A stretch of DNA of 64,000 nt from positions 48,027-112,026 of the forward strand of contig JACRBJ010000009.1 in NCBI GenBank assembly GCA_016234555.1, in the 5' to 3' direction. The stretch comes from Chloroflexota bacterium (GTDB lineage: Bacteria; Chloroflexota; Anaerolineae; Anaerolineales; Villigracilaceae). The notes under the pieces were generated by a model. It was not told the DNA's origin. It was given only the letters and a program-made list of their open reading frames with translations, and made no database searches. The position numbers were made by a program, and so were the translations under genes. Every line of letters begins with the position of its first letter. Within the stretch, counting starts at the first letter, position 1. Positions 1 to 64,000 of the stretch are shown here, in pieces.

Positions 1-2
1 TA

Positions 3-25
3 CCAAATCCGTTTATAAGGAATAC
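3..25 (+). promoter_or_regulatory. Repeated upstream element with RBS, copy 1
   Basis: A CCGTTTATAAGGAA-type sequence directly precedes the AICAR formyltransferase start. It resembles the elements at 1850-1875 and 2498-2522 (core AAAGTCCGTTTACAAAGGAAC). The GGA part can act as ribosome binding site; the role of the CCGTTTA part is unknown. Confidence 0.5.
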
Positions 26-28
26 GCC

Positions 29-1201
29 ATGAAATCCCTCACACTCCGTTATGGAACAAACCCCAATCAATCGCCCGCCTGCGTCTACATGCCCGATGGC
101 AGTGAATTGCCCATCACTGTCCTCGGAGGCTCACCTGGCTATATCAACCTGCTGGATGCGCTCAACGCGTGGCAACTGGTTCGAGAGCTGAAGCAGGTCA
201 TCGGTCAGCCTGCGGCGGCTTCGTTCAAACATGTCAGCCCATCGGGAGCGGCAGTCGCTGTCCCGTTGACCGATATCCTCAAGAAGATTTATTTTGTGGA
301 TGACATGGAACTCTCGCCATTGGCAACTGCTTATGCCCGCGCTCGCGGCGTGGACAGAATGTCATCGTTCGGCGATTTCATCGCCCTGTCCGATACCGTG
401 GACGTTCCCACCGCCAAACTTATCAGCCGCGAAGTGTCCGATGGCGTAATCGCACCCGCGTATGAACCTGAAGCGCTTGAGATTTTGAAGAGAAAGAAAC
501 AAGGCAAATATGCCGTGGTGCAAATTGACCCTACCTACGAACCGCAATTGACCGAAACGCGCCAAGTCTTCGGCGTAAGCATGGAGCAGCGCCGCAACGA
601 CCGCGTTGTGACCCACGCAGATTTTGCCAACATTGTGACCAAGAAAAAAGATCTGCCCGAGTCTGCGGTGCGCGATATGTTCATTGCATGGATCACGCTC
701 AAGTTCACGCAATCTAATTCCGTGTGTTATGTGACCGATGGGCAGACCATCGGCGTTGGCGCGGGGCAGCAATCCCGAGTCCACTGTGCTCGCCTTGCTG
801 GCTCCAAAGCGGACTTATGGCGACTACGCCAGCATCCATCTGTGTTGGCTCTTCCATTCAAGGAAGGTGTCAAACGCCCCGACCGCGATAATGCCATTGA
901 CCAGTTTCTGCAACCTGATGTAACGGATGCTGAAAAACAAAACTGGAAAAATGTATTTACTGAAATACCCAACCAACTATCCGCTGTAGAACGCCGCGCA
1001 TGGCTCGACGGTCTCACTGACGTCACGCTCGGCTCCGACGCCTTCTTCCCCTTCCGCGACTCGATTGACCGCGCCGCCAAAAGTGGAGTGAAATATGTCC
1101 TCCAGCCTGGCGGCTCCAACCGAGACGAAGATGTCATCGCCGCCTGCAACGAATACGACATGACCATGGTCTTCTCAGGTCTGCGCCTCTTCCACCACTA
1201 G
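29..1201 (+). CDS. purH: AICAR formyltransferase (stand-alone PurH C-terminal domain)
   Basis: It should transfer the formyl group of 10-formyl-tetrahydrofolate to AICAR, the ninth step of IMP synthesis, in the cytosol. The 390-aa protein opens with the family's RYGTNPNQ signature and carries SFKHVSPSGAAV near residue 68, which holds the catalytic Lys-His pair. The cyclohydrolase domain that normally sits N-terminal in bifunctional PurH is absent here and encoded separately at 1881-2462. The ATG follows a GGAAT ribosome site. The gene leads a same-strand purine run, and the operon may begin left of the window. Its TAG stop abuts a palindrome at 1201-1228. Confidence 0.93.
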   Translation: MKSLTLRYGTNPNQSPACVYMPDGSELPITVLGGSPGYINLLDALNAWQLVRELKQVIGQPAAASFKHVSPSGAAVAVPLTDILKKIYFVDDMELSPLATAYARARGVDRMSSFGDFIALSDTVDVPTAKLISREVSDGVIAPAYEPEALEILKRKKQGKYAVVQIDPTYEPQLTETRQVFGVSMEQRRNDRVVTHADFANIVTKKKDLPESAVRDMFIAWITLKFTQSNSVCYVTDGQTIGVGAGQQSRVHCARLAGSKADLWRLRQHPSVLALPFKEGVKRPDRDNAIDQFLQPDVTDAEKQNWKNVFTEIPNQLSAVERRAWLDGLTDVTLGSDAFFPFRDSIDRAAKSGVKYVLQPGGSNRDEDVIAACNEYDMTMVFSGLRLFHH

Positions 1202-1228
1202 TAAGGGCGGATCGCGATCCGCCCCTAC
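1201..1228. repeat. GTAGGGGCG-family palindrome, copy 1
   Basis: A near-perfect 28-bp palindrome (GTAAGGGCGGATC / GATCCGCCCCTAC) starts at the last base of the purH stop codon. Relatives with the same outer arms but different cores lie at 16560, 40261, 52717 and 53186. Confidence 0.8.
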
Positions 1229-1239
1229 AAAATCTACTT

Positions 1240-1842
1240 ATGACCAAACGTCTCGTTGTCCTCATCTCTGGTAACGGCTCCAACCTGCAAGCCATCCTCG
1301 ATGCCTGCCAATCGGGCGAACTCCCCGCCTCTGTCGTTTGCGTCATCTCTAACAAAGCAGATGCATTCGGCCTCTCCCGCGCCAGAAATGTAGGCGTCGA
1401 AGCTGTCCACTTCGCGAAACTGGCAAACGAGACTCGTCAGGAATACGACAAACGACTATCCGACTACGTAACCACCAAACTGCCAGACTACATCCTCCTC
1501 GCTGGCTGGATGCGGATTCTCTCCTCCTCCTTTCTTTCCTCCTTCCCGAACAAAGTCATCAACCTCCACCCCGCCCTGCCCGACACATTTCCTGGTACCC
1601 ACGCCATTGAACGCGCCTATGAAGCCTTCCAACGCGGCGAGATCGAACACACAGGCGTCATGGTTCACCTCGTCCCCGATGAAGGCGTGGATGATGGCCC
1701 CGTGCTGGCAACGGAAATCGTCCCCATCCACAAAGATGACACGCTCGAAACACTTGAGACTCGTGTCCACCAAACAGAACACCACATCCTAGTTCAAACC
1801 ATCAAAAATCTACTCACGGACAAAGTCCGTTTTCATCCATGA
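1240..1842 (+). CDS. purN: Phosphoribosylglycinamide formyltransferase
   Basis: This folate-dependent GAR transformylase makes formyl-GAR in purine synthesis. The 200-aa length is typical. The N-terminus (VLISGNGSNLQAILDAC) is the phosphate-binding loop, and NLHPALPDTFPGTHA near residue 107 carries the catalytic Asn and His. A downstream Asp lies in the VPDEGVDDGPV stretch. It sits between the two halves of split PurH. No strong Shine-Dalgarno is seen ahead of the ATG, so it may be translated by coupling or weakly. Confidence 0.95.
   Translation: MTKRLVVLISGNGSNLQAILDACQSGELPASVVCVISNKADAFGLSRARNVGVEAVHFAKLANETRQEYDKRLSDYVTTKLPDYILLAGWMRILSSSFLSSFPNKVINLHPALPDTFPGTHAIERAYEAFQRGEIEHTGVMVHLVPDEGVDDGPVLATEIVPIHKDDTLETLETRVHQTEHHILVQTIKNLLTDKVRFHP
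1817..1831. repeat. Short hairpin ACGGAC-AAA-GTCCGT
   Basis: A 6-bp stem with a 3-nt loop lies in the last codons of purN. Its right arm, AAAGTCCGTTT, is the same string that begins the upstream elements at 1850 and 2498, so the string occurs three times around the 3' end of purN and the next two genes. Confidence 0.5.
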
Positions 1843-1849
1843 GTTCGTG

Positions 1850-1875
1850 ATAAAGTCCGTTTACAAAAGGAACCT
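1850..1875 (+). promoter_or_regulatory. Repeated upstream element with RBS, copy 2
   Basis: ATAAAGTCCGTTTACAAAAG followed by GAACCT precedes the IMP cyclohydrolase ATG. It matches copy 3 (2498-2522) almost base for base. It supplies AAAGGA as Shine-Dalgarno; conservation of the 12 bases before that suggests a further role or recent duplication. Confidence 0.55.
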
Positions 1876-1880
1876 AACTT

Positions 1881-2462
1881 ATGCCTACTGCCATCCTCTC
1901 CGTCCACAACAAAACTGGACTCGTCGAATTCGCCCAGTCTCTCGCTTCCCTCGGCTGGACTCTGCTCGCCTCGGGCGGAACAGCCAAACTGTTGCGCGAA
2001 AAGGACGTCCCCGTCACCGAAGTCGCGGACTATACCAAGTCGCCCGAAATACTCGGCGGACGCGTCAAAACTCTCCACCCCGCCATCCATGGCGGACTCC
2101 TTGCCCGCCCCACCGAATCCGATCGCCAGCAACTCCTCAGCCTCGGCTGGGATTACATCGACCTGGTCGCCGTCAATCTCTATCCGTTTGAAGCCACCAT
2201 CGCCAAACCCGATGTCACCTACGCCGACGCCATCGAAAACATTGACATCGGCGGCGTCACCCTCATCCGCGCCGCGGCAAAGAACCATGAACGTGTAACA
2301 CTCATCTGTGACCCATCCGATTACGCCTCCATTCTGGAAGAAATCCGTTCCGGCAGTATCTCTCCCCAAACCCGCGCCAAACTCGCCGTCAAAGGCTTCG
2401 CCTCCACTGCCCACTACGACACTGCCATCCACGCCTACTTAAAACAACAATCCGAATCCTAA
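1881..2462 (+). CDS. IMP cyclohydrolase (stand-alone PurH N-terminal domain)
   Basis: It closes the purine ring, converting FAICAR to IMP. The 193-aa protein is an MGS-fold domain: [13 protein letters not shown] at the N-terminus, then [10 protein letters not shown], then [18 protein letters not shown], the signature that binds the substrate phosphate. The fused AICAR transformylase domain is missing and is supplied by the gene at 29-1201, so the two activities are split and in reversed order around purN. The start follows an AAAGGAAC ribosome site 8-10 nt upstream. Confidence 0.93.
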
Positions 2463-2497
2463 ATCGGCTTTTGACCGCTATTGTCCGTGAACCCGTT

Positions 2498-2522
2498 ACA
2501 AAGTCCGTTTACAAAGGAACCT
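2498..2522 (+). promoter_or_regulatory. Repeated upstream element with RBS, copy 3
   Basis: ACAAAGTCCGTTTACAAAGG plus AACCT lies just before guaB and is nearly identical to 1850-1875. It provides the ribosome site; any regulator binding it is unknown. Confidence 0.55.
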
Positions 2523-2526
2523 CCCC

Positions 2527-4011
2527 ATGAACGAAGAACTATTTGACCGCTTCGACTCCCTTACCTTCGACGACGTCCTCATTGTCCCTGGCTACACCGA
2601 AATCCTCCCCAACGAAACCGACGTCCGCGTTCAACTTACGCCGACGATTCAACTCAACATCCCCATCCTCTCCGCCGCCATGGACACAGTCACCGAAGCG
2701 CGGCTGGCGATTGCTCTGGCGCGCGAAGGCGGCATGGGAATCATCCACCGCAACATGCCGCCCGAAGCCCAAGCCGCCGAAGTGGAAAAGGTCAAACGTT
2801 CCCAGTCAGGCATGATCGTCGAGCCGATCAGCCTCTTGCCAGATGCGCCACTCAGCAAAGCAGAAGAGATCATGTCCACCTATCACATCAGCGGTGTGCC
2901 GATCACAGATGAAAAGGGAAAACTCGTTGGCATCCTCACCAACCGCGACATCCGCTTTGTCGAAGACTCAGACTACAGCCTGCCCGTCAACCAGTTCATG
3001 ACGGGTGGAGACAAGCTCGTCACTGCCAAAGTGGGCATCTCCGCCAAGGAAGCCAAAGACCTCCTCCAAAAATATCGTATCGAAAAACTTCCACTCGTGG
3101 ATGAAAATGGACTTCTCAAAGGCTTGCTCACTGTCAAGGATATTCAAAAAGCGCGCGATTATCCCAACGCCGCCACTGACTCGAAGGGACGGCTGATCGT
3201 TGGAGCCGCTGTCGGTGTGGGCAAAGACCTCGAAACCCGCGTGGACTTGATGGTCAAGGCAGGCGTGGACGTGGTCACCATCGACACCGCACACGGACAT
3301 TCCAAAGGCGTGATCGAAGCCATTCGCCGCATCAAAAGCGCGTGGAAAGACCTGCCTGTCTTCGCGGGCAACGTGGTCACCGCCGAAGGGACGGAAGCGC
3401 TCATCAAAGCGGGAGCGGATGCGATCAAGGTCGGGGTCGGCGCGGGTTCCATCTGCACCACGCGCGTCATCTCTGGCGCAGGCATGCCGCAAGTCTCGGC
3501 AATTTTTGAATGCGCGCAGGTCGCAAAGAAACACGGCATCGCCATCATTGCCGATGGCGGCATCAAATTCAGCGGCGACATTGTCAAGGCGATTGTCGTG
3601 GGCGCCGATGTTGTCATGCTTGGCAGTATGCTCGCGGGTCTCGAAGAAGCGCCTGGCGAAGTGATGCTCTATGAGGGTCGCCGTTTCAAGGAGTATCGCG
3701 GCATGGGCAGCATCGGTGCGCTAAAAGGTTATGGCAAAGATCGCTATGGCACGGGTCAGGGCGGAAGCGGCAAACTCGTCCCCGAAGGCATCGAAGGTCG
3801 CGTGCCGTATAAAGGCAGCCTCAGCGAATATGTTTATCAACTTGTCGGCGGTCTGCGTTCGGGCATGGGTTATGCGGGCGCGGCGTCGCTCGAAGACCTT
3901 CGCGCCAGTACCCGCCTCACGCGCATTACCAACGCGGGACTCATCGAGAGTCACCCGCATGATGTTATTATTACGAAGGAAGCCCCCAACTATCAGTTGA
4001 GCCAGCGATAA
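2527..4011 (+). CDS. guaB: Inosine-5'-monophosphate dehydrogenase
   Basis: It oxidises IMP to XMP with NAD, the committed step to GMP. The 494-aa protein has the family order: N-terminal barrel ([12 protein letters not shown]), two CBS domains at about residues 95-215, then the rest of the barrel. The active-site loop [16 protein letters not shown] contains the catalytic Cys, and the flap arrives near GTGQGG. It ends 3 nt before purB, so the two are co-transcribed and probably translationally linked. GuaA, the next enzyme, is encoded far away at 39071-40624. Confidence 0.97.
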
Positions 4012-4014
4012 AAT

Positions 4015-5373
4015 ATGACCCTGAACCTTCTCTCCCCTTTGGATGGACGCTACGCCGAGACCACTGCGCCTCTGCGGGATCACTTCTCCGAGTTTGCTTT
4101 TCTGCGCGACAGGGCGCGCGTCGAACTCGACTTTTTGACTGCTCTTTCCAAAACTGGTTTGGTGCGCCCTTTGAGCGGTTCTGAGTCTGCGCTCCTCGAA
4201 TCGGTTCTCGCAAATTTCTCAGACGCCGACGCAGAACTGATCCTCGAATACGAGCGCAAGACCCGCCACGACGTCAAAGCCATCGAGTACTTCATCCAAA
4301 GCAAGCTTTTGGACTCGCTGGCGGATTTGATTCCGTGGATTCACTTTGGGCTGACCTCCGAAGACACCAACAGCCTCGGTCAAGCCATTGCATTGAAAGA
4401 ATCTCGTGACAAGGTCATCCTTCCCAATCTCCAATCACTAATTGTCAATCTCACTGACTTTGCCCTCCGCTACAAATCCGTTTCCATGCTTGCCCGCACT
4501 CATGGACAGTTCGCCGTCCCCACCACGTTGGGCAAGGAATTCGCAGTTTACATCGCCCGTCTCAAAAAGACTCGTGACGACATATCCGCCTTTCGCTTTG
4601 AAGCCAAGCTGACGGGAGCCGTCGGCAACTTCAACGCCCTGCAAGCCGCCGCTCCGCAAGTGGACTGGCCCGCCTTTAGCAGGGAATTCGTCTCCAGCTT
4701 TGGACTCGAACCCAACCTGCTCACCACTCAAATTCTGCCCTATGACAATTGGGTGCGCTACTTCGACCTCATCCGCTTGACGAATTCCATTTTGATTGAC
4801 TTTGCGCAGGACATCTGGCGTTACATCAGCGATGGATATTTGAAACAAGCAGTTGTAGCTGGCGAAGTGGGTTCGTCCACCATGCCGCAAAAGGTCAACC
4901 CGATTGACTTTGAAAATGCCGAAGGCAACCTCGGTGTGGCGAATTCTCTTTTCACACACTACGCTCAAAAGCTGACAATCTCCCGCTTGCAGCGCGATTT
5001 GTCCGATTCAACTGTCCGCCGTACGTTTGGCTCGGCGTTGGGTCACAGCCTGCTGGCGTGGACCAACTTCCAGCGCGGGCTGAAACGCATCGCTCCTGAC
5101 GAGGAAAAACTCAAAGCGGAATTAAATGCCCATTGGGAAGTCGTCTCTGAAGGCGCGCAAACCATCCTCCGCGCGGCGGGAAAATCCGACGCTTACGAAT
5201 CGCTCAAAGACCAAACCCGTGGACGCGTCCTCACCGAAACCGATTACAAAGCCTGGTGCAACTCGATTGCTGTGGATGATGAAACGCGTAGGAAATTGAA
5301 GTCACTCTCGCCTGAAACATATATCGGGCTGGCGATTGAATTGACTGACAAATTGCTCGACAAGCCTGTATAA
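4015..5373 (+). CDS. purB: Adenylosuccinate lyase
   Basis: It cleaves SAICAR to AICAR and adenylosuccinate to AMP, releasing fumarate. The 452-aa sequence starts LSPLDGRYAE, has ARTHGQFAVPTTLGKE (catalytic His region, about residue 160) and the fumarase/ASL superfamily signature GSSTMPQKVNPIDFENAEGN near residue 285 with the mobile catalytic Ser. The ATG is 3 nt after the guaB stop. A new promoter begins 6 nt after the purB stop, so this gene ends the purine unit. Confidence 0.96.
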   Translation: MTLNLLSPLDGRYAETTAPLRDHFSEFAFLRDRARVELDFLTALSKTGLVRPLSGSESALLESVLANFSDADAELILEYERKTRHDVKAIEYFIQSKLLDSLADLIPWIHFGLTSEDTNSLGQAIALKESRDKVILPNLQSLIVNLTDFALRYKSVSMLARTHGQFAVPTTLGKEFAVYIARLKKTRDDISAFRFEAKLTGAVGNFNALQAAAPQVDWPAFSREFVSSFGLEPNLLTTQILPYDNWVRYFDLIRLTNSILIDFAQDIWRYISDGYLKQAVVAGEVGSSTMPQKVNPIDFENAEGNLGVANSLFTHYAQKLTISRLQRDLSDSTVRRTFGSALGHSLLAWTNFQRGLKRIAPDEEKLKAELNAHWEVVSEGAQTILRAAGKSDAYESLKDQTRGRVLTETDYKAWCNSIAVDDETRRKLKSLSPETYIGLAIELTDKLLDKPV

Positions 5374-5379
5374 ATTCCA

Positions 5380-5407
5380 TTGACATATTTTGCATGGATG
5401 GTAGAAT
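5380..5407 (+). promoter_or_regulatory. Promoter of the carAB attenuator
   Basis: TTGACA (5380-5385) and TAGAAT (5402-5407) are separated by 16 nt, with TG just before the -10 (extended -10). The promoter at 14955-14982 has the same spacing, and in both the leader ATG lies exactly 10 nt past the -10 box. Transcription should start around 5413-5415. Confidence 0.85.
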
Positions 5408-5417
5408 ACCGCCCAAC

Positions 5418-5516
5418 ATGTTTAGACAATTGCCTGTGCGTCGTCCCCGTCGTTGTAAGCTAACTTTTCCTGAAAGGTTGGATGTTTTTGGTTTACACAC
5501 AGGCGCAATGCGTTGA
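5418..5516 (+). CDS. Arginine-rich leader peptide of carAB
   Basis: This 32-aa ORF (ATG 5418, TGA 5514) encodes VRRPRRCK at residues 7-14, with Arg codons 8, 9, 11 and 12 and further Arg at 3, 20 and 32. The predicted transcript leaves only about 4 nt ahead of the ATG, so translation would be nearly leaderless. A ribosome stalled at codon 12 (5451-5453) would cover the 5' arm of the pause hairpin starting at 5462. The sister leader at 14993-15079 has the same position relative to its promoter and terminator. I infer a control peptide that senses charged tRNA-Arg rather than a functional product. Confidence 0.8.
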   Translation: MFRQLPVRRPRRCKLTFPERLDVFGLHTGAMR

Positions 5517-5559
5517 AGTGAATCCCAAACAACCCTCCCTTTCGGAGGGTTGTTTTTTT
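5462..5559 (+). promoter_or_regulatory. Arginine attenuator of carAB (pause hairpin, antiterminator, terminator)
   Basis: Three mutually exclusive helices can be drawn. Pause hairpin: AACTTTT (5462-5468) with AAAGGTT (5473-5479). Antiterminator: GGTTG (5476-5480) and TTTGG (5487-5491) with CCAAACAACC (5525-5534). Terminator: ACAACCCTCC (5529-5538) with GGAGGGTTGT (5544-5553), then seven T. When Arg-tRNA is scarce a stalled ribosome would free 5476-5491 to pair with 5525-5534 and prevent termination. The same scheme fits 15036-15144 with different bases, which is the main support. Confidence 0.78.
5529..5559 (+). terminator. Rho-independent terminator of the carAB leader
   Basis: A 10-bp stem with a 5-nt loop (CTTTC) is followed by TTTTTTT and lies 28 nt before the carA start, so it can only serve as an attenuator. 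Confidence 0.9.
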
Positions 5560-5586
5560 GTATGGCTGTTTTTGAAAGGATTGTGA

Positions 5587-6744
5587 ATGATCGCAACACT
5601 CGTATTGGAGGATGGGACCGTCATCGAAGGTCGAGCCTTCGGCGCGGAAACAGATTCCGTCTTTGAACTGGTCTTCAACACCAGCATGACCGGCTATCAG
5701 GAAATTCTCACCGACCCATCCTATCGCGGACAGGGTGTCCTGTTCACGGTCTCTCACATCGGCAACGTGGGAATCAATCTGGAGGATGATGAATCCGCAA
5801 AGCCGCAGGTTTCGGCGGCGGTCATTCGCTCCCTCAGCCCTGTCGTCTCAAATTGGCGCTCGTTGCTTTCGTTATCCGATTGGCTGACGCAGCACGGTGT
5901 CCCCGGCATCAGCGGCGTGGACACGCGCTGGCTGACTCGCAAACTCCGCGACGGTGGCACACAAAAAGCCGCGCTCTCGACAAAAGGCACGCCTGCCAAT
6001 GAACTTTTGAAGATGGCTCGCGATTGGTCCGGTCTCGACGGACGGGACATGGTCAAGGAAGTGTCCTGCGAAGAGAGTTATCGTTGGGTGGATGATGCGG
6101 GAAGTCGTTGGGTAATGCAGAATGCAGAATTGCGAATGCAGAATGAAAATTCTTCATTCCTCATTCATCATTCTGCATTTCATGTTGTCGCGTACGATTT
6201 CGGTATCAAAGAAAATATCCTTCGCCACCTTTCCTCCTTCGGCGCGAACGTGACCGTTGTCCCTGCGGATACAAAGGTGGAAGAAGTGCTGGCGCTAAAA
6301 CCCGACGGCGTCTTCCTCTCCAACGGACCCGGCGACCCAGCAGGTTTGCCCTACGCCGTCGAAGCGGTGAGCGGACTCATCGAAAGCGGATTGCCCATCT
6401 TTGGCATTTGTCTCGGACATCAGTTGATTGGTCGCGCCCTCGGAGCGGACACCCACCGCCTCAAGTTTGGTCACCACGGCGGGAATCATCCCGTGCAATA
6501 TCTGCCGACGGGTGAGGTGCTCATCACCGCCCAAAACCACAATTACTGTGTCACCGAAGGCGACTTGAACAAGGACGAAGTTGAAATTACTTATAAGAGT
6601 TTAAACGACGACTCGCTTGAAGGCTTACGAATGAAGAACAAACCTGTCTTCAGCGTGCAGTTCCATCCTGAGGCGGCACCAGGTCCGCATGACGCGCATG
6701 ATATTTTTGCGGAATTCTTTCGATTAATGAAGAATGCAGAATGA
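5587..6744 (+). CDS. carA: Carbamoyl phosphate synthase small subunit
   Basis: This glutaminase subunit hydrolyses glutamine and passes ammonia to CarB for carbamoyl phosphate, used for arginine and pyrimidines. The 385-aa protein has the N-terminal small-subunit domain (residues 1-150) and a class I amidotransferase domain with the nucleophile in [10 protein letters not shown] and His-Glu in [13 protein letters not shown]. Residues 177-198 ([19 protein letters not shown]) are not family sequence: they are an in-frame palindromic repeat at 6114-6180 in the linker between the two domains. A second copy supplies the last codons and stop. The ATG follows GAAAGGA. Confidence 0.96.
6114..6180. repeat. 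AATGCAGAAT-family palindrome inside carA
   Basis: AATGCAGAATGCAGAATTGC and a further AATGCAGAATG on the left face ATTCATCATTCTGCATT on the right, forming a 67-bp imperfect hairpin read in frame through CarA. The same family occurs at 6726, 7142, 8575 and 8701. Confidence 0.85.
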
Positions 6745-6756
6745 TGAATGCAGAAT
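6726..6756. repeat. AATGCAGAAT-family arm at the carA 3' end
   Basis: AATGAAGAATGCAGAATGAT and GAATGCAGAAT run across the carA stop codon (6742-6744), so the CarA C-terminus (MKNAE) is encoded by the repeat. This is the left flank of the four-helix gene at 6774. Confidence 0.8.
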
Positions 6757-6773
6757 AAAAGAAGGAGTCTGTT

Positions 6774-7139
6774 ATGGCGCATGATGTGATGGATTTGAAA
6801 GTTAGAACAAAGAAATTCGCTTTGCGGGTTATCAAACTGTATCAAAGCCTTCCTAAAACTGGAGAGGCGCAGGTGATTGGCAAGCAGGTTTTGCGAAGTG
6901 GGACCTCTGTTGGGGCGCAGTACCGCGAAGCCTGCCGGGCAAAATCCCCCGCCGATTTTGTCAACATGATGAGCGGCGGTCTGAAAGAGCTGGATGAAAC
7001 CGCCTATTGGTTCGAATTGCTGGTCGAAGGTGAAATTATCCCTACCGTGAAACTCACTGATCTGCAAAAAGAAACCGATGAATTGATTGCCATCTTTGTT
7101 TCATCTATCAACACTTCCAAAAGGAATCATCCAAAATGA
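6774..7139 (+). CDS. S23-type four-helix bundle protein
   Basis: The 121-aa protein matches the small four-helix family first known from ORFs in 23S rRNA intervening sequences: an N-terminal [15 protein letters not shown] helix, [18 protein letters not shown] near residue 40, then [26 protein letters not shown]. Relatives include the accessory protein of diversity-generating retroelements, but no reverse transcriptase is nearby. Its function is unknown; family members are basic and may bind nucleic acid. It lies between carA and carB, with oppositely oriented arms of one repeat family on both sides (6726-6756 and 7142-7184), which suggests it entered as part of that element. The start follows GAAGGAG. 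Confidence 0.88.
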
Positions 7140-7141
7140 AA

Positions 7142-7184
7142 GTCTTCATTCCTTATTCTGTATTCTGCATTCTCTATTTTGCAT
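7142..7184. repeat. AATGCAGAAT-family arm before carB
   Basis: TCTTCATTCCTTATTCTGTA and TTCTGCATTCTCTATTTTGC are in the orientation opposite to 6726-6756 and complete the frame around the four-helix gene. It runs up to the carB ATG, so carB has no clear Shine-Dalgarno. Confidence 0.8.
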
Positions 7185-7185
7185 T

Positions 7186-10100
7186 ATGAAGCGAAGCGAC
7201 ATTCACACCATCCTCGTCCCTGGCTCTGGAGCCATTGTTATCGGTCAAGCCGCGGAGTTTGATTACTCTGGCACGCAAGCCGTCAAGGCGTTGAAAGCCG
7301 AAGGCTACCGCGTGGTGCTGGTCAACTCGAATCCCGCAACCATCATGACCGACCCCGAAATTGCGGACGCGACCTACATCGAGCCGCTCACGCCTGAATC
7401 GCTTGAAGCCATTATCGCGCAGGAGAAACCCGATGCCATGCTTCCCACCGTCGGCGGGCAGACGGGACTCAACCTTGCGCTGGCTCTCAGCGAAAACGGC
7501 GTGCTCGAAAAATACGGCGTGCAACTGATCGGCGCGAAACTCAGTGCCATCAAAGCCGCCGAAGACCGTCTGCTCTTTCGCGAGACGATGCAAAAGAATA
7601 ACATTCCCATTCCGCATGGCGGAGCGGCGTACTCGCTGGCAGAGGCCGAAGAACTGGTGAAGCAAACGGGCTATCCCGTTCTTGTCCGCGCTTCGTTTGC
7701 AATGGGCGGCACGGGTGCGAGTTGGGTCTACGAGCCTGCCGAACTTCCCGAAGCGATTCGCAAAGCCACCTCCGAATCACCGATTGGTCAGGCGTGGCTC
7801 GAAGAATCCGTGCTCGGTTGGAAGGAATACGAACTCGAAGTGATGCGCGACAAAGCCGATAACTTCGTCGTCGTGTGCTCCATCGAAAACCTCGACCCGA
7901 TGGGCGTTCACACAGGCGACAGCATCACCGTCGCGCCCGCGCAAACGCTCACCGACCGCGAGTATCAAATTTTGCGTGACCTCGCTCATCGCGTGCTGAC
8001 AGCCGTCGGCGTGGAAACGGGCGGCTCGAACGTTCAATTCGGCGTCGATCCCAAAACGGGTCGCGTCGTCGTCATCGAGATGAATCCGCGCGTCAGCCGC
8101 TCGTCCGCGCTGGCGTCCAAAGCCACGGGCTTCCCTATTGCCAAGCTCGCCGCGCTCGTCGCCGTCGGCTACACCCTCGACGAAATTACCAACGACATCA
8201 CCAAACAAACCAAAGCCGCCTTCGAGCCGTCGCTGGACTATATGGTGACGAAGATCCCGCGCTGGGCGTTCGAGAAATTTCCAGGCGTGGATCCGACTCT
8301 CGGTCCGCAGATGAAATCGGTGGGCGAAGTGATGGCTTTGGGACGGACGTTCCCTGAGTCGCTGTTGAAGGCGGTGCAATCGCTTGAGATTGGTGTGGAC
8401 TTTTTGGATGGGAGCGGACCGAACCGAGAGCCAGTTGCTTACGCTATCGAGAAACTTTCGATACCAACTGCAGATCGATTGTTTAGAGTGTTTCGAGCGA
8501 TTCAAGAGGGGATGTCGTTGGAGGAAATCTCCAAGGCAACTGGATATGATCTTTGGTTCCTGGCGCAAATGAAGGAAATGCAGAGGTTAGAATGCAGAAT
8601 GCAGAATGCGGAAGGTGGAATAGAGAATGCAGAATTGAAAATGCTTTTGTGTGAGGCGAAACAAATGGGGTTTGCAGATTCGCACATTGCGCGGCTCTTA
8701 AATTCATCATTCTGCGTTCATCATTCTGCATTATCCATTCGAGAATTACGCAAACAACTCAACATCCTCCCCACCTTTCAGCGCGTGGACACTTGCGCTG
8801 CCGAATTCGAATCACAGACACCGTATCTTTACAGCGCCTACGAAATGGAAGATGAGGCCTGCCCTACGGATAAGCAGAAAATCCTCATCCTCGGCGGCGG
8901 ACCAAACCGCATTGGTCAGGGAATCGAATTTGATTATTGTTGTTGTCAGGCGGCGTTTGCATTGTCGAAGATGGGCTACGAAACCATCATGTACAATTGC
9001 AATCCTGAAACTGTCTCAACGGATTACGATACGGCCGACCGTTTGTACTTTGAACCGCTCACGCTCGAGCATGTGTTGAATGTCATCGACAGAGAACAAC
9101 CTGTCGGCGTGATTGTCCAGTTTGGCGGGCAGACTCCGCTCAACCTGTCGGCGGGGCTCGAAGCGGCGGGTGTCAAAATTTTGGGTACGTCGCCCTATGC
9201 CATCCAACTCTCCGAAGACCGCGAGGAGTTTGCAAAACTGCTCAAAGAGTTGGACATCCCCCAGCCTGAAAACGGAATCGCCCGTTCGCTGGAAGAGGCT
9301 CGGGGTGTCGCGTCAACTGTCGGGTATCCTGTTTTGGTTCGCCCGTCGTTTGTGCTTGGCGGGCGGGCAATGGCTCTCGTCGAGTCCGAATCTCATTTGG
9401 CGGGATTCATCCAAAAGGCGATTGAAGCGGCTCCGGGTCAGCCGATCCTGATCGACAAGTTCATGGAGGACGCCTTCGAGATCGACGTGGATGCGCTGTC
9501 CGACGGTGAGCGGGTGGTTGTGGGCGCGGTGATGCAACACATCGAGGAGGCTGGTGTTCATTCTGGTGACGCGGCTTGTGTGCTGCCGCCGTACAAGGTC
9601 AGCGCCTATCATCAGGGAATCATGCGCGAGTACACCGAGCAACTTGGGCTTGCGCTGGGTGTTCGTGGATTGATGAATGTGCAGTTTGCGTTGAGGGATG
9701 AGGTCGTTTGTGTCTTGGAGGTGAATCCGCGTGCCTCACGAACTGTGCCCTATGCTAGCAAAGCTACAGGCTTGAACCTCGCCTATAAAGCCGCGCAGGT
9801 GATGGCTGGCAAGACGCTGGAAGAACTCGGCGTGACCGAAGAACCGCATGTGGATGGGTTCTTTATCAAGGAAGCCGTGCTGCCTTTCAAGAAGCTGCCT
9901 GGCTCCAGTTCGCTGCTCGGACCTGAAATGCGTTCGACGGGCGAGGTAATGGGACACGCCTCAAGGTTTGGTCATGCCTTTGCCAAATCGCAAATTGCCA
10001 CAGGTGTTGGCCTGCCTCAAAATGGCGCGGCCTTGATCAGCGTCAATAATTATGATAAAAGCGCTGGCTTGAAAGTGGCACGGGATTTATTCCGCATGGG

Positions 10101-10428
10101 TTTTGCGTTGTACGCCACGCCTGGCACTGCGGAATTTTTCCGCAGGGTGGGGTTGCCTGTGGAGACGGTGAACAAATTTGCCGACGGTTCGCCGCACACG
10201 GTTGATTTAATCCGCAACGGACAGGTGCAGCTTGTAGTCAACACGCCGCTTGGCCCTCATGCCCACAGTGACGGCGCGGAAATCCGCTCGGCGGCAATTG
10301 CGATGAACGTGCCGCTGCTCACCACTCTTTCCGCGGCGATGGCGGCGGTCTCTGCGATTCAGGCGCTGGGGAAGAAGGAGTTGCGGTATCGGAGTTTACA
10401 GAGTCATTTTGGGGGAGGAGGAGGTTAA
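7186..10428 (+). CDS. carB: Carbamoyl phosphate synthase large subunit
   Basis: The synthetase subunit makes carbamoyl phosphate from bicarbonate, ATP and ammonia. The 1080-aa protein has two ATP-grasp halves ([17 protein letters not shown] near residue 10; [17 protein letters not shown] near 566), an oligomerisation region between them and a C-terminal MGS regulatory domain ([19 protein letters not shown] onwards). In the oligomerisation region, two family-foreign stretches ([15 protein letters not shown] and [11 protein letters not shown]) flank a native piece ([17 protein letters not shown]). They are the two arms of the repeat that also sits in carA, read in frame. The ATG at 7186 is chosen because family similarity begins at [13 protein letters not shown]. 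Confidence 0.96.
8575..8643. repeat. AATGCAGAAT-family left arm inside carB
   Basis: Several AATGCAGAAT-type units (8591-8635) in the sense orientation are read in frame as [16 protein letters not shown]. The opposite arm is at 8701-8740, with 57 bp of native carB sequence between them. Confidence 0.8.
8701..8740. repeat. AATGCAGAAT-family right arm inside carB
   Basis: ATTCATCATTCTGCGTTCAT and CATTCTGCATTATCCATTC are complementary to the left arm and translated as [12 protein letters not shown]. Confidence 0.8.
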
Positions 10429-10580
10429 TTGAAAAAGCTATGTTGTAAAATTTTTGTTAGCCATTGCTCAAGAGGACTTCCACACTCTGAGGCAAGGATT
10501 TATCCCGCCGATTCATTCATCTGGGTGAGGTCGGTCTTTATGGAGACACGGCTATGACGTATCTCTAATATATGCTGTAA

Positions 10581-11801
10581 TTATTGCTCTACGATATCTG
10601 ACAGTTTAGCCTTGATAATGACCAAGTCTCTAAAGTCTGTGCTGCTTAGTTCTTTGTCAAATCGGCCATGTAGGAATACTGTTCCCGTAAAGGCATAGGT
10701 TTTCCCTAGGCAAATCCATTTGGTGTTGTCCAACAAGAAGGAACCTTCTTTTTCGCCGAGTGCTACTGTGTGAGCATCCTCCACAGATAGGGCGATCTGT
10801 TTCGTTTTTGTCACAGCACCATCATTGTCTGTGTGCAGATTGATGATAAAGAAAAGTTTACCGTCGTTAGGATGAAGGCTTACACCTTCGATTCTTCCTT
10901 TCTCTTTGAAGCTTTTTCCTCTAAATATATATTCCCATTGTGCCCATTTCTTCTCTTGAGAGATGTTGGCTGGTATGTTTCTGTATAGTTCATCAACATG
11001 GACATAGATTTTTTGGTTGGCATTCAATTCTTGAGCTTCCAAGATAGCATGATAGAGTTCACGACTGGCAATCAGGCCATCTTTGCCGTTTTGATCGATC
11101 ACAACGAGGCTCAGTTTTAACGGTGAATCGTTTGCGATGAGACCTTGATCCACATTTGTGTCATCCAGCACAGCTACATAAATAATCACTGTTTCAACGC
11201 AATCCCTGTCGATATTAAAAAAAGGATTTGCATCCTTCGTAGCACGTCCTCTGTAACCTTTCTCTTTGGCTGGTGCCATTCTGAATGATAGATTCTTCAT
11301 TGCTTCCCTCCCGAGACGGGAAAAGAGCCCTCCGGGTGTAGAAAGAGTTTCATCCATCCCATGTGTAAGTGTGTAGAAAAGCCCAAAGGAAGTAAACGGA
11401 ATGGTAAACGAACTTAAGCTATTAAATGTGTTTAACAGACGATACCGATCCTCATTCCCTTCTATACCTGCCGAGTTGAGATTTTTGGTGGCGCATGAAA
11501 TATGTATGCCGGTACTGTCAATGGACAAGGCTAAGTAGATTGGCAAATTTGTCATAGCCTTATCAGCCTCGGTCAATGTATATGAGCCATCATCTTTCTT
11601 TAGCCATTCCATAATCGCCGAATAGCATCGAACTGAATATTCCTTACACTCCGACTTGATTGGAATTGGTGTAATGCCGTGTTTTTGTTCAATCTGAATG
11701 GCAAGCTCAAGTCCACGCTGAATCATTTCAGAGGGAAGGGCCAGTTGTTTGTTTTTATCTTCAGGAACGATTGCATTATCGGTTGGAGAATCTTCAATCA
11801 T
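10581..11801 (-). CDS. Hypothetical protein, partner of a J-domain protein
   Basis: I do not recognise this 406-aa protein. It has no signal peptide or membrane segment. The central region alternates beta-like hydrophobic stretches (VETVIIYVAVLD, LKLSLVVIDQNG) with polar loops, suggesting a soluble alpha/beta protein. It begins 6 nt after the stop of the J-domain gene (11808), so the two form an operon and probably work together. Base composition is visibly more AT-rich than the flanking carB and purine genes, which fits acquisition by transfer. Confidence 0.7.
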   Translation of the reverse strand: MIEDSPTDNAIVPEDKNKQLALPSEMIQRGLELAIQIEQKHGITPIPIKSECKEYSVRCYSAIMEWLKKDDGSYTLTEADKAMTNLPIYLALSIDSTGIHISCATKNLNSAGIEGNEDRYRLLNTFNSLSSFTIPFTSFGLFYTLTHGMDETLSTPGGLFSRLGREAMKNLSFRMAPAKEKGYRGRATKDANPFFNIDRDCVETVIIYVAVLDDTNVDQGLIANDSPLKLSLVVIDQNGKDGLIASRELYHAILEAQELNANQKIYVHVDELYRNIPANISQEKKWAQWEYIFRGKSFKEKGRIEGVSLHPNDGKLFFIINLHTDNDGAVTKTKQIALSVEDAHTVALGEKEGSFLLDNTKWICLGKTYAFTGTVFLHGRFDKELSSTDFRDLVIIKAKLSDIVEQ

Positions 11802-11807
11802 TTTGTA

Positions 11808-12578
11808 TTAGCCTTTCTCTTGCTGCCTCAAGCTATCCAGAAGCTTTTTGGCCTCAAGAATCTGTTTTTGGAGATCTTTTGCCATGTCGCCCAGCAGATC
11901 GTGTCCATCCCGTTCGGCTTGTTTCACTTTAAGTAATAACTGATAAAGATCAGATTTTTTCAGTTCCCCCATTCTGGTCTCAATTTCCAGTAACCGGCGT
12001 TTAATTTGAGCTATTTTTCTTTTCAGTTGATCAGACTCTTTAAATTCCCCCTCCTGGAAAAAGGATGTTTCATCTCTATGTTCCCATTCATACAGAATTT
12101 CCTCTAAGGCTTGCTTATCCCCTGTTTTGTACGCAGCATTTGCGCGTACCATTAAGTCTGTGCGAAACGCCCTTTCTCTTTCGTTTACTGCCAGATCAGG
12201 GTGAATGGCTTTTGCCACTTTGCGGTATAGATTTTTAATCTCTTCCGATGGAATATATGCAGGTTTCTCCTCTTGCCTCGTTTTTTCGTTCACTGCCTCT
12301 TGTGAGGCTTGAGCTTTTCTCCCTGCTTTATGAAAGTTTTCCTGGTATTTCTCGTCAGGATGTAGCCGAAATAATTCTTTGGCAATTTCCCTCTCAATGA
12401 TGTCCAGCTCTGCAAGAAGAATCCCTACAATTCTGGCGTAACGCTTTTCAAAAGCTGAAAGTTCGTTTTCGAACGTTGCAAGTCCTAACTCTTTATCAGC
12501 TAGTTCTTTGGATAGCGACTCAAATTTGACCTCTTGGTGGTCAACCAGATCTGAAACTGAATCGTTTGAAGACACCAT
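11808..12578 (-). CDS. J-domain (DnaJ-like) coiled-coil protein
   Basis: A J-domain lies at about residues 105-165: EEIKNLYRKVAKAIHPDLAV contains the HPD tripeptide that stimulates Hsp70 ATPase. Before and after it are charged heptad-like helices (DKELGLATFENELSAFEKRY; KRKIAQIKRRLLEIETRM), so coiled coils are likely. No zinc-finger or C-terminal DnaJ domains follow, so it is a specialised co-chaperone. An ATG at 12578 with GAGGTGGT just upstream is preferred to the ATG at 12611, which has no ribosome site. It is the first gene of a pair with 10581-11801. Confidence 0.75.
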   Translation of the reverse strand: MVSSNDSVSDLVDHQEVKFESLSKELADKELGLATFENELSAFEKRYARIVGILLAELDIIEREIAKELFRLHPDEKYQENFHKAGRKAQASQEAVNEKTRQEEKPAYIPSEEIKNLYRKVAKAIHPDLAVNERERAFRTDLMVRANAAYKTGDKQALEEILYEWEHRDETSFFQEGEFKESDQLKRKIAQIKRRLLEIETRMGELKKSDLYQLLLKVKQAERDGHDLLGDMAKDLQKQILEAKKLLDSLRQQEKG

Positions 12579-12611
12579 ACCACCTCGATTCGCAACCCGC
12601 TGGTCATGCAT

Positions 12612-12786
12612 AAAGTATTCTGCCTTATGCTTATATCCAGCATTATAGGACTACCTCAATAAAAAGACAACAAGGGGAGGGAAATTGACCTCACCCCTAG
12701 CCTCTCTACCCCTTCGAGGCACACGTCCCAAAGGAGAGGGGAATCGTTTGGTTAGAATACAATAATCGATGGTTATATAAAATCTC
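12612..12786. other. Intergenic region with degenerate repeat
   Basis: CCCCTAGCCTCTCTACCCC (12697-12715) and GAGAGGGG (12734-12741) form an imperfect inverted repeat of a common intergenic type. AATCGATGGTTATATAAAAT near 12766 weakly resembles the elements at 13369, 14015 and 14384. No gene is seen. Confidence 0.4.
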
Positions 12787-13347
12787 TTATTTCTTATAAT
12801 GTAACGCTACAACTCCCGAATGAAACGTTTTTTGCCCGACAAGTTTTAATGTACGGTCCTTGACCGATTCGAACAAGCGGGGACCTCTTCCCGCAATGAT
12901 CGGGTGAACGACAAAGTGATACTCGTCGATAAGATCCCATTCTGCAACTTGCGATGCTATGCTCAGCGCACCGATGGAGATATTTTTTCCTGGCTGTCCT
13001 TTTAACTTCATGATCTCTTCTCGCAGATTTGAGTGGAGGAGCGTCGTGTTGTTCCACTCTACACTCTTCAACGTCGTTGAAAAGACAATCTTTGGCATGG
13101 CATCGAATGTGCGTGCGAATTCGTTGATCACTTCCGTTTCCGATTGATTCACTGCGACATCGTGCCAGTACGGATACATCAAGTGATACGTGTTGCGTCC
13201 GAAAATTTCAACGCCTGAATCCCGCAAGAGCCCAGTGAAGTACTCGTGCAATTCATCATCGGCGATCCCCGTTTCATGTCCACAGTAGCCGTCTATGGTG
13301 ATGTTGATCGCAAAAATAATTTTTCTCATTTGTTGTTCTTCTGACAT
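12787..13347 (-). CDS. Dihydrofolate reductase-family protein (RibD C-terminal fold)
   Basis: The 186-aa protein has the fold of the RibD C-terminal/DHFR-like oxidoreductases: KIIFAINITIDGYCGHETG at the start, EIFGRNTYHLMYPYW in the middle, and DEYHFVVHPIIAGRGPRLFE near the C-terminus. These proteins likely bind NADPH; the substrate is unknown. The ATG at 13347 has AAGGAT 7 nt upstream. It is the last gene of a run of four small same-strand genes, three of which carry a related repeat after the stop codon. Confidence 0.85.
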   Translation of the reverse strand: MSEEQQMRKIIFAINITIDGYCGHETGIADDELHEYFTGLLRDSGVEIFGRNTYHLMYPYWHDVAVNQSETEVINEFARTFDAMPKIVFSTTLKSVEWNNTTLLHSNLREEIMKLKGQPGKNISIGALSIASQVAEWDLIDEYHFVVHPIIAGRGPRLFESVKDRTLKLVGQKTFHSGVVALHYKK

Positions 13348-13368
13348 TATTTTAATCCTTGGAAATAG

Positions 13369-13405
13369 GACAATCGGTGGTTAGGGATTGGTCCGCGGGT
13401 GGCGG
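13369..13405. repeat. Cassette-like repeat E1 (after DinB gene)
   Basis: GACAATCGGTGGTTAGGGAT and TGGTCCGCGGGTGGCGG follow the 13423 stop on the minus strand. GACAATC and GATTGGTC can pair with one bulged G. Related copies are at 14015 and 14384. Confidence 0.65.
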
Positions 13406-13422
13406 AAAGAATAGGATCTTGC

Positions 13423-13944
13423 TTAAGCGCGCTGATTCAGGGTCATAGTGAGGTCGAAGTCACCAGGTGACTGGCCATAGCTGGTCAACAACATGGCGGC
13501 TTCGCTACGGTGTTGCGTGGCATGAATAATAAGATCGATGAGGATGTGCCATACGACACGCTCGCGTATCGCGCCAGGGATAACATAGCGGATCGTGCTG
13601 TTCAAAGTTTCCTCGGTCAATGTGTCGAGATAAGCACGCATTCCCTGTCGTTCCATCGTCCAGCGCTCTTGTAACATGGGGAATGTCGGAAACGCATCTT
13701 CGTGAAGCTCAGTCGTGTCATAGGCTGCCTCGTCTGCAAGAGGATTCTGGTAATACCCTTGGAGTGTGATCCGCTGCTGCCAGATGTTGTCAAGTATGTG
13801 GACCATTGTGGCGCGCAAACTTCCATGCCCATAGGAGGTAGGGGCGGCGTACTGCTCTGAGCTTACCCTGGCACAGGCCGTCAGGATGCGCCCATCAGCC
13901 CAGTCATTGTAATCGTGCAGCAGTTTGATTTCATCGATTTTCAT
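13423..13944 (-). CDS. DinB-family protein
   Basis: This is a four-helix DinB/YfiT-type protein of 173 aa, a superfamily of metal-dependent thiol transferases. A likely metal triad is visible: His in RATMVHILDNIW and two His in LIDLIIHATQHRSEA near residue 140. Substrate unknown. The start MKIDEIKLLHDYND (13944) is chosen because CGGAGA lies 8 nt upstream and the family begins there. A cassette-like repeat follows its stop. Confidence 0.85.
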   Translation of the reverse strand: MKIDEIKLLHDYNDWADGRILTACARVSSEQYAAPTSYGHGSLRATMVHILDNIWQQRITLQGYYQNPLADEAAYDTTELHEDAFPTFPMLQERWTMERQGMRAYLDTLTEETLNSTIRYVIPGAIRERVVWHILIDLIIHATQHRSEAAMLLTSYGQSPGDFDLTMTLNQRA

Positions 13945-14014
13945 CGCAGTATCTCCGTGAAGATGATAAGGAAACCCGGACACAAAAAACAGATAATCGT
14001 CTGGATGGAAGTAT

Positions 14015-14053
14015 GACGATCGCTGTTTATGGATTGTCCACGGGTGGGGACGG
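14015..14053. repeat. Cassette-like repeat E2 (after membrane gene)
   Basis: GACGATCGCTGTTTATGGAT and TGTCCACGGGTGGGGACGG. GATCGTC/GACAATC form an imperfect stem on the minus strand and CCACGGGTGG a small one. Copy of the element at 13369 and 14384. Confidence 0.7.
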
Positions 14054-14057
14054 AAGG

Positions 14058-14339
14058 TTAATCAAGGGGTGTGTTGAATGCAATCATGTAAAGCCACAAC
14101 CCAAGGAGCAGGATCATAATCCCTGAGCCGAACCACGCTCCTTGACGAGTCCTTGAAAGAAACGTGCCGATCAAGGCACCTATGATGCCAAATAGAAAAA
14201 TGATGATCTGGGCATTTATGGCAAAGATAGTGAATGACAGACTGGCTGGCCAGATAATGAATGACAGGAGAGCGATGCCAGCCGAAAATACAAATCCGAT
14301 TTTGATTGCTCCCCAACTGGTTGGTTGACTTTGTTTCAT
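14058..14339 (-). CDS. Small membrane protein (three TM segments)
   Basis: The 93-aa protein has three hydrophobic segments (about residues 12-30, 35-58 and 68-88) separated by short loops with SRTRQG before the third. No family recognised. A good ribosome site (TAGGAGTCCGT) precedes the ATG. It lies in the cassette-like run, with E2 after its stop. Confidence 0.75.
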   Translation of the reverse strand: MKQSQPTSWGAIKIGFVFSAGIALLSFIIWPASLSFTIFAINAQIIIFLFGIIGALIGTFLSRTRQGAWFGSGIMILLLGLWLYMIAFNTPLD

Positions 14340-14383
14340 ACGGACTCCTATTAATGAATTATAAAGCGTCTCAACGGAAACAC

Positions 14384-14420
14384 GACAAACACTGTTTGTG
14401 GACTGTCCACGGGTGGGGCG
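14384..14420. repeat. Cassette-like repeat E3 (after VOC gene)
   Basis: GACAAACACTGTTTGTGGAC and TGTCCACGGGTGGGGCG; internal hairpin GACAAACACTGTTTGT. Third copy of the family. Confidence 0.7.
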
Positions 14421-14431
14421 AGACCGCTGAT

Positions 14432-14824
14432 TTAGACGGTGAGTTCCATGCGGTTTCCTTCCGGATCTAGGATCACGCTTTCATAATAACCATCACCTGT
14501 CCATCGCGGACCATCCAGTACGGGTACGCCTTGTGCCTTTAGCTCTGCGGTTAGTTTGTCAACGGCAGACTCTGACCCAAGTGAGACGGCAAGATGTGTA
14601 AGTCCCATCCGTTGAGTGCCATCGGGCAACTCGATAGGCGATAAGGTGGTTGTTGACATCGCTTCGATGCGCGCGCCGGTTGGGAAGGAAATGAAACGGG
14701 AACGGAAACCCTTGGCGGGGTTTTCGTAGAGAGTGCCAATGGCGGCGCCAAAATTACGTTCATAAAAGGCACAGAACGTATCCAGGTCATGAACCCAAAA
14801 GGCAACATGTTCGATTTTGATCAT
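14432..14824 (-). CDS. VOC (glyoxalase/bleomycin-resistance) family protein
   Basis: The 130-aa protein shows the VOC beta-alpha-beta-beta-beta pattern: KIEHVAFWVHDLDTFCAFYER at the N-terminus and GDGYYESVILDPEGNRMELTV at the end, where the final Glu is a usual metal ligand. Substrate unknown. The ATG at 14824 is preferred: TATACT ends 6 nt upstream, so the message may be leaderless, and the family begins at MIKIEHVA. It heads the run of four small minus-strand genes. Confidence 0.85.
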   Translation of the reverse strand: MIKIEHVAFWVHDLDTFCAFYERNFGAAIGTLYENPAKGFRSRFISFPTGARIEAMSTTTLSPIELPDGTQRMGLTHLAVSLGSESAVDKLTAELKAQGVPVLDGPRWTGDGYYESVILDPEGNRMELTV

Positions 14825-14954
14825 GTCGATAGTATAGTCCATGCAGTGGAATTCTGTATTTCGACAAACTTTTCCCTGATTATGTTTATAAGACTGTCAA
14901 AGGCTTCACTGGAATCCAAATGACAATATGGTAAAAGTGATATCTCCAAAACCA

Positions 14955-14982
14955 TTGACTCATTTCGCGTCGGTAGTAGAAT
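14955..14982 (+). promoter_or_regulatory. Promoter of the argD attenuator
   Basis: TTGACT (14955-14960), a 16-nt spacer and TAGAAT (14977-14982). Spacing, -10 box and the CGCCCAAYATG that follows match the carAB promoter at 5380. Confidence 0.85.
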
Positions 14983-14992
14983 TGCGCCCAAT

Positions 14993-15079
14993 ATGTATCT
15001 GAGGCTTGCATTTCCGCGTGTCCGTCGTCCAAAGACAACATCTTTCGAGAAGGTTGGTCTTTTGTTGGTTGGTGAGTAA
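14993..15079 (+). CDS. Arginine-rich leader peptide of the argD operon
   Basis: This 28-aa ORF (ATG 14993, TAA 15077) encodes PRVRRPK at residues 8-14, with Arg codons 4, 9, 11 and 12. Like its carAB sister it starts 10 nt after the -10 box. A ribosome halted at codon 12 (15026-15028) would cover CAAC at 15036, the start of the pause hairpin. Outside the Arg-Arg-Pro core the two peptides differ, as expected if only codon identity and RNA pairing are under selection. Confidence 0.8.
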   Translation: MYLRLAFPRVRRPKTTSFEKVGLLLVGE

Positions 15080-15144
15080 CAGACGCGTGAGTCAGACACA
15101 CTAATCTACACAAACAGCCTGCCTTGCTGGTGGGCTGTTTTTTT
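15036..15144 (+). promoter_or_regulatory. Arginine attenuator of the argD operon
   Basis: Pause hairpin: CAAC (15036-15039) and CTTT with GAAG and GTTG (15049-15056). Antiterminator: GGTTG (15052-15056) and TTTGT (15061-15065) with ACAAACAGCC (15110-15119). Terminator: AACAGCCTGCC (15113-15123) with GGTGGGCTGTT (15129-15139), then a T run. The carAB copy uses TTTGG/CCAAA where this one uses TTTGT/ACAAA, and G-U pairs replace others, so pairing is kept while sequence changes. Confidence 0.78.
15113..15144 (+). terminator. Rho-independent terminator of the argD leader
   Basis: An 11-bp stem (two G-U pairs) and 5-nt loop TTGCT are followed by seven T (15138-15144), 26 nt before the aminotransferase start. 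Confidence 0.88.
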
Positions 15145-15169
15145 ATCTTTTACATGGATAGAGGTAAGC

Positions 15170-16342
15170 ATGGAAAATATTATCGAGATTGAAAACAAAC
15201 ACACCTCAGGCGTATACGCCAAACAGGCGCTTGCCATCGTGCGTGGACGGGGGGCTTCGTTGTTCGACGTGGACGGCAACGAATACCTGGATTGCTCGTC
15301 GGGACACGGCGTTGCCAACCTCGGTCACGCCCACCCGAAGATTGCCGAGGCGCTTTACAAACAGGCCAACACGTTAATCACATTGTTCGAGTCCTTTCCC
15401 AACGACCAGCGCGCGATGCTGATGGAGAAAATCACGTCCCTCGTCCCAGGTTTGGATCGGGTCTTCTTCTGCAACTCGGGTGCGGAGGCGGTGGAGGCGG
15501 CGTTCAAGTTCTCGCGCATTTCCACGGGACGCAAGAATTTCATCGCTGCGATGCGGGCATTTCATGGAAGAACATACGGGGCGCTTTCCGCTACGTTCAA
15601 TAAAAAATACCGCGAAGGGTTCGAGCCGCTTTTGCCTGGTGTTTCGCATGTCGCATACAATAACATCGAAGCGCTGGATAAAGCCGTCAACGAGGAAACC
15701 GCTGCTGTGATTCTCGAAGTGGTGCAGGGCGAAGGCGGTTTGTATCCTGCCACTGCGGAATACATCCAGGCGGCACGGCGGATTTGTGACGAACGCGGCG
15801 CACTGCTCATCATCGACGAAATCCAGACGGGCTTTGGGCGGACGGGGAAGATGTTTGCCATCCAGCATTATGGCGTGACTCCCGATCTGCTGACCTGTGC
15901 CAAGTCGCTCGCGGGCGGGGTGCCGATAGGCGCGGTGTTGATCGGCGAGAAGGTCAAGAACCTTGTGCCCGGCGTACATGGCTCGACCTTCGGCGGGAAT
16001 CCGCTTTCGTGTGCGGCGGCAAATGCGGCGTTGGATGTCATCATCGGCGAAGATTTGTCGGGTCAAGCCGCGGCGAAGGGTGCATATCTCGTTGAGAAGT
16101 TGAAGAAGATCGAATCGCCCAACATCCGCGAAGTGCGCGGACTTGGCTTGATGGTCGGCATCGAGATGAAGCAGAAGGTCACGCCGTATTTGAAGGCATT
16201 ACAGGAGAAAAAGATTATCGCTTTGAATGCGGGGATGACGGTGATACGTCTGCTGCCGCCGCTGGTGATTACGTATAAGCAGATCGACCGTGTGGTGGAT
16301 GTCCTCACTGAAGTCCTGACGGTTGAGCAAAAAGATGAATGA
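15170..16342 (+). CDS. argD: Acetylornithine / LysW-aminoacid semialdehyde aminotransferase
   Basis: This is a PLP class III aminotransferase of 390 aa. It makes the protected ornithine (or lysine) precursor from the semialdehyde and glutamate. Motifs: [14 protein letters not shown] near residue 43, [30 protein letters not shown] with the PLP-ring Asp, and [15 protein letters not shown] with the PLP Lys. The partner at 16335 resembles LysK, so substrates may be LysW-linked (LysJ type). The Arg-codon leader upstream argues for a role in arginine. RBS AGAGG; its stop overlaps the next gene. Confidence 0.9.
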
Positions 16343-17423
16343 TTTTGATACACTGACTGGTTTGGTTTCCCGATACAGCCCCTCTGGACAGGAACGCGGT
16401 GCGGTGGAGTGGCTCGTGGCGCGGATGAAGTCACTGGGCTACGATGATGCCTTCATCGATGGGGGAGGGAATGCTGTCGGTGTGATGGGGAAGGGAACGA
16501 AGCAGGTGGTGCTGCTCGGTCATATCGATACGGTGCCGGGGGAGATTCCTGTTGAAATTGTAGGGGCGACGGGCCCGTCGCCCCTACTTTATGGTCGTGG
16601 CTCGGCGGATGCCAAAGGTCCGCTGGCGGGTTTTGTGGATGCTGTGGCGAAGGTCAGCGCGAGGGAAGGCTGGCAGTTCGTGGTCATCGGCGCGGTGGAG
16701 GAGGAGCGGGATTCGGATGGGGCTAGGTTTGTCGTGAATCAGTACAAGCCAGATTTTGCCATCATTGGGGAGCCAAATCAATGGGACCGGGTTGCGCTTG
16801 GTTATAAGGGAAGCGCGTGGGCGGATGTGACTGTCAAGTGCGAGCAGGCTCATACGGCCAGCGGAGAAGTCACTGCGGCGGAAGCGGCTGTCGAGGCGTG
16901 GTTGAAGATCAAGGCATATGTGGATTTGTTCAATTCGGACAAGCCCAAAGCCTTCGACAAACTCCTGCTTACTTTGCGCGGCATGGAATCGGATTCAAAT
17001 GATTTCGAACAGTGGGCGCGGTTGAAGGTGGGAGTCCGCTTGCCGGTCGAAGTCCCGCCGGAGGCTTGGTATCAAATACTAAACGAAACCCTAAAGGCCT
17101 TCGAGACCTTTAGGGTTTTAGTCGATCCAATCGGCTTCGCCATCCCTGCGTGGGGGTGTGGGAAAAACACTCCGCTGGTACGAGCCTTCCTAAGCGGAAT
17201 CCGCTCACAGGGCGGTGAGCCGCGATTCGTCTACAAAACGGGAACAGCCGATTTGAACATCGTCGCTCCCGTGTGGCAATGTCCAGCTGTGGTGTATGGT
17301 CCCGGTGATTCGGCGCTGGATCACACGCCGAACGAACATATCAATCTGGACGATTATCGAAAAGCAGTGGATGTTTTGAGTGTGGTCCTGGAAAAGCTGT
17401 CATCGCAGGGTGTGGCAAACTGA
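16335..17423 (+). CDS. lysK: M20 deacylase, LysK/ArgE type (LysW-ornithine/lysine hydrolase)
   Basis: It should release ornithine or lysine from its carrier (LysW) or N-acetyl group. In the 362-aa sequence, the metal-binding motifs are GHIDTVPGE near residue 62, GRGSADAKGP, and GAVEEERDSDGA with the catalytic Glu; HTPNEHINLDDY is near the end. The ATG at 16335 overlaps the argD stop by 8 nt and is preferred to TTG 16323. Two palindromes are read in frame: 16560-16587 (residues 76-84) before GRGSADAKGP, and 17086-17118 (from about residue 251). Both lie between conserved blocks, so activity is probably kept. Confidence 0.87.
   Translation: MNDFDTLTGLVSRYSPSGQERGAVEWLVARMKSLGYDDAFIDGGGNAVGVMGKGTKQVVLLGHIDTVPGEIPVEIVGATGPSPLLYGRGSADAKGPLAGFVDAVAKVSAREGWQFVVIGAVEEERDSDGARFVVNQYKPDFAIIGEPNQWDRVALGYKGSAWADVTVKCEQAHTASGEVTAAEAAVEAWLKIKAYVDLFNSDKPKAFDKLLLTLRGMESDSNDFEQWARLKVGVRLPVEVPPEAWYQILNETLKAFETFRVLVDPIGFAIPAWGCGKNTPLVRAFLSGIRSQGGEPRFVYKTGTADLNIVAPVWQCPAVVYGPGDSALDHTPNEHINLDDYRKAVDVLSVVLEKLSSQGVAN
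16560..16587. repeat. GTAGGGGCG-family palindrome, copy 2, in frame in lysK
   Basis: GTAGGGGCGACGGG followed directly by its exact reverse complement CCCGTCGCCCCTAC: a perfect 28-bp palindrome read as VGATGPSPL. Confidence 0.9.
17086..17118. repeat. CCCTAAAGG-family palindrome in frame in lysK
   Basis: AAACCCTAAAGG (17086-17097) and CCTTTAGGGTTT (17107-17118) with a 9-nt spacer, read as TLKAFETFRVL. Related units are at 17884 and 17930. Confidence 0.8.
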
Positions 17424-17444
17424 AAACATCTGTTTTGGCAAGCC

Positions 17445-17477
17445 TTTCAAAGGTCGGGACGCCCTTTGAAATTTTCA
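17445..17477 (+). terminator. Terminator after the argD-lysK operon
   Basis: TTTCAAAGG (17445-17453) pairs with CCTTTGAAA (17463-17471), followed by a T-rich ATTTTCATTTTTG tract. Confidence 0.75.
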
Positions 17478-17545
17478 TTTTTGTTTACCCGTTGTTAACC
17501 ACCTCTTAGGTCGATATTAAAGCAATGAGGGTATGATGTTGAATA

Positions 17546-17602
17546 CATCGTCCCGAAGGTTTACTCGGAAAAGCCTTAGTGTTTCGAATCACCTTCGGGA
17601 TG
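17546..17602. repeat. GTCCCGAAGGT inverted repeat
   Basis: CATCGTCCCGAAGGT (17546-17560) faces ACCTTCGGGATG (17591-17602) across 30 nt. The same arms occur at 25799-25837. Confidence 0.75.
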
Positions 17603-17623
17603 TTTCAGAAAACGGAGTTCATT

Positions 17624-17731
17624 ATGGAGACAGTTTTACAATCCATCGTTTTTGTGTCCATGATTGTTGTCTTTGGGGTCGATGCGACCCGCAAGCGTCG
17701 TGAGTTTTTGAAGAAACAACACCGCGCCTGA
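17624..17731 (+). CDS. Small single-TM protein (35 aa)
   Basis: An ATG at 17624 with CGGAG 7 nt upstream opens a 35-codon ORF: a hydrophobic stretch (LQSIVFVSMIVVFGV, residues 5-19) followed by a strongly basic tail (TRKRREFLKKQHR). This looks like a membrane micro-protein with cytoplasmic positive tail. It lies between a repeat (17546-17602) and its own terminator (17773-17803), which supports a real transcript. No function can be assigned. Confidence 0.55.
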   Translation: METVLQSIVFVSMIVVFGVDATRKRREFLKKQHRA

Positions 17732-17755
17732 TTCATCGTCATCTCCTTTTATATC

Positions 17756-17803
17756 GCCTCCCTGGAGGCACTAACTGCCCGCCCTGCTCAGCGGGCAGTT
17801 TTT
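17756..17803 (+). terminator. Terminator after the 35-aa ORF
   Basis: AACTGCCCGC (17773-17782) pairs with GCGGGCAGTT (17791-17800), then TTTTT. A small palindrome GCCTCC-CT-GGAGGC lies just before at 17756-17769. Confidence 0.85.
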
Positions 17804-17883
17804 GTTAACTAAACCCATACAATTTCTTAAAACAATCTTCACAAGTTCTTGACAGTCGGGGGATAGACTTGAACATGACAGAC

Positions 17884-17944
17884 CCTAAAGGTCTTTCAAC
17901 TAAAACGATACCAAAACAAATAATGAGACCTTTGGGGTCTTGTA
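17884..17944. repeat. CCCTAAAGG-family doublet before the PHP gene
   Basis: AGACCCTAAAGGTCT (17884-17898) and AGACCTTTGGGGTCT (17930-17944) are reverse complements with one mismatch, and each is itself partly palindromic. Same family as the in-frame copy at 17086. Confidence 0.75.
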
Positions 17945-17960
17945 CATCAACGGAGAAAAC

Positions 17961-18671
17961 ATGGGACTCGCAGATTTACACTTGCATACGATTTACAGCT
18001 ATGACGGCACGGCATCTCTTGCAGCCGTTTTGAACCGCGCAAAACAGATCGGGCTGGACGTGATCGCCGTCACCGACCACGATGAGATCATGGGCGCTTT
18101 GAAAGCTCTTGAACTTGCACCAAACTACGGCGTGGAAGTCATCCCCGGCAGTGAGATCACCACCGCTGACGGCGACCTGCTTGCCTTGTTTATCAAGGAA
18201 AAAGTGCAGGCGGGACTCTCGCTGGTCGAGACTGTTTTGCGGGTGCGCGAACTCGGCGGGGTTTGCATTGCCCCGCACCCGATGGCGGGCGGCATGGGTA
18301 TGAAAAGCCTGAGCGGACGCGTCATTTTAAAAGCACTGCGCATTCCGCAGGTCGCGGATACCCTGATCGGCATCGAAACCTACAACGGCACGGCCATCGA
18401 CCGCATCAGCAATCACTATGCAAACATCCTCGCGAGCCGATTGCACATTGCCAAAACAGGAAACAGCGACGCCCACACCATCGATACCATCGGCTTCGGC
18501 GTGACCGAGTTCGAGGGACACACCGCCGCAGACCTGGTGTCCGCTTTGCGAAACAAGGCCACCAAAGCCCGCAGACAAAAGGAATGGAGTCCGTTTCGCA
18601 TCCTCGGCAGTTGGGGAATCCGCTACGTGGAAAGCGCCTTTGTCCGTATCACAGGATTGGCGTGGGCATAA
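17961..18671 (+). CDS. PHP-domain metal-dependent phosphoesterase
   Basis: The 236-aa protein has the PHP metal-site motifs in order: ADLHLHTIYSYDG at the N-terminus, VTDHDEIMGA, GVCIAPHPMAGG near residue 103, and KTGNSDAHTIDTIG near residue 163. Relatives hydrolyse phosphoesters such as 3',5'-nucleoside bisphosphate or histidinol phosphate; the substrate here is unclear. ATG 17961 with CGGAGA upstream is preferred to TTG 17940. SurE follows 23 nt downstream, so phosphate release from nucleotides is a shared theme. Confidence 0.85.
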   Translation: MGLADLHLHTIYSYDGTASLAAVLNRAKQIGLDVIAVTDHDEIMGALKALELAPNYGVEVIPGSEITTADGDLLALFIKEKVQAGLSLVETVLRVRELGGVCIAPHPMAGGMGMKSLSGRVILKALRIPQVADTLIGIETYNGTAIDRISNHYANILASRLHIAKTGNSDAHTIDTIGFGVTEFEGHTAADLVSALRNKATKARRQKEWSPFRILGSWGIRYVESAFVRITGLAWA

Positions 18672-18694
18672 TTTTATTTGGAAAGATTTTAGGA

Positions 18695-19519
18695 ATGAAA
18701 AATATTTTAGTTACCAATGATGACGGCGTACTTGCGCCGGGACTTTTGGCTCTGGCACAGGAAATGCGCCATCTGGGCAAAGTCACCATCCTCGCCCCTG
18801 ACCGCAACTGGTCTGGCGGCGGACATGTAAAAACACTGGACCGTGCTTTGCGCGTCCGTGAGTTTCGCCTCGAAGACGGCTCGCAGGGATTTGGTGCCGA
18901 CGGCGCTCCCTCAGACTGTGTGGCACTGGCCACGCTTGGATATTTCAAGGAAAAATTCGACCTCGTAGTCTCAGGCATCAACGTTGGCGCAAACCTCGGG
19001 CATGACGTGACCTATTCTGGAACCGTCACCGCCGCGATGGAAGCTGTGATCGCCGGTGTACCCGGTGTGGCGGTCTCGCTCGAAGTACCCGAGGGATTCG
19101 TCGGGGCAGTTGATTTTCAGCCTGCGGCATACGCTGCCCGCGTTGCCGTTCAAAACGTGATCGCCAACGGATTGCCTGCCGAAACCCTGCTCAACGTCAA
19201 CGTGCCGTTTCTCAAGGCGGAGGAAATTCGCGGCTTCCGCATCACCCGTCAGGGATTGCGCGTTTACCACAGCCGTCTCGACGAACGCGTCGACCCGCGC
19301 GGACGTCCCTACTATTGGATTGGCGGCGACGCCCCAACCGGCGTCTCGGAATCAGGCACGGATGTCGGCGCACTGGCGGATGGATACATCTCCGTCACGC
19401 CGCTGCAACTCGACCTGACCGCCTATCGCGCCATTTCAGATTTGAATACCTGGAACTGGCAATCCCAACCTTTTGAGTTGTCGCTGACTGCTCCCTCCGT
19501 TGTCCCGACGCAAAAGTAA
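18695..19519 (+). CDS. surE: 5'/3'-nucleotidase SurE
   Basis: A divalent-metal nucleotidase/exopolyphosphatase of 274 aa. TNDDGVLAPGL at the N-terminus holds the Asp-Asp metal ligands, SGGGHVKTLDRALRVR the loop, and LVVSGINVGANLGHDVTYSGTV the conserved Asn region. The C-terminal extension (DVGALADGYISVTPLQLDLT) is normal for the family. The ATG at 18695 follows TTTTAGGA. It is probably co-transcribed with the PHP gene and ends before a terminator at 19568. Confidence 0.93.
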   Translation: MKNILVTNDDGVLAPGLLALAQEMRHLGKVTILAPDRNWSGGGHVKTLDRALRVREFRLEDGSQGFGADGAPSDCVALATLGYFKEKFDLVVSGINVGANLGHDVTYSGTVTAAMEAVIAGVPGVAVSLEVPEGFVGAVDFQPAAYAARVAVQNVIANGLPAETLLNVNVPFLKAEEIRGFRITRQGLRVYHSRLDERVDPRGRPYYWIGGDAPTGVSESGTDVGALADGYISVTPLQLDLTAYRAISDLNTWNWQSQPFELSLTAPSVVPTQK

Positions 19520-19567
19520 GCGGCGTCAATTCTTCTCCTCCTTGATGGTCTTTAAAAAGCGAAGACG

Positions 19568-19599
19568 CTGTCCGCCTGAAATGGCGGGCAGTTTGTTTT
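19568..19599 (+). terminator. Terminator after surE
   Basis: CTGTCCGCC (19568-19576) pairs with GGCGGGCAG (19583-19591), loop TGAAAT, then TTTGTTTT. Confidence 0.85.
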
Positions 19600-19644
19600 A
19601 AATGCTATACTTGCCTCCATCCTAAATCACAAGGACATCATTTC

Positions 19645-20406
19645 ATGAGTGGACTTGAACTTATCCTTGCCGGGCTGGCCGCGCTGGCGGCAGGCGCGGT
19701 CAATGCCCTCGCTGGCGGCGGGACTCTGATCACCTTCCCCGCGCTGACCTTTCTCGGCGTACCAGCCGTCGCCGCGAACGTGACCAACACCGTCGCGCTT
19801 TGCCCCGGCTACTTCGGCGGGACATTTGCCCAGAGGAACGACCTGCGCGGACAATCCTCCCGTTTGTGGACCGTCATCCCTGCGGGTGTCGTTGGCGGGC
19901 TGATCGGCGGATTCCTCCTGCTGCAAACTGGGGAGAAACTTTTTAGGGACCTCGTCCCCTACCTGATCCTGCTTGCTTCAGGCTTGCTCGCCATGCAGGA
20001 CACTGTCCGCGCATGGCTGACGAAGCGGCTGAGCGAACATCACAAGGGACATCTCGAACGGTGGACCTGGCTCGTGACCGGGCTTGGCTCTGTCTACGGC
20101 GGATACTTCGGCGCGGGACTGGGCGTGATCCTGATGGCGGCGCTGGGCCTCACCATCGAGGATACGCTCACGCGGTTGAACGCGCTCAAGCAATCCATCT
20201 CGCTGGCGACGAATGTTACCGCTGCGATCTTCTTTTTGTTTTCGGGACAGGTGGTCTGGTCTGTGGCGCTGGTGATGGCGGTCGGTGCGCTCATCGGCGG
20301 GACTCTGGGCGGCAAACTCGCAGGCAGAATCAAACCATCCACCCTGCGGTGGACGGTGGTGACGATTGGCGTGATCGTTTCGGTGATTTATTTTGTGAAG
20401 GGGTAA
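19645..20406 (+). CDS. TSUP-family (TauE/SafE) anion permease
   Basis: An inner-membrane permease of 253 aa with about eight TM helices. It has the internal duplication of the family: [20 protein letters not shown] near residue 10 and [20 protein letters not shown] near residue 152, each with the Gly-rich helix kink. Members move sulfite, sulfoacetate or other organosulfur anions; this substrate is unknown. No neighbouring sulfur gene helps. Confidence 0.88.
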
Positions 20407-20484
20407 CTTTGGACTCCGTCAGCCCATTTGCCTTGCGGGCGCTGTCGAGGTCACGGGAGCAATCTTCGTAGATAAGGAGTAAAC

Positions 20485-20871
20485 ATGGAAAGTATCTTTG
20501 GCAGCCTTATATGCCTCGTTGGCGTAATAATCTTCATATCTTTTATCGTGCTTGCCTCCAGCATTCGCATTGTTCGGGAGGATACCCGTCTGTCCGTCTA
20601 TCGTCTTGGACGTTACATCGGCGAGAGGGGACCCGGTCTTGTGTTGTTGATTCCAGTCATAGACCGTGGTGTCTTAAAAGGATTGGGCGATGTGGAGAAG
20701 ACTCCCAGCACAAGGCTGGTGGGCGTGACCGGCGAGACCCGCACAACGGTCTACACCGGTGGAAAGGTTTTCCTTGCCGGCGAGGAATGGGACGCCATGA
20801 GCCAGGCTCTCATCCCGGCAGGTCAGCGGGTGCGCGTGGTCAGGATGATTCTGGAGGTGGAAAAGGAATGA
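20485..20871 (+). CDS. SPFH N-terminus fused to NfeD OB domain (128 aa)
   Basis: Residues 4-28 form one membrane helix; 29-61 (IRIVREDTRLSVYRLGRYIG and a following PGLVLLIPVIDR) match the start of a slipin/stomatin SPFH domain. The SPFH core and coiled coil are missing, and residues 75-125 (LVGVTGETRTTVYTGGKVFL, RVRVVRMILEVE) match the C-terminal OB fold of NfeD. Slipin and NfeD are normally separate neighbours in one operon. This looks like a fusion by deletion that has kept an open frame and a good ribosome site (AAGGAGTAAAC). The stop overlaps the next ATG (ATGA). Confidence 0.75.
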   Translation: MESIFGSLICLVGVIIFISFIVLASSIRIVREDTRLSVYRLGRYIGERGPGLVLLIPVIDRGVLKGLGDVEKTPSTRLVGVTGETRTTVYTGGKVFLAGEEWDAMSQALIPAGQRVRVVRMILEVEKE

Positions 20872-21659
20872 CGTATTCGATGAAAAAATATCTCCCATTG
20901 CTCCTTCTTCTTTTGATCTCCTCCTGCGCCGAGAAGCGCACCATCATATTGGAACTGCCCACACTAACGCCGACCGTCACGCCTACGACCACGCCGACGC
21001 CCAAACCCTGGCATACGCCCACGCCGCCGGCGGAAGTCATCACCAGCGGGGATTGGGTCCAGCCCTACGTCGCGCTGACCTTCGACATATGCCAGGATCC
21101 GCAATATCCCGCAGGTTACGACGCCGCCATCGTCGAGGTTCTTCAACGCTATGAAGTTCCCGCCACTTTTTTCCTGGGCGGCGATTGGATGCGCACCCAT
21201 CCGGATGATACAAAACAGCTTGCCTCCATTTCATATTTCGAACTGGGCAACCACTCGTGGAGTCACGCCGACTTCACAAAATTATCCGCCGAGGAAATCG
21301 CGCAGGAACTCGAGACGACGCAGGATATGCTTTTCGAGTTGACTGGAAAACGTGCGCGGCTGTTCCGTCCGCCTTCGGGGGAATACAATGAACTGACCCT
21401 GCACGTGACCGCCGAACATGGACTGCGCACCATCCTGTGGGATTCCGTCTCCGGCGATCCCGACCCAGAGTTTGATGCCCCAACCATCCTGGCTGAAATC
21501 CAGCGGACGGTTCGCAAAGGTTCGATCATCATCATGCACGCCAACGGGCGCGGCTGGCACACCGCCGAAGCGCTGCCCTCCGTCATCGAGTACTTGCAGG
21601 ACAAGGGCTTTACACTCGTCACCGTCTCGCAGTTGATAGGTTTGGAATCAGAGCCGTAG
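20868..21659 (+). CDS. Polysaccharide deacetylase lipoprotein (NodB fold)
   Basis: The 263-aa protein begins with a lipoprotein signal (LLLLLLISSCAEK) and a Thr-Pro-rich linker. It then has a NodB domain: VALTFDICQDP near residue 64, GNHSWSHADF near residue 126 with the two metal His, LFRPPSGEYNE, and SIIIMHANGRG at the end. Motif 1 is usually TFDDG; here the second, metal-binding Asp is Ile, while the first Asp and both His remain, so activity is uncertain. The start overlaps the SPFH-NfeD stop. Likely an envelope or peptidoglycan N-deacetylase, or a binding protein derived from one. Confidence 0.85.
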   Translation: MTYSMKKYLPLLLLLLISSCAEKRTIILELPTLTPTVTPTTTPTPKPWHTPTPPAEVITSGDWVQPYVALTFDICQDPQYPAGYDAAIVEVLQRYEVPATFFLGGDWMRTHPDDTKQLASISYFELGNHSWSHADFTKLSAEEIAQELETTQDMLFELTGKRARLFRPPSGEYNELTLHVTAEHGLRTILWDSVSGDPDPEFDAPTILAEIQRTVRKGSIIIMHANGRGWHTAEALPSVIEYLQDKGFTLVTVSQLIGLESEP

Positions 21660-21662
21660 TTT

Positions 21663-21890
21663 ATGCCTAGCGAACAGCCAAACAACCCCTTGCATGGGAT
21701 TACCCTCGAAACGATCCTCACCCGGCTTGTGGATCAATACGGCTGGGAGGAACTCGGCAGGCGCATCCCCATCAAATGCTTTACGAACGAGCCCAGCGTT
21801 AAATCCAGTTTGAAGTTTTTGCGTCGGACTCCCTGGGCGCGGAAAAAGGTCGAGGAGTTGTATCTAAATACGGTGAGGAAGACCGGTTGA
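21663..21890 (+). CDS. VF530-type small DNA-binding protein
   Basis: This 75-aa protein matches the short VF530/DUF2132 family: [20 protein letters not shown], then [20 protein letters not shown] and [12 protein letters not shown]. Family members adopt a small helical fold thought to bind DNA. Start 3 nt after the deacetylase stop. Confidence 0.85.
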
Positions 21891-21903
21891 GAAGCTCTCA
21901 AAA

Positions 21904-23088
21904 TTATCTCGTCAGAGCCAGGACGATCTCGCAAACCAGAATCAAACCGTAGAGGATGATCCACCAGTGAGCGGGGATGACAGTGTTCCCCTTCCGCCGG
22001 TATTGCAGGGTCATCATGCTGACCAGCAGGGTGATGGCTGCCAGTGTCACAATGATGCCGCTTGTCGGCGACATCAGCACGGGATGGAATTGAAAAAGAA
22101 ACCATCCCCATAGGAATCCCAACGGAACGAATACAAAGAAGATCGCCCCATCGGAAAGTCGCAGCCGTCCGTAGGCTCGCCATAGATTGTAGGGAACAAC
22201 CTGCGATGCAACATTTCCCAGAAAAAGTGGCAACCCCACGAGGATGAATTGGGTCGGGAGGGAAAATTTGACTTGCAGGGAATATGCAAGCAGGCGGAGC
22301 GCAAAGACGATGAAATACCCAATGTGAAAACCGACATATGCGCCCTGATGGGTGTAAAGGCGAAGCACAAGGGACGATACCTCCTCATCCTGCTGCCAGA
22401 AGGGATTATCCCTTGTGTTGGTCAACATGCCCACGCAGAGCGGCAATATCAGGGAAGCGCACACGTATTCGACAATCGACACAAGGACAGTTTCAGGGGT
22501 GTAAAAAAAGCCGTATAGCAATGGGGCGAGCATGAGGTAGCTGGCGATCCAAATCCAAAACCATATTAATCCGCGAAAAACGCCCGGAACCGACACGCGG
22601 TCCGATAGCCTGCGCAGCAGGGCTGTCACCACGCGGGTCCAGGCTGGGCTGGGACCCTCCCGCGCCTCATCCAGCAGCTTTTGAAAGCCGTCGGAGAGGA
22701 AACCACCGTAAGGGGAATGAACGACGAGCGGTTTTGACTCCCCATCCGCCGGTTTGGATTCCTCCCCCGGAAAGACTCTCTGTTTCTCATCGGGGTTGAG
22801 CGCGCGATAGTTCCCGGCTTCCAGCAGAAGGTTTGCCTCCGAGGAAGTTTTCAGTCCTCCGGTTTTGTTCAGCACCTTGAGCAGGCTGATCAGGACATGG
22901 CGGTCGTCTACGTGGATTTTGCTTTCCCCGCGTTCCCAGTCGCTGACAGCAGCCCCGCTGAAACCCGCGCCCATTTCCTCGCCCAGCAGGTCGCCGAGCC
23001 GCTGCTGCGAAAGGGGCTTTCCGCTGACGGGGTCGTGACATTGCAGGCGGAAGGCTCGAAGTTGTTTTCCAAAAGCGATATTCGACAT
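21904..23088 (-). CDS. XRE-type HTH protein with C-terminal membrane domain
   Basis: Residues 1-75 are a helix-turn-helix (FGKQLRAFRL, LSQQRLGDLLGEEMG, AVSDWERGESKI). A linker leads to a membrane domain from about residue 165 with six or seven hydrophobic segments (LIWFWIWIASYLMLAPLLYG; LPTQFILVGLPLFLGNVASQ). It is probably a membrane-anchored DNA-binding regulator; signal unknown. The start MSNIAFGKQ (23088) is chosen for domain fit. It sits 122 nt downstream of the comP-like kinase and on the same strand, so it might be co-transcribed. Confidence 0.75.
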   Translation of the reverse strand: MSNIAFGKQLRAFRLQCHDPVSGKPLSQQRLGDLLGEEMGAGFSGAAVSDWERGESKIHVDDRHVLISLLKVLNKTGGLKTSSEANLLLEAGNYRALNPDEKQRVFPGEESKPADGESKPLVVHSPYGGFLSDGFQKLLDEAREGPSPAWTRVVTALLRRLSDRVSVPGVFRGLIWFWIWIASYLMLAPLLYGFFYTPETVLVSIVEYVCASLILPLCVGMLTNTRDNPFWQQDEEVSSLVLRLYTHQGAYVGFHIGYFIVFALRLLAYSLQVKFSLPTQFILVGLPLFLGNVASQVVPYNLWRAYGRLRLSDGAIFFVFVPLGFLWGWFLFQFHPVLMSPTSGIIVTLAAITLLVSMMTLQYRRKGNTVIPAHWWIILYGLILVCEIVLALTR

Positions 23089-23210
23089 GTGTCCCAAACC
23101 TCGGATTCAAGCAACGCTTGAGGGAATTTAAGCGATTCCAGTGGTTTTCCTGTCCGCTTGAAAATAAACTGCAAATGGTCGTATAAATTGCACCTTAACA
23201 ATCCAGTAGA

Positions 23211-25460
23211 TTAAATTTGTTCGGCGTTGTTCACCCATGAGATGTGGATGGTTGTGCCATGATCGGGCATGGACTTGATGTTGATCTCCGCGCCGAGCAG
23301 GTGGGCGCGCTCCACCATGCCCGCCAGCCCATAGTGGCGGCTGGCGATCAGGCTGTCGAGTTCGGTCTGCGGCTCGAAGCCTGTGCCGTCGTCTGTGATG
23401 GTCAAATCCAGTTTGCGGGAGGCGATCTCGCCGCTGATGACAATGTTCTTCGCGCGGGAATGGCGGAGTGAGTTTTCGCATGCCTCCTGCGCAATCCGGT
23501 AGAGATGTTGTTCCATATTTTGCGGAAGCCGCTCTTCGCCAGATTGGATATCCGCCTTGATCGTAACCTTGTCGCCGCTGCGCTCCATCAGGTTGTCGGC
23601 AAGCCCGTTAAGGGCGGGGACCAGCCCGTACATTAACATTGGCGGGCGCAGGTCGCTGACGATTTCGCGCAGGCGGCGGGCGACCTCCTCGTAGGAGGTT
23701 TGGAATTGCGGCGGCAGGCTGGCTTCCCCAACGCTGGCGCGCAGGATGGCGAGTTCGTTCAACACGCTGTCGTGCAGTTCCAGCGCCAGGCTCATGCGCT
23801 CCTGTTCATTGCGCTCGATGTCGGATTGATACATTTTCCGCACCTGTTCGGCATGCTCGATGTTGCTGAGGGCAATGGCGGTCTGGTTGGCGATGGATTG
23901 CAGGGTCGGGATTTCAGCCTGGGGATAATGGTCGTCCGGGTCGCGCTGTCCAAGAAGCCAAAAGCCGATGAAACGGTCGCCAACTTTGAGCGGCAGGATG
24001 AGACGAACCCAGTCGCAGTTGAGAATCTCGGGGAAAAATTTCCCCGCCTGGTCGATCAATTCATCCACCCCACATTTGTGCGAGAGTTGGTCTGCGTCGA
24101 CATTTTTTGCGAGCAGTATTTTCAGCTCTTTGTTGAGAACCCGCGCGAAAACATATTGACGCACAAGCAGGCTGGGGAATATTTCGTCTTCGAGCAACTG
24201 CAATAGGCTGGGCATCGACGTGCTGGTGGTGATGCGGCTGGAGTAGATTTCCTGCAAATTTTGGTAGGGAAGCTTGATGCCAAAGAAACGTTTTTCCATG
24301 AAGGTTTGAAAGACGGGGAAACCGGCAGTCCCGGCAATCGCTGCAAACAGCACAAGCATGGTACCGAAAAATATCCATGCTTCGGGATTAATGTTCAAGC
24401 TGGAAACGGGAACCACGATCAGAAACAGGGCTGTGCAGAGGAGAATCAGGAAGGCATACAGCGAAACAATGCGGTTGACGCGTACTTCCAACCCGCCCAG
24501 TCGACGGCGATAGATGACGTAAAAATAAGCCAGCGGCATGAATGGAAATGAAAAAAGCGCAATTGGCGCCACGTTTGGCATCGTCCCCGCCATGACCAGC
24601 AAACTCAACCCGGCGGGTGGAAGAAAAGCGACAAGCAGGGAAATGCCAAGCAGGAGCACATCGCGGCGCTGGTCTGCCTGTATGATCAAATGCGCTATTT
24701 CCAATACCAGGCTCCCTCCCAGCGCGAGTAAAAAGGGAATGGCGTATAGGTCGCGTGGCAGCGCCTGGGCGATCTCGGCGGCGGCAGGCAGGGCACACGC
24801 CGCGTACAGGAAAAACCATGCCGCTTTTGGAAGCTTCCTGAATGGGCGGGGGAATACCCAGTGCAGGTGCAGGTAAACGGGCAAAAGCAGCCAGGTGGAG
24901 GCACGCAACAGGATCGAACTCTCCCACAGATGCGTGCCTGAAAAACTCCCGAAGATAAACCAGAGGGAGGTCAGGTAATTGGCGGCAATGAACAGCATCC
25001 AGCGCTCATCCTTTGGTCGAATGGACAGGTGAACCACCGTGCCAAACAACCAAAAGACGTAAGCCGCCCCCCAGATGTTGAAAAAGCGCCCGCTGAATTC
25101 CTCCAATGTGAAGCCGGGAAACTCCCACTGAATTGTCTCTTCGACGCCGTTTCGGGTGACGACAATGTCTACAATTTCGCCCTTTTTGGCGTCTCCAAAG
25201 AAGGCTTGCCTGGAGTTCGTTTTATAGTCCAGCCAGCGGACGTTCCCAACCTGTTGCAGGATGTCGCCTGGGCGCAGGGTCGGCTCCCGCCGTGGGGTTC
25301 CAAAGATTGTCATAACCCGTCCGTCGGCTGTGCTGAAATCGAAGCCTGAATAGGGCGCCCCGAATAATATTCCGTAGGTGAAGAATGCCAGGACAACAAC
25401 CACCAGTATCGAAAGGAGCAATTCATTCGCTTGCCATTGGGGGAGGATGTGTTTGCGCAT
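23211..25460 (-). CDS. ComP-like sensor histidine kinase (PDZ-like loop, 10 TM, GAF, HisKA_3)
   Basis: The 749-aa order is: TM1 (residues 14-36); an external PDZ-like segment (LRPGDILQQVGNVRW near residue 77); nine more TM helices (about 128-370); a GAF-like region (about 400-530); a HisKA_3 domain with phospho-acceptor His about residue 563 in LELHDSVLNEL; and an HATPase (EACENSLRH N-box, DDGTGF, GLAGMVERAHLLGA). Size and layout agree with Bacillus ComP (about 770 aa, N-terminal PDZ-like segment and multiple TM). Divergent from the small peptide gene at 25613; the regulator at 26789 is its likely partner. Input ligand inferred, not shown. Confidence 0.85.
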   Translation of the reverse strand: MRKHILPQWQANELLLSILVVVVLAFFTYGILFGAPYSGFDFSTADGRVMTIFGTPRREPTLRPGDILQQVGNVRWLDYKTNSRQAFFGDAKKGEIVDIVVTRNGVEETIQWEFPGFTLEEFSGRFFNIWGAAYVFWLFGTVVHLSIRPKDERWMLFIAANYLTSLWFIFGSFSGTHLWESSILLRASTWLLLPVYLHLHWVFPRPFRKLPKAAWFFLYAACALPAAAEIAQALPRDLYAIPFLLALGGSLVLEIAHLIIQADQRRDVLLLGISLLVAFLPPAGLSLLVMAGTMPNVAPIALFSFPFMPLAYFYVIYRRRLGGLEVRVNRIVSLYAFLILLCTALFLIVVPVSSLNINPEAWIFFGTMLVLFAAIAGTAGFPVFQTFMEKRFFGIKLPYQNLQEIYSSRITTSTSMPSLLQLLEDEIFPSLLVRQYVFARVLNKELKILLAKNVDADQLSHKCGVDELIDQAGKFFPEILNCDWVRLILPLKVGDRFIGFWLLGQRDPDDHYPQAEIPTLQSIANQTAIALSNIEHAEQVRKMYQSDIERNEQERMSLALELHDSVLNELAILRASVGEASLPPQFQTSYEEVARRLREIVSDLRPPMLMYGLVPALNGLADNLMERSGDKVTIKADIQSGEERLPQNMEQHLYRIAQEACENSLRHSRAKNIVISGEIASRKLDLTITDDGTGFEPQTELDSLIASRHYGLAGMVERAHLLGAEINIKSMPDHGTTIHISWVNNAEQI

Positions 25461-25509
25461 GGTTTTCTCTAAGTTTATCCAGTTATCAATAATGAAAGGT
25501 GGTGATTTG

Positions 25510-25537
25510 ATTATAGCGTAGTGTCAAAACTTTTCAA
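25510..25537 (-). promoter_or_regulatory. Promoter of the comP-like kinase
   Basis: On the minus strand TTGAAA (25537-25532), 16 nt, TATAAT (25515-25510), about 43 nt before the kinase start. No equally clear promoter is seen on the plus strand for the divergent peptide gene. Confidence 0.6.
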
Positions 25538-25612
25538 TACATTTTCCGTTTTTGCCAAAGCTTTTCATAAGCCGGCAGTTTTTCCCAAAACCCAATTCAG
25601 GAGTTACTTTCG

Positions 25613-25786
25613 ATGAAACACATGCAGGATTTTCGTGAATGGTTGTCCGCGGTGAATGCGGAAGCCAGCCCGCTCCAGCGTCACCTGGCGGCATTGACCC
25701 GCCTTGACCGCGCCCGCCTTTGGTCCATTTCGAGCGGGTTGACCTGGTTCCAATGGGGCGCTCCACAGCCTGTGGGCGAATCGTAG
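25613..25786 (+). CDS. ComX-like pheromone precursor (57 aa)
   Basis: A 57-aa ORF with AGGAG 8 nt before the ATG. The N-terminal two thirds are polar and helical (MQDFREWLSAVNAEASPLQ). The C-terminus SGLTWFQWGAPQPVGES holds Trp45 and Trp48. ComX precursors are 50-70 aa, unrelated in sequence, and are prenylated on a Trp near the C-terminus (for example ending RQWGD). It lies 71 nt before the ComQ-like prenyltransferase and divergent from the ComP-like kinase. Identity as a prenylated signal is inferred from size, Trp position and neighbours. Alternative: an unrelated small protein. Confidence 0.6.
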   Translation: MKHMQDFREWLSAVNAEASPLQRHLAALTRLDRARLWSISSGLTWFQWGAPQPVGES

Positions 25787-25798
25787 CAGGAGGATGAC

Positions 25799-25837
25799 TC
25801 AACGTCCCGAAGGCCGCTCAAACCTTCGGGACGTTGA
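25799..25837. repeat. CGTCCCGAAGG palindrome between comX-like and comQ-like genes
   Basis: TCAACGTCCCGAAGG (25799-25813) and CCTTCGGGACGTTGA (25823-25837) make a perfect 15-bp stem with 9-nt loop. The arms match 17546-17602, so it is a dispersed repeat, but in the message it could stabilise the peptide mRNA or reduce read-through into the prenyltransferase. No T tract follows. Confidence 0.85.
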
Positions 25838-25857
25838 GCGAAATGAAAGAGGTGTTC

Positions 25858-26829
25858 ATGGATATTTACACGCGGACCTTCGACGAATTTTCAAATATCC
25901 CCGTGATCGATGCGTGGGCTGAGGTGCGGGACTTGTTTCAGCGGGTTGCATCTGGAAGACCGAGGCATTGGCTGTTGCCTCTGCGCGCTTGCGAGGCTGT
26001 CGGTGGGAGCGAGGAGCAATCCCTGCCGGCTTTGGTCGCCGTGGCTTGCAGTCACATTGGGATCGTGTTGGTGGATGATATGCTGGATGCCGACCCACGC
26101 GGCGAACATCTGCGGGTTGGCGCTCCCTCAGCCGCAAACATGGCTTCCGCCTTGCAATCTGCCGCGCTTGCTTCCATTGCCCACTGTGACCTGCCTTCCG
26201 AGTCGAAACTGATTGCGCTGGAAAGTGTCAACGAAATGTTTCTTTCCACCACCCTGGGGCAATATTGGGATATTCAGCCTGTGAAGGATGAAGAGGGATA
26301 TTGGCGCGTTGCCCGGACAAAAAGTTCGCCCTTCTTCGGTGCGGCTTTACAGATCGGCACATTGATGGGCGGCGCCTCTGCCGGGTTGGCTGGTCAAATT
26401 AAAAGACTGGGTGGTTTATACGGGGAAATGATCCAAATCCACGACGACCTGAACGACACGATGGAAGTCCCCGCCAACCCTGATTGGGTGGGACGCTCGC
26501 CGCTGCCCATCCTGTTTGCCAGGCTGGTGGAGCATCCGCTGCGCGACCGTTTTGTGGAGCTTTGTCCGAATGCCGGGATCAACCCCGGGGCTTTGGAGGA
26601 GGCGCAGGAAATCCTGATCCAATGCGGGGCGGTCAGCTATTGCGTCTACCAGTTATTGAGCAGGCATCGAGCCGCAACGGAAACTCTATCCGCCCTGCCG
26701 CTTGCGCGCAGAGAATCCCTGACATCCCTGTTCGAAGATGTGGTCATGCCCGTCCGCAAGCTTTTCGAGGCGGTCGGCGAGGCGCCTGCTAATTTGTCTG
26801 CTTTTGAAATGATGGCTGAAGCGGGGTGA
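25858..26829 (+). CDS. ComQ-like isoprenyl transferase
   Basis: The 323-aa protein has the trans-prenyltransferase fold: first Asp-rich motif DDMLD (residues 73-77), GQYWDIQ, KSSPFF, and second Asp-rich motif DDLND (196-200). The N-terminal isopentenyl-diphosphate motif (normally GGKRLRP..ACEA) reads GRPRHWLLPLRACEA, with the Lys-Arg lost. That fits ComQ, which transfers farnesyl or geranyl to a Trp of ComX instead of extending a chain. ATG 25858 is chosen for AGAGGTG just upstream. Its 3' end overlaps the convergent regulator by 41 nt. Alternative: a divergent polyprenyl synthase of another pathway. Confidence 0.75.
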   Translation: MDIYTRTFDEFSNIPVIDAWAEVRDLFQRVASGRPRHWLLPLRACEAVGGSEEQSLPALVAVACSHIGIVLVDDMLDADPRGEHLRVGAPSAANMASALQSAALASIAHCDLPSESKLIALESVNEMFLSTTLGQYWDIQPVKDEEGYWRVARTKSSPFFGAALQIGTLMGGASAGLAGQIKRLGGLYGEMIQIHDDLNDTMEVPANPDWVGRSPLPILFARLVEHPLRDRFVELCPNAGINPGALEEAQEILIQCGAVSYCVYQLLSRHRAATETLSALPLARRESLTSLFEDVVMPVRKLFEAVGEAPANLSAFEMMAEAG

Positions 26830-27481
26830 TCAAACCCAACTGCTGCGCCTTGGCAATGGCGGCGGCGCGGTTGCTGACGTTCAACTTCATGTAGGCGGCG
26901 GAAAGCAGGTTGCGGACGGTGGAGTTGCTGACCGACATCCGATTCGCCAGTTCAGCTGTTGAGTAATTCGGGTAAGCCCCGGATAACGACAGAGCCTCCA
27001 ATTGGCGCGTGGTCAACAGCATGTTTTCCTTTGAGAGGTGGGTGCTGTAGATTTCATACGCCTTCTGGCTGAAGTGAATCCCGCCCGCGGCAACGGAGAG
27101 GACCACGCTGGCAAGGTCCCGCGCCGTGGTCTGGTCGTCCTTTAGGATATATCCGCTTGCCCCGGCTTCCATCACCGCGCGGATCAAGCCGCGTTCGGCA
27201 TACATGCTGATGACAAGGATGCTCAGCTTGCCGTAAATTTGCAGCAGCCTGGGGATGGCGTGCAGGATCGGGTATGGGTTTGGGTTGTCCGCCGAGGCGG
27301 GGACGTTCACGTCGAGCAGCAAAACGTCGGTGGGATGCTCCGCGAGCGCGGGTTCCAGTTCCTCGCCAAAATTGATTGTCGCTGCAATCTCGATCTGCGG
27401 ATTCGCCGTCAAACGAAAAACATAACCATCGATGATGTTTTGATGGTCGTCAAGGATTGTGACTCGTATTTTTTGGGTCAT
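26789..27481 (-). CDS. NarL/ComA-type response regulator
   Basis: The receiver domain (residues 1-125) has acidic Asp11-Asp12, phospho-acceptor Asp57 in LLLDVNVPA, Ser in LVISMYAE and Lys in GYILKDD. The C-terminal LuxR-type HTH runs from about residue 155 (LTTRQLEALSLSG, TAELANRMSVSNSTVRNLLS). The 230-aa length is usual. HisKA_3 kinases pair with this regulator class, and the nearest such kinase is the ComP-like gene at 23211. Target genes unknown. Convergent with and overlapping the prenyltransferase, so their 3' mRNA ends can pair. Confidence 0.9.
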   Translation of the reverse strand: MTQKIRVTILDDHQNIIDGYVFRLTANPQIEIAATINFGEELEPALAEHPTDVLLLDVNVPASADNPNPYPILHAIPRLLQIYGKLSILVISMYAERGLIRAVMEAGASGYILKDDQTTARDLASVVLSVAAGGIHFSQKAYEIYSTHLSKENMLLTTRQLEALSLSGAYPNYSTAELANRMSVSNSTVRNLLSAAYMKLNVSNRAAAIAKAQQLGLITPLQPSFQKQTN

Positions 27482-27793
27482 GGTGACGCTCCCTCTTTAC
27501 TGATTACAGGTTACCAGAAAGAGACTTGTGATTCAAGCCTTGGCAAAAAGTCAGTACAAATGCCTATGCCGCCAGATTTATGTCTATGGAAATATCGATC
27601 GATAACCGCTAGAATGTAGGTGAACGATAACAGAAACAATGCCAAATGGAATGACCCGTTTTTCTCAATTCCATTGATCTGGGGAGTAGGGGATAAGGCA
27701 TGCTTCGACTTGCAGGGCGGAGGATAAAGTCGGAGCGTGCCCGGATATTTTAAAAACCAGTTACTCAAAACCACCCAACGGTCAGCAACAACC
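27482..27793. other. Gene-free stretch with a 15-bp hairpin
   Basis: No coding region supported. GGCATGCTTCGACTT (27697-27711) pairs fully, with two G-U pairs, with AAGTCGGAGCGTGCC (27727-27741). The stretch also contains the upstream region of the response regulator. Confidence 0.5.
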
Positions 27794-28816
27794 TCACGCC
27801 GCCGGCGCAAAATACCTATCCCAAATCCTTTGCTTTGCAGCTTCCTCGATGAACGAGGATTCAAAGGCGAAGCGGTTGCAGGCGGCGATTTCGTCCATGC
27901 TCATGCCGAGGATTTCATGGGCGATGCGATATTCGTTGTTGACGTTCGTCTCCAGCACTTCGGGGTCGTCTGAGTTGATGGTGACGTGCACGCCGAGGTC
28001 GAACAACTTCTTGAGCGGATGCGATTCAATCGTCGGTACGGAATTGGTCAGATAGTTGCTCCACGGGTTGACCTCCAGCGTGATGTCGCGCTCCCGCAGC
28101 AAATCCACCACTTTCATATCCTCGATGCTGTGGATGCCGTGACCGATACGGTCGGGCTGGAAGGCATGGACGGTGTCCCAGACCGCCGAGGCGGGCGTAT
28201 CCTCCCCGGAGTGGATCGTCACCTTCAAACCCGCATCCTTCGCCTTCAAAATCGGCTTGACGAAATCCCGCATGGGGTAGAGCAGTTCCCCATCGGCGAG
28301 GTCAACAGCTTGGATGTGCCGCCGGTTGCGAATCGCCCAGTCCACCGTTTTGATGCACGAGTCCGAGCCCATGCCGCGTGAGGTGATGGCAATCAGCCCA
28401 ATCGCCATGTCGAATTGCTTTTCGGCGCGTTCCTTTGCCCGCAGAATCGCCTCCAGCGACTCATCCCAATCGAGGTTGTGACCGTGAAAAGCCCAATCCG
28501 GCGAAAAGCGGACCTCGAACAGTTTGATGTTCTGCCGCGCCGAATCCTCGAACAGTTCCCAGGCAATGCGCTCCACCACTGCGGGCGAGGTGATGCTGTT
28601 TTGGAAAATGTCAAATGCTTTGAGGACGGCTTGCAGGTCGCGCATCTGGTCGAGGACTTTGACATGCCTGTCAAGTTCGGCGACCTCGTAGGAGGGCAGT
28701 TCCAGGTTGTGCTCGCGCGCCACGTCGATGATGGTCTGCGTGCGGATCGCCCCTTCGAGATGGCAATGGATTTCGGTCTTGGGGATGTCGTTATATTTGG
28801 GGTCGAAGTTTTTCAT
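27794..28816 (-). CDS. Adenosine deaminase-family protein
   Basis: The 340-aa metal-dependent deaminase carries TEIHCHLEGAIR (zinc His-x-His) at the N-terminus, VTIHSGEDTPAS near residue 200, RIGHGIHSI, LEVNPWSNYLTNSV and VTINSDDPEVLE with the catalytic Asp near residue 280. It should deaminate adenosine or a related nucleoside such as aminodeoxyfutalosine; substrate cannot be fixed by eye. MKNFDPKYNDIPK at 28816 is the start, with AGAGGA upstream. The longer ORF to 28867 would begin inside a palindrome. Confidence 0.88.
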   Translation of the reverse strand: MKNFDPKYNDIPKTEIHCHLEGAIRTQTIIDVAREHNLELPSYEVAELDRHVKVLDQMRDLQAVLKAFDIFQNSITSPAVVERIAWELFEDSARQNIKLFEVRFSPDWAFHGHNLDWDESLEAILRAKERAEKQFDMAIGLIAITSRGMGSDSCIKTVDWAIRNRRHIQAVDLADGELLYPMRDFVKPILKAKDAGLKVTIHSGEDTPASAVWDTVHAFQPDRIGHGIHSIEDMKVVDLLRERDITLEVNPWSNYLTNSVPTIESHPLKKLFDLGVHVTINSDDPEVLETNVNNEYRIAHEILGMSMDEIAACNRFAFESSFIEEAAKQRIWDRYFAPAA

Positions 28817-28828
28817 GGGAATCCTCTT

Positions 28829-28865
28829 GACGATGGACGATGGGAAATGGCCATCGTCCATCGTC
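28829..28865. repeat. Palindrome GACGATGGACGATGG
   Basis: GACGATGGACGATGG (28829-28843) and CCATCGTCCATCGTC (28851-28865), perfect 15-bp arms, 7-nt loop, in the 5' leader of the deaminase gene. Confidence 0.85.
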
Positions 28866-28953
28866 ACCGAATTTTACTCCCTTCCCAGCCGCAGCGCCGC
28901 CTGCATAAATTTTATCGACGAACAATCATCCCGATGGCAGGAGCCTTTTTGCG

Positions 28954-29340
28954 TCACATTCCGCGCCACTGCAAAAACTGGAATGTGGCAAACATATCCA
29001 CGCAGATGGCAGTGACGCCAATTGCCCATTTTGCGCCGGCGGTGAAATCGAAAACGGGAAGCACAAGCAGCAGGACGCTGAACAACACCCAGACCGAGTC
29101 CGCAATGACGGTGAAGAGGGTGAAGCCGCGGCGGATGACGGGACGGGTGGCGTTGAAGCCGAGCCAGACGCCGTAGAACATCAGGGCAACGCCGAGGACA
29201 ATCATCACAGGCTGTGTGGTGTCGAGAAAGCCAGCCAAGGGACTTGCGGCAAGGGTGAAGATGAGTCCGCTGGTGAAGCAGAAGGTCGCATTCGCAAGCA
29301 GGATATCGTGGAGCCTGAGGTGGGGATTGCGCGTGTTCAT
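28954..29340 (-). CDS. Four-TM membrane protein
   Basis: The 128-aa protein has four hydrophobic segments (about 12-35, 42-62, 72-95 and 100-122). Function unknown. The start MNTRNPHLRLHD (29340) is chosen since upstream codons overlap the neighbouring gene's 3' end. It probably forms an operon with 29345-29791, which lies 4 nt upstream and encodes a similar small membrane protein. Confidence 0.7.
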   Translation of the reverse strand: MNTRNPHLRLHDILLANATFCFTSGLIFTLAASPLAGFLDTTQPVMIVLGVALMFYGVWLGFNATRPVIRRGFTLFTVIADSVWVLFSVLLLVLPVFDFTAGAKWAIGVTAICVDMFATFQFLQWRGM

Positions 29341-29344
29341 GCGA

Positions 29345-29791
29345 TTACTTCGGAAAGAAGGTGCGATATGTCGCCGCAAGCGGGATGGCAAAAAGTAGAA
29401 GGAAAACCGCGTTCAAAGCCGCGTTCTGCCAAAAGCCGGTCCATAATGAGAAGGATGAATCGAGGATGAACCAGGTCGCCAGCGATGCCGCGATGGTCAT
29501 CCAGCCTTCCTTTGAACCGCGTCGAAACGAGCCAAACAGAACCAGCATGAATGCCATGCCCCAGCCAGCCATGGTGCCGCCCAAAACACCCTGGAAGAGC
29601 AGAAGATAAGCATTGGCTGTCTCGCCGAACGTTTCTACGGGAGAGGATAGTATTGCTCCAAACATCCGCGAAACGGGTTCAGGAGCCATCACCATGGACA
29701 GCCCCGTAACGATGATCAAAACAGTGGCAACGATCAGCCATCGCCACCAAAAGGGCGAGGGGACAGTGGGTCGAGCAGTTTGTGTATTCAT
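29345..29791 (-). CDS. Four-TM membrane protein
   Basis: The 148-aa protein starts MNTQTARPTVPSPFWWRWL with AAAGGAGA upstream. TM segments lie near residues 18-38, 60-82, 95-112 and 118-140. GSFRRGSKEGW is a basic loop. Family not recognised; likely same operon as 28954-29340. Confidence 0.75.
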   Translation of the reverse strand: MNTQTARPTVPSPFWWRWLIVATVLIIVTGLSMVMAPEPVSRMFGAILSSPVETFGETANAYLLLFQGVLGGTMAGWGMAFMLVLFGSFRRGSKEGWMTIAASLATWFILDSSFSLWTGFWQNAALNAVFLLLFAIPLAATYRTFFPK

Positions 29792-29883
29792 GTGTATTTC
29801 TCCTTTCCGCCCATGATATGGATTTCCCACTGCCGAGTCCACGAAACGAACTGCCATTTACTGCCAGTTGCTCGGGTCGCGCT

Positions 29884-31113
29884 TCAAGCGTGACCTGCAA
29901 TATCCTTCGCAATCAACTTCGCGGCGGTGTTTTGCCAGTTGTGCAGCGTGCGTTCGGGGACGGAGGTTTGGAACCAGTCGAGCGCGGCGCGGGTGGATTC
30001 TTCCAGCGAGTCGTAGTCGGCGCGGCGGGTGTAGGGCTTGAGTCCCAAAACGTAGGGAAAATACAGCGCGTTGTAATACCGCCATTCGTCGGTTGTCCCA
30101 AACCTCGCTTCGGACTGCGGCTTGAGTTTTTGGATGCTTTGGATCAAAAGCGATTTTAGCGAGCGGGCGCGGTCCAGCGGATTGTCGCCCTGCACGGCTG
30201 GGAGATTCACCAGCGGGCTGGTCGCCAGTTTGGGCAGGTCGCCGAGGTGGGAGAGCGCGCGCCGCGTCAGACGGGTGAACTGCTCTTCGGAGACAGAATC
30301 AGCTTCGAGCGGGGAGAGAAGTGGCAGCGCATCCGCTGTCTGGCGTAGAGTCTGTCGTTCGTCGTTCAAACGGCGGGACAGGGTCAACTTGTCCAATAAA
30401 GATTGAAGGACGTTTGAAAAGGTCTGGGTGAGAATCCCGAACGTGAGCAGCAGGATCAGCAGGGTGAAATCCCTGCTGAAAAAGCCGGCAATCAAAACCA
30501 GCGCGCCCGAATAATAAAAGGCGGAGATGAACGAACGTAGGAGATGCGCGCGGATGGATTCGCCTTCGTCGAAGGCGTCCCAGGCGGTGATGGCGATGCC
30601 GAGAAGGACGAGGTCGAAGCCGAGCAGGGTCATGCCCCACGAGAGCGGAATCCAATCGAGCGGCAGGATGAGCAGTCCCAGACTGAGCGTGACGAACAGG
30701 GCAAGGACGGCAATCAGCGCGAACGTGTTTTTGAATTGGGAGCGGGGGGCGAGACGCGCGATCATGACCGCGCAGAGAATCAGTTCCAGCACGATGAGGA
30801 CGGCGAACCATGCATTGAGCAGGGTCAGGATGGCAAGCGGAATGGATGCGACTGCCCAGACGCGGATGAACGTCTGGCGGGATGCGTCTTCTTCGGGCAA
30901 AAGGTGAAGCGCCGCGCCGATCCACAACAACGCGGGGGCAAGCAGGATGATGAGAAGCGATTGTTTGAAAACGATCTGGATGGCAAGCGCGAGGGCGTAG
31001 GCAAGCAATCCCCAGCCCGTGAGTTGCACGGTGATCTTTTGCGAATTCCGCGCCAGCAGGTACGCGCCGAGCCAAAGGGTGAAACCGAAGAAGAAAAGTT
31101 CAAGAATTGGCAT
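29884..31113 (-). CDS. Polytopic membrane protein with soluble C-terminus
   Basis: In this 409-aa protein residues 1-255 hold about eight or nine TM helices (LFFFGFTLWLGAYLLA; LLIILLAPALLWIGAALHLL). The last 150 residues are soluble and helical (DDERQTLRQTADAL-like heptads, then WRYYNALYFPYVLGLKPY). I do not recognise the family. MPILELFFF at 31113 is preferred as start because the hydrophobic helix begins there. It follows the HlyIII gene by 32 nt and is probably co-transcribed. Confidence 0.7.
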   Translation of the reverse strand: MPILELFFFGFTLWLGAYLLARNSQKITVQLTGWGLLAYALALAIQIVFKQSLLIILLAPALLWIGAALHLLPEEDASRQTFIRVWAVASIPLAILTLLNAWFAVLIVLELILCAVMIARLAPRSQFKNTFALIAVLALFVTLSLGLLILPLDWIPLSWGMTLLGFDLVLLGIAITAWDAFDEGESIRAHLLRSFISAFYYSGALVLIAGFFSRDFTLLILLLTFGILTQTFSNVLQSLLDKLTLSRRLNDERQTLRQTADALPLLSPLEADSVSEEQFTRLTRRALSHLGDLPKLATSPLVNLPAVQGDNPLDRARSLKSLLIQSIQKLKPQSEARFGTTDEWRYYNALYFPYVLGLKPYTRRADYDSLEESTRAALDWFQTSVPERTLHNWQNTAAKLIAKDIAGHA

Positions 31114-31145
31114 ATGGTCGTTGTTTCCTGCGAGTGTGCCTTTGG

Positions 31146-31844
31146 TTATCCAGTGGGATAGGGCAGCACGTAGAATAACATGACCAGGAAGAAAATGGCG
31201 TTTCCCGCCAGCACGCACAGATGCCAGATTTCGTGATTCCCAAAATACGGCGGGAAGGGATTCGGCTTTCCGTAGGCAAAGATCAAGGCGCCAACCGTAT
31301 AAAAGAGTCCGCCTGCGATGAGCAGGGAAATGGCTCCCATGCCGAGTTGCAAATAAATGGGTTTGACCAGAAAGATGATGATCCAGCCCATGAGCAGAAA
31401 ACTGATGTTCGAAAACAACACGGATATTTTTGTGAAGAAAATGGATTTAAGCGTGATGAAGAAAACGGCGAGACTCCAGATGACCCCAAACAGCGCCCAG
31501 CCTGTCGCGCCGTTGAAGATGGTCAGGCAGAAGGGAGTGTACGTCCCCGCAATGAGGATGTAAATGGCGTTGTGATCGAGGATGCCGAATACGCGCAGGT
31601 ATTTTTTGAAGACCAAAAAGAAATGCAAAAGGCAACTGAACAGCAGCGAGAGGAACAAACTCGTCCCATAAATGGCGAACCCCACCACATGCATGGGTTT
31701 GCCCGCAATCGCCGCCAGCGACACTAAAACTGCCAGTGCGGAAATGGATAGGATCGCTCCGATGAGATGGCTGATGGCGTTGAAATATTCGTTGCTGTCG
31801 GGCGCGGAGATGAGCGGGTCGAGGGCGGGTTTTTGTTCTGTCAT
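31146..31844 (-). CDS. Hemolysin III / PAQR-family membrane protein
   Basis: The 232-aa seven-TM protein has the family's conserved residues: NAISHLIGAILS (first His), LDHNAIYILIAGTYTPF and the C-terminal GNHEIWHLCVLAGN with two His, which form a metal site in PAQR proteins. Bacterial members are linked to membrane lipid homeostasis. Its start overlaps the stop of the upstream DUF120-like gene by 4 nt. Confidence 0.92.
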   Translation of the reverse strand: MTEQKPALDPLISAPDSNEYFNAISHLIGAILSISALAVLVSLAAIAGKPMHVVGFAIYGTSLFLSLLFSCLLHFFLVFKKYLRVFGILDHNAIYILIAGTYTPFCLTIFNGATGWALFGVIWSLAVFFITLKSIFFTKISVLFSNISFLLMGWIIIFLVKPIYLQLGMGAISLLIAGGLFYTVGALIFAYGKPNPFPPYFGNHEIWHLCVLAGNAIFFLVMLFYVLPYPTG

Positions 31845-32293
31845 GATGTGATTGTGATTTCCTGCGGATTGAGTTCGAGTTCGAGCGCGTCGCCGTATTG
31901 GATTCCTTCGACTTCATGTGCGATGACTTCGACCAGCGATGGGTTTTGAAAATGGGTCTTCTTGGTTTCGGGATGCGGATAATAGACCCAGCCTTCGTAC
32001 GACTTTCCTTTGAACCAGACCCGGCAGCGCGAGAACGAAAACGTTTCGGGCGGATGCAGGTTGGTCCACTCGACGAGCGGGAATGTGAGCTCGGGCCTAG
32101 TCATCTCGAATTCGAGCGGCGCAATCGAGACGTTCAACGTGCCGGTGAAGTAGGGATACAAGTCCAGCCCAAGTTCCTTGAAATATGGCTTCTGCTTTTC
32201 GAGCGAGCTATACGGGTACGCCGCTGACGGGCGCGAGGCGACTTGATGTCCCTGCACGAGGATGCCTGTGAGTCGAGTCCAAGAGGTGTTCAT
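31841..32293 (-). CDS. DUF120/riboflavin kinase-like protein
   Basis: The 150-aa protein resembles the archaeal CTP-dependent riboflavin kinase fold: GILVQGHQVASRP at the N-terminus, LGLDLYPYFTGTLNVSI near residue 40 (compare LGF-PYPGTLNV), and VEVIAHEVEGIQYGDALELE at the end (compare IEVIAP..GLKDGDEVEV). Whether it phosphorylates riboflavin is unclear. The start MNTSWTRLTG (32293) fits the domain. First gene of a minus-strand operon with HlyIII. Confidence 0.5.
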   Translation of the reverse strand: MNTSWTRLTGILVQGHQVASRPSAAYPYSSLEKQKPYFKELGLDLYPYFTGTLNVSIAPLEFEMTRPELTFPLVEWTNLHPPETFSFSRCRVWFKGKSYEGWVYYPHPETKKTHFQNPSLVEVIAHEVEGIQYGDALELELNPQEITITS

Positions 32294-32415
32294 GCGCGGA
32301 GTATAACCCAACCACGAGGCGCGGACAAAGCCGACGGACAGGGGCTGGAAATCGATACCCGATTCGTGCTACAGTAGACATGGACGAGTTGTTTTCGCGT
32401 GAAAGGAGGCTGAAA

Positions 32416-33300
32416 ATGACTTCGATAAAGCGCCTGAATATCCTGATGGCGGATGACAGTTCCGAGCACGCCTGGTCCGCGGTGGAGTTGATTCGAGATC
32501 TTTCATTGCCGCCCAAAACCCGCGTGATGGTTCTACGGGTTTTCACTCCGGGGCAAATTTCAGCCATACCCGATTTCGAAAGGTCGCTCGAAAAAACAAA
32601 ACAGCATCTGCAATACGCGGGGGTAAAAGTCGAAACCGAGTTGATCCTCGGTTCGCCAGCCGAAAAGATCATCGAAGTGGCAAAGCATAAAAAATCGAAC
32701 CTGATCGTGCTGGGCGCAAAGGGGCTGCGCGCCACGCTGGGAATCCTGTTGGGCGGCGTGGCTCAGCAGGTGGTGGAATATGCCCACGACCCGGTGCTGA
32801 TCGTCCGCGCGCCGTACCTGGGTTTGAAGCGCATCCTGTTGGTGACGGACGGTTCCGCATCCAGCCAGTATGCCGCGCAATACCTGGGAAAATTCCCCAT
32901 GCCCGAAAAAGTGGATGTGCGGGTGATGCATGTCATTCCGCCGCCCCAGCCGCTGTTGACCATGGAACCGCATCTCGGCGGCTGGCAGACCGTCTACCTG
33001 CCGCCGCCCGAGACTGATTCCACCCTGGAAGGGAAGCAGGAGCAAAAGGGACAGGCTCTCCTCAAGCGCACCTGCGGACTGCTTCAACGTCACGGGATTT
33101 CAGCCACCCCCGTCCTGAAACAGGGCGACGCGGCAACCGAGATCATCGACTACGTCAAGGCGAACGAGATCAATCTGATCGTGGCTGGGTCGCTTGGATT
33201 GAGCCAGCTCCAAAGCTGGTGGGTGGGGAGCGTTTCCCGCAAGCTGATCCACTATTCGAATTGTTCGGTCCTGATGGTGAGAGGTCCACAGAAGGAGTAA
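32416..33300 (+). CDS. Tandem universal stress protein
   Basis: The 294-aa protein has two UspA domains (about 1-140 and 145-292). Domain 2 carries an ATP-site pattern G-x2-G-x9-G-S in GSLGLSQLQSWWVGS; domain 1 has the related GAKGLRATLGILLGG. MTSIKRLNILMADDSSEHA at 32416 follows AAGGAGG. The EF-Tu domain-II-like gene begins 4 nt after the stop. Confidence 0.9.
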   Translation: MTSIKRLNILMADDSSEHAWSAVELIRDLSLPPKTRVMVLRVFTPGQISAIPDFERSLEKTKQHLQYAGVKVETELILGSPAEKIIEVAKHKKSNLIVLGAKGLRATLGILLGGVAQQVVEYAHDPVLIVRAPYLGLKRILLVTDGSASSQYAAQYLGKFPMPEKVDVRVMHVIPPPQPLLTMEPHLGGWQTVYLPPPETDSTLEGKQEQKGQALLKRTCGLLQRHGISATPVLKQGDAATEIIDYVKANEINLIVAGSLGLSQLQSWWVGSVSRKLIHYSNCSVLMVRGPQKE

Positions 33301-33304
33301 GTCC

Positions 33305-33577
33305 ATGGAAGTCGAGATTGGCAAGGTAACCCACTATTTCAATCACCTCAATGTGGCGGTCCTCAAGCTTGGTGACGGCTTGAAACTGGGCGACACGATC
33401 CACATCCTCGGGCACGTGACCGACGTGACTGAAAAGGTCGCGTCGATGCAGGTGAACCATCATCCCGTGGTGCAGGTCAAACCCGGTGACGACGTGGCGA
33501 TCAGGGTCGATGAACCCGTCCGCGAACACGATGTGGTTTATCGCATCATCGAAGGGACTCTGGAGGCGAATTTCTAG
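33305..33577 (+). CDS. EF-Tu domain II-like small protein
   Basis: The 90-aa protein is a single beta-barrel like domain II of translation GTPases: IGKVTHYFNHLNVAVLKL, GLKLGDTIHILGHVTD, KPGDDVAIRVDEPVREHD. It has no GTPase domain. Such stand-alone proteins are annotated as translation elongation factor-like, role unknown. RBS AGAAGGAG; coupled to the Usp gene. Confidence 0.8.
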   Translation: MEVEIGKVTHYFNHLNVAVLKLGDGLKLGDTIHILGHVTDVTEKVASMQVNHHPVVQVKPGDDVAIRVDEPVREHDVVYRIIEGTLEANF

Positions 33578-33657
33578 CTTTGGATTTTTGACAGGAGGGG
33601 AATTTTGGATTCCCGTCAATTGATGTCTCCCAACCAAACTGCGACCGCCTAATGTTT

Positions 33658-33686
33658 TTGACAAATTAAGCGGGTGATGCTACATT
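33658..33686 (+). promoter_or_regulatory. Promoter of the ADP-ribosylglycohydrolase-plsY pair
   Basis: TTGACA (33658-33663), 17-nt spacer, TACATT (33681-33686); predicted 5' leader about 95 nt. Confidence 0.65.
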
Positions 33687-33788
33687 GTCCTGGAAAAAAA
33701 CAACCGCTGCCAAAACCGTTCCCCTGCGACACTGTTCAAGGTCGAGCGGGTTAAGATGGCATAAATAGAATCATGACAAGGAGGCTTC

Positions 33789-34559
33789 ATGCTCGGAGCA
33801 ATCATTGGTGACATCGTCGGCTCGATCTATGAATTCCATAATCATCGTTCTGTGGAGTTTCCATTTTTTGGGGAAAGATGTTTCTTCACAGACGATTCGG
33901 TATTAACCATTGCGCTTGCAGATACAATCCTGCATGAAAAGGATTATGCTGTTCTGCTTAAGGAATATGTCATGCGATACCCAAACAGGGGATATGGAAT
34001 GGGGTTCAACAGATGGGCACAATCGGAGGATATGAAACCATATAACAGTTATGGCAACGGCGCGGCAATGCGAATTAGTCCTGTTGGGTTTGCCTTCAAC
34101 GATCTGGAGTCTGTTCTTTCAGCAGCGGAAAAATATACAGCAGTCACACACAACCATCCCGAAGGAATTAAAGGTGCACAGGCAACCGCGGCGGGAATTT
34201 TTTTGGCACGCACGGGTAAGAGCAAACAGGAAATACGTACGTACACCCAACAAACCTTTGGATACAATCTCAACCGCACCTGTGACGAGATACGACTCGT
34301 TTACCATTTCAACGAAACCTGCCAGCAAACCGTCCCTGAAGCCATCATCGCATTTTTGGAGTCGAATGATTTCGAACATGCAATCCGCCTTGCCGTCTCT
34401 CTCGGCGGCGACTCAGATACGCTGGCTTGCATCACAGGTGGTATTGCCGAGGCATTTTATGGTGGTGTCCCCGAGTGGATGGAAGCTCATGCGATGAACC
34501 TCCTTGAAAATCGGCTTCAAAAAACGGTGGTCGAATTTAGAGAGCGGTTCATATCATGA
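33789..34559 (+). CDS. ADP-ribosylglycohydrolase-family protein
   Basis: The 256-aa protein has the magnesium site motifs of the DraG/ARH fold: GAIIGDIVGSIYEF at the start, CFFTDDSVLTIALAD near residue 35 (Thr-Asp-Asp), GNGAAMRISPVGF, and GGDSDTLACITGGIAEAFYG near residue 200. It should remove ADP-ribose from proteins or small molecules. ATG preceded by AAGGAGG. Its stop overlaps the plsY start by 4 nt. Confidence 0.92.
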   Translation: MLGAIIGDIVGSIYEFHNHRSVEFPFFGERCFFTDDSVLTIALADTILHEKDYAVLLKEYVMRYPNRGYGMGFNRWAQSEDMKPYNSYGNGAAMRISPVGFAFNDLESVLSAAEKYTAVTHNHPEGIKGAQATAAGIFLARTGKSKQEIRTYTQQTFGYNLNRTCDEIRLVYHFNETCQQTVPEAIIAFLESNDFEHAIRLAVSLGGDSDTLACITGGIAEAFYGGVPEWMEAHAMNLLENRLQKTVVEFRERFIS

Positions 34560-35152
34560 ATCTCTTTTTCCTCCTCTTCCCCGTCCTCGGCTATCTCTTC
34601 GGTTCCCTGCCTTTTTCCATCTGGATCACGCGCTTCGTCAAAGGCGTGGACGTGCGCGACTCGGGTTCGGGTCATGCCACCACCACCAACACCATCCGTC
34701 AGGCGGGGTTTGGCTGGGGAGCGCTGGTTTTGATTCTGGATATCGCCAAAGGATTTATTCCGACGTATCTTGCAGTCAGCCGGGATGAAATCCCGACCTA
34801 CATTGTTGTCCTGACAGCCACCCTTGCGGTTGTCGGTCACTGCTGGACCTTGTTCGCGCAATTCCGCGGCGGGATGGGACTGGCAACCACAGGCGGAGCC
34901 TTCCTCGCCGTCAATCCGCTGGCATTTCTCATTAGTCTGGGACTGCTTATATTGATGGTGCTGGTGATCCGTCACTCGGCGCGGGCAAGCGTGTTTACGG
35001 GGATTCTCGTTGCGCCCGTGTTGTGGCTTTTCAATGTCCGCGATATTTCGTTTTGGGTCGCGCTTGGCGCGGGGATTGTGATCGCTGTCCGCTTCCTGGT
35101 CGATTGGAATCGCAAATATCGTGAGTTGTGGCTCGACCGCAAAAGGACATAG
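34556..35152 (+). CDS. plsY: PlsY-type acyl-phosphate:glycerol-3-phosphate acyltransferase
   Basis: This inner-membrane protein of 198 aa has about five TM helices and acylates glycerol-3-phosphate in phospholipid synthesis. Loops match PlsY: GSLPFSIWI, VRDSGSGHATTTNTIRQAG, and VVGHCWTLFAQFRGGMGLAT with the conserved His. The first loop usually reads GSGNPGATN; here GSGHATTTN, a notable divergence at the phosphate loop, so a paralog with another donor or acceptor is possible. Confidence 0.82.
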   Translation: MNLFFLLFPVLGYLFGSLPFSIWITRFVKGVDVRDSGSGHATTTNTIRQAGFGWGALVLILDIAKGFIPTYLAVSRDEIPTYIVVLTATLAVVGHCWTLFAQFRGGMGLATTGGAFLAVNPLAFLISLGLLILMVLVIRHSARASVFTGILVAPVLWLFNVRDISFWVALGAGIVIAVRFLVDWNRKYRELWLDRKRT

Positions 35153-35168
35153 TCCTGCTGTTTAAAAA

Positions 35169-35199
35169 TAAGAGCCTCGGTTTGAAGCCGGGGCTCTTA
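35169..35199. terminator. Bidirectional terminator between plsY and PP2C genes
   Basis: TAAGAGCCTCGG (35169-35180) pairs with CCGGGGCTCTTA (35188-35199), loop of 7 nt. The right arm includes the PP2C stop codon. Serves convergent genes; the T/A tracts are short. Confidence 0.7.
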
Positions 35200-36066
35200 C
35201 TCTGATCCCAATAACCAATCCAGAAGATTGCGTTTCCTCCGCACGGTTTCCTCCAGTTTGGGCATGGACATAAGCACCACAGTGATATTGTCGTGCCCGC
35301 CGCGCTCGTTTGACAGGTTTACAAGAGCCTCCGCCGCCGACTTCATGTCCTTTTTCGAGCGAATGGTCTTTTGGATTTCATCATCCCAAACCAGGTCGGT
35401 CAAACCGTCGCTGCAAACCAGGACGGTATCACCCGGTTCCAGGCGAAACCCCTGGTTGTTCTCAGATTCCTCGTCGGTTTCCGCGTTGTCGATCCTCATG
35501 CGGAAATCCACTTCGGGCAGTTTGATCCCGCCCAGATACCTTCGGATGACATGCTGGTTTGGGTGATCGTGCATTTGTTCGGCGGTGATGATGCCCTTTT
35601 CGAAAGCTTCCTGCACCCAGGTGTGGTCAATCGTCAGCCGTTGGATGTATTTCCCCCGCAAAAGATAAACGCGGGAATCCCCCACATAGGCGGTGTAAAG
35701 CCTGTCGTCGATGATCCAGGCGCAGGCGCATGTCGCCCCCATGCCGCTTTCGTTCTCGTCGGTTGCGGAATGAGAGGAGATGGACTGGCTCGCGTTTTGG
35801 ATGGCGGCTTCCAGGATTTTTACGGGCTTTTTGGCATTGCTTTCGGCGACCCCCGCCGTTATGTAGTTGACTGCAAGCTCCGCGGCGATTTCTCCTGCAA
35901 GGTGTCCCCCAATGCCGTCTGCCACCACAGCCAGTATTGCCGGGCGCGGATCATCCTTGCTCAGATGGAACGACGATACCGCATAGCGGTCCTCGTTATT
36001 CTTGCCGGACATTCCAGCATGACTGAGCGCGGCAACGTGGACGTGGGGGAGCGAAGAACGGATCAT
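35197..36066 (-). CDS. PP2C-type serine/threonine phosphatase
   Basis: The 289-aa phosphatase has the metal Asp motifs: SGKNNEDRYAVSS near residue 20, LAVVADGIGGHLAGE near residue 46, TAYVGDSRVYLLR, VCSDGLTDLVWDDE and RGGHDNITVVLM at the end. It should dephosphorylate pSer/pThr proteins. It overlaps the upstream VWA-FHA gene by 4 nt; FHA domains bind pThr, so the pair forms a phospho-signalling unit, though no kinase is in view. Confidence 0.94.
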   Translation of the reverse strand: MIRSSLPHVHVAALSHAGMSGKNNEDRYAVSSFHLSKDDPRPAILAVVADGIGGHLAGEIAAELAVNYITAGVAESNAKKPVKILEAAIQNASQSISSHSATDENESGMGATCACAWIIDDRLYTAYVGDSRVYLLRGKYIQRLTIDHTWVQEAFEKGIITAEQMHDHPNQHVIRRYLGGIKLPEVDFRMRIDNAETDEESENNQGFRLEPGDTVLVCSDGLTDLVWDDEIQKTIRSKKDMKSAAEALVNLSNERGGHDNITVVLMSMPKLEETVRRKRNLLDWLLGSE

Positions 36067-37991
36067 TCCTCAATGGTTTGAACAGTAATCTTGGGTTTGG
36101 ATGTCACAGTTGGCACTCTAAGCGTGAAGCGATAGATTAATTGCCCAAAGTTTACCATATCCCCATGCGCCAAACGATAGCCTTCACGGTGAATAAGATC
36201 GTGATTCACCCAGGTGCCGGCAATCGATCCCGGATCCAGCAGCAGGAACCCGCCGTCTTCGGTCTGCCTCAACCGCGCATGGACGGGTGAAATGGAGGGA
36301 TCGTCCAATATCTGGTTGCATTGCGTGGGGTCGGTGCCAAAAATGATTTCCTGCTCGGCGAGCGCAATCGGGGTGACTGGCATGACATTTCCATCGGCAT
36401 TGATGCGAAGCAGGGAGGCGGGAGCGTCCGACCTGGTTTTGCCGTTTGACGGGGTTTTCTTTGGGGGCATTCCCCGTCTTTGGGCCTTGACCGCCGCCGC
36501 TGGAAGGGGTGTGGTGACGGGTTCCACCACCGCCTGGACCGATTGCGTCAGCGGGTCTGCATCTGCACGGCGCGCCTCCCGTGCGGCGCGGATGGACGGC
36601 ATCCGCAAACGCCCGCTGAGGAGGATGGCAAAGAGCGCCAGCCCGGCGAAAACGATGGCGCCAAACGTGATGGGCGTGCGATACTTTGCCAGCAGGGCGG
36701 GGATGCCCTGCGGCGGCTGGATCACTGTCACGACAACTGGCGCCGCCATGCTGGTTTTGCTCAACCCAAGGATGTCAATCGCCTCGACCGTGATCTGGTG
36801 TTCGCCGCTGCTCGTGTAGGATTCCAGGTTCCAGGTAAAAAGGTTGAAAGGCTCGGTTGTATTCTCGTCCACGAGCGCGCCGTCCACATACAGGGAGGTG
36901 CGCGTCAGCGGGCGTGTGAATCCATCCGGAAATTCGACGATGATTTCGATCTCCTGCTCTTTGGGCAGGAGCATCCCGGCATTGAAAGGATCCTCTTCGG
37001 GAGCGCGGCGCGTGATTTGCAGGGATGGGATAAGCGGGAACGGGTTCGGCGGCTGAATGTCCACGGTGAACTTTTCCTCCGCGGCGCTCAATGCGCCGGA
37101 AGCCAGGTTCACTTTGACACCGAGGGTGTGTTCCCCCCCCTTTTGCAGGCGGGAAGTATAGCTCAAAGTATAAACACGGCGCAGCCCGGAAAAGTAATTC
37201 TCAGGATCGGGGAAGCGTTCGATCCCCGAATAAGCGAATATGCTCCCGCCGGTCTGGAGGGCAAGGTTGTTGAACGCGGCTGCGCTGGTGGTGTTGAAGG
37301 TTGTCGCGGCGTCCACAAACCAGACGAAGATGCGGATGTTGTTTTCAACGGCGCGCTGGACGTAGGGTTCGAGAGCCGTCGCGATGTTGGCGTCGTCTGT
37401 GTGCGGGGTGATGAAAAGGATGGCTCGTTTCATTCCCAGCCGCGTGGTCTGGGCGCTGACTGTATCCAGGGCGATGGCAAGCGATTGCAGGTTGGGGACG
37501 GCGGCGCGGAAATCCGGCTTGAAACCATTCAACCCGACCACAAATTCCTGAGCGCTGGCGTGGTTGATGACCGGTCCTGCCTGGCTGACAAGGCTCATAT
37601 CATCCGGCAGGTCCGCCGGGCGGCTTTCCGCCCATTGCACCAGGATTTGGGAAATGCGTTGAAAACGGGAGAAGTTGGTTGATGGGTCGCGGACGTCCAA
37701 CGGCTGTCCCTGGTTGACGGCGACCACAAGCTGCAAAGGGACGGCGATCTCGTTCAGCGAGTCAACTGGGAGGGTTTGTCCATCCTCGATGACGGAAACA
37801 GCCTCGGGCTTGAGTCCGGTGGCGAAAATGCCGTTCGTGTCGAAGACATCCAAAAAGCTGGAAATTTTGGGGAAGGTGGAAACATCCACCGGGTAAAGTT
37901 TTGCCGCGGCAAGGTTTTGCTGGGCGCGCGCAGGGGATACGGCGCCAAACAACAGGCTCAAAGCGAAAAACAGAGCGGAAAATTTACGCAT
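36063..37991 (-). CDS. VWA-like / TM / FHA-domain protein
   Basis: The 642-aa protein has a signal peptide (1-23, ending ARAQQ), an extracytoplasmic region with a VWA-like fold (about 80-290: LQLVVAVNQGQPLD, RAILFITPHTDDANI), beta-domains, one TM helix (about 445-465: ITFGAIVFAGLALFAILLSG), a basic linker and a cytoplasmic FHA domain (about 555-630: IIFGTDPTQCNQILDD, SPVHARLR, GTWVNHDLI). FHA would read phosphothreonine inside while the VWA part faces outside. Co-operonic with PP2C. Confidence 0.88.
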   Translation of the reverse strand: MRKFSALFFALSLLFGAVSPARAQQNLAAAKLYPVDVSTFPKISSFLDVFDTNGIFATGLKPEAVSVIEDGQTLPVDSLNEIAVPLQLVVAVNQGQPLDVRDPSTNFSRFQRISQILVQWAESRPADLPDDMSLVSQAGPVINHASAQEFVVGLNGFKPDFRAAVPNLQSLAIALDTVSAQTTRLGMKRAILFITPHTDDANIATALEPYVQRAVENNIRIFVWFVDAATTFNTTSAAAFNNLALQTGGSIFAYSGIERFPDPENYFSGLRRVYTLSYTSRLQKGGEHTLGVKVNLASGALSAAEEKFTVDIQPPNPFPLIPSLQITRRAPEEDPFNAGMLLPKEQEIEIIVEFPDGFTRPLTRTSLYVDGALVDENTTEPFNLFTWNLESYTSSGEHQITVEAIDILGLSKTSMAAPVVVTVIQPPQGIPALLAKYRTPITFGAIVFAGLALFAILLSGRLRMPSIRAAREARRADADPLTQSVQAVVEPVTTPLPAAAVKAQRRGMPPKKTPSNGKTRSDAPASLLRINADGNVMPVTPIALAEQEIIFGTDPTQCNQILDDPSISPVHARLRQTEDGGFLLLDPGSIAGTWVNHDLIHREGYRLAHGDMVNFGQLIYRFTLRVPTVTSKPKITVQTIEE

Positions 37992-38097
37992 TATTGAATC
38001 AGCAGGCCAGCGATTCCACGCGGACTCCTAGACTGAATCATACCTGATTCTGGGAGTTTTGCATAAGTCATATCCGGACGAATTTGGAATGACGCGT

Positions 38098-39021
38098 TCA
38101 TATTCCCGTCTCCTGAGGTTTTTCCTCCAAGGCAGTTGGTATGTCTGCATTACGGTTCAAACGAATATATGCCACCGCCCACCCGGATTGAAAAAACGTC
38201 ATGAAAATCCCAACAACTAATGTTGTTAAAATGATCGCAAGGGGAATGACTGCAAAAAATACTGTAAAGAATATGACGTTAGCGTCAGATGCGCGTGTTA
38301 AGAACAACAATGAGATAGAGATCAAAAACGGGAGGGGCATTAATAACAAACTGAAAGGGATGATCATCCCGAAGTACAGCACTATCATTATTGTCGCCGC
38401 GTCCAACACATTGCCTTTGAAAATTTCCCAGGCGCGCGAAACAGCAGCAATAACCGTCATATTGTCTGAGACAATGGCTGCTTGAGCTAGCTCCAATACA
38501 ACCATACTTACCAGCCATATAATTGAAATGGGCAGAGCTAGCAAGTAGAGCAGGGGTTCCGAAATAGAGGGAAAGTTTTTGGCGACAGGCGCCAAAATAG
38601 GCCTAGAGCCAATGCTAATCAATGCCCACATACCGCAATAAAGAAAATACAACCCGATTACACGCCAAACGTAAGGCAAGCTTTTACGAAAAAGCTCCCT
38701 GAATGAAAGCTTTGTCGCCCCTTTTTCGATTTCAATCGCACCATGAATTGTTGTTATCTGAGCGAATATCCACATGAGCGCATATGAAAGCACAAAGAGA
38801 ATCCCCATTGAATTGAGGGAAATCGACATCCAGGGCTCAATCGGAATTTGCAATTCTGGGTCTTGAATTAACTTTGTAAAAAAAGGGTAAACAATAAAAA
38901 CAGATGGAAACACAAAAATGACAGCCAATCCGGGCAGTACCTGCCAGAGCCATAGCATCTTATGCCTCCATCCAATTCGATATGCACTCCCCATCAAATC
39001 GCCAATATTAACTTTCATCAT
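38098..39021 (-). CDS. Polytopic membrane protein
   Basis: The 307-aa protein has about six TM helices (LWLWQVLPGLAVIFVFPSVF; MGILFVLSYALMWIFAQI; PLLYLLALPISIIWLVSMVV) and a long amphipathic N-terminus. Family not assigned; similar proteins are annotated as hypothetical. Start ATGATG at 39021/39018 after GGGAGGG; an upstream extension would run through a repeat and the guaA 3' end. Confidence 0.75.
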   Translation of the reverse strand: MMKVNIGDLMGSAYRIGWRHKMLWLWQVLPGLAVIFVFPSVFIVYPFFTKLIQDPELQIPIEPWMSISLNSMGILFVLSYALMWIFAQITTIHGAIEIEKGATKLSFRELFRKSLPYVWRVIGLYFLYCGMWALISIGSRPILAPVAKNFPSISEPLLYLLALPISIIWLVSMVVLELAQAAIVSDNMTVIAAVSRAWEIFKGNVLDAATIMIVLYFGMIIPFSLLLMPLPFLISISLLFLTRASDANVIFFTVFFAVIPLAIILTTLVVGIFMTFFQSGWAVAYIRLNRNADIPTALEEKPQETGI

Positions 39022-39027
39022 TACCCT

Positions 39028-39070
39028 CCCAATCGCAAATCCAAAATCGTCAATTGTAAATCTGAAATTG
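39028..39070. repeat. Dispersed repeat of the AATCGCAAATCC type
   Basis: AATCGCAAATCCAAAATCGT and CAATTGTAAATCTGAAATTG are a low-complexity direct/inverted series of a sort commonly scattered in genomes. It ends exactly at the guaA stop codon. Confidence 0.5.
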
Positions 39071-40624
39071 TCACTCCCATTCGATGGTCGCAGGCGGCTT
39101 ACTGGTAATATCATACACCACCCGATTGATTCCTTCCACCTCATTTACGATGCGATTCGACACCTTTGCCAGCAGGTCATGGGGCAGGCGCGCCCAGTCG
39201 GCGGTCATAAAATCCTCGGTGGTGACCACGCGGATCGCCGCCGCTTCCTGATACGTCCGCTGGTCACCCATCACTCCCACTGACCTCACGGGGAGCAAAA
39301 CCACGAACGCCTGCGAAGCCTTTCCGCCCTTGCCCAAAAATCCCGCTGCGGATAATTCCTCCTGCAGGATGTGATCCGCCGCCCGCAAACGGGATACCCG
39401 CTCCGGGGTACATTCCCCGAGACAGCGCACTGTCAGACCTGGGCCTGGGAACGGTTGCCGCCAAACGAGGCTTGGACTCAGCCCCAGGGCTTCGCCCACC
39501 AGCCGCACTTCATCCTTGAACAAATAGCGCAGCGGCTCGACGAGTTCGAACTGCATGTCTTCGGGAAGTCCGCCCACGTTATGATGTGACTTGATCTTCG
39601 CCGCCTTGCTGCGATCCGGTCCCGATGATTCGACCACGTCGGGATAAATCGTCCCCTGCACCAAAAACCTCGGCTGACCCACCTGCTTTGCTTCGCGCTC
39701 GAAAATGCGGATGAACTTCTCGCCGACGATTTTTCTCTTTTGCTCCGGGTCGGTCACACCCTTCAATGCGCCGAGGAAATCCGCGCTGGCCTCGACCGTG
39801 ATCAACTCCACGCCGAGTCCGCCGCGCAGGGCGGATGCAACCTGTTCGCCTTCCTTGTGACGCAGAAGTCCGGTATCCACGAAGACGGTTACGAGCTGGT
39901 CGCCGATGGCTTTGTGAACCAGCGCCGCCGCGACGGTCGAATCCACGCCGCCACTGACAGCCGCCAGCACACGCTCCCCACCGACCTGCTCCCGAATCCG
40001 CTTGACACTGGCTTCGATGATGGAGGCGGGAGTCCAATCGGGAGTCACGCCGCAAATGTCAACTGCAAAATGTTTGAGCAGTTCAATTCCATTGGGCGTG
40101 TGATGCACTTCGGGATGGAACTGCACGCCGAAATATTTTCTCCGTACGTCGCCCATCGCCGCAAAGGGGCTGTTTCCGCTTTTGGCAAGCGCGACGAAGC
40201 CATCGGGCAGTTGAGTCACCTTGTCGCCGTGGGACATCCAGACTTTGGATAATCCTAAAAGTAGGGGCGAGGTTACCTCGCCCCTACCAGGAATTAATTC
40301 AATTTCGGCAGGGCCATATTCACGATTTGCAGAGGGGTCCACTTTGCCGCCGAGGGCGTGGGTAAGCGCCTGCATCCCGTAGCAAATGCCGAGGATGGGA
40401 AGTCCGCTTTCGAGGATGAACTTTTGGATGTAGGGCGCGTTCTCCTCGTACACCGATTTTGGTCCACCGGAGAGGATGAAGCCTTTGGGGTTGATCGAAA
40501 GTATCTTTTCGGTGGGCGCGTCCCACGGAAATAACTCGCAATAGACTTGCGTTTCACGCACACGTCTTGCAATGATCTGGGCATACTGTGAACCGAAGTC
40601 GAGAATGGCGATGGAGTCTGGCAT
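39071..40624 (-). CDS. guaA: GMP synthase (glutamine-hydrolysing)
   Basis: It converts XMP to GMP with glutamine and ATP. In the 517-aa protein the amidotransferase domain (1-195) has the nucleophile in [16 protein letters not shown] and His-Glu in [11 protein letters not shown]. The ATP-PPase domain starts with [19 protein letters not shown], and the C-terminal dimerisation domain ends TIEWE. In the glutaminase domain, [11 protein letters not shown] is not family sequence but the in-frame palindrome at 40261-40287, adding nine residues. Downstream of xpt on the same strand, as in many purine salvage operons. Confidence 0.96.
40261..40287. repeat. GTAGGGGCG-family palindrome, copy 3, in frame in guaA
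   Basis: GTAGGGGCGAGGT-T-ACCTCGCCCCTAC, 27 bp with perfect 13-bp arms, exactly nine codons of GuaA. Confidence 0.92.
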
Positions 40625-40642
40625 GGTTGAGTCCTAAAAAAA

Positions 40643-40665
40643 CGTTGAACGTTTAACGTTCAACG
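40643..40665. repeat. Palindrome CGTTGAACGTT between guaA and xpt
   Basis: CGTTGAACGTT and AACGTTCAACG around a central T, perfect 11-bp arms. It fills most of the 42-nt gap between the xpt stop and the guaA start. Confidence 0.85.
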
Positions 40666-40666
40666 C

Positions 40667-41239
40667 CTAGTCCACAAACGTGATCTTGTTGTCATCCAAC
40701 GATTTGATGCACGCCAGAGACTCGACCTGCACGCCCACAGGCTTGAGCGCGTCGCGCCCGCCTTCGAAGATCTTTTCGATCAGCGTGCCGATGCCGACGA
40801 TGTGCGAACCAGCCGCTTCCGCCAGCCGCACCAGGCCGAGGATGGTTGCGCCAGAAGCGAGGAAGTCATCGATGATTAGGACCTTTTCGCCGTTGGCAAG
40901 ATATTCGGGTGAGACGATCAACTCGACCATGCGTCCTTTGGTATGCGACGGCGCAAGGGTCAGATAGACCTGGTCGGGCATGGTGACAGGCTTGGTCTTG
41001 CGGGCATACACCACGGGCAGACCAAGATGGAAGCCGGTGGTTAGCGCCGGCGCGATGCCTGAAATTTCGGCTGTGAGGATTTTCGTCGCGCCGACGTTTG
41101 CAAAGCGTTTTGCGAACTCCCGCCCGCAGGCGTCCATCAATGCCGGGTCCACTTGATGATTGATAAAGCTGTCCACTTTCAAAATGCCATTCCCCAGCAC
41201 CTGCCCCGCCCTCAAAATTCGATCCTTCAATTCCTGCAT
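40667..41239 (-). CDS. xpt: Xanthine phosphoribosyltransferase
   Basis: A purine-salvage PRTase of 190 aa making XMP from xanthine and PRPP, which GuaA then aminates. LKDRILRAGQVLGNGILKVD at the N-terminus and NHQVDPALMDACGREFAKRF match Xpt, and VLIIDDFLASGATILGL near residue 125 is the PRPP loop. ATG with GCGGAGG upstream. No purine riboswitch could be recognised in the 130 nt ahead of it. Probably one transcript with guaA. Confidence 0.94.
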   Translation of the reverse strand: MQELKDRILRAGQVLGNGILKVDSFINHQVDPALMDACGREFAKRFANVGATKILTAEISGIAPALTTGFHLGLPVVYARKTKPVTMPDQVYLTLAPSHTKGRMVELIVSPEYLANGEKVLIIDDFLASGATILGLVRLAEAAGSHIVGIGTLIEKIFEGGRDALKPVGVQVESLACIKSLDDNKITFVD

Positions 41240-41371
41240 ATTTGCCTCCGCAATGACTAGACAAGATTTTCGGGCGATTGTACAACGTGACAGGGGAAGA
41301 TGACAGGGTTTTAAGGCTGGGATTCCCGCTCATTCCCGCTTAAGGTCGTCAAAAAGGACTGTGTTAGAATC

Positions 41372-42052
41372 TTGCGCGTGACACAAAAAGCAACCCTTTT
41401 ACTGGCTTCCAATTCTCCACGCCGCCGACAGTTGCTTGGGCTTGGAAACTGGAAGTTCATCACCGCCGTCTCAGACGTGGATGAATCACAACGGGACGGC
41501 GAATCCCCAAAAGAGTATGTCTTGCGCCTTGCGCGGGCAAAGGCGCTGGCGGCACGCTTTGCGGAAAAAACACTGGATGAGGATGTTGTCATCATCGGTT
41601 CGGACACCACCGTGGTGGATGCTGACGCCATTCTCGGCAAACCAGCCGACAGCGGGGATGCGGTTCGGATGTTGAATCAGCTTCGAGGGCATACCCATCA
41701 GGTTTACACCGGCGTGGCGCTCCATCGCATCCGTGACGGAAAAACGCTGATCGAAATGTGTGTCACCGACGTCCCGATGCGAGATTATTCCGACGAGGAA
41801 ATCATAGCTTACGTCCAAACCGGCGATCCGCTCGACAAGGCTGGCGCGTATGCCATTCAGCATCCCGACTTCCAGCCGGTGGAATCCATGCGCGGATGCT
41901 ATGCCAGCGTGATGGGACTGCCCATGTGCCATGTGACCCGCGCCTTGCAAGAGATGGATGTCCCGCCTTTGGCAAATGTGCCGACGGCTTGTCGGAAATT
42001 ATTGAATTATGAATGTCCCGTTTCGGGCGCGATTCTGCGCGGTGAAATGTAA
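41372..42052 (+). CDS. maf: Maf-type nucleoside triphosphate pyrophosphatase
   Basis: A house-cleaning pyrophosphatase acting on dTTP/UTP or modified nucleotides. LLASNSPRRRQLLGL at the N-terminus, SDTTVVDADAILGKP and GDPLDKAGAYAIQ (catalytic Asp region) are the family motifs. About 25 extra C-terminal residues (VPTACRKLLNYECPV) extend beyond the core. The start is either TTG 41372 or GTG 41378; TTAGAAT ends at about 41371, so the message may be leaderless. Divergent from xpt. Confidence 0.9.
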   Translation: MRVTQKATLLLASNSPRRRQLLGLGNWKFITAVSDVDESQRDGESPKEYVLRLARAKALAARFAEKTLDEDVVIIGSDTTVVDADAILGKPADSGDAVRMLNQLRGHTHQVYTGVALHRIRDGKTLIEMCVTDVPMRDYSDEEIIAYVQTGDPLDKAGAYAIQHPDFQPVESMRGCYASVMGLPMCHVTRALQEMDVPPLANVPTACRKLLNYECPVSGAILRGEM

Positions 42053-42068
42053 TGGAAAAAGGAAACGA

Positions 42069-44312
42069 ATGAAGTCTCTACGCTGGATAAACTACATTCT
42101 GATACTGGCTTTTCTCACGGCTTGCAGTTCAGGCGAGGGTGGACCGGTCATAGGTATTTTCCCAACCGCCACGCCCACCAAGTCGTTACCTACCGCCCAG
42201 GCGACGGTCTTCCACGCGCCCGATGCAAAGGCGGCGATCACCCAATATTTGCAGGCGTACCAAAAGAACGATTTCGCCGCCATGTACGAGACGTTGAGCA
42301 AGTCCAGCCACGAGGCGATTACCGTCGAAGATTTCACCAAGCGGCACAACGACGCGCTCAACAACATGAGCGCATCCAGTATCGAGTTTACGGTCAATTC
42401 CGCGCTGATCAGCCCATACGCGGCGGAAGTCGGCTATAACATTATCTACAAGACCGCACTGGCGGGCGACGTCCAACGCGACATCATCACACGCCTCGTG
42501 CTCGAGGACGGCGGATGGAAGATTGAGTGGGCGGAGGGCATGATCCTGCCCGAACTGGCGGGTGGCAACTCGCTTGCGATGGAATACAGCATCCCGTCGC
42601 GCGGCGACATTTACGACCGCAACGGGAACCCCATTGTCTCCCAGTCGGCGGCGTTCGCCTTCGGCATCCAGACCGACCAGATCGACCCGGAAATGAGCGG
42701 AGCGCTCACCACCGAACTGGGACGACTGTGCGGATTCGACCCGGAGTACATCAGTGACCAGATCGAAGCCGCCGGTCCCGGCTGGTACCTGCCCATGTGC
42801 GAAGGGACAAGAGAGGAAGCTGCGCGCCTACTTTCCATCAACCCCGGCGGATTGGTATACACTGAATATGAGTCCCGCTATTATTTCGACAATGGACTTG
42901 CACCGCAGGCTGTCGGATATACCCAGCTCATCTCTCCCGAACAATTGAACGAATATCGCCGCCTGGGTTACAACGGAAGCGAAAGAGTCGGTCAGACTGG
43001 GATCGAAAGATGGGCGGAGGATTATCTCGCGGGAAAGCATGGCGGCATCCTGCGCGTGGTCAGCCCCACCGGGCAGATTCTCTCCACGCTGGGACAGTCC
43101 AGCCGTCAGCCGGCGGATTCCGTCTACCTGACCATCGACGAGAACATGCAATATTATGCCCAGCAGGCAATCGAATATTTCAATGGCGCCATCGTCGTCA
43201 TGGAAGTGGACACGGGACGTATCGTCGCCATGGCATCGGGACCGGATTACGACCCCAACGTCTTCGACGCGGAAAATCCCAATAACCTTGCGCTCAATCA
43301 ATTGCTGGCTGACGGCAACCAGCCGCTCCTCAACCGCGCCACACAGGGGCAGCTTCCGCTGGGATCGGCGTTCAAGACCATCACCATGTTTGCCGCACTG
43401 GAAAGCGGTTTGTACGAGGCGGGCACTGAGTACGACTGCCAGTACGAATTCAAGGAGCTTGGCGAACCCATCCTGCGCGACTGGACCTGGCAGCATTGCC
43501 AGGACCGTATCGCCGCCGGTCAATTCTGCGATACATCGGACAGCACCCCCTCCGGGCTGCTCACCCTGCAGGAAGGTCTGATGCGCTCCTGCAACCCGTA
43601 TTTCTGGCACATCGGACTCGACTTGTATAACTTCGACCGCAAGGACGACATCGCCAAGATGGCGCGTTCCTTCGGGCTTGGTTCCCCCACCGGCATCGAC
43701 CAGATCGAAGAGGAAAGCGGACAAATCATCGACCCGGTGGCAGACATCGATGTGCTCAACCAGGCAATCGGTCAGGGCGACATGCAGGTGACCCCGCTCC
43801 AGGTGGCGCGTTTCATGGCTGCCATCGCCAATGGCGGGACTCTCTACCGTCCGCAGATCGTCGAGAAAATTCAACCCGTGGAAGGCGATCCGAAACTGAC
43901 CTTCCGACCCGAAGCCACCGGCACCCTGCCGGTCCGCACCGAAAATTTGGAGATCGTGCGCGAAGCCTTGAAGATGGTGACCCAGAATCCGCGCGGCACC
44001 GCTCGCTGGAACCTGCGCGGACTTCAATTCAACGTGGCAGGCAAGACCGGTACCGCCCAATCGGGCAGCGGCAAACCTCACGCCTGGTTTGCGGGCTACA
44101 CCCTGAATGCGGCCAACACCAGTCAACCCGACCTGGCGATTGTGGTCGTCGTCGAGAATATCGGCGAAGGCTCGGACTATGCCGTGCCGCTCTTCCGCGC
44201 CATGGTCGAGACCTACTATTATGGCAGTCCGCAAAGTGTGCCGTCCTTTGGGCGCATTGGCGAACCGCCCTACACACCCACTCCGCCCGGTGGCGGGGCT
44301 GTGGTTCCATAA
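42069..44312 (+). CDS. Penicillin-binding protein (MecA/PBP2-like transpeptidase lipoprotein)
   Basis: The 747-aa protein starts with a lipoprotein signal (ILAFLTACSSG). Next come an NTF2-like MecA-N domain (about 50-165), a PBP dimerisation domain (IPSRGDIYDRNGNPI onwards) and a transpeptidase domain with active-site Ser in LGSAFKTITM (SxxK), SCN in LMRSCNPYFW, and KTG in VAGKTGTAQSG. It cross-links peptidoglycan outside the membrane. The MecA-N domain is seen in class B PBPs with low beta-lactam affinity. ATG 42069 is chosen for the signal peptide; TAACTGGAAA-like weak RBS only. Confidence 0.9.
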   Translation: MKSLRWINYILILAFLTACSSGEGGPVIGIFPTATPTKSLPTAQATVFHAPDAKAAITQYLQAYQKNDFAAMYETLSKSSHEAITVEDFTKRHNDALNNMSASSIEFTVNSALISPYAAEVGYNIIYKTALAGDVQRDIITRLVLEDGGWKIEWAEGMILPELAGGNSLAMEYSIPSRGDIYDRNGNPIVSQSAAFAFGIQTDQIDPEMSGALTTELGRLCGFDPEYISDQIEAAGPGWYLPMCEGTREEAARLLSINPGGLVYTEYESRYYFDNGLAPQAVGYTQLISPEQLNEYRRLGYNGSERVGQTGIERWAEDYLAGKHGGILRVVSPTGQILSTLGQSSRQPADSVYLTIDENMQYYAQQAIEYFNGAIVVMEVDTGRIVAMASGPDYDPNVFDAENPNNLALNQLLADGNQPLLNRATQGQLPLGSAFKTITMFAALESGLYEAGTEYDCQYEFKELGEPILRDWTWQHCQDRIAAGQFCDTSDSTPSGLLTLQEGLMRSCNPYFWHIGLDLYNFDRKDDIAKMARSFGLGSPTGIDQIEEESGQIIDPVADIDVLNQAIGQGDMQVTPLQVARFMAAIANGGTLYRPQIVEKIQPVEGDPKLTFRPEATGTLPVRTENLEIVREALKMVTQNPRGTARWNLRGLQFNVAGKTGTAQSGSGKPHAWFAGYTLNAANTSQPDLAIVVVVENIGEGSDYAVPLFRAMVETYYYGSPQSVPSFGRIGEPPYTPTPPGGGAVVP

Positions 44313-44319
44313 ATTAAGC

Positions 44320-44345
44320 GTAGTGACGACTCAAGTCGTCACTAC
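44320..44345. repeat. GTAGTGACGACT-family REP, solo copy
   Basis: GTAGTGACGACTC-AAGTCGTCACTAC, 26 bp, nearly perfect. Same family as the units flanking the REP transposase at 46466. Confidence 0.85.
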
Positions 44346-44359
44346 AGTTCAGGGATAAT

Positions 44360-45268
44360 TTGGCGAACGAAACTCAACGACAAGGTCTGATCGTAAAAGC
44401 CCAATCCGGTTTCTTCACAGTGGAGACCGGGGAGGGCTTTGTCATTTGCCAGTTGCGGGGCAAACTCAAGCAGGGACGCGCCACCGGCGACATCGCCGCG
44501 CTCGGCGACCGGGTGCAGATCACCGTCCTGACGGATGGCAGCGGCGTGGTGGAAAAGGTCGAGGAGCGACAGCGCGCCATCATCCGCCTCGACCCGCGCC
44601 CGCAGGGGATGTACCAGCAGGTGCTGCTGGCAAACGCCGACCAGGCAGTCTTCGTCTTCGCGTGCGCCAATCCCAATCCCAGGTTGAGAATGCTTGACCG
44701 TTTTCTGGTCATCACCGAAAAGCAGAGAATCCCTGCTGTGATCATCGCCAATAAGACCGACCTCGTCGAAAACGCAAAAGAACTTTTCAGCATGTACGAG
44801 TCGCTTGGCTATCGTGTGATCTACACATCCACAAAAACAGGCGCGGGGTTGGATGAGTTGAAGTCACAGTTGACGGGCAAGATCAGCGCGCTGGCGGGAC
44901 CCAGTGGCGTGGGAAAATCCAGCCTGTTGAACATGATCCAGCCCGGGCTTGGTCTGGCGGTGAACGAGATCAGCATGGCAATGAACAGGGGACGCCACAC
45001 CACTGTCACCCGTCAACTGTTCGCCCTCGAAGGCGGCGGATATGTGGCGGACACCCCCGGCTGGAAGAGCCTCGCCCTGTGGGATACCGAAGCCGAGGAG
45101 ATGGACGCCTACTTCCCCGAACTGCGCGACCTCGTTCCGCATTGCCAGTTCAGCGATTGCTCGCATAAACACGAACCGGGCTGTGCCGTGCTGGCGGCGT
45201 TGAAGGAGGGAAAGATTCACCCCGAACGATATGATTCGTATTTGAGATTGAGGGCGGGGCAGGAATAG
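44360..45268 (+). CDS. rsgA: Ribosome small subunit-dependent GTPase A
   Basis: A circularly permuted GTPase of 302 aa aiding 30S maturation. An N-terminal OB fold (1-75) is followed by G4 IIANKTDL, G1 GPSGVGKSSLLN near residue 182, and G3 DTPGW. The C-terminal zinc finger is Cys-x5-His...Cys in CQFSDCSHKHEPGC. TTG 44360 is used as start: it follows AGGGAT, and the family begins near there. Confidence 0.94.
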   Translation: MANETQRQGLIVKAQSGFFTVETGEGFVICQLRGKLKQGRATGDIAALGDRVQITVLTDGSGVVEKVEERQRAIIRLDPRPQGMYQQVLLANADQAVFVFACANPNPRLRMLDRFLVITEKQRIPAVIIANKTDLVENAKELFSMYESLGYRVIYTSTKTGAGLDELKSQLTGKISALAGPSGVGKSSLLNMIQPGLGLAVNEISMAMNRGRHTTVTRQLFALEGGGYVADTPGWKSLALWDTEAEEMDAYFPELRDLVPHCQFSDCSHKHEPGCAVLAALKEGKIHPERYDSYLRLRAGQE

Positions 45269-45271
45269 AGA

Positions 45272-45345
45272 AACGAGTTACGAGTTACGAGATACAAGTT
45301 GCGAGTTATGTACTTGACACTTGACACTTGACACCTGATACTTGC
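45272..45345. repeat. GAGTTACGAGTTACGAG / ACTTGACACTTGACAC repeat tract
   Basis: Two runs of short direct repeats, a GAGTTACGAGTTACGAG tract and then ACTTGACACTTGACACTTG, fill the gap between rsgA and holB. Both are dispersed-repeat types. Confidence 0.65.
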
Positions 45346-45348
45346 CCC

Positions 45349-46356
45349 ATGACTGATAACTGGAACATGCTAGGACATGAATGGGCTGTGGACATGCTCC
45401 ATCAGCACGCTGCACGCGATGAAGTTCGTCACGCCTATCTCTTTTGCGGACCTCCCGGGCTGGGTCGGCGGACTTTGGCTTTGCGCCTCGCCCAGGCTTT
45501 GAACTGCACCCGTCCCATCGCGGCGGGGATGCCATGCGGCACGTGCCGCGACTGTAAGCAGATCGACGCCATGCAGCATCCAGACATGAATGTGATCCAG
45601 GCCTTGGATGGCGATGGACTTCCAAAAGAAGGCGGCACACTCAAAGTGGATCAGGTGCGTGAGGTGCAGCGCGCGCTGTCATTGAAACCGTATCAGGCAA
45701 AGTATCGCGTGGCTTTGTTCCTGCGCTTTCAGGAAGCCAACGACAACGCCGCCAATGCCCTGCTGAAGACTCTCGAGGAAGCGCCCGCGCACGCCATCCT
45801 CCTGCTGACAGCGGACACTCCCGAACAACTCCTCCCGACCATCGTCTCTCGCTGCGAAATTTTGCGGCTGCGTCCATTGCCCGTCGGCGCCATCGAAGCG
45901 GATTTGATTGGACGCGGCTTGGACGAGGAACGCGCCCGCCTGCTGGCTCACATCAGCGGCGGACGTCCCGGCTATGCCCGCCGTCTCATGGACGATTCAA
46001 CCGTCCTCGAAAAACGCGAGGAACGCCTGAACGATTTGCAAACCCTGCTCCCCGCGCCGCGAGTCGAAAAGTTCTCCTACGCCGACAAACTTTCCAGAGA
46101 CAAGGATGCCATGCGTCAGGCGATCCTCGTCTGGCTCTCGTACTGGCGTGACGTGCTGCTGCGCGTGGCGCAGGCGGAGACTCCGCTGGTCAACATTGAC
46201 CGCAACATGGAAATCGAATTCCTCGCCGGCAGGCTGGACCTATCCACCGCCCGCCGCGTGGTCAGTGACCTCGAGTCCGCGCTGGAGAAGATGGATAGAA
46301 ATGTGAATTCAAGGTTGCTGGCTGAAGTTTTATTGTTGGATTTACCCAAACCATAA
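45349..46356 (+). CDS. holB: DNA polymerase III delta' subunit
   Basis: A clamp-loader subunit of 335 aa. HAYLFCGPPGLGRRTLALRL holds a degenerate P-loop (Arg in place of the Lys), as usual for delta' subunits that do not hydrolyse ATP. The zinc site CGTCRDCKQIDAMQHPD and LLKTLEEAPAHAILLLT (sensor region) follow, then a helical C-terminal domain. The ATG at 45349 is chosen by domain fit; no strong RBS. Confidence 0.92.
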   Translation: MTDNWNMLGHEWAVDMLHQHAARDEVRHAYLFCGPPGLGRRTLALRLAQALNCTRPIAAGMPCGTCRDCKQIDAMQHPDMNVIQALDGDGLPKEGGTLKVDQVREVQRALSLKPYQAKYRVALFLRFQEANDNAANALLKTLEEAPAHAILLLTADTPEQLLPTIVSRCEILRLRPLPVGAIEADLIGRGLDEERARLLAHISGGRPGYARRLMDDSTVLEKREERLNDLQTLLPAPRVEKFSYADKLSRDKDAMRQAILVWLSYWRDVLLRVAQAETPLVNIDRNMEIEFLAGRLDLSTARRVVSDLESALEKMDRNVNSRLLAEVLLLDLPKP

Positions 46357-46361
46357 ACATT

Positions 46362-46443
46362 GTAGTGGCGACTTCAGTCGCTTGTGTCGTGAAAGTAACG
46401 ACTACACCTGTTGACGGACGGCGTCAGGAAAGTCGTTACTGCG
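46362..46443. repeat. REP unit upstream of the RAYT gene, with nested hairpin
   Basis: GCGACTTCAGTCGC and GTAACGACT...AGTCGTTAC, the second interrupted by a 22-nt insert holding its own stem TGACG-GACGG-CGTCA (46412-46426). Confidence 0.85.
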
Positions 46444-46465
46444 GAATCAATTTCTTTTTTTTATC

Positions 46466-47065
46466 ATGCCCTACGAATACCGCAAACTATCTCCAAAAGA
46501 ACGCGAAGAAATCGTTCGGCTTCGAAATGAGAGAGGCTATCCATTGCACGCGCCCCCGCATCCTTTTCGAGTTGCCAGGGCGTATTTGATTTCCGCTGTG
46601 AATTTCGAGCACCAGCCTGTCATGGATTCACCGGAGCGTCGCACAGAATTTGAGACCCTGCTTTTGAACTCGTTCAAGGAAATTGTTGACGACATCATTG
46701 CCTGGGTGGTTCTGCCAAATCATTATCATGTTTTGCTGTATGTTCAATCATTGGACGATGTGTCTGCCGTCCTAAAGCGCCTGCATGGACTGACGTCCCG
46801 CGAATGGAATATCCAAGATGGTCTGACGGGAAAGCGCCGCATCTGGTATAAATTTGCCGATACAGCCATGAGGAATGAGGTGCATCTTCACGCGGCATTC
46901 AACTATGTCCATTACAATCCTGTAAAACACGGATACGCAAACGACCCGTACGAATGGCGCTGGTCGAGTCTATCCCTTTATTATGAAGACAGGGGCAGGG
47001 ATTGGCTTCGAAAGCATTGGAAGTCGTATACCCCGTCCGTTGATTTTGGAAATGGTTTGGATTAG
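46466..47065 (+). mobile_element. REP-associated tyrosine transposase (RAYT, IS200-like)
   Basis: The 199-aa Y1-transposase has the HUH motif in VLPNHYHVLLYV (His-x-His) near residue 90 and a catalytic Tyr in HAAFNYVHYNPVKHG near residue 152. ERRTEFETLL and YEWRWSSLSLY are typical of RAYTs. It is bounded by related REP sequences at 46362-46443 and 47072-47127, and a solo REP lies at 44320, so this is a complete REP-RAYT unit that may move these repeats. Frame intact, so likely active or recently so. Confidence 0.93.
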
Positions 47066-47071
47066 TTATAG

Positions 47072-47127
47072 GTAGTGGCGACTTTAGTCGCTTGTGTTGT
47101 GAAAGTAACGACTGAAGTCGTTACTAC
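47072..47127. repeat. REP unit downstream of the RAYT gene
   Basis: GCGACTTTAGTCGC and GTAACGACTGAAGTCGTTAC, a doublet of hairpins without the nested insert of the upstream unit. Confidence 0.88.
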
Positions 47128-47146
47128 GAGAAAAGGAGAGTTTTTT

Positions 47147-47359
47147 ATGTGTCGAAGCATCAAACCCTTGCGCCTGCCGGATCGTCCCGCCACCGAGCAG
47201 GAGATTCAGGAAGCCGCGCTGCAATACGTGCGGAAGGTCAGCGGATATCGAAAACCTTCAAAGGCAAATGAAGAAGCATTCAACAAGGCATTAAGTGAAG
47301 TCGCTGAAGCGACCAGGAAGATGCTTGAGAATTTAAATTTGAAGGTGGGTGAAGCATGA
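47147..47359 (+). CDS. DUF2277 family protein
   Basis: The 70-aa protein matches DUF2277: MCRSIKPLRLPDRPATEQEI, then AALQYVRKVSGYRKPSKANE and EVAEATRKMLENL. Function unknown. ATG 47147 with AAAGGAGAG upstream; overlaps the hydrolase start by 4 nt. A degraded copy of its last codons lies at 48179-48213. Confidence 0.88.
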   Translation: MCRSIKPLRLPDRPATEQEIQEAALQYVRKVSGYRKPSKANEEAFNKALSEVAEATRKMLENLNLKVGEA

Positions 47360-48174
47360 AAAGTGGATTCGCTGAGGTAAACAACACAAAGTCATATTAC
47401 GAGATGGACGGAACTGGTTTTCCACTCGTGCTTGTCCACGCTGGAATTGCCGATTGCAGGATGTGGAACGATCAATTTAATGTCTTTGCTCAAAAGCATC
47501 AAACCATACGCTACGACAGGCGCGGATTCGGAAAGACTCCCATGGTGGCGGGAGATTATTCCCATCACCATGACCTGTATGAATTATTGAAGGCGCTGGA
47601 TGTTAAACAGGCGGTCCTTGTCGGTTGCTCGCAGGGTGCAAAAACGAGCGTTGACTTTACCCTCGAACATCCCGAAATGACAAAAGCCCTCATCCTTGTC
47701 GGCCCGGCGCTTGGCGGATTTGTCTTTAATGGTGAGCCGCCGAGACAGGCGGAGGAACTCGAAAAAGCCGATCAGGCAGGCGATCTTGACCTCGTCAATG
47801 AATTGGAATTGCAGATCTGGGTGGACGGACAGCAAAGAACGCCTGAGCAGGTCAACTCAAAAGTGCGTGAACTTGTACGGGATATGAATCGCATTGCCCT
47901 GCAAACTCCCGAAGACCTTGGAAATGAAATTCCTCTTGAACCTGCGGCTGTGAATCGGCTTTCAGAGATCAAAGTGCCTGTGCTGGTTGTTGTGGGTGAT
48001 CTGGATACCGGTCGGACTCTGGCAGCCGCTGATTTCCTTTCAAGGAACATCCCGAATTCAAGGAAGATAATGATGAAGGATACCGCCCATCTCCCAGGCA
48101 TGGAACAACCTGAAGAATTTAATGAACATGTGCTTTCGTTTTTGGACAGCAGTAATTTTGGGAAGGTTGTTTAA
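47356..48174 (+). CDS. Alpha/beta hydrolase
   Basis: The 272-aa protein has LVLVHAGIADCRMWNDQF (oxyanion region), nucleophile elbow GCSQGAKTS with Ser near residue 95, an Asp in VVVGDLDTGRT and the catalytic His in DTAHLPGMEQPEEF. Substrate unknown. Co-translated with DUF2277. Confidence 0.9.
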   Translation: MKSGFAEVNNTKSYYEMDGTGFPLVLVHAGIADCRMWNDQFNVFAQKHQTIRYDRRGFGKTPMVAGDYSHHHDLYELLKALDVKQAVLVGCSQGAKTSVDFTLEHPEMTKALILVGPALGGFVFNGEPPRQAEELEKADQAGDLDLVNELELQIWVDGQQRTPEQVNSKVRELVRDMNRIALQTPEDLGNEIPLEPAAVNRLSEIKVPVLVVVGDLDTGRTLAAADFLSRNIPNSRKIMMKDTAHLPGMEQPEEFNEHVLSFLDSSNFGKVV

Positions 48175-48178
48175 TAAC

Positions 48179-48213
48179 AGGTCGCCGAGGCAACGAGAAA
48201 GATGCTAGAAGTG
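48179..48213 (+). pseudogene. Remnant of a DUF2277 3' end
   Basis: GTCGCCGAGGCAACGAGAAA and GATGCTAGAAGTG read VAEATRKMLEV, the same peptide as the end of DUF2277 (47297-47330) with silent differences. No start or upstream part remains. Confidence 0.6.
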
Positions 48214-48244
48214 TTGGCTATTCATACAATTGCTGGAGGATAAT

Positions 48245-48796
48245 ATGCCGGAAGGAACCTCAGATGCTTCAATTCTTATCGCTACAAGTTTTCAAGCACT
48301 AAATCGTGTTATTCAAGATAACCCTGAAACAATAGTGTGTGATTCTACTGTGGTCATATTATTTGCCGCTTTTTTTATAGAGGCAAACCTCAATTACATA
48401 ACAGATGTGCTGGAATTAAAAGGGGAAATGTTAGATTATCTATACGGCAAGAAACGTCATGGCAAAAAACATCCAGGTTTACAACTTAAACTAAAATGGT
48501 TTTATAGTAAGTTTATCGCCCCTTCATTTTCAGACAAAGAAATTAAGGTTCCAAAAAGAGAGGTTGTAAAAAAACTAGAAACAACCTTCCCAAGTTTTGA
48601 AAAAATTCATGAATTTAGAAATAAAATATCACATGGCGAAATTGTCTTGTCGCTCGCCAATCGTGAAGATGCAGAAAAGATGCGACGACAGGCTAAAAGC
48701 ATCGTAGATAAACTGTACGATAGTGTTGCTGCAAAAACAGAAATAAAAATTCCCAGAGGTGTGACTTATAAGAACGCTATTGCTTCATTAAAATAA
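48245..48796 (+). CDS. Hypothetical protein with HEPN-like R-x4-H motif
   Basis: The 183-aa helical protein has an AT-rich gene unlike its neighbours. KIHEFRNKISHGEIVL near residue 125 has Arg-x4-His, the catalytic motif of HEPN RNases, with flanking helices (ILFAAFFIEANLNYITDVLE). This is suggestive only. Start ATG 48245 after GGAGG. No antitoxin nucleotidyltransferase is adjacent. Confidence 0.55.
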   Translation: MPEGTSDASILIATSFQALNRVIQDNPETIVCDSTVVILFAAFFIEANLNYITDVLELKGEMLDYLYGKKRHGKKHPGLQLKLKWFYSKFIAPSFSDKEIKVPKREVVKKLETTFPSFEKIHEFRNKISHGEIVLSLANREDAEKMRRQAKSIVDKLYDSVAAKTEIKIPRGVTYKNAIASLK

Positions 48797-48843
48797 TTTT
48801 TGACTAAACACTTATAATCAAACTTAAGTCAGGACAGTCTACT

Positions 48844-49182
48844 ATGACCATCTACACTTCAGACAATGAAAACAGCGGCTTTTCCCTCTCGAAGATCGTC
48901 GGCGCGTTTTTGGCACTGGCGGGCGCGGGTGTGGTGATCTGGACGGTTGCCGAAATCTTCCAGTTGTTCGACCAGAACAGCGCCTTCATTTTTCTCGATG
49001 GGATCGTCCCCAGGCAGGTTTCGGTGGGCGTGGGTGACGGGGCGCTCTACATTCCGCGTGAACTGCTGGTGTACGGCATCCCGGTCTGGGCGCTTTCGGT
49101 CGCTTCGAAGATCGGCATAAACTTGATGAAAAGTGGGCTGGATTATCTCGATATCCCGCGCTGGAACAAAAAGGAAAAGTAA
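48844..49182 (+). CDS. Small membrane protein
   Basis: The 112-aa protein has a TM helix at about 17-40 (IVGAFLALAGAGVVIWTVAE) and a weaker one near 80-97. Family unknown. It ends with a charged tail WNKKEK. No clear RBS. Confidence 0.6.
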   Translation: MTIYTSDNENSGFSLSKIVGAFLALAGAGVVIWTVAEIFQLFDQNSAFIFLDGIVPRQVSVGVGDGALYIPRELLVYGIPVWALSVASKIGINLMKSGLDYLDIPRWNKKEK

Positions 49183-49209
49183 AGGAACGTGAATTTAAGT
49201 TAATGAGTT

Positions 49210-49284
49210 GGGACGCAGATTAACGCTGATGTCGCTGATTCAAAAAAGAACAACTCCGCGTTTTTCTGCGTGAGTCAGCGTCCC
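49210..49284. repeat. GGGACGCAGATTAACGC inverted repeat
   Basis: GGGACGCAGATTAACGCTGA on the left faces TTTCTGCGTGAGTCAGCGTCCC on the right: an imperfect 75-bp hairpin of a widely dispersed type, just before the DinB-like gene. Confidence 0.75.
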
Positions 49285-49301
49285 TAATAAAGGAGTTTTC
49301 C

Positions 49302-49754
49302 ATGTCTCTTGACCCTGCCTACAAGGACCTCAACCACGCATCCACGGAGCGCATCAAAAAGCTGGCGTCCACCCTCACGGACGAGGAAATGCAGACCCGT
49401 GTCGGCGAGCATTGGACAGTCTCGATGGCTTTGGCGCACCTTGCCTTTTGGGACAGGCGTGTGCTGTGCGTGCTGGACATGACCGCGAAGGAAGGCAAGC
49501 TGTCCACGCCTCAAATTGACATCGTCGTCAACGACCTGTCCCTGCCGTTTTGGGCGGCGATCCCCCCGCATGAAGCGGCGCGTATTGCCGTCGAAACTGC
49601 GGAGGAACTGGACAGGCGGCTGGAGGAGTATCCGCAAAACCTGTTGGAGGAAATCTACAACTTCAACCAGCGCTGGGTCATCCGCGCCCTGCATCGCAAC
49701 GGGCATCTCGATGAAGTGGATGCGGCGTTGAAAAATGTGTCCCCTAAAAACTAA
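49302..49754 (+). CDS. DinB-like / maleylpyruvate isomerase N-terminal domain protein
   Basis: The 150-aa four-helix protein has VGEHWTVSMALAHLAFWDRR near residue 40 with the first His, and NQRWVIRALHRNGHLDEVD at the end with two His, a plausible metal triad. Substrate unknown. RBS AAAGGAG. Confidence 0.75.
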   Translation: MSLDPAYKDLNHASTERIKKLASTLTDEEMQTRVGEHWTVSMALAHLAFWDRRVLCVLDMTAKEGKLSTPQIDIVVNDLSLPFWAAIPPHEAARIAVETAEELDRRLEEYPQNLLEEIYNFNQRWVIRALHRNGHLDEVDAALKNVSPKN

Positions 49755-49758
49755 GCAA

Positions 49759-49789
49759 ACGCCCCTGTTTCGGCAGGGGCGTCTTTATT
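49759..49789 (+). terminator. Terminator after the DinB-like gene
   Basis: ACGCCCCTG-TTTCGG-CAGGGGCGT followed by CTTTATTTT. Confidence 0.88.
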
Positions 49790-49872
49790 TTCACCTTTTA
49801 GTCCTTCACGACCGCTATATTTGCTTGTGACATGGCAAATGTGGGCGTGGATATGGTCATCATGAGATCGGT

Positions 49873-50904
49873 TTACAATCCTGTGGGTGGCTCCACGTCC
49901 AAGCCGTTCTCGCGGGCGATCTCCTCGAAGATGATTTCGATGTCGTCGAGGAAATGATCGAGCCCATCCACGCGTTCGGCAAAGCCCGAACCGAGGACGC
50001 CCAACTCGCCCACAGCCTTCTGCCAGAAATTAAAATGATCTCCCTCCAACACTTCCGCAGCGGATGTCCAGGTGTTCAGCAGGGACCAGAGCGCGGCGAA
50101 GGGGACATCCCCTTCCAGCATGGCTTTGATGGCTTTCTCGTAATAGTTGGCGCGGACAGGGTGGATGCGGGTGTCCACGCCGGGCTTCTCGCTGGCGAGC
50201 TTGTACGCGGATTTCCAGTCGGAGAACCACAGTTGTAGTTTTTCCAGGCTCACTTGATTGGAGCCAAGCAGGCTGAAAGCTGTCGCCACCATCTCAGGTT
50301 TTCCCGCCGCTTCGGCGCGGGCGGGGAATTCCAGCAGAAGCCTGCGCTCGTAGATGGGGGGACCGCTCAACTCCGCCACCGCGTTCAAGGCGTGGAAGAG
50401 CGACTTCATGTATTTCTTTATTTCCTGCGGACCGACGGCTGCCCCGTCCGCTTCGGTCAGGTCCATCCAGATGCCGCGTCCGTGCGAGAGCATTTTGCGG
50501 CAGCGCTGGAGCATGAGCGGCGGCTGCTCAAAGTCGAATCCCGCGCGCAGGCTCGCCTGCACGAAGTCGAAGAACTTCTCGCGCTCGTAGAGCAGGATCG
50601 GGTCGTACATCTCATAGCCAAGCCAGGGGTCGCCCCGCAGTTCGCGCGGCGACTTGAATTCATCCTTTGCGCGGCGGCTGATGTCGAGGTGAAAGTCGGG
50701 AGTCAGCTTCACGAACTCGCGCGGCTTCAACGGCTTGTTCCTGTGGACGAAGACGATGTCGATGTCCGCCGTGCCGCCGAGCATCGGGTCTACGTTGAGC
50801 AGGGAGCCTGTCAGGTAGGCGGCGACAATATCGGCGTCGTTGTAAGCCCGTTCCTGGGCAGTCTCTTTTGCAATGCGGAGGAGCGATTCACGTGTGACGC
50901 GCAT
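49873..50904 (-). CDS. Nucleotidyltransferase-domain protein
   Basis: In the 343-aa protein residues 25-70 form a minimal nucleotidyltransferase site: AAYLTGSLLNVDPMLGGTAD then IDIVFVHR, with Gly-Ser and Asp-x-Asp. The rest is helical, possibly a substrate domain (SLFHALNAVAELSGPPIYER). Target unknown. ATG 50904 with AAGGAAG is preferred to 50928. Confidence 0.75.
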   Translation of the reverse strand: MRVTRESLLRIAKETAQERAYNDADIVAAYLTGSLLNVDPMLGGTADIDIVFVHRNKPLKPREFVKLTPDFHLDISRRAKDEFKSPRELRGDPWLGYEMYDPILLYEREKFFDFVQASLRAGFDFEQPPLMLQRCRKMLSHGRGIWMDLTEADGAAVGPQEIKKYMKSLFHALNAVAELSGPPIYERRLLLEFPARAEAAGKPEMVATAFSLLGSNQVSLEKLQLWFSDWKSAYKLASEKPGVDTRIHPVRANYYEKAIKAMLEGDVPFAALWSLLNTWTSAAEVLEGDHFNFWQKAVGELGVLGSGFAERVDGLDHFLDDIEIIFEEIARENGLDVEPPTGL

Positions 50905-50950
50905 GGTATCTTCCTTCATGGAGTCCAACGTCCCCTGACGTTGGATGCTG

Positions 50951-51586
50951 TTATCCCAGAGGCAGGCTTGGTTGAAACGGGACCAGCCCCAGGGTTTCGC
51001 GGATGCGGTTTTCGATCAGCTTGAGGTGTTCGGCGTTTTGGATGATGTTCAACTGGTTGGTGTCGATTTTCAGGATGGGGGCATGGTCGAACGGTTTGGA
51101 AAAAAAACTCTCGTATGCGTGGTTAAGCTCGTCGATGTAGCCGCGTTCCATCTGTCTTTCGTAGGGACGGTCACGGAAGGCGATGCGGCTCATGAGCGTG
51201 TCGGTGCTGGCTTGAAGATACACCAGCAAATTGGGCTTGGGGATCTTTTCGCCCAGCGCCTCGTGCACCCTGTGATACATGTCCAGTTCGTCGCCTTTCA
51301 GGTTGATGCCCGCGAAGAGCGCATCCTTGGCGAAGGTGTAGTCGGCGATCAGATTTTTTCCGTCTGCCAGAACCTTTGAGACGTTGTTATTTTGCTGGTG
51401 ATAGCGGCTGAGCAAAAAGAATATCTGGGTCTGAAATGCGTAGCGCGCGCGGTCTGCGTAAAAATCGGAGAGAAAAGGATTCTCCTCGAAAACCTCCAGC
51501 AGGACCTCCGCCTCAAATGTGTTTTGCAGCAGGCGGGCAAGGGTGGTCTTGCCGACGCCGATCACTCCTTCGATGGCTATATACAT
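50951..51586 (-). CDS. Deoxynucleoside kinase
   Basis: The 211-aa dNK family salvage kinase has a P-loop (AIEGVIGVGKTTLARLL), EENPFLSDFYAD, and RDRPYERQMERGYIDELN, the lid/substrate Arg region. It phosphorylates deoxyadenosine, deoxyguanosine or similar. MYIAIEGVIG is the start; a longer reading to 52405 runs through the opposite-strand glycosyltransferase. Confidence 0.9.
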   Translation of the reverse strand: MYIAIEGVIGVGKTTLARLLQNTFEAEVLLEVFEENPFLSDFYADRARYAFQTQIFFLLSRYHQQNNNVSKVLADGKNLIADYTFAKDALFAGINLKGDELDMYHRVHEALGEKIPKPNLLVYLQASTDTLMSRIAFRDRPYERQMERGYIDELNHAYESFFSKPFDHAPILKIDTNQLNIIQNAEHLKLIENRIRETLGLVPFQPSLPLG

Positions 51587-51653
51587 GAAAAGTATGCTCC
51601 CTGAAAAATGTTGATTAAGGATACCATAATTTACAAGGATGAATGAGGAGGGA

Positions 51654-51674
51654 CACTTGCACCGCACGCAAGTG
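51654..51674. repeat. Inverted repeat CACTTGC
   Basis: CACTTGC-ACCGCAC-GCAAGTG in the divergent region between the kinase and glycosyltransferase genes; possible operator or dispersed repeat. Confidence 0.45.
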
Positions 51675-51703
51675 CAGGTGTGAAGGATGAAAGTGGATGA
51701 CTG

Positions 51704-51709
51704 TATAAT
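51704..51709 (+). promoter_or_regulatory. -10 box giving a leaderless glycosyltransferase mRNA
   Basis: TATAAT ends 6 nt before the ATG at 51716, so transcription should begin at or next to the start codon. Confidence 0.6.
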
Positions 51710-51715
51710 GGGTGC

Positions 51716-52720
51716 ATGACAAAAATCTGTATCACGCCGTTTGTGCAGGGGACGGGCGGCATGGCTTCGTTTCGCTTGAAGTTCGAGCAGGGACTCCGCT
51801 CTCGCGGGATCGATGTGACCCATGACCTGGACGACCCTTCGGATGCGGTCCTCGTCATCGCGGGGACGCGCAACCTGGCTGGGCTTTGGCGGGCGCGGCG
51901 ACGGGGGATTCGCGTCGTTCAGCGGCTGGACGGGGTCAACTGGGTGCAGCGCGTGAAATGGTCGGGCGTGAAGTACACCGTCCGCGCGGAGTATGGCAAT
52001 TGGATACTGGCGTTCATCCGCAACAACTTTGCCGATAGGGTCGTGTACCAGAGCCAGTTCATCCGTAAGTGGTGGGAGGATTGGTACGGTACGGCGAAGT
52101 CTCCCGCCACGGTCATCATCAACGGCGTGGATTTGCAGACCTACACCCCCGAAGGCGAAAACGAAAGACCCGCCGGTGTGAATCGCATGTTGCTTCTGGA
52201 AGGCAGCCTTGCGCGTGGACTCAACTCTGGCTTGTTCCATGCCGTCAGCGTGGCGGAGAAACTCGCGGACAAATATCTGATGGAAGTGGTCGTGGCAGGC
52301 ACGGTGGACGAAGCCACACAACGAAGACTGCAAAGCAAAGCGCCTGTAAAGTTTCTTGGCACAGTCCCGCGAGCAGACATTCCCAGACTGGCGCGTTCGT
52401 CTCACCTGATGTATTGCGCTGAGGTCAACCCGCCCTGTCCAAACTCGGTCATCGAAGCGCTGGCTTGCGGATTGCCCGTCATCGGCTTCGATAGCGGCTC
52501 GCTCAAGGAATTGGTGACCGACGACGCAGGCTGTATCGTCCCCTACGGAGCGAATCCCTGGAAGCTGGAGACGCCCGACATTTCCACGCTGGCGGCTTCG
52601 GCTGGGAAAATCTTCGAGAAACAGAGTCAGTTCCGGGCGGCGGCGCGGACTCGCGCAGAATCCGTTTTCAGCCTGGATTCGATGGTCGAGTCGTATCTCA
52701 AGGTTTTATTGGAGGCGTAG
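51716..52720 (+). CDS. Family 4 glycosyltransferase
   Basis: The 334-aa GT-B protein has an acceptor part (ITPFVQGTGGMASFRLKFEQ), VIINGVDLQTYTPEGE near residue 125, and the nucleotide-sugar signature PCPNSVIEALACGLPVIGFD near residue 240 (E-x7-E-like). Sugar and acceptor unknown. The stop codon TAG lies in a palindrome at 52717. Confidence 0.88.
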   Translation: MTKICITPFVQGTGGMASFRLKFEQGLRSRGIDVTHDLDDPSDAVLVIAGTRNLAGLWRARRRGIRVVQRLDGVNWVQRVKWSGVKYTVRAEYGNWILAFIRNNFADRVVYQSQFIRKWWEDWYGTAKSPATVIINGVDLQTYTPEGENERPAGVNRMLLLEGSLARGLNSGLFHAVSVAEKLADKYLMEVVVAGTVDEATQRRLQSKAPVKFLGTVPRADIPRLARSSHLMYCAEVNPPCPNSVIEALACGLPVIGFDSGSLKELVTDDAGCIVPYGANPWKLETPDISTLAASAGKIFEKQSQFRAAARTRAESVFSLDSMVESYLKVLLEA

Positions 52721-52743
52721 GGGTGAGGTCTCCTCGCCCTTAT
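52717..52743. repeat. GTAGGGGCG-family palindrome, copy 4
   Basis: GTAGGGGTGAGGTC-TCCTCGCCCTTA, imperfect; its first bases include the glycosyltransferase stop codon. Confidence 0.7.
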
Positions 52744-52762
52744 TTAAACAAGGAGTTATCTC

Positions 52763-53182
52763 ATGGATTCAGAAGTTCGCGAGTTTTTGTTGAAACACCT
52801 GCAAGGCATCATGACGAACGACATCGCCTCGTATCACGAGACGACAGCAGAGGATTTGACCTTGTACGAGTGGTGGGTCACGCCGCATCGGCTGGACGGA
52901 CTTCCATTTCATGAATTCATGATGACATCGAATGCGGCGAGTGGTTCGATCTTTGGCGCAGAAGAAAAGGGTAGGACGCGCTTCGATTTGTCGAATTTAC
53001 ATATCCAGCGCTATGGCGATACGGCGATTGCGAGTTATACCCTGCTCATCAGCACGGCGCTGTCCGATGGCGTGAAGGTCACCGCGCACAACGAAAGCCG
53101 TGTGATGGTGAAGTTGGATGGCATGTGGAAAGTGGTGCATGTCCACAAGTCACCCGCATATGCTGCGGTGCATGTTGGATAA
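52763..53182 (+). CDS. SnoaL/NTF2-like protein
   Basis: The 139-aa cone-fold protein has an N-terminal helix pair (VREFLLKHLQGIMTNDIASY) and curved sheet strands ending RVMVKLDGMWKVVHVHKSP. Such proteins bind or isomerise small molecules; role unknown. RBS AAGGAG. Confidence 0.8.
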   Translation: MDSEVREFLLKHLQGIMTNDIASYHETTAEDLTLYEWWVTPHRLDGLPFHEFMMTSNAASGSIFGAEEKGRTRFDLSNLHIQRYGDTAIASYTLLISTALSDGVKVTAHNESRVMVKLDGMWKVVHVHKSPAYAAVHVG

Positions 53183-53185
53183 AAT

Positions 53186-53209
53186 GTAGCGAGGTCACCT
53201 CGCCCCTAC
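53186..53209. repeat. GTAGGGGCG-family palindrome, copy 5
   Basis: GTAG-CGAGGTCACCTCGCCCCTAC, with three G missing in the left arm, just before the membrane protein start. Confidence 0.75.
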
Positions 53210-53210
53210 G

Positions 53211-54647
53211 ATGATAACCATGCAAAATTCGTCCCGTTCCTACAACTTTCTCTGGCTGAGCATTGCCCTGCTGCCGTTGATTGGGATTTCCTTCATGCTG
53301 ACCGTCCCCGCGCAGGATTATTGGTGGTATCTGCGGCTGGGTAGGGATATTCTCGCCGAGGGTGCGGTTCCGCTGGTGGATACGATGGGCTACAGCCGCG
53401 CTGGACAGCCGATCTTTTATCAGCAATGGCTGGCTGGGATTATTTTTCATCTCGTCCATCAGGCGGGCGGCGCGACGCTCACCTTCCTCCTGCGCGCTGT
53501 GTTGCTTGGGCTGGCATACGGCTTGCTGTGGTGGATGATGAGCGAAACGTCAGGTCCGCGCGCGGCGGCGATTCTTTTAATTCTCGTTGGGCTATCCACC
53601 GCGAACAATTGGATGATGCGCCCGCAGTTATTTGCCTACCCGTTGTTCCTGCTTTGTGTTTTTGCGATTTACAAATGGCAGTCTGGTGGAACGCGCTGGC
53701 TCCTGTTCCTGCCGCTGTCCACGCTTCTGTGGGCTAACCTGCACGGCTCTTTTATTTTGCCGTTCCTGCTGGCGGGTGCGGCGCTCGTCTTTGGAAACGG
53801 GAATCGCAAAGCCATGTTTGCCGCGCTCGCCGCAATGGCTGTCGCCACCCTGCTCAACCCGCGCGGGTTTGGCGTCTGGCAATATCTTGTCTTCATCCTC
53901 AACAACCCGTCCGATTATTTATTCAGCGTCGAGTGGAAGCCGCCAGTCAACGAAGGCTGGCAGATGAACATCTTCTTCGGCTGGGCGCTTGCCTTCGCCG
54001 TGCTGGCGGGATTTTCTCCCCGTAAGCTTTCGCGGCTCGAATGGGTCTGGTTCCTCGGCTTTGGCTGGCTGGCGTTTTCGGGAATCCGCTACGTGATCTG
54101 GTTCATGTTCCTGCTGGCGATGTTCACCGCCAAACTGGTTGGGGATTGGAGCCGGGCATGGCTCGACAAACCTGTGGAAAAAATCAACCCGCGCCTCAAC
54201 CTGATTCTCGCTTCGCTTTTGCTTTTTCTGCCGCTGATGTTTTTACCGGGCGCGCGCGACTCGTGGTGGGACGGCGCTCCCGACCTTTACGAACTGACCA
54301 CCACGCCCATCGAAGCGGTGGAATTCTTGAAGACGCACGAAGACCTGCCCGCTCCGATGTGGAACGATTACGCCTTCGGTTCCTACCTTGAGTTTGCCCT
54401 GCCTTCGCGTCCCACTTGGATGGACACGCGCATGTATAGTTTTTCGCAGGCGCAATGGGATGAATACGTGCGGGTGACAAACGCCGACGGCTGGCAGGAA
54501 ATGTTCGACCGCGAAGGCGTGAACCTGCTTTTGCTTTCGCAGGCGGCGCAGCCGAGATTGGTCGAGGCGATTTCCGCGTCCGCGATTTGGTGCGAGGAAT
54601 ATCGCGACAAGTACGCGGTCGTCTTTTCCCGCTGCGAGGCGAAATGA
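53211..54647 (+). CDS. Polytopic membrane protein (glycosyltransferase-like)
   Basis: The 478-aa protein has about ten TM helices in the first 350 residues (FLWLSIALLPLIGISFMLTV) with DTMGYSRAGQPIFYQQWLAG between TM1 and TM2. A periplasmic C-terminal domain follows (AVEFLKTHEDLPAPMWNDYA). The layout resembles dolichyl-phosphate-sugar-type GT-C enzymes but no catalytic motif is certain. Start ATG 53211 or 53220. The stop overlaps the next glycosyltransferase. Confidence 0.75.
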   Translation: MITMQNSSRSYNFLWLSIALLPLIGISFMLTVPAQDYWWYLRLGRDILAEGAVPLVDTMGYSRAGQPIFYQQWLAGIIFHLVHQAGGATLTFLLRAVLLGLAYGLLWWMMSETSGPRAAAILLILVGLSTANNWMMRPQLFAYPLFLLCVFAIYKWQSGGTRWLLFLPLSTLLWANLHGSFILPFLLAGAALVFGNGNRKAMFAALAAMAVATLLNPRGFGVWQYLVFILNNPSDYLFSVEWKPPVNEGWQMNIFFGWALAFAVLAGFSPRKLSRLEWVWFLGFGWLAFSGIRYVIWFMFLLAMFTAKLVGDWSRAWLDKPVEKINPRLNLILASLLLFLPLMFLPGARDSWWDGAPDLYELTTTPIEAVEFLKTHEDLPAPMWNDYAFGSYLEFALPSRPTWMDTRMYSFSQAQWDEYVRVTNADGWQEMFDREGVNLLLLSQAAQPRLVEAISASAIWCEEYRDKYAVVFSRCEAK

Positions 54648-55702
54648 AATTCGACGGAAAACTCGGTCTTCAACAGCGCGTCCTGCCTTCATACCGTGTC
54701 CCCTTCTTCGACCTGCTTGCCCAATTCTGCGAAGGCATGAGTCTGTTCGCAGGTCAGGCGCGACCCGTGGAAATGATTGCAGGCGGCAAGCCTCAAGTTG
54801 CAAAATATGCCGAAGCAAAAAATATTCATTTATTCAGCGGGGCATTTTATCTTTGTTATCAACAGAATTTCATACGCTGGCTCGAAGAATGGAATCCCGA
54901 TGCCTTGATCGTGGAAGCGAATCCACGCTACCTGTCCACGCCCGCCGCTGTCAGGTGGATGCATGCACGCGGACGAAAGGTCATCGGCTGGGGGCTGGGC
55001 GCTCCCAAACAAAGCAAAGTTTGGGGACGGTTCATCCGCCAGTTCGACGCCATGCTCTCGTACAGCCAGCGCGGTGCGGATGAGTACGCCGCCCTCGGCT
55101 TTTCGCGTGAAAAAACCTTTGTCGCGCACAACTCAGTCTCGGCGAAGCCAGAGCAAAAGTCAGACGACAGACCGTTGACTGTAGACCGTGCAACGCTTTT
55201 GTTCGTGGGAAGATTGCAGGCTCGCAAGCGTGTTGACTCTTTGCTTCGTGCCTGCGCCGAAATGGAATCCAATCCCCGCCTGCTGATTGTCGGCGATGGA
55301 CCCGAACGCGCCGCGCTGGAATCCCTGGCACGGGAGGTTTATCCCTCGGCGGAGTTCATTGGTGCGAAGCATGGCGCGGAACTCAAGCCCTATTTCAAGC
55401 AGGCAGACCTTTTCGTTTTACCCGGCACCGGCGGACTCGCCGTGCAGGAGGCGATGAGTTACGGTCTGCCCGTCATCGTGGCGAAAGGCGACGGCACGCA
55501 GGACGACCTTGTCCGTGCGGGGAACGGCTGGCAGATTCAGCCCGAGGATTATGACGCGCTGGTTTCCACTATGAAAAACGCCCTGTCAGACAGGGCGCGT
55601 TTGCATGAGATGGGGAAGGAATCGTTCCGCATCGTCTCGGAGGAAATCAACATCCAGAAAATGGCGGAAGCGTTTGTGAACGCGTTGAACAGCGTGATGT
55701 GA
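54644..55702 (+). CDS. Family 4 glycosyltransferase
   Basis: The 352-aa GT-B protein has VLPSYRVPFFDLLAQ at the N-terminus, LLFVGRLQARKRVDSLLRA near residue 185 and GGLAVQEAMSYGLPVIVAKG near residue 265. Residues around 170-180 (KSDDRPLTVD) look like an in-frame piece of a dispersed repeat (55159-55189). ATG 54644 overlaps the previous stop. Likely acts with the upstream membrane protein in cell-surface glycan synthesis. Confidence 0.87.
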   Translation: MKFDGKLGLQQRVLPSYRVPFFDLLAQFCEGMSLFAGQARPVEMIAGGKPQVAKYAEAKNIHLFSGAFYLCYQQNFIRWLEEWNPDALIVEANPRYLSTPAAVRWMHARGRKVIGWGLGAPKQSKVWGRFIRQFDAMLSYSQRGADEYAALGFSREKTFVAHNSVSAKPEQKSDDRPLTVDRATLLFVGRLQARKRVDSLLRACAEMESNPRLLIVGDGPERAALESLAREVYPSAEFIGAKHGAELKPYFKQADLFVLPGTGGLAVQEAMSYGLPVIVAKGDGTQDDLVRAGNGWQIQPEDYDALVSTMKNALSDRARLHEMGKESFRIVSEEINIQKMAEAFVNALNSVM

Positions 55703-55705
55703 GTT

Positions 55706-56128
55706 CTATTTCAGGATTTGATTGAACTCCACCTTTTCTCCATCCGGTCCGCGGACGGTGAAATACTTTACGCCGTTCTTCCAAAAGGGCAAATAGACGG
55801 GGGCGTCGCCTTCCAAAATTTCCATTCCCGCCGCCTTGATCTCCGCGTAAGCCTGGTCGATGTCCAGCACATTCAACGCCACATGGTCGATGTGACCGTC
55901 AGCCCGCGCGGCAATTTCCCCGCGTTTCTCCAAACCCGGTTCGTACAGTTCGATGGTGAAATTTTCATGCTCCATCATTGCCACCCGAATCGTATCCGAT
56001 TTGGGCTGGATGTCCATCCGCATAACTTCGGTGAAGCCCAACTGCATGTAAAAAGCCTTCGAGCGTTCCAGGTTTGTGACGGGCAGTCCCAAATGTTGCA
56101 GTCCTTGTAAATTACCTTTCAATAACAC
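55706..56128 (-). CDS. VOC-family protein
   Basis: The 140-aa protein is a VOC fold: GLQHLGLPVTNLERSKAFYM at the start, DGHIDHVALNVLDIDQAY in the middle and KYFTVRGPDGEKVEFNQ at the end, with His and Glu at usual ligand places. GTG 56128 is chosen since GGAGG lies 8 nt upstream and no ATG fits. Convergent with the glycosyltransferase. Confidence 0.85.
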   Translation of the reverse strand: MLLKGNLQGLQHLGLPVTNLERSKAFYMQLGFTEVMRMDIQPKSDTIRVAMMEHENFTIELYEPGLEKRGEIAARADGHIDHVALNVLDIDQAYAEIKAAGMEILEGDAPVYLPFWKNGVKYFTVRGPDGEKVEFNQILK

Positions 56129-56148
56129 GTGATATTCCTCCGGATGAT

Positions 56149-57690
56149 TTAATGGCTTCTCTTGAAAATGGCAACGTCCCCATCCTGATATTCCAGTCGA
56201 TAGGTTGTCGAATCTACCAGCGAAGTCACAAGCAGATTGTCGCCTTCCGCCAGCCCGTTTTGCGAGACAAGCACGTACTCGAAATCCTGTTTTGAATTCT
56301 GTCCCCACTCTTCGACACATTCGTAACCTTTGTTCATGCAAGCCTGGAGTGCGTAATAGTCATCCAACTTTTGCTGGAAGTTGGGCATCCACTCATAGCC
56401 CTGGATGGTGGCGATGCTGACGCTCTCCGTGAGCGCGGGAAACCACTCTGCGACGGAATCGGCGAAGGCTTCAGTCTCGCCGGTTACGATGACAAAGTGG
56501 CTGCCGGCGGGGACGTTTTGCCTCACCCAATCCAGCGCGGCGCGGTCGGAGGCGGACAAACTCACCTTGGGATACACCTGGTCCGACAAAACAGCCCCGG
56601 CAAAGGTGTAGAAAATCAGGGCGGAGACAACAGCCTTTATCGCCGCGCTTTTTCCAAAAGAGACTCCCCAGTCCGCCTCGTCGAAGCCTTCGCCCGCCAG
56701 CCCGCGCAGGATGATATCCACAAAGGCGGTCGCCGCCAGCATTGCCCAGGGGATGAGGAGAATCGAAGCCGCCCCGCGCGGGTCGATCAGGGCGGGCAGG
56801 AACAGCCATACGGGTAGCAGAAATTCCCGTTTCGACAGGGCAACGACCAATCCCAGCAGAGCCAGCGCCGAAACGAGGGTGACGAATTTCTCCTCCGCAA
56901 AGGAGCCGGTGAAGATGGCGAGCCAGGCCCACGCGGACGAAAGCCCAGTTTGGGAGGCGTTCAGGTACGGACTCAATCCGTGCCGCGAAATGACTGTTGC
57001 GAAGAAGGGCGCGGTTAGCAGGACGATTCCGAGCGCAGTCAGCAGGGCGTTTTTGATTCCCTCCTTCGACCTGCCGTAAAACAACCACAGCACGAGACAC
57101 AGGGAGGCGGCGTGCAGCGAAGCGTCGGGGTGACTGAGGATGACGCCGCTCCCAAACAGGATGGTCAGGATTAAATATTTTCTGGAAGGCGCGGTGAACA
57201 GTTTGTACGCGCTCCAGAGGATGAGCATTAGGAAGAACTGTCCCCACACGCGGGTGACGCCCCCGCCCATGATGGTCCAAGCGAAGGAACGGGGCAGGAG
57301 GGCGAAGAAGACGGTTGCCAGAATCCCTTTTAGCGGAGATTTCAAAACGGCGGATGCCATTGGGAGGAAGGCGATGAAGAAGAACAAACTGCCGGCGGCG
57401 GGAAGCCAGCGGAAGGCTTCGATCAGCGGCAGGCGGAACAGGTCCGAGACCAGCGCCGTGACGTAGAATCCAAGCGGGGGGTAGGCAAAGGGAATCGAGA
57501 TGCCGTTGTACTCGACAAAAGCCGGCAGGATGTAATGGTTGGCTTGCAGCGCCTTCACCATCTCGTAAAACAATCCGCCGTCAGTGACGGGGAATCCAAC
57601 CATCAGCGCCGGCAGAATGCGGGCATAGGCGCCGAGCAAAAGCCCGAAGACCAAAATCAAAACGCCGAGTTGCTTCGATTCAGTTCGCAT
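56149..57690 (-). CDS. Polytopic membrane protein
   Basis: The 513-aa protein has about eleven TM helices (LGVLILVFGLLLGAYARILP) and a C-terminal soluble region (WVRQNVPAGSHFVIVTGETE) like membrane GT-C glycosyltransferases or flippase-type proteins. No motif pins the activity. Start MRTESKQLG at 57690 overlaps the upstream gene by 11 nt. Confidence 0.75.
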   Translation of the reverse strand: MRTESKQLGVLILVFGLLLGAYARILPALMVGFPVTDGGLFYEMVKALQANHYILPAFVEYNGISIPFAYPPLGFYVTALVSDLFRLPLIEAFRWLPAAGSLFFFIAFLPMASAVLKSPLKGILATVFFALLPRSFAWTIMGGGVTRVWGQFFLMLILWSAYKLFTAPSRKYLILTILFGSGVILSHPDASLHAASLCLVLWLFYGRSKEGIKNALLTALGIVLLTAPFFATVISRHGLSPYLNASQTGLSSAWAWLAIFTGSFAEEKFVTLVSALALLGLVVALSKREFLLPVWLFLPALIDPRGAASILLIPWAMLAATAFVDIILRGLAGEGFDEADWGVSFGKSAAIKAVVSALIFYTFAGAVLSDQVYPKVSLSASDRAALDWVRQNVPAGSHFVIVTGETEAFADSVAEWFPALTESVSIATIQGYEWMPNFQQKLDDYYALQACMNKGYECVEEWGQNSKQDFEYVLVSQNGLAEGDNLLVTSLVDSTTYRLEYQDGDVAIFKRSH

Positions 57691-58609
57691 GTTCCACTCT
57701 CCGTCGCGCAGTCCACTCGCGAATGGATGGGGCAAGGAGGACCCCCAGCGCGGGCAGGTAAAACGTCAACAAAATCCAGAACTGCCAGCCGCCGGGCAGG
57801 TTGCTCCAGCCGCCGTAGATCAGCAGGGCGGGGAGCGAAAGCCAGGAGCAAAAGACCAGAATCAGCATCTCGCGCCGGTTACCGGCAACCAGAAGCAAAG
57901 CCATCTGGTCGTACAACATCCTCTGGGGCATGGCTGCCATCAACAGCAAAATCCACGCCTTTCGTTCGCGTGGACGCAGGAGGGCAAGCAACATCAGCGG
58001 ACCGAGCGGCAGGACAAGCAAAGGCGGGATCATTCCCTGGTAGGTGGATATCTGTCCCAGCCAGACCGGGAGCCAGGATGGATAAACCACCAGCGAGGCG
58101 ATCCCGATTGCAAGAGTCAAACCGATGCCTAGCCGGGTGGGTCTTCGAGTCAACGCCAGCGGCAGGGCAATTTGTGGTTTCATCAACAGCATTGGCAGGA
58201 AGGCGGGCGTGAAGTACAAACATAAAACAAGTGGCGCCCATTGGGCATACAACAAGGCATAGAAGAAGGACCACGATAGGAATATCAGCAGCTGCCAGGG
58301 TTCTCCCTTTTGTAAAATCAACCAAGCCAGAACTCCGCTGCTGACGCCAAAGAATATTCCCCCCGCAATGAAATTCGGCAGCCATACCAGGGGAATGGCA
58401 AGCATGGCGGTGGGCAGCGGATAGGGAATATTGTATTCTCCGGGGAGATAACCATAGGGGTCGCTCCCAGCCAGCAGGTCGCGGGCGGCCCGCAACTGCC
58501 AGTTGAAATCGCCCGCGCCGTTCCCAATGCGGCTGAGGGCAACGACGCAAAACAGCCCGGAGAGGATTCCGATCAAAACCGCGACGCCAAAGGAGTTGCG
58601 CGCTCTCAT
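57680..58609 (-). CDS. Polytopic membrane protein
   Basis: The 309-aa protein has about nine TM helices. GDFNWQLRAARDLLAGSDPY near the N-terminus resembles the first loop of GT87-type mannosyltransferase-like proteins. Activity unproven. Start MRARNSFGV (58609) by hydrophobic onset; overlaps the next gene by 11 nt. Confidence 0.72.
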   Translation of the reverse strand: MRARNSFGVAVLIGILSGLFCVVALSRIGNGAGDFNWQLRAARDLLAGSDPYGYLPGEYNIPYPLPTAMLAIPLVWLPNFIAGGIFFGVSSGVLAWLILQKGEPWQLLIFLSWSFFYALLYAQWAPLVLCLYFTPAFLPMLLMKPQIALPLALTRRPTRLGIGLTLAIGIASLVVYPSWLPVWLGQISTYQGMIPPLLVLPLGPLMLLALLRPRERKAWILLLMAAMPQRMLYDQMALLLVAGNRREMLILVFCSWLSLPALLIYGGWSNLPGGWQFWILLTFYLPALGVLLAPSIREWTARRRVEHAN

Positions 58610-58619
58610 CTTGAATTTT

Positions 58620-59774
58620 TCATTCCACCAGCCCAACCAGGTCCGCTTTGACAAAGCCCTTTTGACCGGATTTGGTTTGCACGTTCAGCCATTTGCCAGC
58701 CTTGCCGATTTTCTTTCGCGCGGCTTTTTCATCCTCGATCACGAACAATTTCGCGCGGACTTTTTCCGTGGAAACGACAGCCGATTTTTCGGATGCGGTT
58801 GCGTAAACATTCGCGCCGAATTTTCCAACCCGCGAGGCGACGGCAACCACCAGTTGGGGAACCGTCACCGTCGGCGTTTTCTGCGGGGAGGTCGAGGCCG
58901 GCGTTGTTGTCACCGTGGATGGTGTTGCCGCCTGCGAGACTTTTTCCAGATACCACGCGGCGCAAAAGCCTTCATGTCCCTTGCTGTCTCTCACGCGCAC
59001 CCATTGATTCACGCCGCCGACCTTTGCGTAATCATCGGCGTTCAGCACGCCGAGCAGGGAACCCGCCGGCACAGACGCGATGATGTTCTTCGGGCTGGAG
59101 GTGTCCATGCTGGAGCGGATGTTCAACCCGGCGGTGACGTCCGCCTTGACCCGCACTGGGAATCCGCTGACAGCGGGTTGCTCCTGAGGCGTTTCCGCTG
59201 TGGCGGACGATGCCGGCACGGCGATCCCTCCGCTGGTGTTGAACGCCTCGTAGATGATGACGTGCATGATCGAACGCTTGAGCGGGTTGCCCTGACTGTA
59301 GCGGGGCATGAGGTAGGTCTTTTTTGTAACGTCGGTTTGATAGGGCCACGGGTCGAGCATGAGATAGTCGCTGCCCTCCTTGGCGTACAACACGACCCAG
59401 TGCGTGGAAAGACCCGGCGCGGGCGTGCTGTCCACCATCACGATCACCGGTTGACCTGCCGCGATGGATGCGTCGATCTGTCCAAGCGGCGCATCGGTGC
59501 TGGCGCAGGAGATGAAACTTTTCAGGCTGACCTGCGGATAAATCTGGTTGACCGCCCCCCAGCGTATCGCCGCGCTGACAAAACCATCGACCTTCTTCAA
59601 CTTCTGGTTGAGGGTTTTGGGCGTTTCGATGAAACCGTGTCCGCTGAGCAGCATTGCCACACTGGTCAACGCGCAGCCAACATAACCGATGGTGTCACCG
59701 GGGTCGCCGAAGCCGAGGATGTCTTCTTTCCACTTCAAGTCCTGCTGGGAATAATACACAAGTTGGAAGGTCAT
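58620..59774 (-). CDS. C39-like peptidase with SH3-type repeats
   Basis: In the 384-aa protein residues 1-200 form a papain-like C39 domain: QDLKWKEDILGFGDP, YVGCALTSVAMLLSGHGF with Cys34, HWVVLYAKEGSDYLMLDPW with His and Asp. Two SH3-like repeats follow (ADVTAGLNIRSSMDTSS; KFGANVYATASEKSAVV), separated by a Thr-Pro linker. There is no signal peptide, which is odd for a wall-binding hydrolase. ATG with GGAGAG upstream. Confidence 0.85.
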   Translation of the reverse strand: MTFQLVYYSQQDLKWKEDILGFGDPGDTIGYVGCALTSVAMLLSGHGFIETPKTLNQKLKKVDGFVSAAIRWGAVNQIYPQVSLKSFISCASTDAPLGQIDASIAAGQPVIVMVDSTPAPGLSTHWVVLYAKEGSDYLMLDPWPYQTDVTKKTYLMPRYSQGNPLKRSIMHVIIYEAFNTSGGIAVPASSATAETPQEQPAVSGFPVRVKADVTAGLNIRSSMDTSSPKNIIASVPAGSLLGVLNADDYAKVGGVNQWVRVRDSKGHEGFCAAWYLEKVSQAATPSTVTTTPASTSPQKTPTVTVPQLVVAVASRVGKFGANVYATASEKSAVVSTEKVRAKLFVIEDEKAARKKIGKAGKWLNVQTKSGQKGFVKADLVGLVE

Positions 59775-59871
59775 GGCTTGTTCTCTCCTCTCGATGGATT
59801 ATCTGGTTGATATGATTATACACTTCGCAGGCGAACATCATCGTTTCATTTGATATACTTGGCAGAATTTT

Positions 59872-62586
59872 ATGGACATCTCCCAGACCATCCACCTGCT
59901 TGGCGACCTGCTCGGACAGGTCATCTCGGAACTCGAATCGCCGCGCATCTTTGAGATCGAGGAGCGCATCCGCGCGCTGGCAAAAGCCCGTCGCAGCGGC
60001 GACCAGACGTCGGCGGGAAAACTACAGCAGGAGGTTGCCTCGCTGACGACAAAGGAGGCGCGCGCAGTTTCCGCCGCCTTTACCGCCTACTTCGACCTGA
60101 TCAACCGCGCCGAGGAAAACCAGCGTGTGCTGGATTTGCGCCACCGCGAAGATGAGGCATATCCCAATCCCATTCCCGAATCCATCGGACACACCATTGC
60201 CGCGCTCAAGGAACTCGGCGTCAGCCGGGAACAGATGGCGGACCTGCTCGAAAACCTTTCCATCGAACTGGTGCTGACCGCCCATCCCACCGAAGCCCGC
60301 CGCCGCACCGTGCTTTCCAAACTGGAGCATGTCACACAACTCATCGAGAAGATCAGCATGGGCAGCCTCCCGTCGCGCGCACGGGAAAAAGCCATCCAAT
60401 CCCTGCGAAGCGAAATTGCATCCCTTTGGCTCACTGACCGTGTGCGCGCCCGTGCCGTCAAGCTGACCGTGGAAGACGAAGTGAAAACAGGCATGTATTT
60501 CGTCGACACCTTTTTTTGGGGCGCCCTGCCTGCAATTCATGAAGACCTTGAAAACGCCCTTGCCCGCCATTACCCCGGTCTCCGCGCCCCTGACGGCTGG
60601 TTCAGCCTTGCCTCGTGGATCGGCGGCGACCGCGATGGCAACCCAAACGTCACCGCCGAAGTGACCGCCGAAGCCCTGCGTCTGCATCGCGGCTTGAGCG
60701 TGGAAAGTCACCGCAAAGGCTTCCAGGCGCTGGCGCGTCACCTCAGCATCAGCGCCAGCCGCATCCCGCCGCCACAGGAACTGATGGAGTGGATTGAGAA
60801 ACGTCGCCCCCTGCCGCCCCACATCGCCTACATCGAACAGCGCTATGCCAACGAACCATACCGCCTTGTGCTTGCGCTGCTCGCCTCCGACATGGCGGAA
60901 GCCTCACGCGAGGATATGAAAACGCACCTGTTGCAGAGATATGTCCACCGGGCACGTTTGCATGAAGACGATCTTGCTCGTCCGTTGGATTTGATCGCAT
61001 CTGCCATGCCCGCCAATCTTGCACAGGATGATTTGCAGGACATCCGCCGCAAGATAGGGATTTTTGGCTTGTACGCCGCCAAACTCGACATCCGCGAAGA
61101 CTCCAGCCGCCTGAACGCCGCGCTTGGCGAGATCCTGCGCGCACTAAACATCGAACCGGATTTCGAAAACCTGACGGCGGAAAAAAGGCTTGGGCTGGTC
61201 ACCCGCCTGCTGATGGAATCTGCCCCCGGCCTTTCCCAGCACCCAGGCGTGACTTCGTCCACCGCTGAGACCTGGTCGCTGTTCCGTTTGATTGGTCGCA
61301 CCCGAGAGCTTTACGGCGACAAACTGCTCGGCCCCGTCATCATCTCGATGACCCACTCCGCATCGGACGTTTTGACCGTGCTGCTGCTGGCGAAGTGGGG
61401 GGGCTGCCAGTCTGCCCCGCAGATTACGCCGCTTTTCGAATCCATCCCCGATTTGAGGGATGCGCCGCGCATCCTCGAAACCCTTTTCACTTCCCATGTC
61501 TATCGCGAACATTTGCGCGCGCATGGGGACAAACAAATAGTGATGATCGGTTACTCCGACAGCAACAAGGATGGCGGCTACCTGATGGCTAACTGGGCGT
61601 TGTACGAAGCACAGGAAGAGATCAGCCGCGTCGCAAAAAAATACAATATCAAACTGACCATCTTCCACGGGCGTGGTGGCTCCATCGCGCGCGGCGGTGG
61701 TCCCGCCGGCAGAGCCATCCGTGCCCAGCCGAAGCAAAGCGTCAACGGTCGTTTTCGACTTACCGAGCAGGGGGAGATCATCGCCTTGCGCTATTCCAAC
61801 CCCGGCCTGGCGCATCGTCACCTCGAACAAATTGCCAGCGCGGTCATCCTTGCCTCTGCCTCGTTACCCGCGCGATCTGTTCGCGAGCGCTCCGCGTGGC
61901 GCGATGCGATGAAACAAATGTCGGAAGTTGCCCGCCGCGCCTATCGCGTGCTGGTTTATGAAACGCCGGGCTTTATCGAATTCTGGCAATCCGCCACGCC
62001 GCTGGATCAGATCAAACATTTGCAGATCGGCTCTCGTCCATCTTCCCGCGCAAAATCGGGCGAAGTCAACCAGATCCGCGCCATTCCCTGGGTCTTCTCG
62101 TGGATGCAAAGCCGCTTCAACCTGCCGGGCTGGTACAGCCTCGGCACGGGACTTTCCGCCATTTCGGATTTATCCCTCCTGCGTGAAATGTACGACGGCT
62201 GGCCCTTCTTCAAAACCCTGCTTGCAAATGCCGAGATGTCCCTGCTCAAAGCCGACATGGACATTTCAGCCCTGTACGTGGACCTGGTTCCGAATCGAAA
62301 ACTGGCGGACCGGATATTTTCCACCATCCGCGCCGAGTACGAGCGCACGAAGGACGCCCTCCTGTCGATCACGCAACATTCCAACCTGCTCGAACTCGAG
62401 CCTGTCATACGCCAGGCTGTCCAGTTGCGCAACCCATATATCGACCCGTTGAACTATATCCAGGTGGAAACCTTGCGTCGCCTGCGTTCCCTGTCCGACC
62501 TCGAAAGCGCCGAAGCCGATGCCCTGCGCGAAGTGATGGCAATCACCATCAACGGCATTGCTTCGGGGTTGAGAAATACGGGGTAG
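59872..62586 (+). CDS. ppc: Phosphoenolpyruvate carboxylase
   Basis: It makes oxaloacetate from PEP and bicarbonate, replenishing the TCA cycle. In 904 aa the catalytic motifs are intact: LTAHPTEARRRTVLSKLEHV near residue 140 (His), GYSDSNKDGGYLMANW, FHGRGGSIARGGGPAGRAI near residue 600 (His and Gly-rich loop), and C-terminal GLRNTG. GDRDGNPNVT is also present. Upstream of the ATG is TATACT but no good RBS. It ends before a bidirectional terminator. Confidence 0.97.
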   Translation: MDISQTIHLLGDLLGQVISELESPRIFEIEERIRALAKARRSGDQTSAGKLQQEVASLTTKEARAVSAAFTAYFDLINRAEENQRVLDLRHREDEAYPNPIPESIGHTIAALKELGVSREQMADLLENLSIELVLTAHPTEARRRTVLSKLEHVTQLIEKISMGSLPSRAREKAIQSLRSEIASLWLTDRVRARAVKLTVEDEVKTGMYFVDTFFWGALPAIHEDLENALARHYPGLRAPDGWFSLASWIGGDRDGNPNVTAEVTAEALRLHRGLSVESHRKGFQALARHLSISASRIPPPQELMEWIEKRRPLPPHIAYIEQRYANEPYRLVLALLASDMAEASREDMKTHLLQRYVHRARLHEDDLARPLDLIASAMPANLAQDDLQDIRRKIGIFGLYAAKLDIREDSSRLNAALGEILRALNIEPDFENLTAEKRLGLVTRLLMESAPGLSQHPGVTSSTAETWSLFRLIGRTRELYGDKLLGPVIISMTHSASDVLTVLLLAKWGGCQSAPQITPLFESIPDLRDAPRILETLFTSHVYREHLRAHGDKQIVMIGYSDSNKDGGYLMANWALYEAQEEISRVAKKYNIKLTIFHGRGGSIARGGGPAGRAIRAQPKQSVNGRFRLTEQGEIIALRYSNPGLAHRHLEQIASAVILASASLPARSVRERSAWRDAMKQMSEVARRAYRVLVYETPGFIEFWQSATPLDQIKHLQIGSRPSSRAKSGEVNQIRAIPWVFSWMQSRFNLPGWYSLGTGLSAISDLSLLREMYDGWPFFKTLLANAEMSLLKADMDISALYVDLVPNRKLADRIFSTIRAEYERTKDALLSITQHSNLLELEPVIRQAVQLRNPYIDPLNYIQVETLRRLRSLSDLESAEADALREVMAITINGIASGLRNTG

Positions 62587-62632
62587 AAATGCAGAAGTCA
62601 CGCGCAGCGTGATGAATGTGGAATACAAAAAT

Positions 62633-62669
62633 AAAAAGCCTCGAAAGAGAAATTCCTTCGGGGCTTTTT
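62633..62669. terminator. Bidirectional terminator between ppc and the HAD gene
   Basis: AAAAAGCCTCGAA (62633-62645) pairs with TTCGGGGCTTTTT (62657-62669); A and T tracts on either side suit both strands. A small hairpin TCACGC-GCA-GCGTGA lies at 62599-62613. Confidence 0.88.
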
Positions 62670-62719
62670 GGCCTGTTTACCTTTTTACTTGTGTGCCTTT
62701 TCGCTTGCGTCCTGCCTGC

Positions 62720-63376
62720 CTACCCAATCTTCGGCGTATCTCCAATAATTTCCCATCCGCGCTGTAACGCCACTGCCTTCAACTTCGCTTCGGGATAAAC
62801 TGCCACAGGATGGTCGGAGTGTTCAAGCAGTGGCACGTCCAAAATCGTGTCGCCGTAGGCAACATCCACGCGGTCAACGCCTAGACGGCTGAGTACCTGC
62901 TCGATCTTCTTCTCATTCGCCATCAACTTGCCGACCATCCGCACCCGCCCGCCGACGATTTCGACCGGCGTGCCGATGGCTTGCGCTCCAATCCGTCTTG
63001 CAAACGGCTCGATGAAAGGCTCTACAACACTGCTCGCGATGTAAACCTTTGCGCCCTGCTCGCGGTGTTTGACCAGCCGCGCCACCACATCCTCGCGGCG
63101 CTTTTTCCAGAAGTCATGCTCCACAACCCACTCCGAGGCGTGCGCCAGTTTTTCAGGATTGGCGTCCTTGATGTAGGCGAGGCTGTCCACCATTAATTTT
63201 TGTCCCCACGCCTGCCAGTCTATCAGTCCGTTTTTCGCAAGGATGTATGAGGGCATGGCAGCCGCAAAATGGAAATTTGCGCGCAGTTTGTTCTGGTTGT
63301 GCCTGACCCAATCTACCAGCCCCAAAAACGGTGAGCCGGTGGTCAACGTGCCCATTAAGTCCGATGCGACGATCAT
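62720..63376 (-). CDS. HAD-superfamily protein (PSPase-like), altered motif I
   Basis: The 218-aa HAD-IB fold has ASDLMGTLTTG as motif I at the N-terminus, VYIASSVVEPFIEPFA as motif II, KLMANEKKIEQV (motif III Lys) and VAYGDTILDVPLLEHSD as motif IV. Motif I normally reads DxDGT; here the second Asp is Met, so the usual general acid is missing and phosphatase activity is doubtful. ATG 63376 follows AGAGGAAACC. Confidence 0.82.
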   Translation of the reverse strand: MIVASDLMGTLTTGSPFLGLVDWVRHNQNKLRANFHFAAAMPSYILAKNGLIDWQAWGQKLMVDSLAYIKDANPEKLAHASEWVVEHDFWKKRREDVVARLVKHREQGAKVYIASSVVEPFIEPFARRIGAQAIGTPVEIVGGRVRMVGKLMANEKKIEQVLSRLGVDRVDVAYGDTILDVPLLEHSDHPVAVYPEAKLKAVALQRGWEIIGDTPKIG

Positions 63377-63520
63377 GGTTTCCTCTGTGTGATTGAAAAA
63401 TTGACACATCCCGTGCGTATGTCATTGCAGGTAAAACACACTCCCGCTAAAAAAGATGTGGGCGTCCTGTCGAAAAACAGGGCGCCCACAAAATGTTGAA
63501 TGGATCGTGAGATCGAATGG

Positions 63521-63676
63521 TTACACTCTCGACAAACTGCTGTTGACCTTGCTGAACACGTTGCCGATGATGGGCCCCAGAATCATGAGCGCGGCGATAA
63601 CAACGATGGCAACCAAAACAAGAATCAGCGCATATTCCACGAGTCCCTGACCTTTCTCCTGTGGTGAGAATAACAT
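63521..63676 (-). CDS. Flp-type pilin
   Basis: A class IVb pilin prepilin of 51 aa: MLFSPQEKGQGLVEYALILV, with prepilin peptidase cleavage likely after Gly in KGQG and Glu5 of the mature form (LVEYA), then a hydrophobic helix and SKVNSSLSRV. GGAAAGGAGG lies upstream of the ATG, a very strong RBS. A near-identical second pilin lies upstream at 63903, so they form a tandem for a Tad pilus. Confidence 0.9.
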   Translation of the reverse strand: MLFSPQEKGQGLVEYALILVLVAIVVIAALMILGPIIGNVFSKVNSSLSRV

Positions 63677-63841
63677 GTGAGATACCTCCTTTCCTTGAAA
63701 GTTTTTCAGAAAAAAAGCTGAAAGTATATTCATTATAGTCAAAGGAGAAGCCAAATTACTTAACAGTTCGGTTAACTCCCCCTTACAGTTTTTGTCACCC
63801 CCGGCTGTAACCATCCGCTCCATGCGATAGAATCGTATTCG

Positions 63842-63884
63842 GGTGGCTTGTCGCTTGCGACAAGCCACCCGAATACATTTTCTT
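63842..63884. repeat. Perfect 20-bp inverted repeat between pilin genes
   Basis: GTATTCGGGTGGCTTGTCGC and GCGACAAGCCACCCGAATAC separated by only TT-type spacer, in the gap between the two pilins. It could be a terminator or mRNA stabiliser for the upstream pilin. Confidence 0.75.
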
Positions 63885-63902
63885 TCTTTTTATCCAGTTT
63901 TA

Positions 63903-64000
63903 CTAAACACTGGACAGACTGCTGTTGACCTTGCTGAACACGCCGCCAATTACGGGACCCAGGATCATGAGCGCGGCGATAACAACGATGGCAACCAAAA
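63903..64000 (-). CDS. Flp-type pilin, cut by window end
   Basis: Only the C-terminal 32 codons are present: LVAIVVIAALMILGPVIGGV then FSKVNSSLSSV, almost the same as the pilin at 63521. The start lies beyond 64000. Confidence 0.88.
   Translation of the reverse strand, partial: LVAIVVIAALMILGPVIGGVFSKVNSSLSSV

Follow-up and report, generated by a model that had tools for sequence, protein, structure and literature searches.

The window, a stretch of 64,000 nucleotides from a Chloroflexota bacterium, contains four neighboring genes, termed here P, X, Q and A, which are listed in Table 1 together with the accessory gene R and two further elements. An earlier note on this DNA had claimed a ComQXPA-type quorum-sensing locus with four genes, and all four open reading frames are present where it had placed them; the locus is real. 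The tails of Q and A, which lie on convergent strands, overlap by 41 nt. A genome of the same genus (G036) has the same locus, and the assignment of the DNA to Chloroflexota is upheld. A matches the Pfam families Response_reg (1.7e-8) and GerE (1.1e-6) and has what was required of a ComA, namely a receiver, a LuxR-type HTH and a neighboring position.

Table 1. Features of the locus and their positions in the window
Feature	Positions	Strand	Description
P kinase	23211-25460	(-)	749 aa ORF; ComP-like membrane histidine kinase, predicted receptor; domain order TM1, PDZ-like loop, further TM helices, GAF, HisKA_3, HATPase_c
X small ORF	25613-25786	(+)	57 aa; candidate prenylated pheromone precursor
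Q transferase	25858-26829	(+)	323 aa; trans-IDS-like, predicted peptide-tryptophan prenyltransferase
A regulator	26789-27481	(-)	230 aa; NarL/ComA-like, receiver + LuxR-type HTH
Stem-loop	25798-25838	(+)	16-bp perfect stem in the X-Q gap
23-nt element	25495-25517	(+)	AAAGGTGGTGATTTGATTATAGC; relatives AAAGGAGGTGGTTCGATTATAGC; upstream of X
R gene	21904-23097	(-)	N-terminal HTH + ~7 predicted TM helices; accessory, part of family

Q matches the Pfam family polyprenyl_synt (PF00348, 3.8e-15), and its best start is the ATG at 25858, an alternative upstream TTG at 25834 being located inside the hairpin. The earlier note had described an eroded isopentenyl motif with both Asp-rich motifs retained, and the sequence alignment agrees: FARM (DDMLD) and SARM (DDLND) are present and the isopentenyl diphosphate (IPP)-binding motif is lost. 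The K-R-x-R of the IPP site is invariant in 13 canonical proteins and replaced in both Q and ComQ, and the position next to it is Trp in 25/25 Q sequences. Compared to canonical synthases, Q has also lost the RRG that follows FARM and the loop behind SARM. In the tree, Q and 24 relatives form a clade of their own (support 99/97) that includes neither ComQ nor canonical synthases, and the clustering with polyprenyl diphosphate synthases that had been named as an outcome speaking against the proposal did not occur. By the presence of an IPP-binding GKxxR and by placement among canonical synthases, Q does not qualify as one of them; by PF00348, a retained FARM and a lost IPP site it does qualify as a ComQ-type transferase. 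A housekeeping prenyl synthase is ruled out by the separate clade, the lost IPP site and the fact that the window's genome carries three strong canonical synthases besides Q. Judged by its sequence, Q represents a distinct clade in which the isopentenyl site was lost and the allylic-diphosphate motif DDxxD stayed intact.

Q and ComQ are each monophyletic, in a tree that is unrooted as to their relation with canonical synthases. Deletions of two and five residues are common to 25/25 Q and to all, or nearly all, of the 14 ComQ sequences, which favors a kinship of the two. The first residue of the second Asp motif is D in 25/25 Q and N in 14/14 ComQ sequences; the Gln preceding this motif does not discriminate, because it is also invariant in canonical synthases. 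AU tests gave p values of 0.078 for Q with ComQ, 6e-5 for Q with canonical synthases and 0.0055 for ComQ with canonical synthases, values that are not usable for sisterhood because the three groups lack a root and because L053 and L115, which nest among canonical synthases, were left outside the groups. A search for ComQ in phages gave no match.

The C-terminal sequence of X reads ...GLTWFQWGAPQPVGES, with a W-x-x-W motif (W45, W48) near the end and nine residues after W48. Among relatives, X is 41-69 aa long; its leader is short, and the distance from the second Trp to the C-terminal end is 0-16 residues. The survey of related Anaerolineae proposed in the earlier note found synteny conserved and the residues around W-x-x-W variable, with the motif itself present in 43/49 loci. 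Candidates for X had to carry a Trp within the last 30 residues, and a stricter rule, set after the candidates had been seen and applied unchanged to controls, was matched in 43/49 Q loci vs. 0/15 canonical synthase loci and 0/557 other ORFs. Furthermore, dN was lower than dS in 15/15 pairs, pointing to purifying selection. These pairs and the counts against controls rule out a chance ORF. The start of X is the ATG that fits its relatives, and since it was picked by choice it is not evidence. X, with W-x-x-W at its end, evolves as a gene. It falls within the description of a peptide of ~52-73 aa with a Trp no more than ~10 residues from the C-terminus, and no hydrophobic segment was seen in a crude scan. 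A Pfam search of X gave no match at E<=1, and hhalign against ComX, in which only three ComX sequences were compared, gave a probability of 0.1%. X also has no match to the ComX family PF05952, but this test is uninformative, because in the B. subtilis control, too, no match exceeded the cut-off.

P matches HATPase_c (2e-9) and, below the cut-off of that family, HisKA_3 (6.6e-4); among its orthologues, 12/14 match HisKA_3 at E<=0.05. With this reservation on HisKA_3, it has the multi-TM sensor, HisKA_3 and HATPase_c that were required of a ComP. The earlier note had counted ten TM segments, and a crude hydropathy scan found 9 in the window's kinase and 8-10 in four relatives. The note had also described a PDZ-like loop. 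The AF2 model (mean pLDDT 74.5, pTM 0.49) has, at moderate confidence, a beta-rich loop with a PDZ-compatible order. Pfam PDZ_2 is matched at E<=0.05 by 3/14 type I kinases, the window's own not among them, and Foldseek with the whole kinase listed kinase-domain matches and no PDZ in the best 50. The P profile aligns collinearly with the annotated ComP of a member of the Firmicutes, Anoxybacillus, from position 13 to position 742 of 748 (E 7.6e-46). A sensor-only profile matched ComP at 2e-13 with HMMER filters off, at a large composition bias (best decoy 0.012), and gave no match with default filters. P has the sensor layout of ComP.

We surveyed 59 non-redundant loci, 49 of which have an intact Q; 9 loci duplicating genome loci and the distant L050-L053, L114 and L115 were excluded, and L124, found after the count, is not included. 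The small ORF X lies just upstream of Q in 47/49 intact Q loci and a P-type receptor is adjacent in 47/49 (exceptions L080 and L089); the counted loci include those on which the profiles had been trained, 11 for P, 11 for A and 13 for Q. The converse, namely relatives keeping the transferase without small ORF or kinase, had been named as a refuting outcome and is not what the survey found. In the two loci without X, L097 and L105, Q and the receptor are present and X was searched for and not found. The window's arrangement occurs in 32/49 loci. With Q outside the canonical synthases and X and P retained beside it, the claim of a ComQXPA-type locus is supported. Three results of the survey went beyond what had been predicted: the motif has two Trp, receptors come with exchanged outputs, and there are receptor-only genomes.

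Same-strand receptors are homologous up to profile position ~540, short of the output domain; hence the sensor remains linked to X-Q and it is the outputs that change. Sister loci join this sensor module to HisKA kinases, hybrid kinases or HD-GYP (three loci). The module is found in 14/15 Q-positive vs. 10/46 Q-negative genomes (Fisher 1.0e-6). A sensor-only search of G058, the genome of L048, found no sensor; the training kinases, that of L048 included, match the P profile by construction. The sensor module is co-inherited with X and Q. X-Q is absent in scattered lineages while receptor and regulator remain, which would turn these genomes into listeners devoid of a signal.

A stem of at least 9 bp is present in the X-Q gap of 44/47 loci; the shuffles used for it preserve base composition only. 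The 23-nt element occurred in 5 of 37 genomes searched, in a single copy each and always before X, which rules it out as a regulon box. PADLOC gave no match, and a defence system was set aside.

The explanation that we consider quite probable is that the locus works like ComQXPA. Q is predicted to prenylate one or both Trp of X. The peptide would then be cleaved, leave the cell and dock on the PDZ/TM sensor of P; P would phosphorylate A and thereby switch genes, and the stem-loop may keep X in excess over Q. The presence of a ComQXPA-like system in Chloroflexota is strongly supported, and it is likely that this putative prenyl-peptide locus serves cell-to-cell signalling of the kind known from Bacillus and relatives. 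From anatomy, synteny and selection we infer a role in quorum sensing. The likeness is one of predicted function rather than of demonstrated descent as a unit, because X has no detectable homology to ComX and the tree neither joins Q and ComQ in one clade nor excludes it. Points counted against this explanation are that same lack of homology, the full second Asp motif, gene order and strands unlike those of Firmicutes, the lack of a conserved exporter or protease, L097 and L105 without X and G058 without the sensor.

One may ask whether X is instead a Trp-prenylated RiPP with a mainly antimicrobial role, P-A a circuit for self-sensing or immunity and R the immunity protein. PalX/PalQ of Paenibacillus is described as a Trp-prenylated RiPP whose cluster includes a kinase gene (PMC10853753), and the R-type membrane HTH gene, which lies directly 3′ of P and is co-directional with it, is tied to X-Q-bearing loci (16/33 vs. 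0/9). However, neighbor clustering found no conserved exporter or processing protease and no transporter or protease family general to the loci (an ABC transporter ATPase family is near 9/42), and the loss of X-Q with P and A kept suits a receptor that is useful alone, such that we regard this as unlikely. The antimicrobial and signalling roles of X are mutually compatible. It is decidedly improbable that P senses a free prenyl diphosphate or terpenoid produced by Q, with X an unrelated small regulator or a Q subunit. Foldseek, proposed as a check of the transferase, did find a synthase fold with GGPP synthases as best matches, databases annotate Q as GGPP synthase, and both Asp-rich motifs are kept; yet K-R-x-R is lost across the family with the neighboring Trp fixed, the genome already has its canonical synthases, and W-x-x-W persists in X though the surrounding residues vary. 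Finally, the product of X could act on P inside the producer or its membrane as a private sensor, for which the missing exporter and hydrophobic segment would speak. However, ComX likewise has no known exporter (PMC4008528), and receptor-only genomes make less sense under a private signal, which leaves this reading with scarcely any probability.

If the ComQXPA-like explanation is true, a second, diversified radiation of such loci exists in a widespread, mostly uncultured phylum. The 2014 census of ComQXPA-like loci lists 'none outside the phylum Firmicutes' (PMC4008528), and a full-text literature search, with subscription papers outside its scope, found no paper on Chloroflexota prenyl-peptide signalling. 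Anaerolineae would gain a defined peptide language, many proteins now named GGPP synthases would be re-annotated as Trp prenyltransferases, and the loci would illustrate the swapping of outputs by pheromone receptors and provide natural replicates of signal loss with receptor retention. More tentatively, Anaerolineae may possess a separate, modular prenyl-peptide communication, in which W-x-x-W pheromones, perhaps doubly prenylated or bridged, address one sensor that can be fitted to kinases, to hybrid kinases or directly to an HD-GYP phosphodiesterase, the last of these allowing a pheromone to set c-di-GMP by way of one protein, and in which X-Q loss recurrently creates mute, listen-only species.

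With respect to known systems, canonical trans-prenyl diphosphate synthases (PF00348) share fold, FARM and SARM with Q, but form a separate clade and have the IPP site, the RRG and the post-SARM loop that Q lacks. Ord1 (PDB 9v4g), described as a farnesyltransferase of free tryptophan (PMC13290415), resembles Q in fold (TM 0.69-0.71, rank 16) and comes second among PDB matches when the Q sequence alone is the query (E 6.5e-8); with the Q family profile it ranks 19th, behind canonical synthases, and unlike the predicted substrate of Q its substrate is a free amino acid. As in our locus, a kinase gene, a precursor and a trans-IDS-like Trp prenyltransferase occur together in PalP-PalX-PalQ of Paenibacillus alvei, and PalQ is reported to retain the second Asp pair as Q does (PMC10853753). 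However, PalX differs by its NHLP leader and its single C-terminal Trp (PMC10853753), and PalQ is reported not to tolerate a C-terminal extension (PMC13290415); X, with nine residues after W48, does not belong to this type, defined by an NHLP-type leader and Trp as the last residue. From Firmicutes ComQXPA, represented by the annotated loci NZ_CP015439.1 and NZ_CP085444.1, our locus differs in that it does not have the order Q-X-P-A on one strand: X lies upstream of Q, and P and A are opposite to X and Q, as the earlier note had observed in contrasting it with the co-directional Bacillus operon. It further differs in a non-homologous peptide with two Trp as W-x-x-W, in a second Asp motif starting with D rather than the N of ComQ, in a GAF domain before the kinase, in the X-Q stem-loop and in the exchanged outputs of sister loci. 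ComQXPA peptides are described as having a length of ~52-73 aa and a Trp at most ~10 residues from the C-terminus (PMC4008528). What our locus shares with ComQXPA is the set of four neighbors, namely a trans-IDS-like Q, a small Trp peptide, a multi-TM HisKA_3 kinase and a NarL-type regulator, with a Q that, like ComQ, is devoid of the IPP site, has DDxxDxD and carries the two common deletions, with a kinase collinear with ComP, and with the peptide as the most variable part.

All four open reading frames that an earlier note had assigned to a ComQXPA-type quorum-sensing locus were confirmed in the window at the positions tabulated below: a candidate precursor peptide (X), a trans-IDS-like predicted Trp prenyltransferase (Q), a ComP-like membrane histidine kinase as predicted receptor (P) and a NarL/ComA-like response regulator (A). 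The 3′ ends of Q and A overlap by 41 nt, tail to tail on opposite strands (window 26789-26829), such that antisense interference is possible. The assembly (5.8 Mb, completeness 99.4%, contamination 7.7%) contains three further PF00348 synthases besides Q, all strong matches.

Features of the X-Q-P-A locus and of related loci
Feature	Source	Position	Strand	Remark
R	window	21904-23097		directly 3′ of P; HTH and ~7 TM
P	window	23211-25460	-	ORF
23-nt element	window	25495-25517		upstream of X; contains long, strong anti-Shine-Dalgarno complement
X	window	25613-25786	+	ORF
Q	window	25858-26829	+	ORF
A	window	26789-27481	-	ORF
Small ORF, genome G059	L050	8708-8974	-	Trp near end
Small ORF, genome G059	L051	1647-1949	-	Trp near end
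Small ORF, genome G059	L052	5680-5979	+	Trp near end

The earlier note had proposed a survey of relatives for this synteny, and the survey bore it out. The non-redundant set comprises 59 loci, 49 of them with Q as a single ORF of at least 260 aa. X is present at 47 of these 49 (43 with W-x-x-W within the final 25 residues), and a P-type receptor adjoins Q in 47, the P profile having been trained on eleven of the counted kinases, including that of L048. In same-genus relatives, homology to the window's proteins was also found by direct tblastn. The layout of the window, with P and A on the strand opposite to X-Q, recurs in 32 of the 49; in 15 the receptor lies on the Q strand, with a separate A solely in L086. 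No X was found beside Q in L097 and L105, and no P-type receptor beside Q in L080 and L089, the latter at a contig edge. L095, which has a second Q-like ORF nearby and was tallied separately, carries X and Q and lacks a P-type receptor.

By its coding signals, X behaves as a gene. A Shine-Dalgarno sequence precedes the chosen ATG in 47 of 50 candidates, and W-x-x-W occurs in the final 25 residues of 45 of the 50, as compared to 57 of 3048 control ORFs (40-75 aa). With L088 and L101 added, 47 of 52 peptides have W-x-x-W, whose x-x dipeptide takes 39 different forms; three have a single Trp, and all 52 carry Phe within the first 14 residues. Under a strict rule (ATG, 38-75 aa, Shine-Dalgarno, position, W-x-x-W), 43 of 49 Q loci qualify, as compared to none of 15 loci of canonical synthases (housekeeping PF00348 prenyl diphosphate synthases) and none of the 557 remaining ORFs in the same loci that measure 200 aa or more. 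dN was below dS in 15/15 pairs tested, with dS near saturation in several. Genome G059 encodes Q proteins of more distant kinship, in the vicinity of kinase genes and of small ORFs with terminal regions such as ...EDLPWQSPQF... and ...KDAPWW; these may represent a further, PalX-like branch.

Clustering of Q with canonical synthases, which the earlier note had named as a refuting outcome, was not seen. The 25 Q rows form one clade (99/97), the 11 ComQ rows another (100/100), and 13 of 15 canonical rows together with two of six 'distant' rows a third (100/97); the tree gives no supported sister pair among them. When 25 Q, 14 ComQ and 13 canonical proteins are aligned, the IPP-site K-R-x-R is invariant in the canonical enzymes, replaced in ComQ, and replaced in Q except for scattered K or R; the position following it is Trp in 25/25 Q. 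Q and ComQ share DDxxDxD (24/25 and 14/14; Ser there in 12/13 canonical), a two-residue deletion after the first motif (25/25 and 13-14/14), a five-residue deletion after the second (all 25 and all 14) and KS in place of the canonical KT (23/25 and 14/14). The second motif begins with D in 25/25 Q and N in 14/14 ComQ. Three residues ahead of this motif stands a Gln to which PMC13290415 ascribes indole recognition; it is invariant in Q, ComQ and canonical proteins alike. The AF2 model of Q is confident (92.4), and its fold matches are prenyl synthases, with Ord1 at rank 16. A profile comparison made with ComQ alone gave probability 99.3 (E 9.4e-21). Of the NCBIfam models, the one for the family 2 encapsulin prenyl transferase cargo comes closest (E 5.1e-17), Q falling far under its cut-off (62 vs 450 bits).

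Among 61 searched genomes, the window's own included, 57 had a Q match at E<=0.001, chiefly canonical synthases at ~30% identity; the match was strong (E<=1e-35) in 15, and G031, a further genome, holds a Q remnant. Scanning named genome contigs gave at least 54 loci, 52 of them at E<=6e-23; by title, 49 of these 52 belong to Chloroflexota lineages and three to Acidobacteriota lineages (L090, L097 and L105, the last on a 1.2-Mb contig). A protein search returned 1127 relatives among 8000 scored candidates, and the 120 listed are named 'geranylgeranyl pyrophosphate/diphosphate synthase', 'polyprenyl synthetase', 'class 1 isoprenoid biosynthesis enzyme' or hypothetical. The family is rare in the phylum: with no more than five candidates scored in each of 400 genomes, seven genomes reached E<=1e-25.

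P and A were also compared with annotated Firmicutes comQXPA loci drawn from plasmid records, with E-values for ten sequences. The P profile aligned as one segment with Anoxybacillus ComP (13-742 of 748, E 7.6e-46) and as two segments with Priestia ComP, and the A profile matched the respective ComA at 2e-22 and 9e-19. With filters off, the sensor part of P alone reached 2e-13 and 1.8e-7, as compared to 0.012 for the top-scoring decoy ORF from the window. ComP is described as having a PDZ-like first loop and ten TM helices (PMC9620489). On the Anoxybacillus plasmid pDSM15939_1 (L132), the ComQXPA locus is flanked by a lantibiotic-type cluster on one side and by an skfA/skfB cluster on the other.

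A strong sensor match (E<=1e-60) occurs in 24 of 61 genomes, namely 14/15 Q-positive vs 10/46 Q-negative ones (Fisher 1.0e-6, kinship ignored). Eleven further fetched sensor loci had no X or Q at E<=1e-3, L168 and L170-L172 running to contig ends and L174 being a second copy within a Q-positive genome. A and P share a strand in L164-L168 and L174, their open frames 57-245 nt apart; P is broken in L169 and L173. L173 has an intact A next to a receptor gene cut down to 136 aa (7228-7638), in which the first ~100 profile positions are fused to the last ~28; by its sequence, this is a receptor in decay without X-Q. In L049, L111 and L113, P and A are kept, Q is reduced to remnants, and no X was found beside these; L047 has X and a broken Q. 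Such receptor-only loci are scattered through a quick P tree among those that bear X-Q, and the well-supported branches require at least seven changes of X-Q presence (SH-aLRT only). Given the Q remnants in three loci, the simplest reading is repeated loss of X-Q; repeated gain is also possible.

The sensor also stays with X-Q while outputs change. In same-strand receptors, homology to the profile of window-type kinases stops at about position 540, ahead of the output. Among the 15 scanned with Pfam, ten are HisKA kinases, three of which add a receiver (L045, L105, L107); three, all beside X-Q, carry HD-GYP where a kinase would be (L041, L046, L092; HDMGK...HHEKWDGxGYP in the latter two); one has HisKA_3 (L086), and that of L090 is truncated at a contig end. 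In the P tree L046 and L092 form a sister pair; L041 branches separately, at an open fork. This constancy is the best, if indirect, evidence that the sensor reads the X-Q product, and the HD-GYP fusions may directly link a peptide signal to c-di-GMP.

Of 47 X-Q intervals, 44 contain a stem 9 bp or longer, counting G-U pairs; the stems are unrelated in sequence (z<=-3 in 32 and z<=-2 in 37 of the 47). At 15 of 50 loci the 23-nt element is located 78-119 nt ahead of X, and L074 carries a variant of it; the element occurs in 5 of 37 genomes, once each and nowhere but before X, and may be either a translational element or a leader mini-ORF. R comes directly after P in 16 of the 33 loci that bear X-Q and in 0 of 9 that lack it (p 0.008, kinship ignored).

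A 2014 census (PMC4008528) confines ComQXPA-like loci to Firmicutes and describes ComX as variable, ComP as mostly ten-TM and comX as reversed in some loci, and a KEGG-based survey (PMC8895600) reports for Chloroflexi the ComP-ComA pair only. Other Trp prenyltransferases with the fold of Q are PalQ, the ChrPC P domain and Ord1 (PMC10853753, PMC13290415). For the X-Q-P-A locus, prenylation and export of the peptide, its sensing and density dependence are predictions. Identity with ComQXPA is not well supported, because gene order and peptide family differ and Q may be of separate descent; that the locus would work like ComQXPA is well supported by the comparative evidence.
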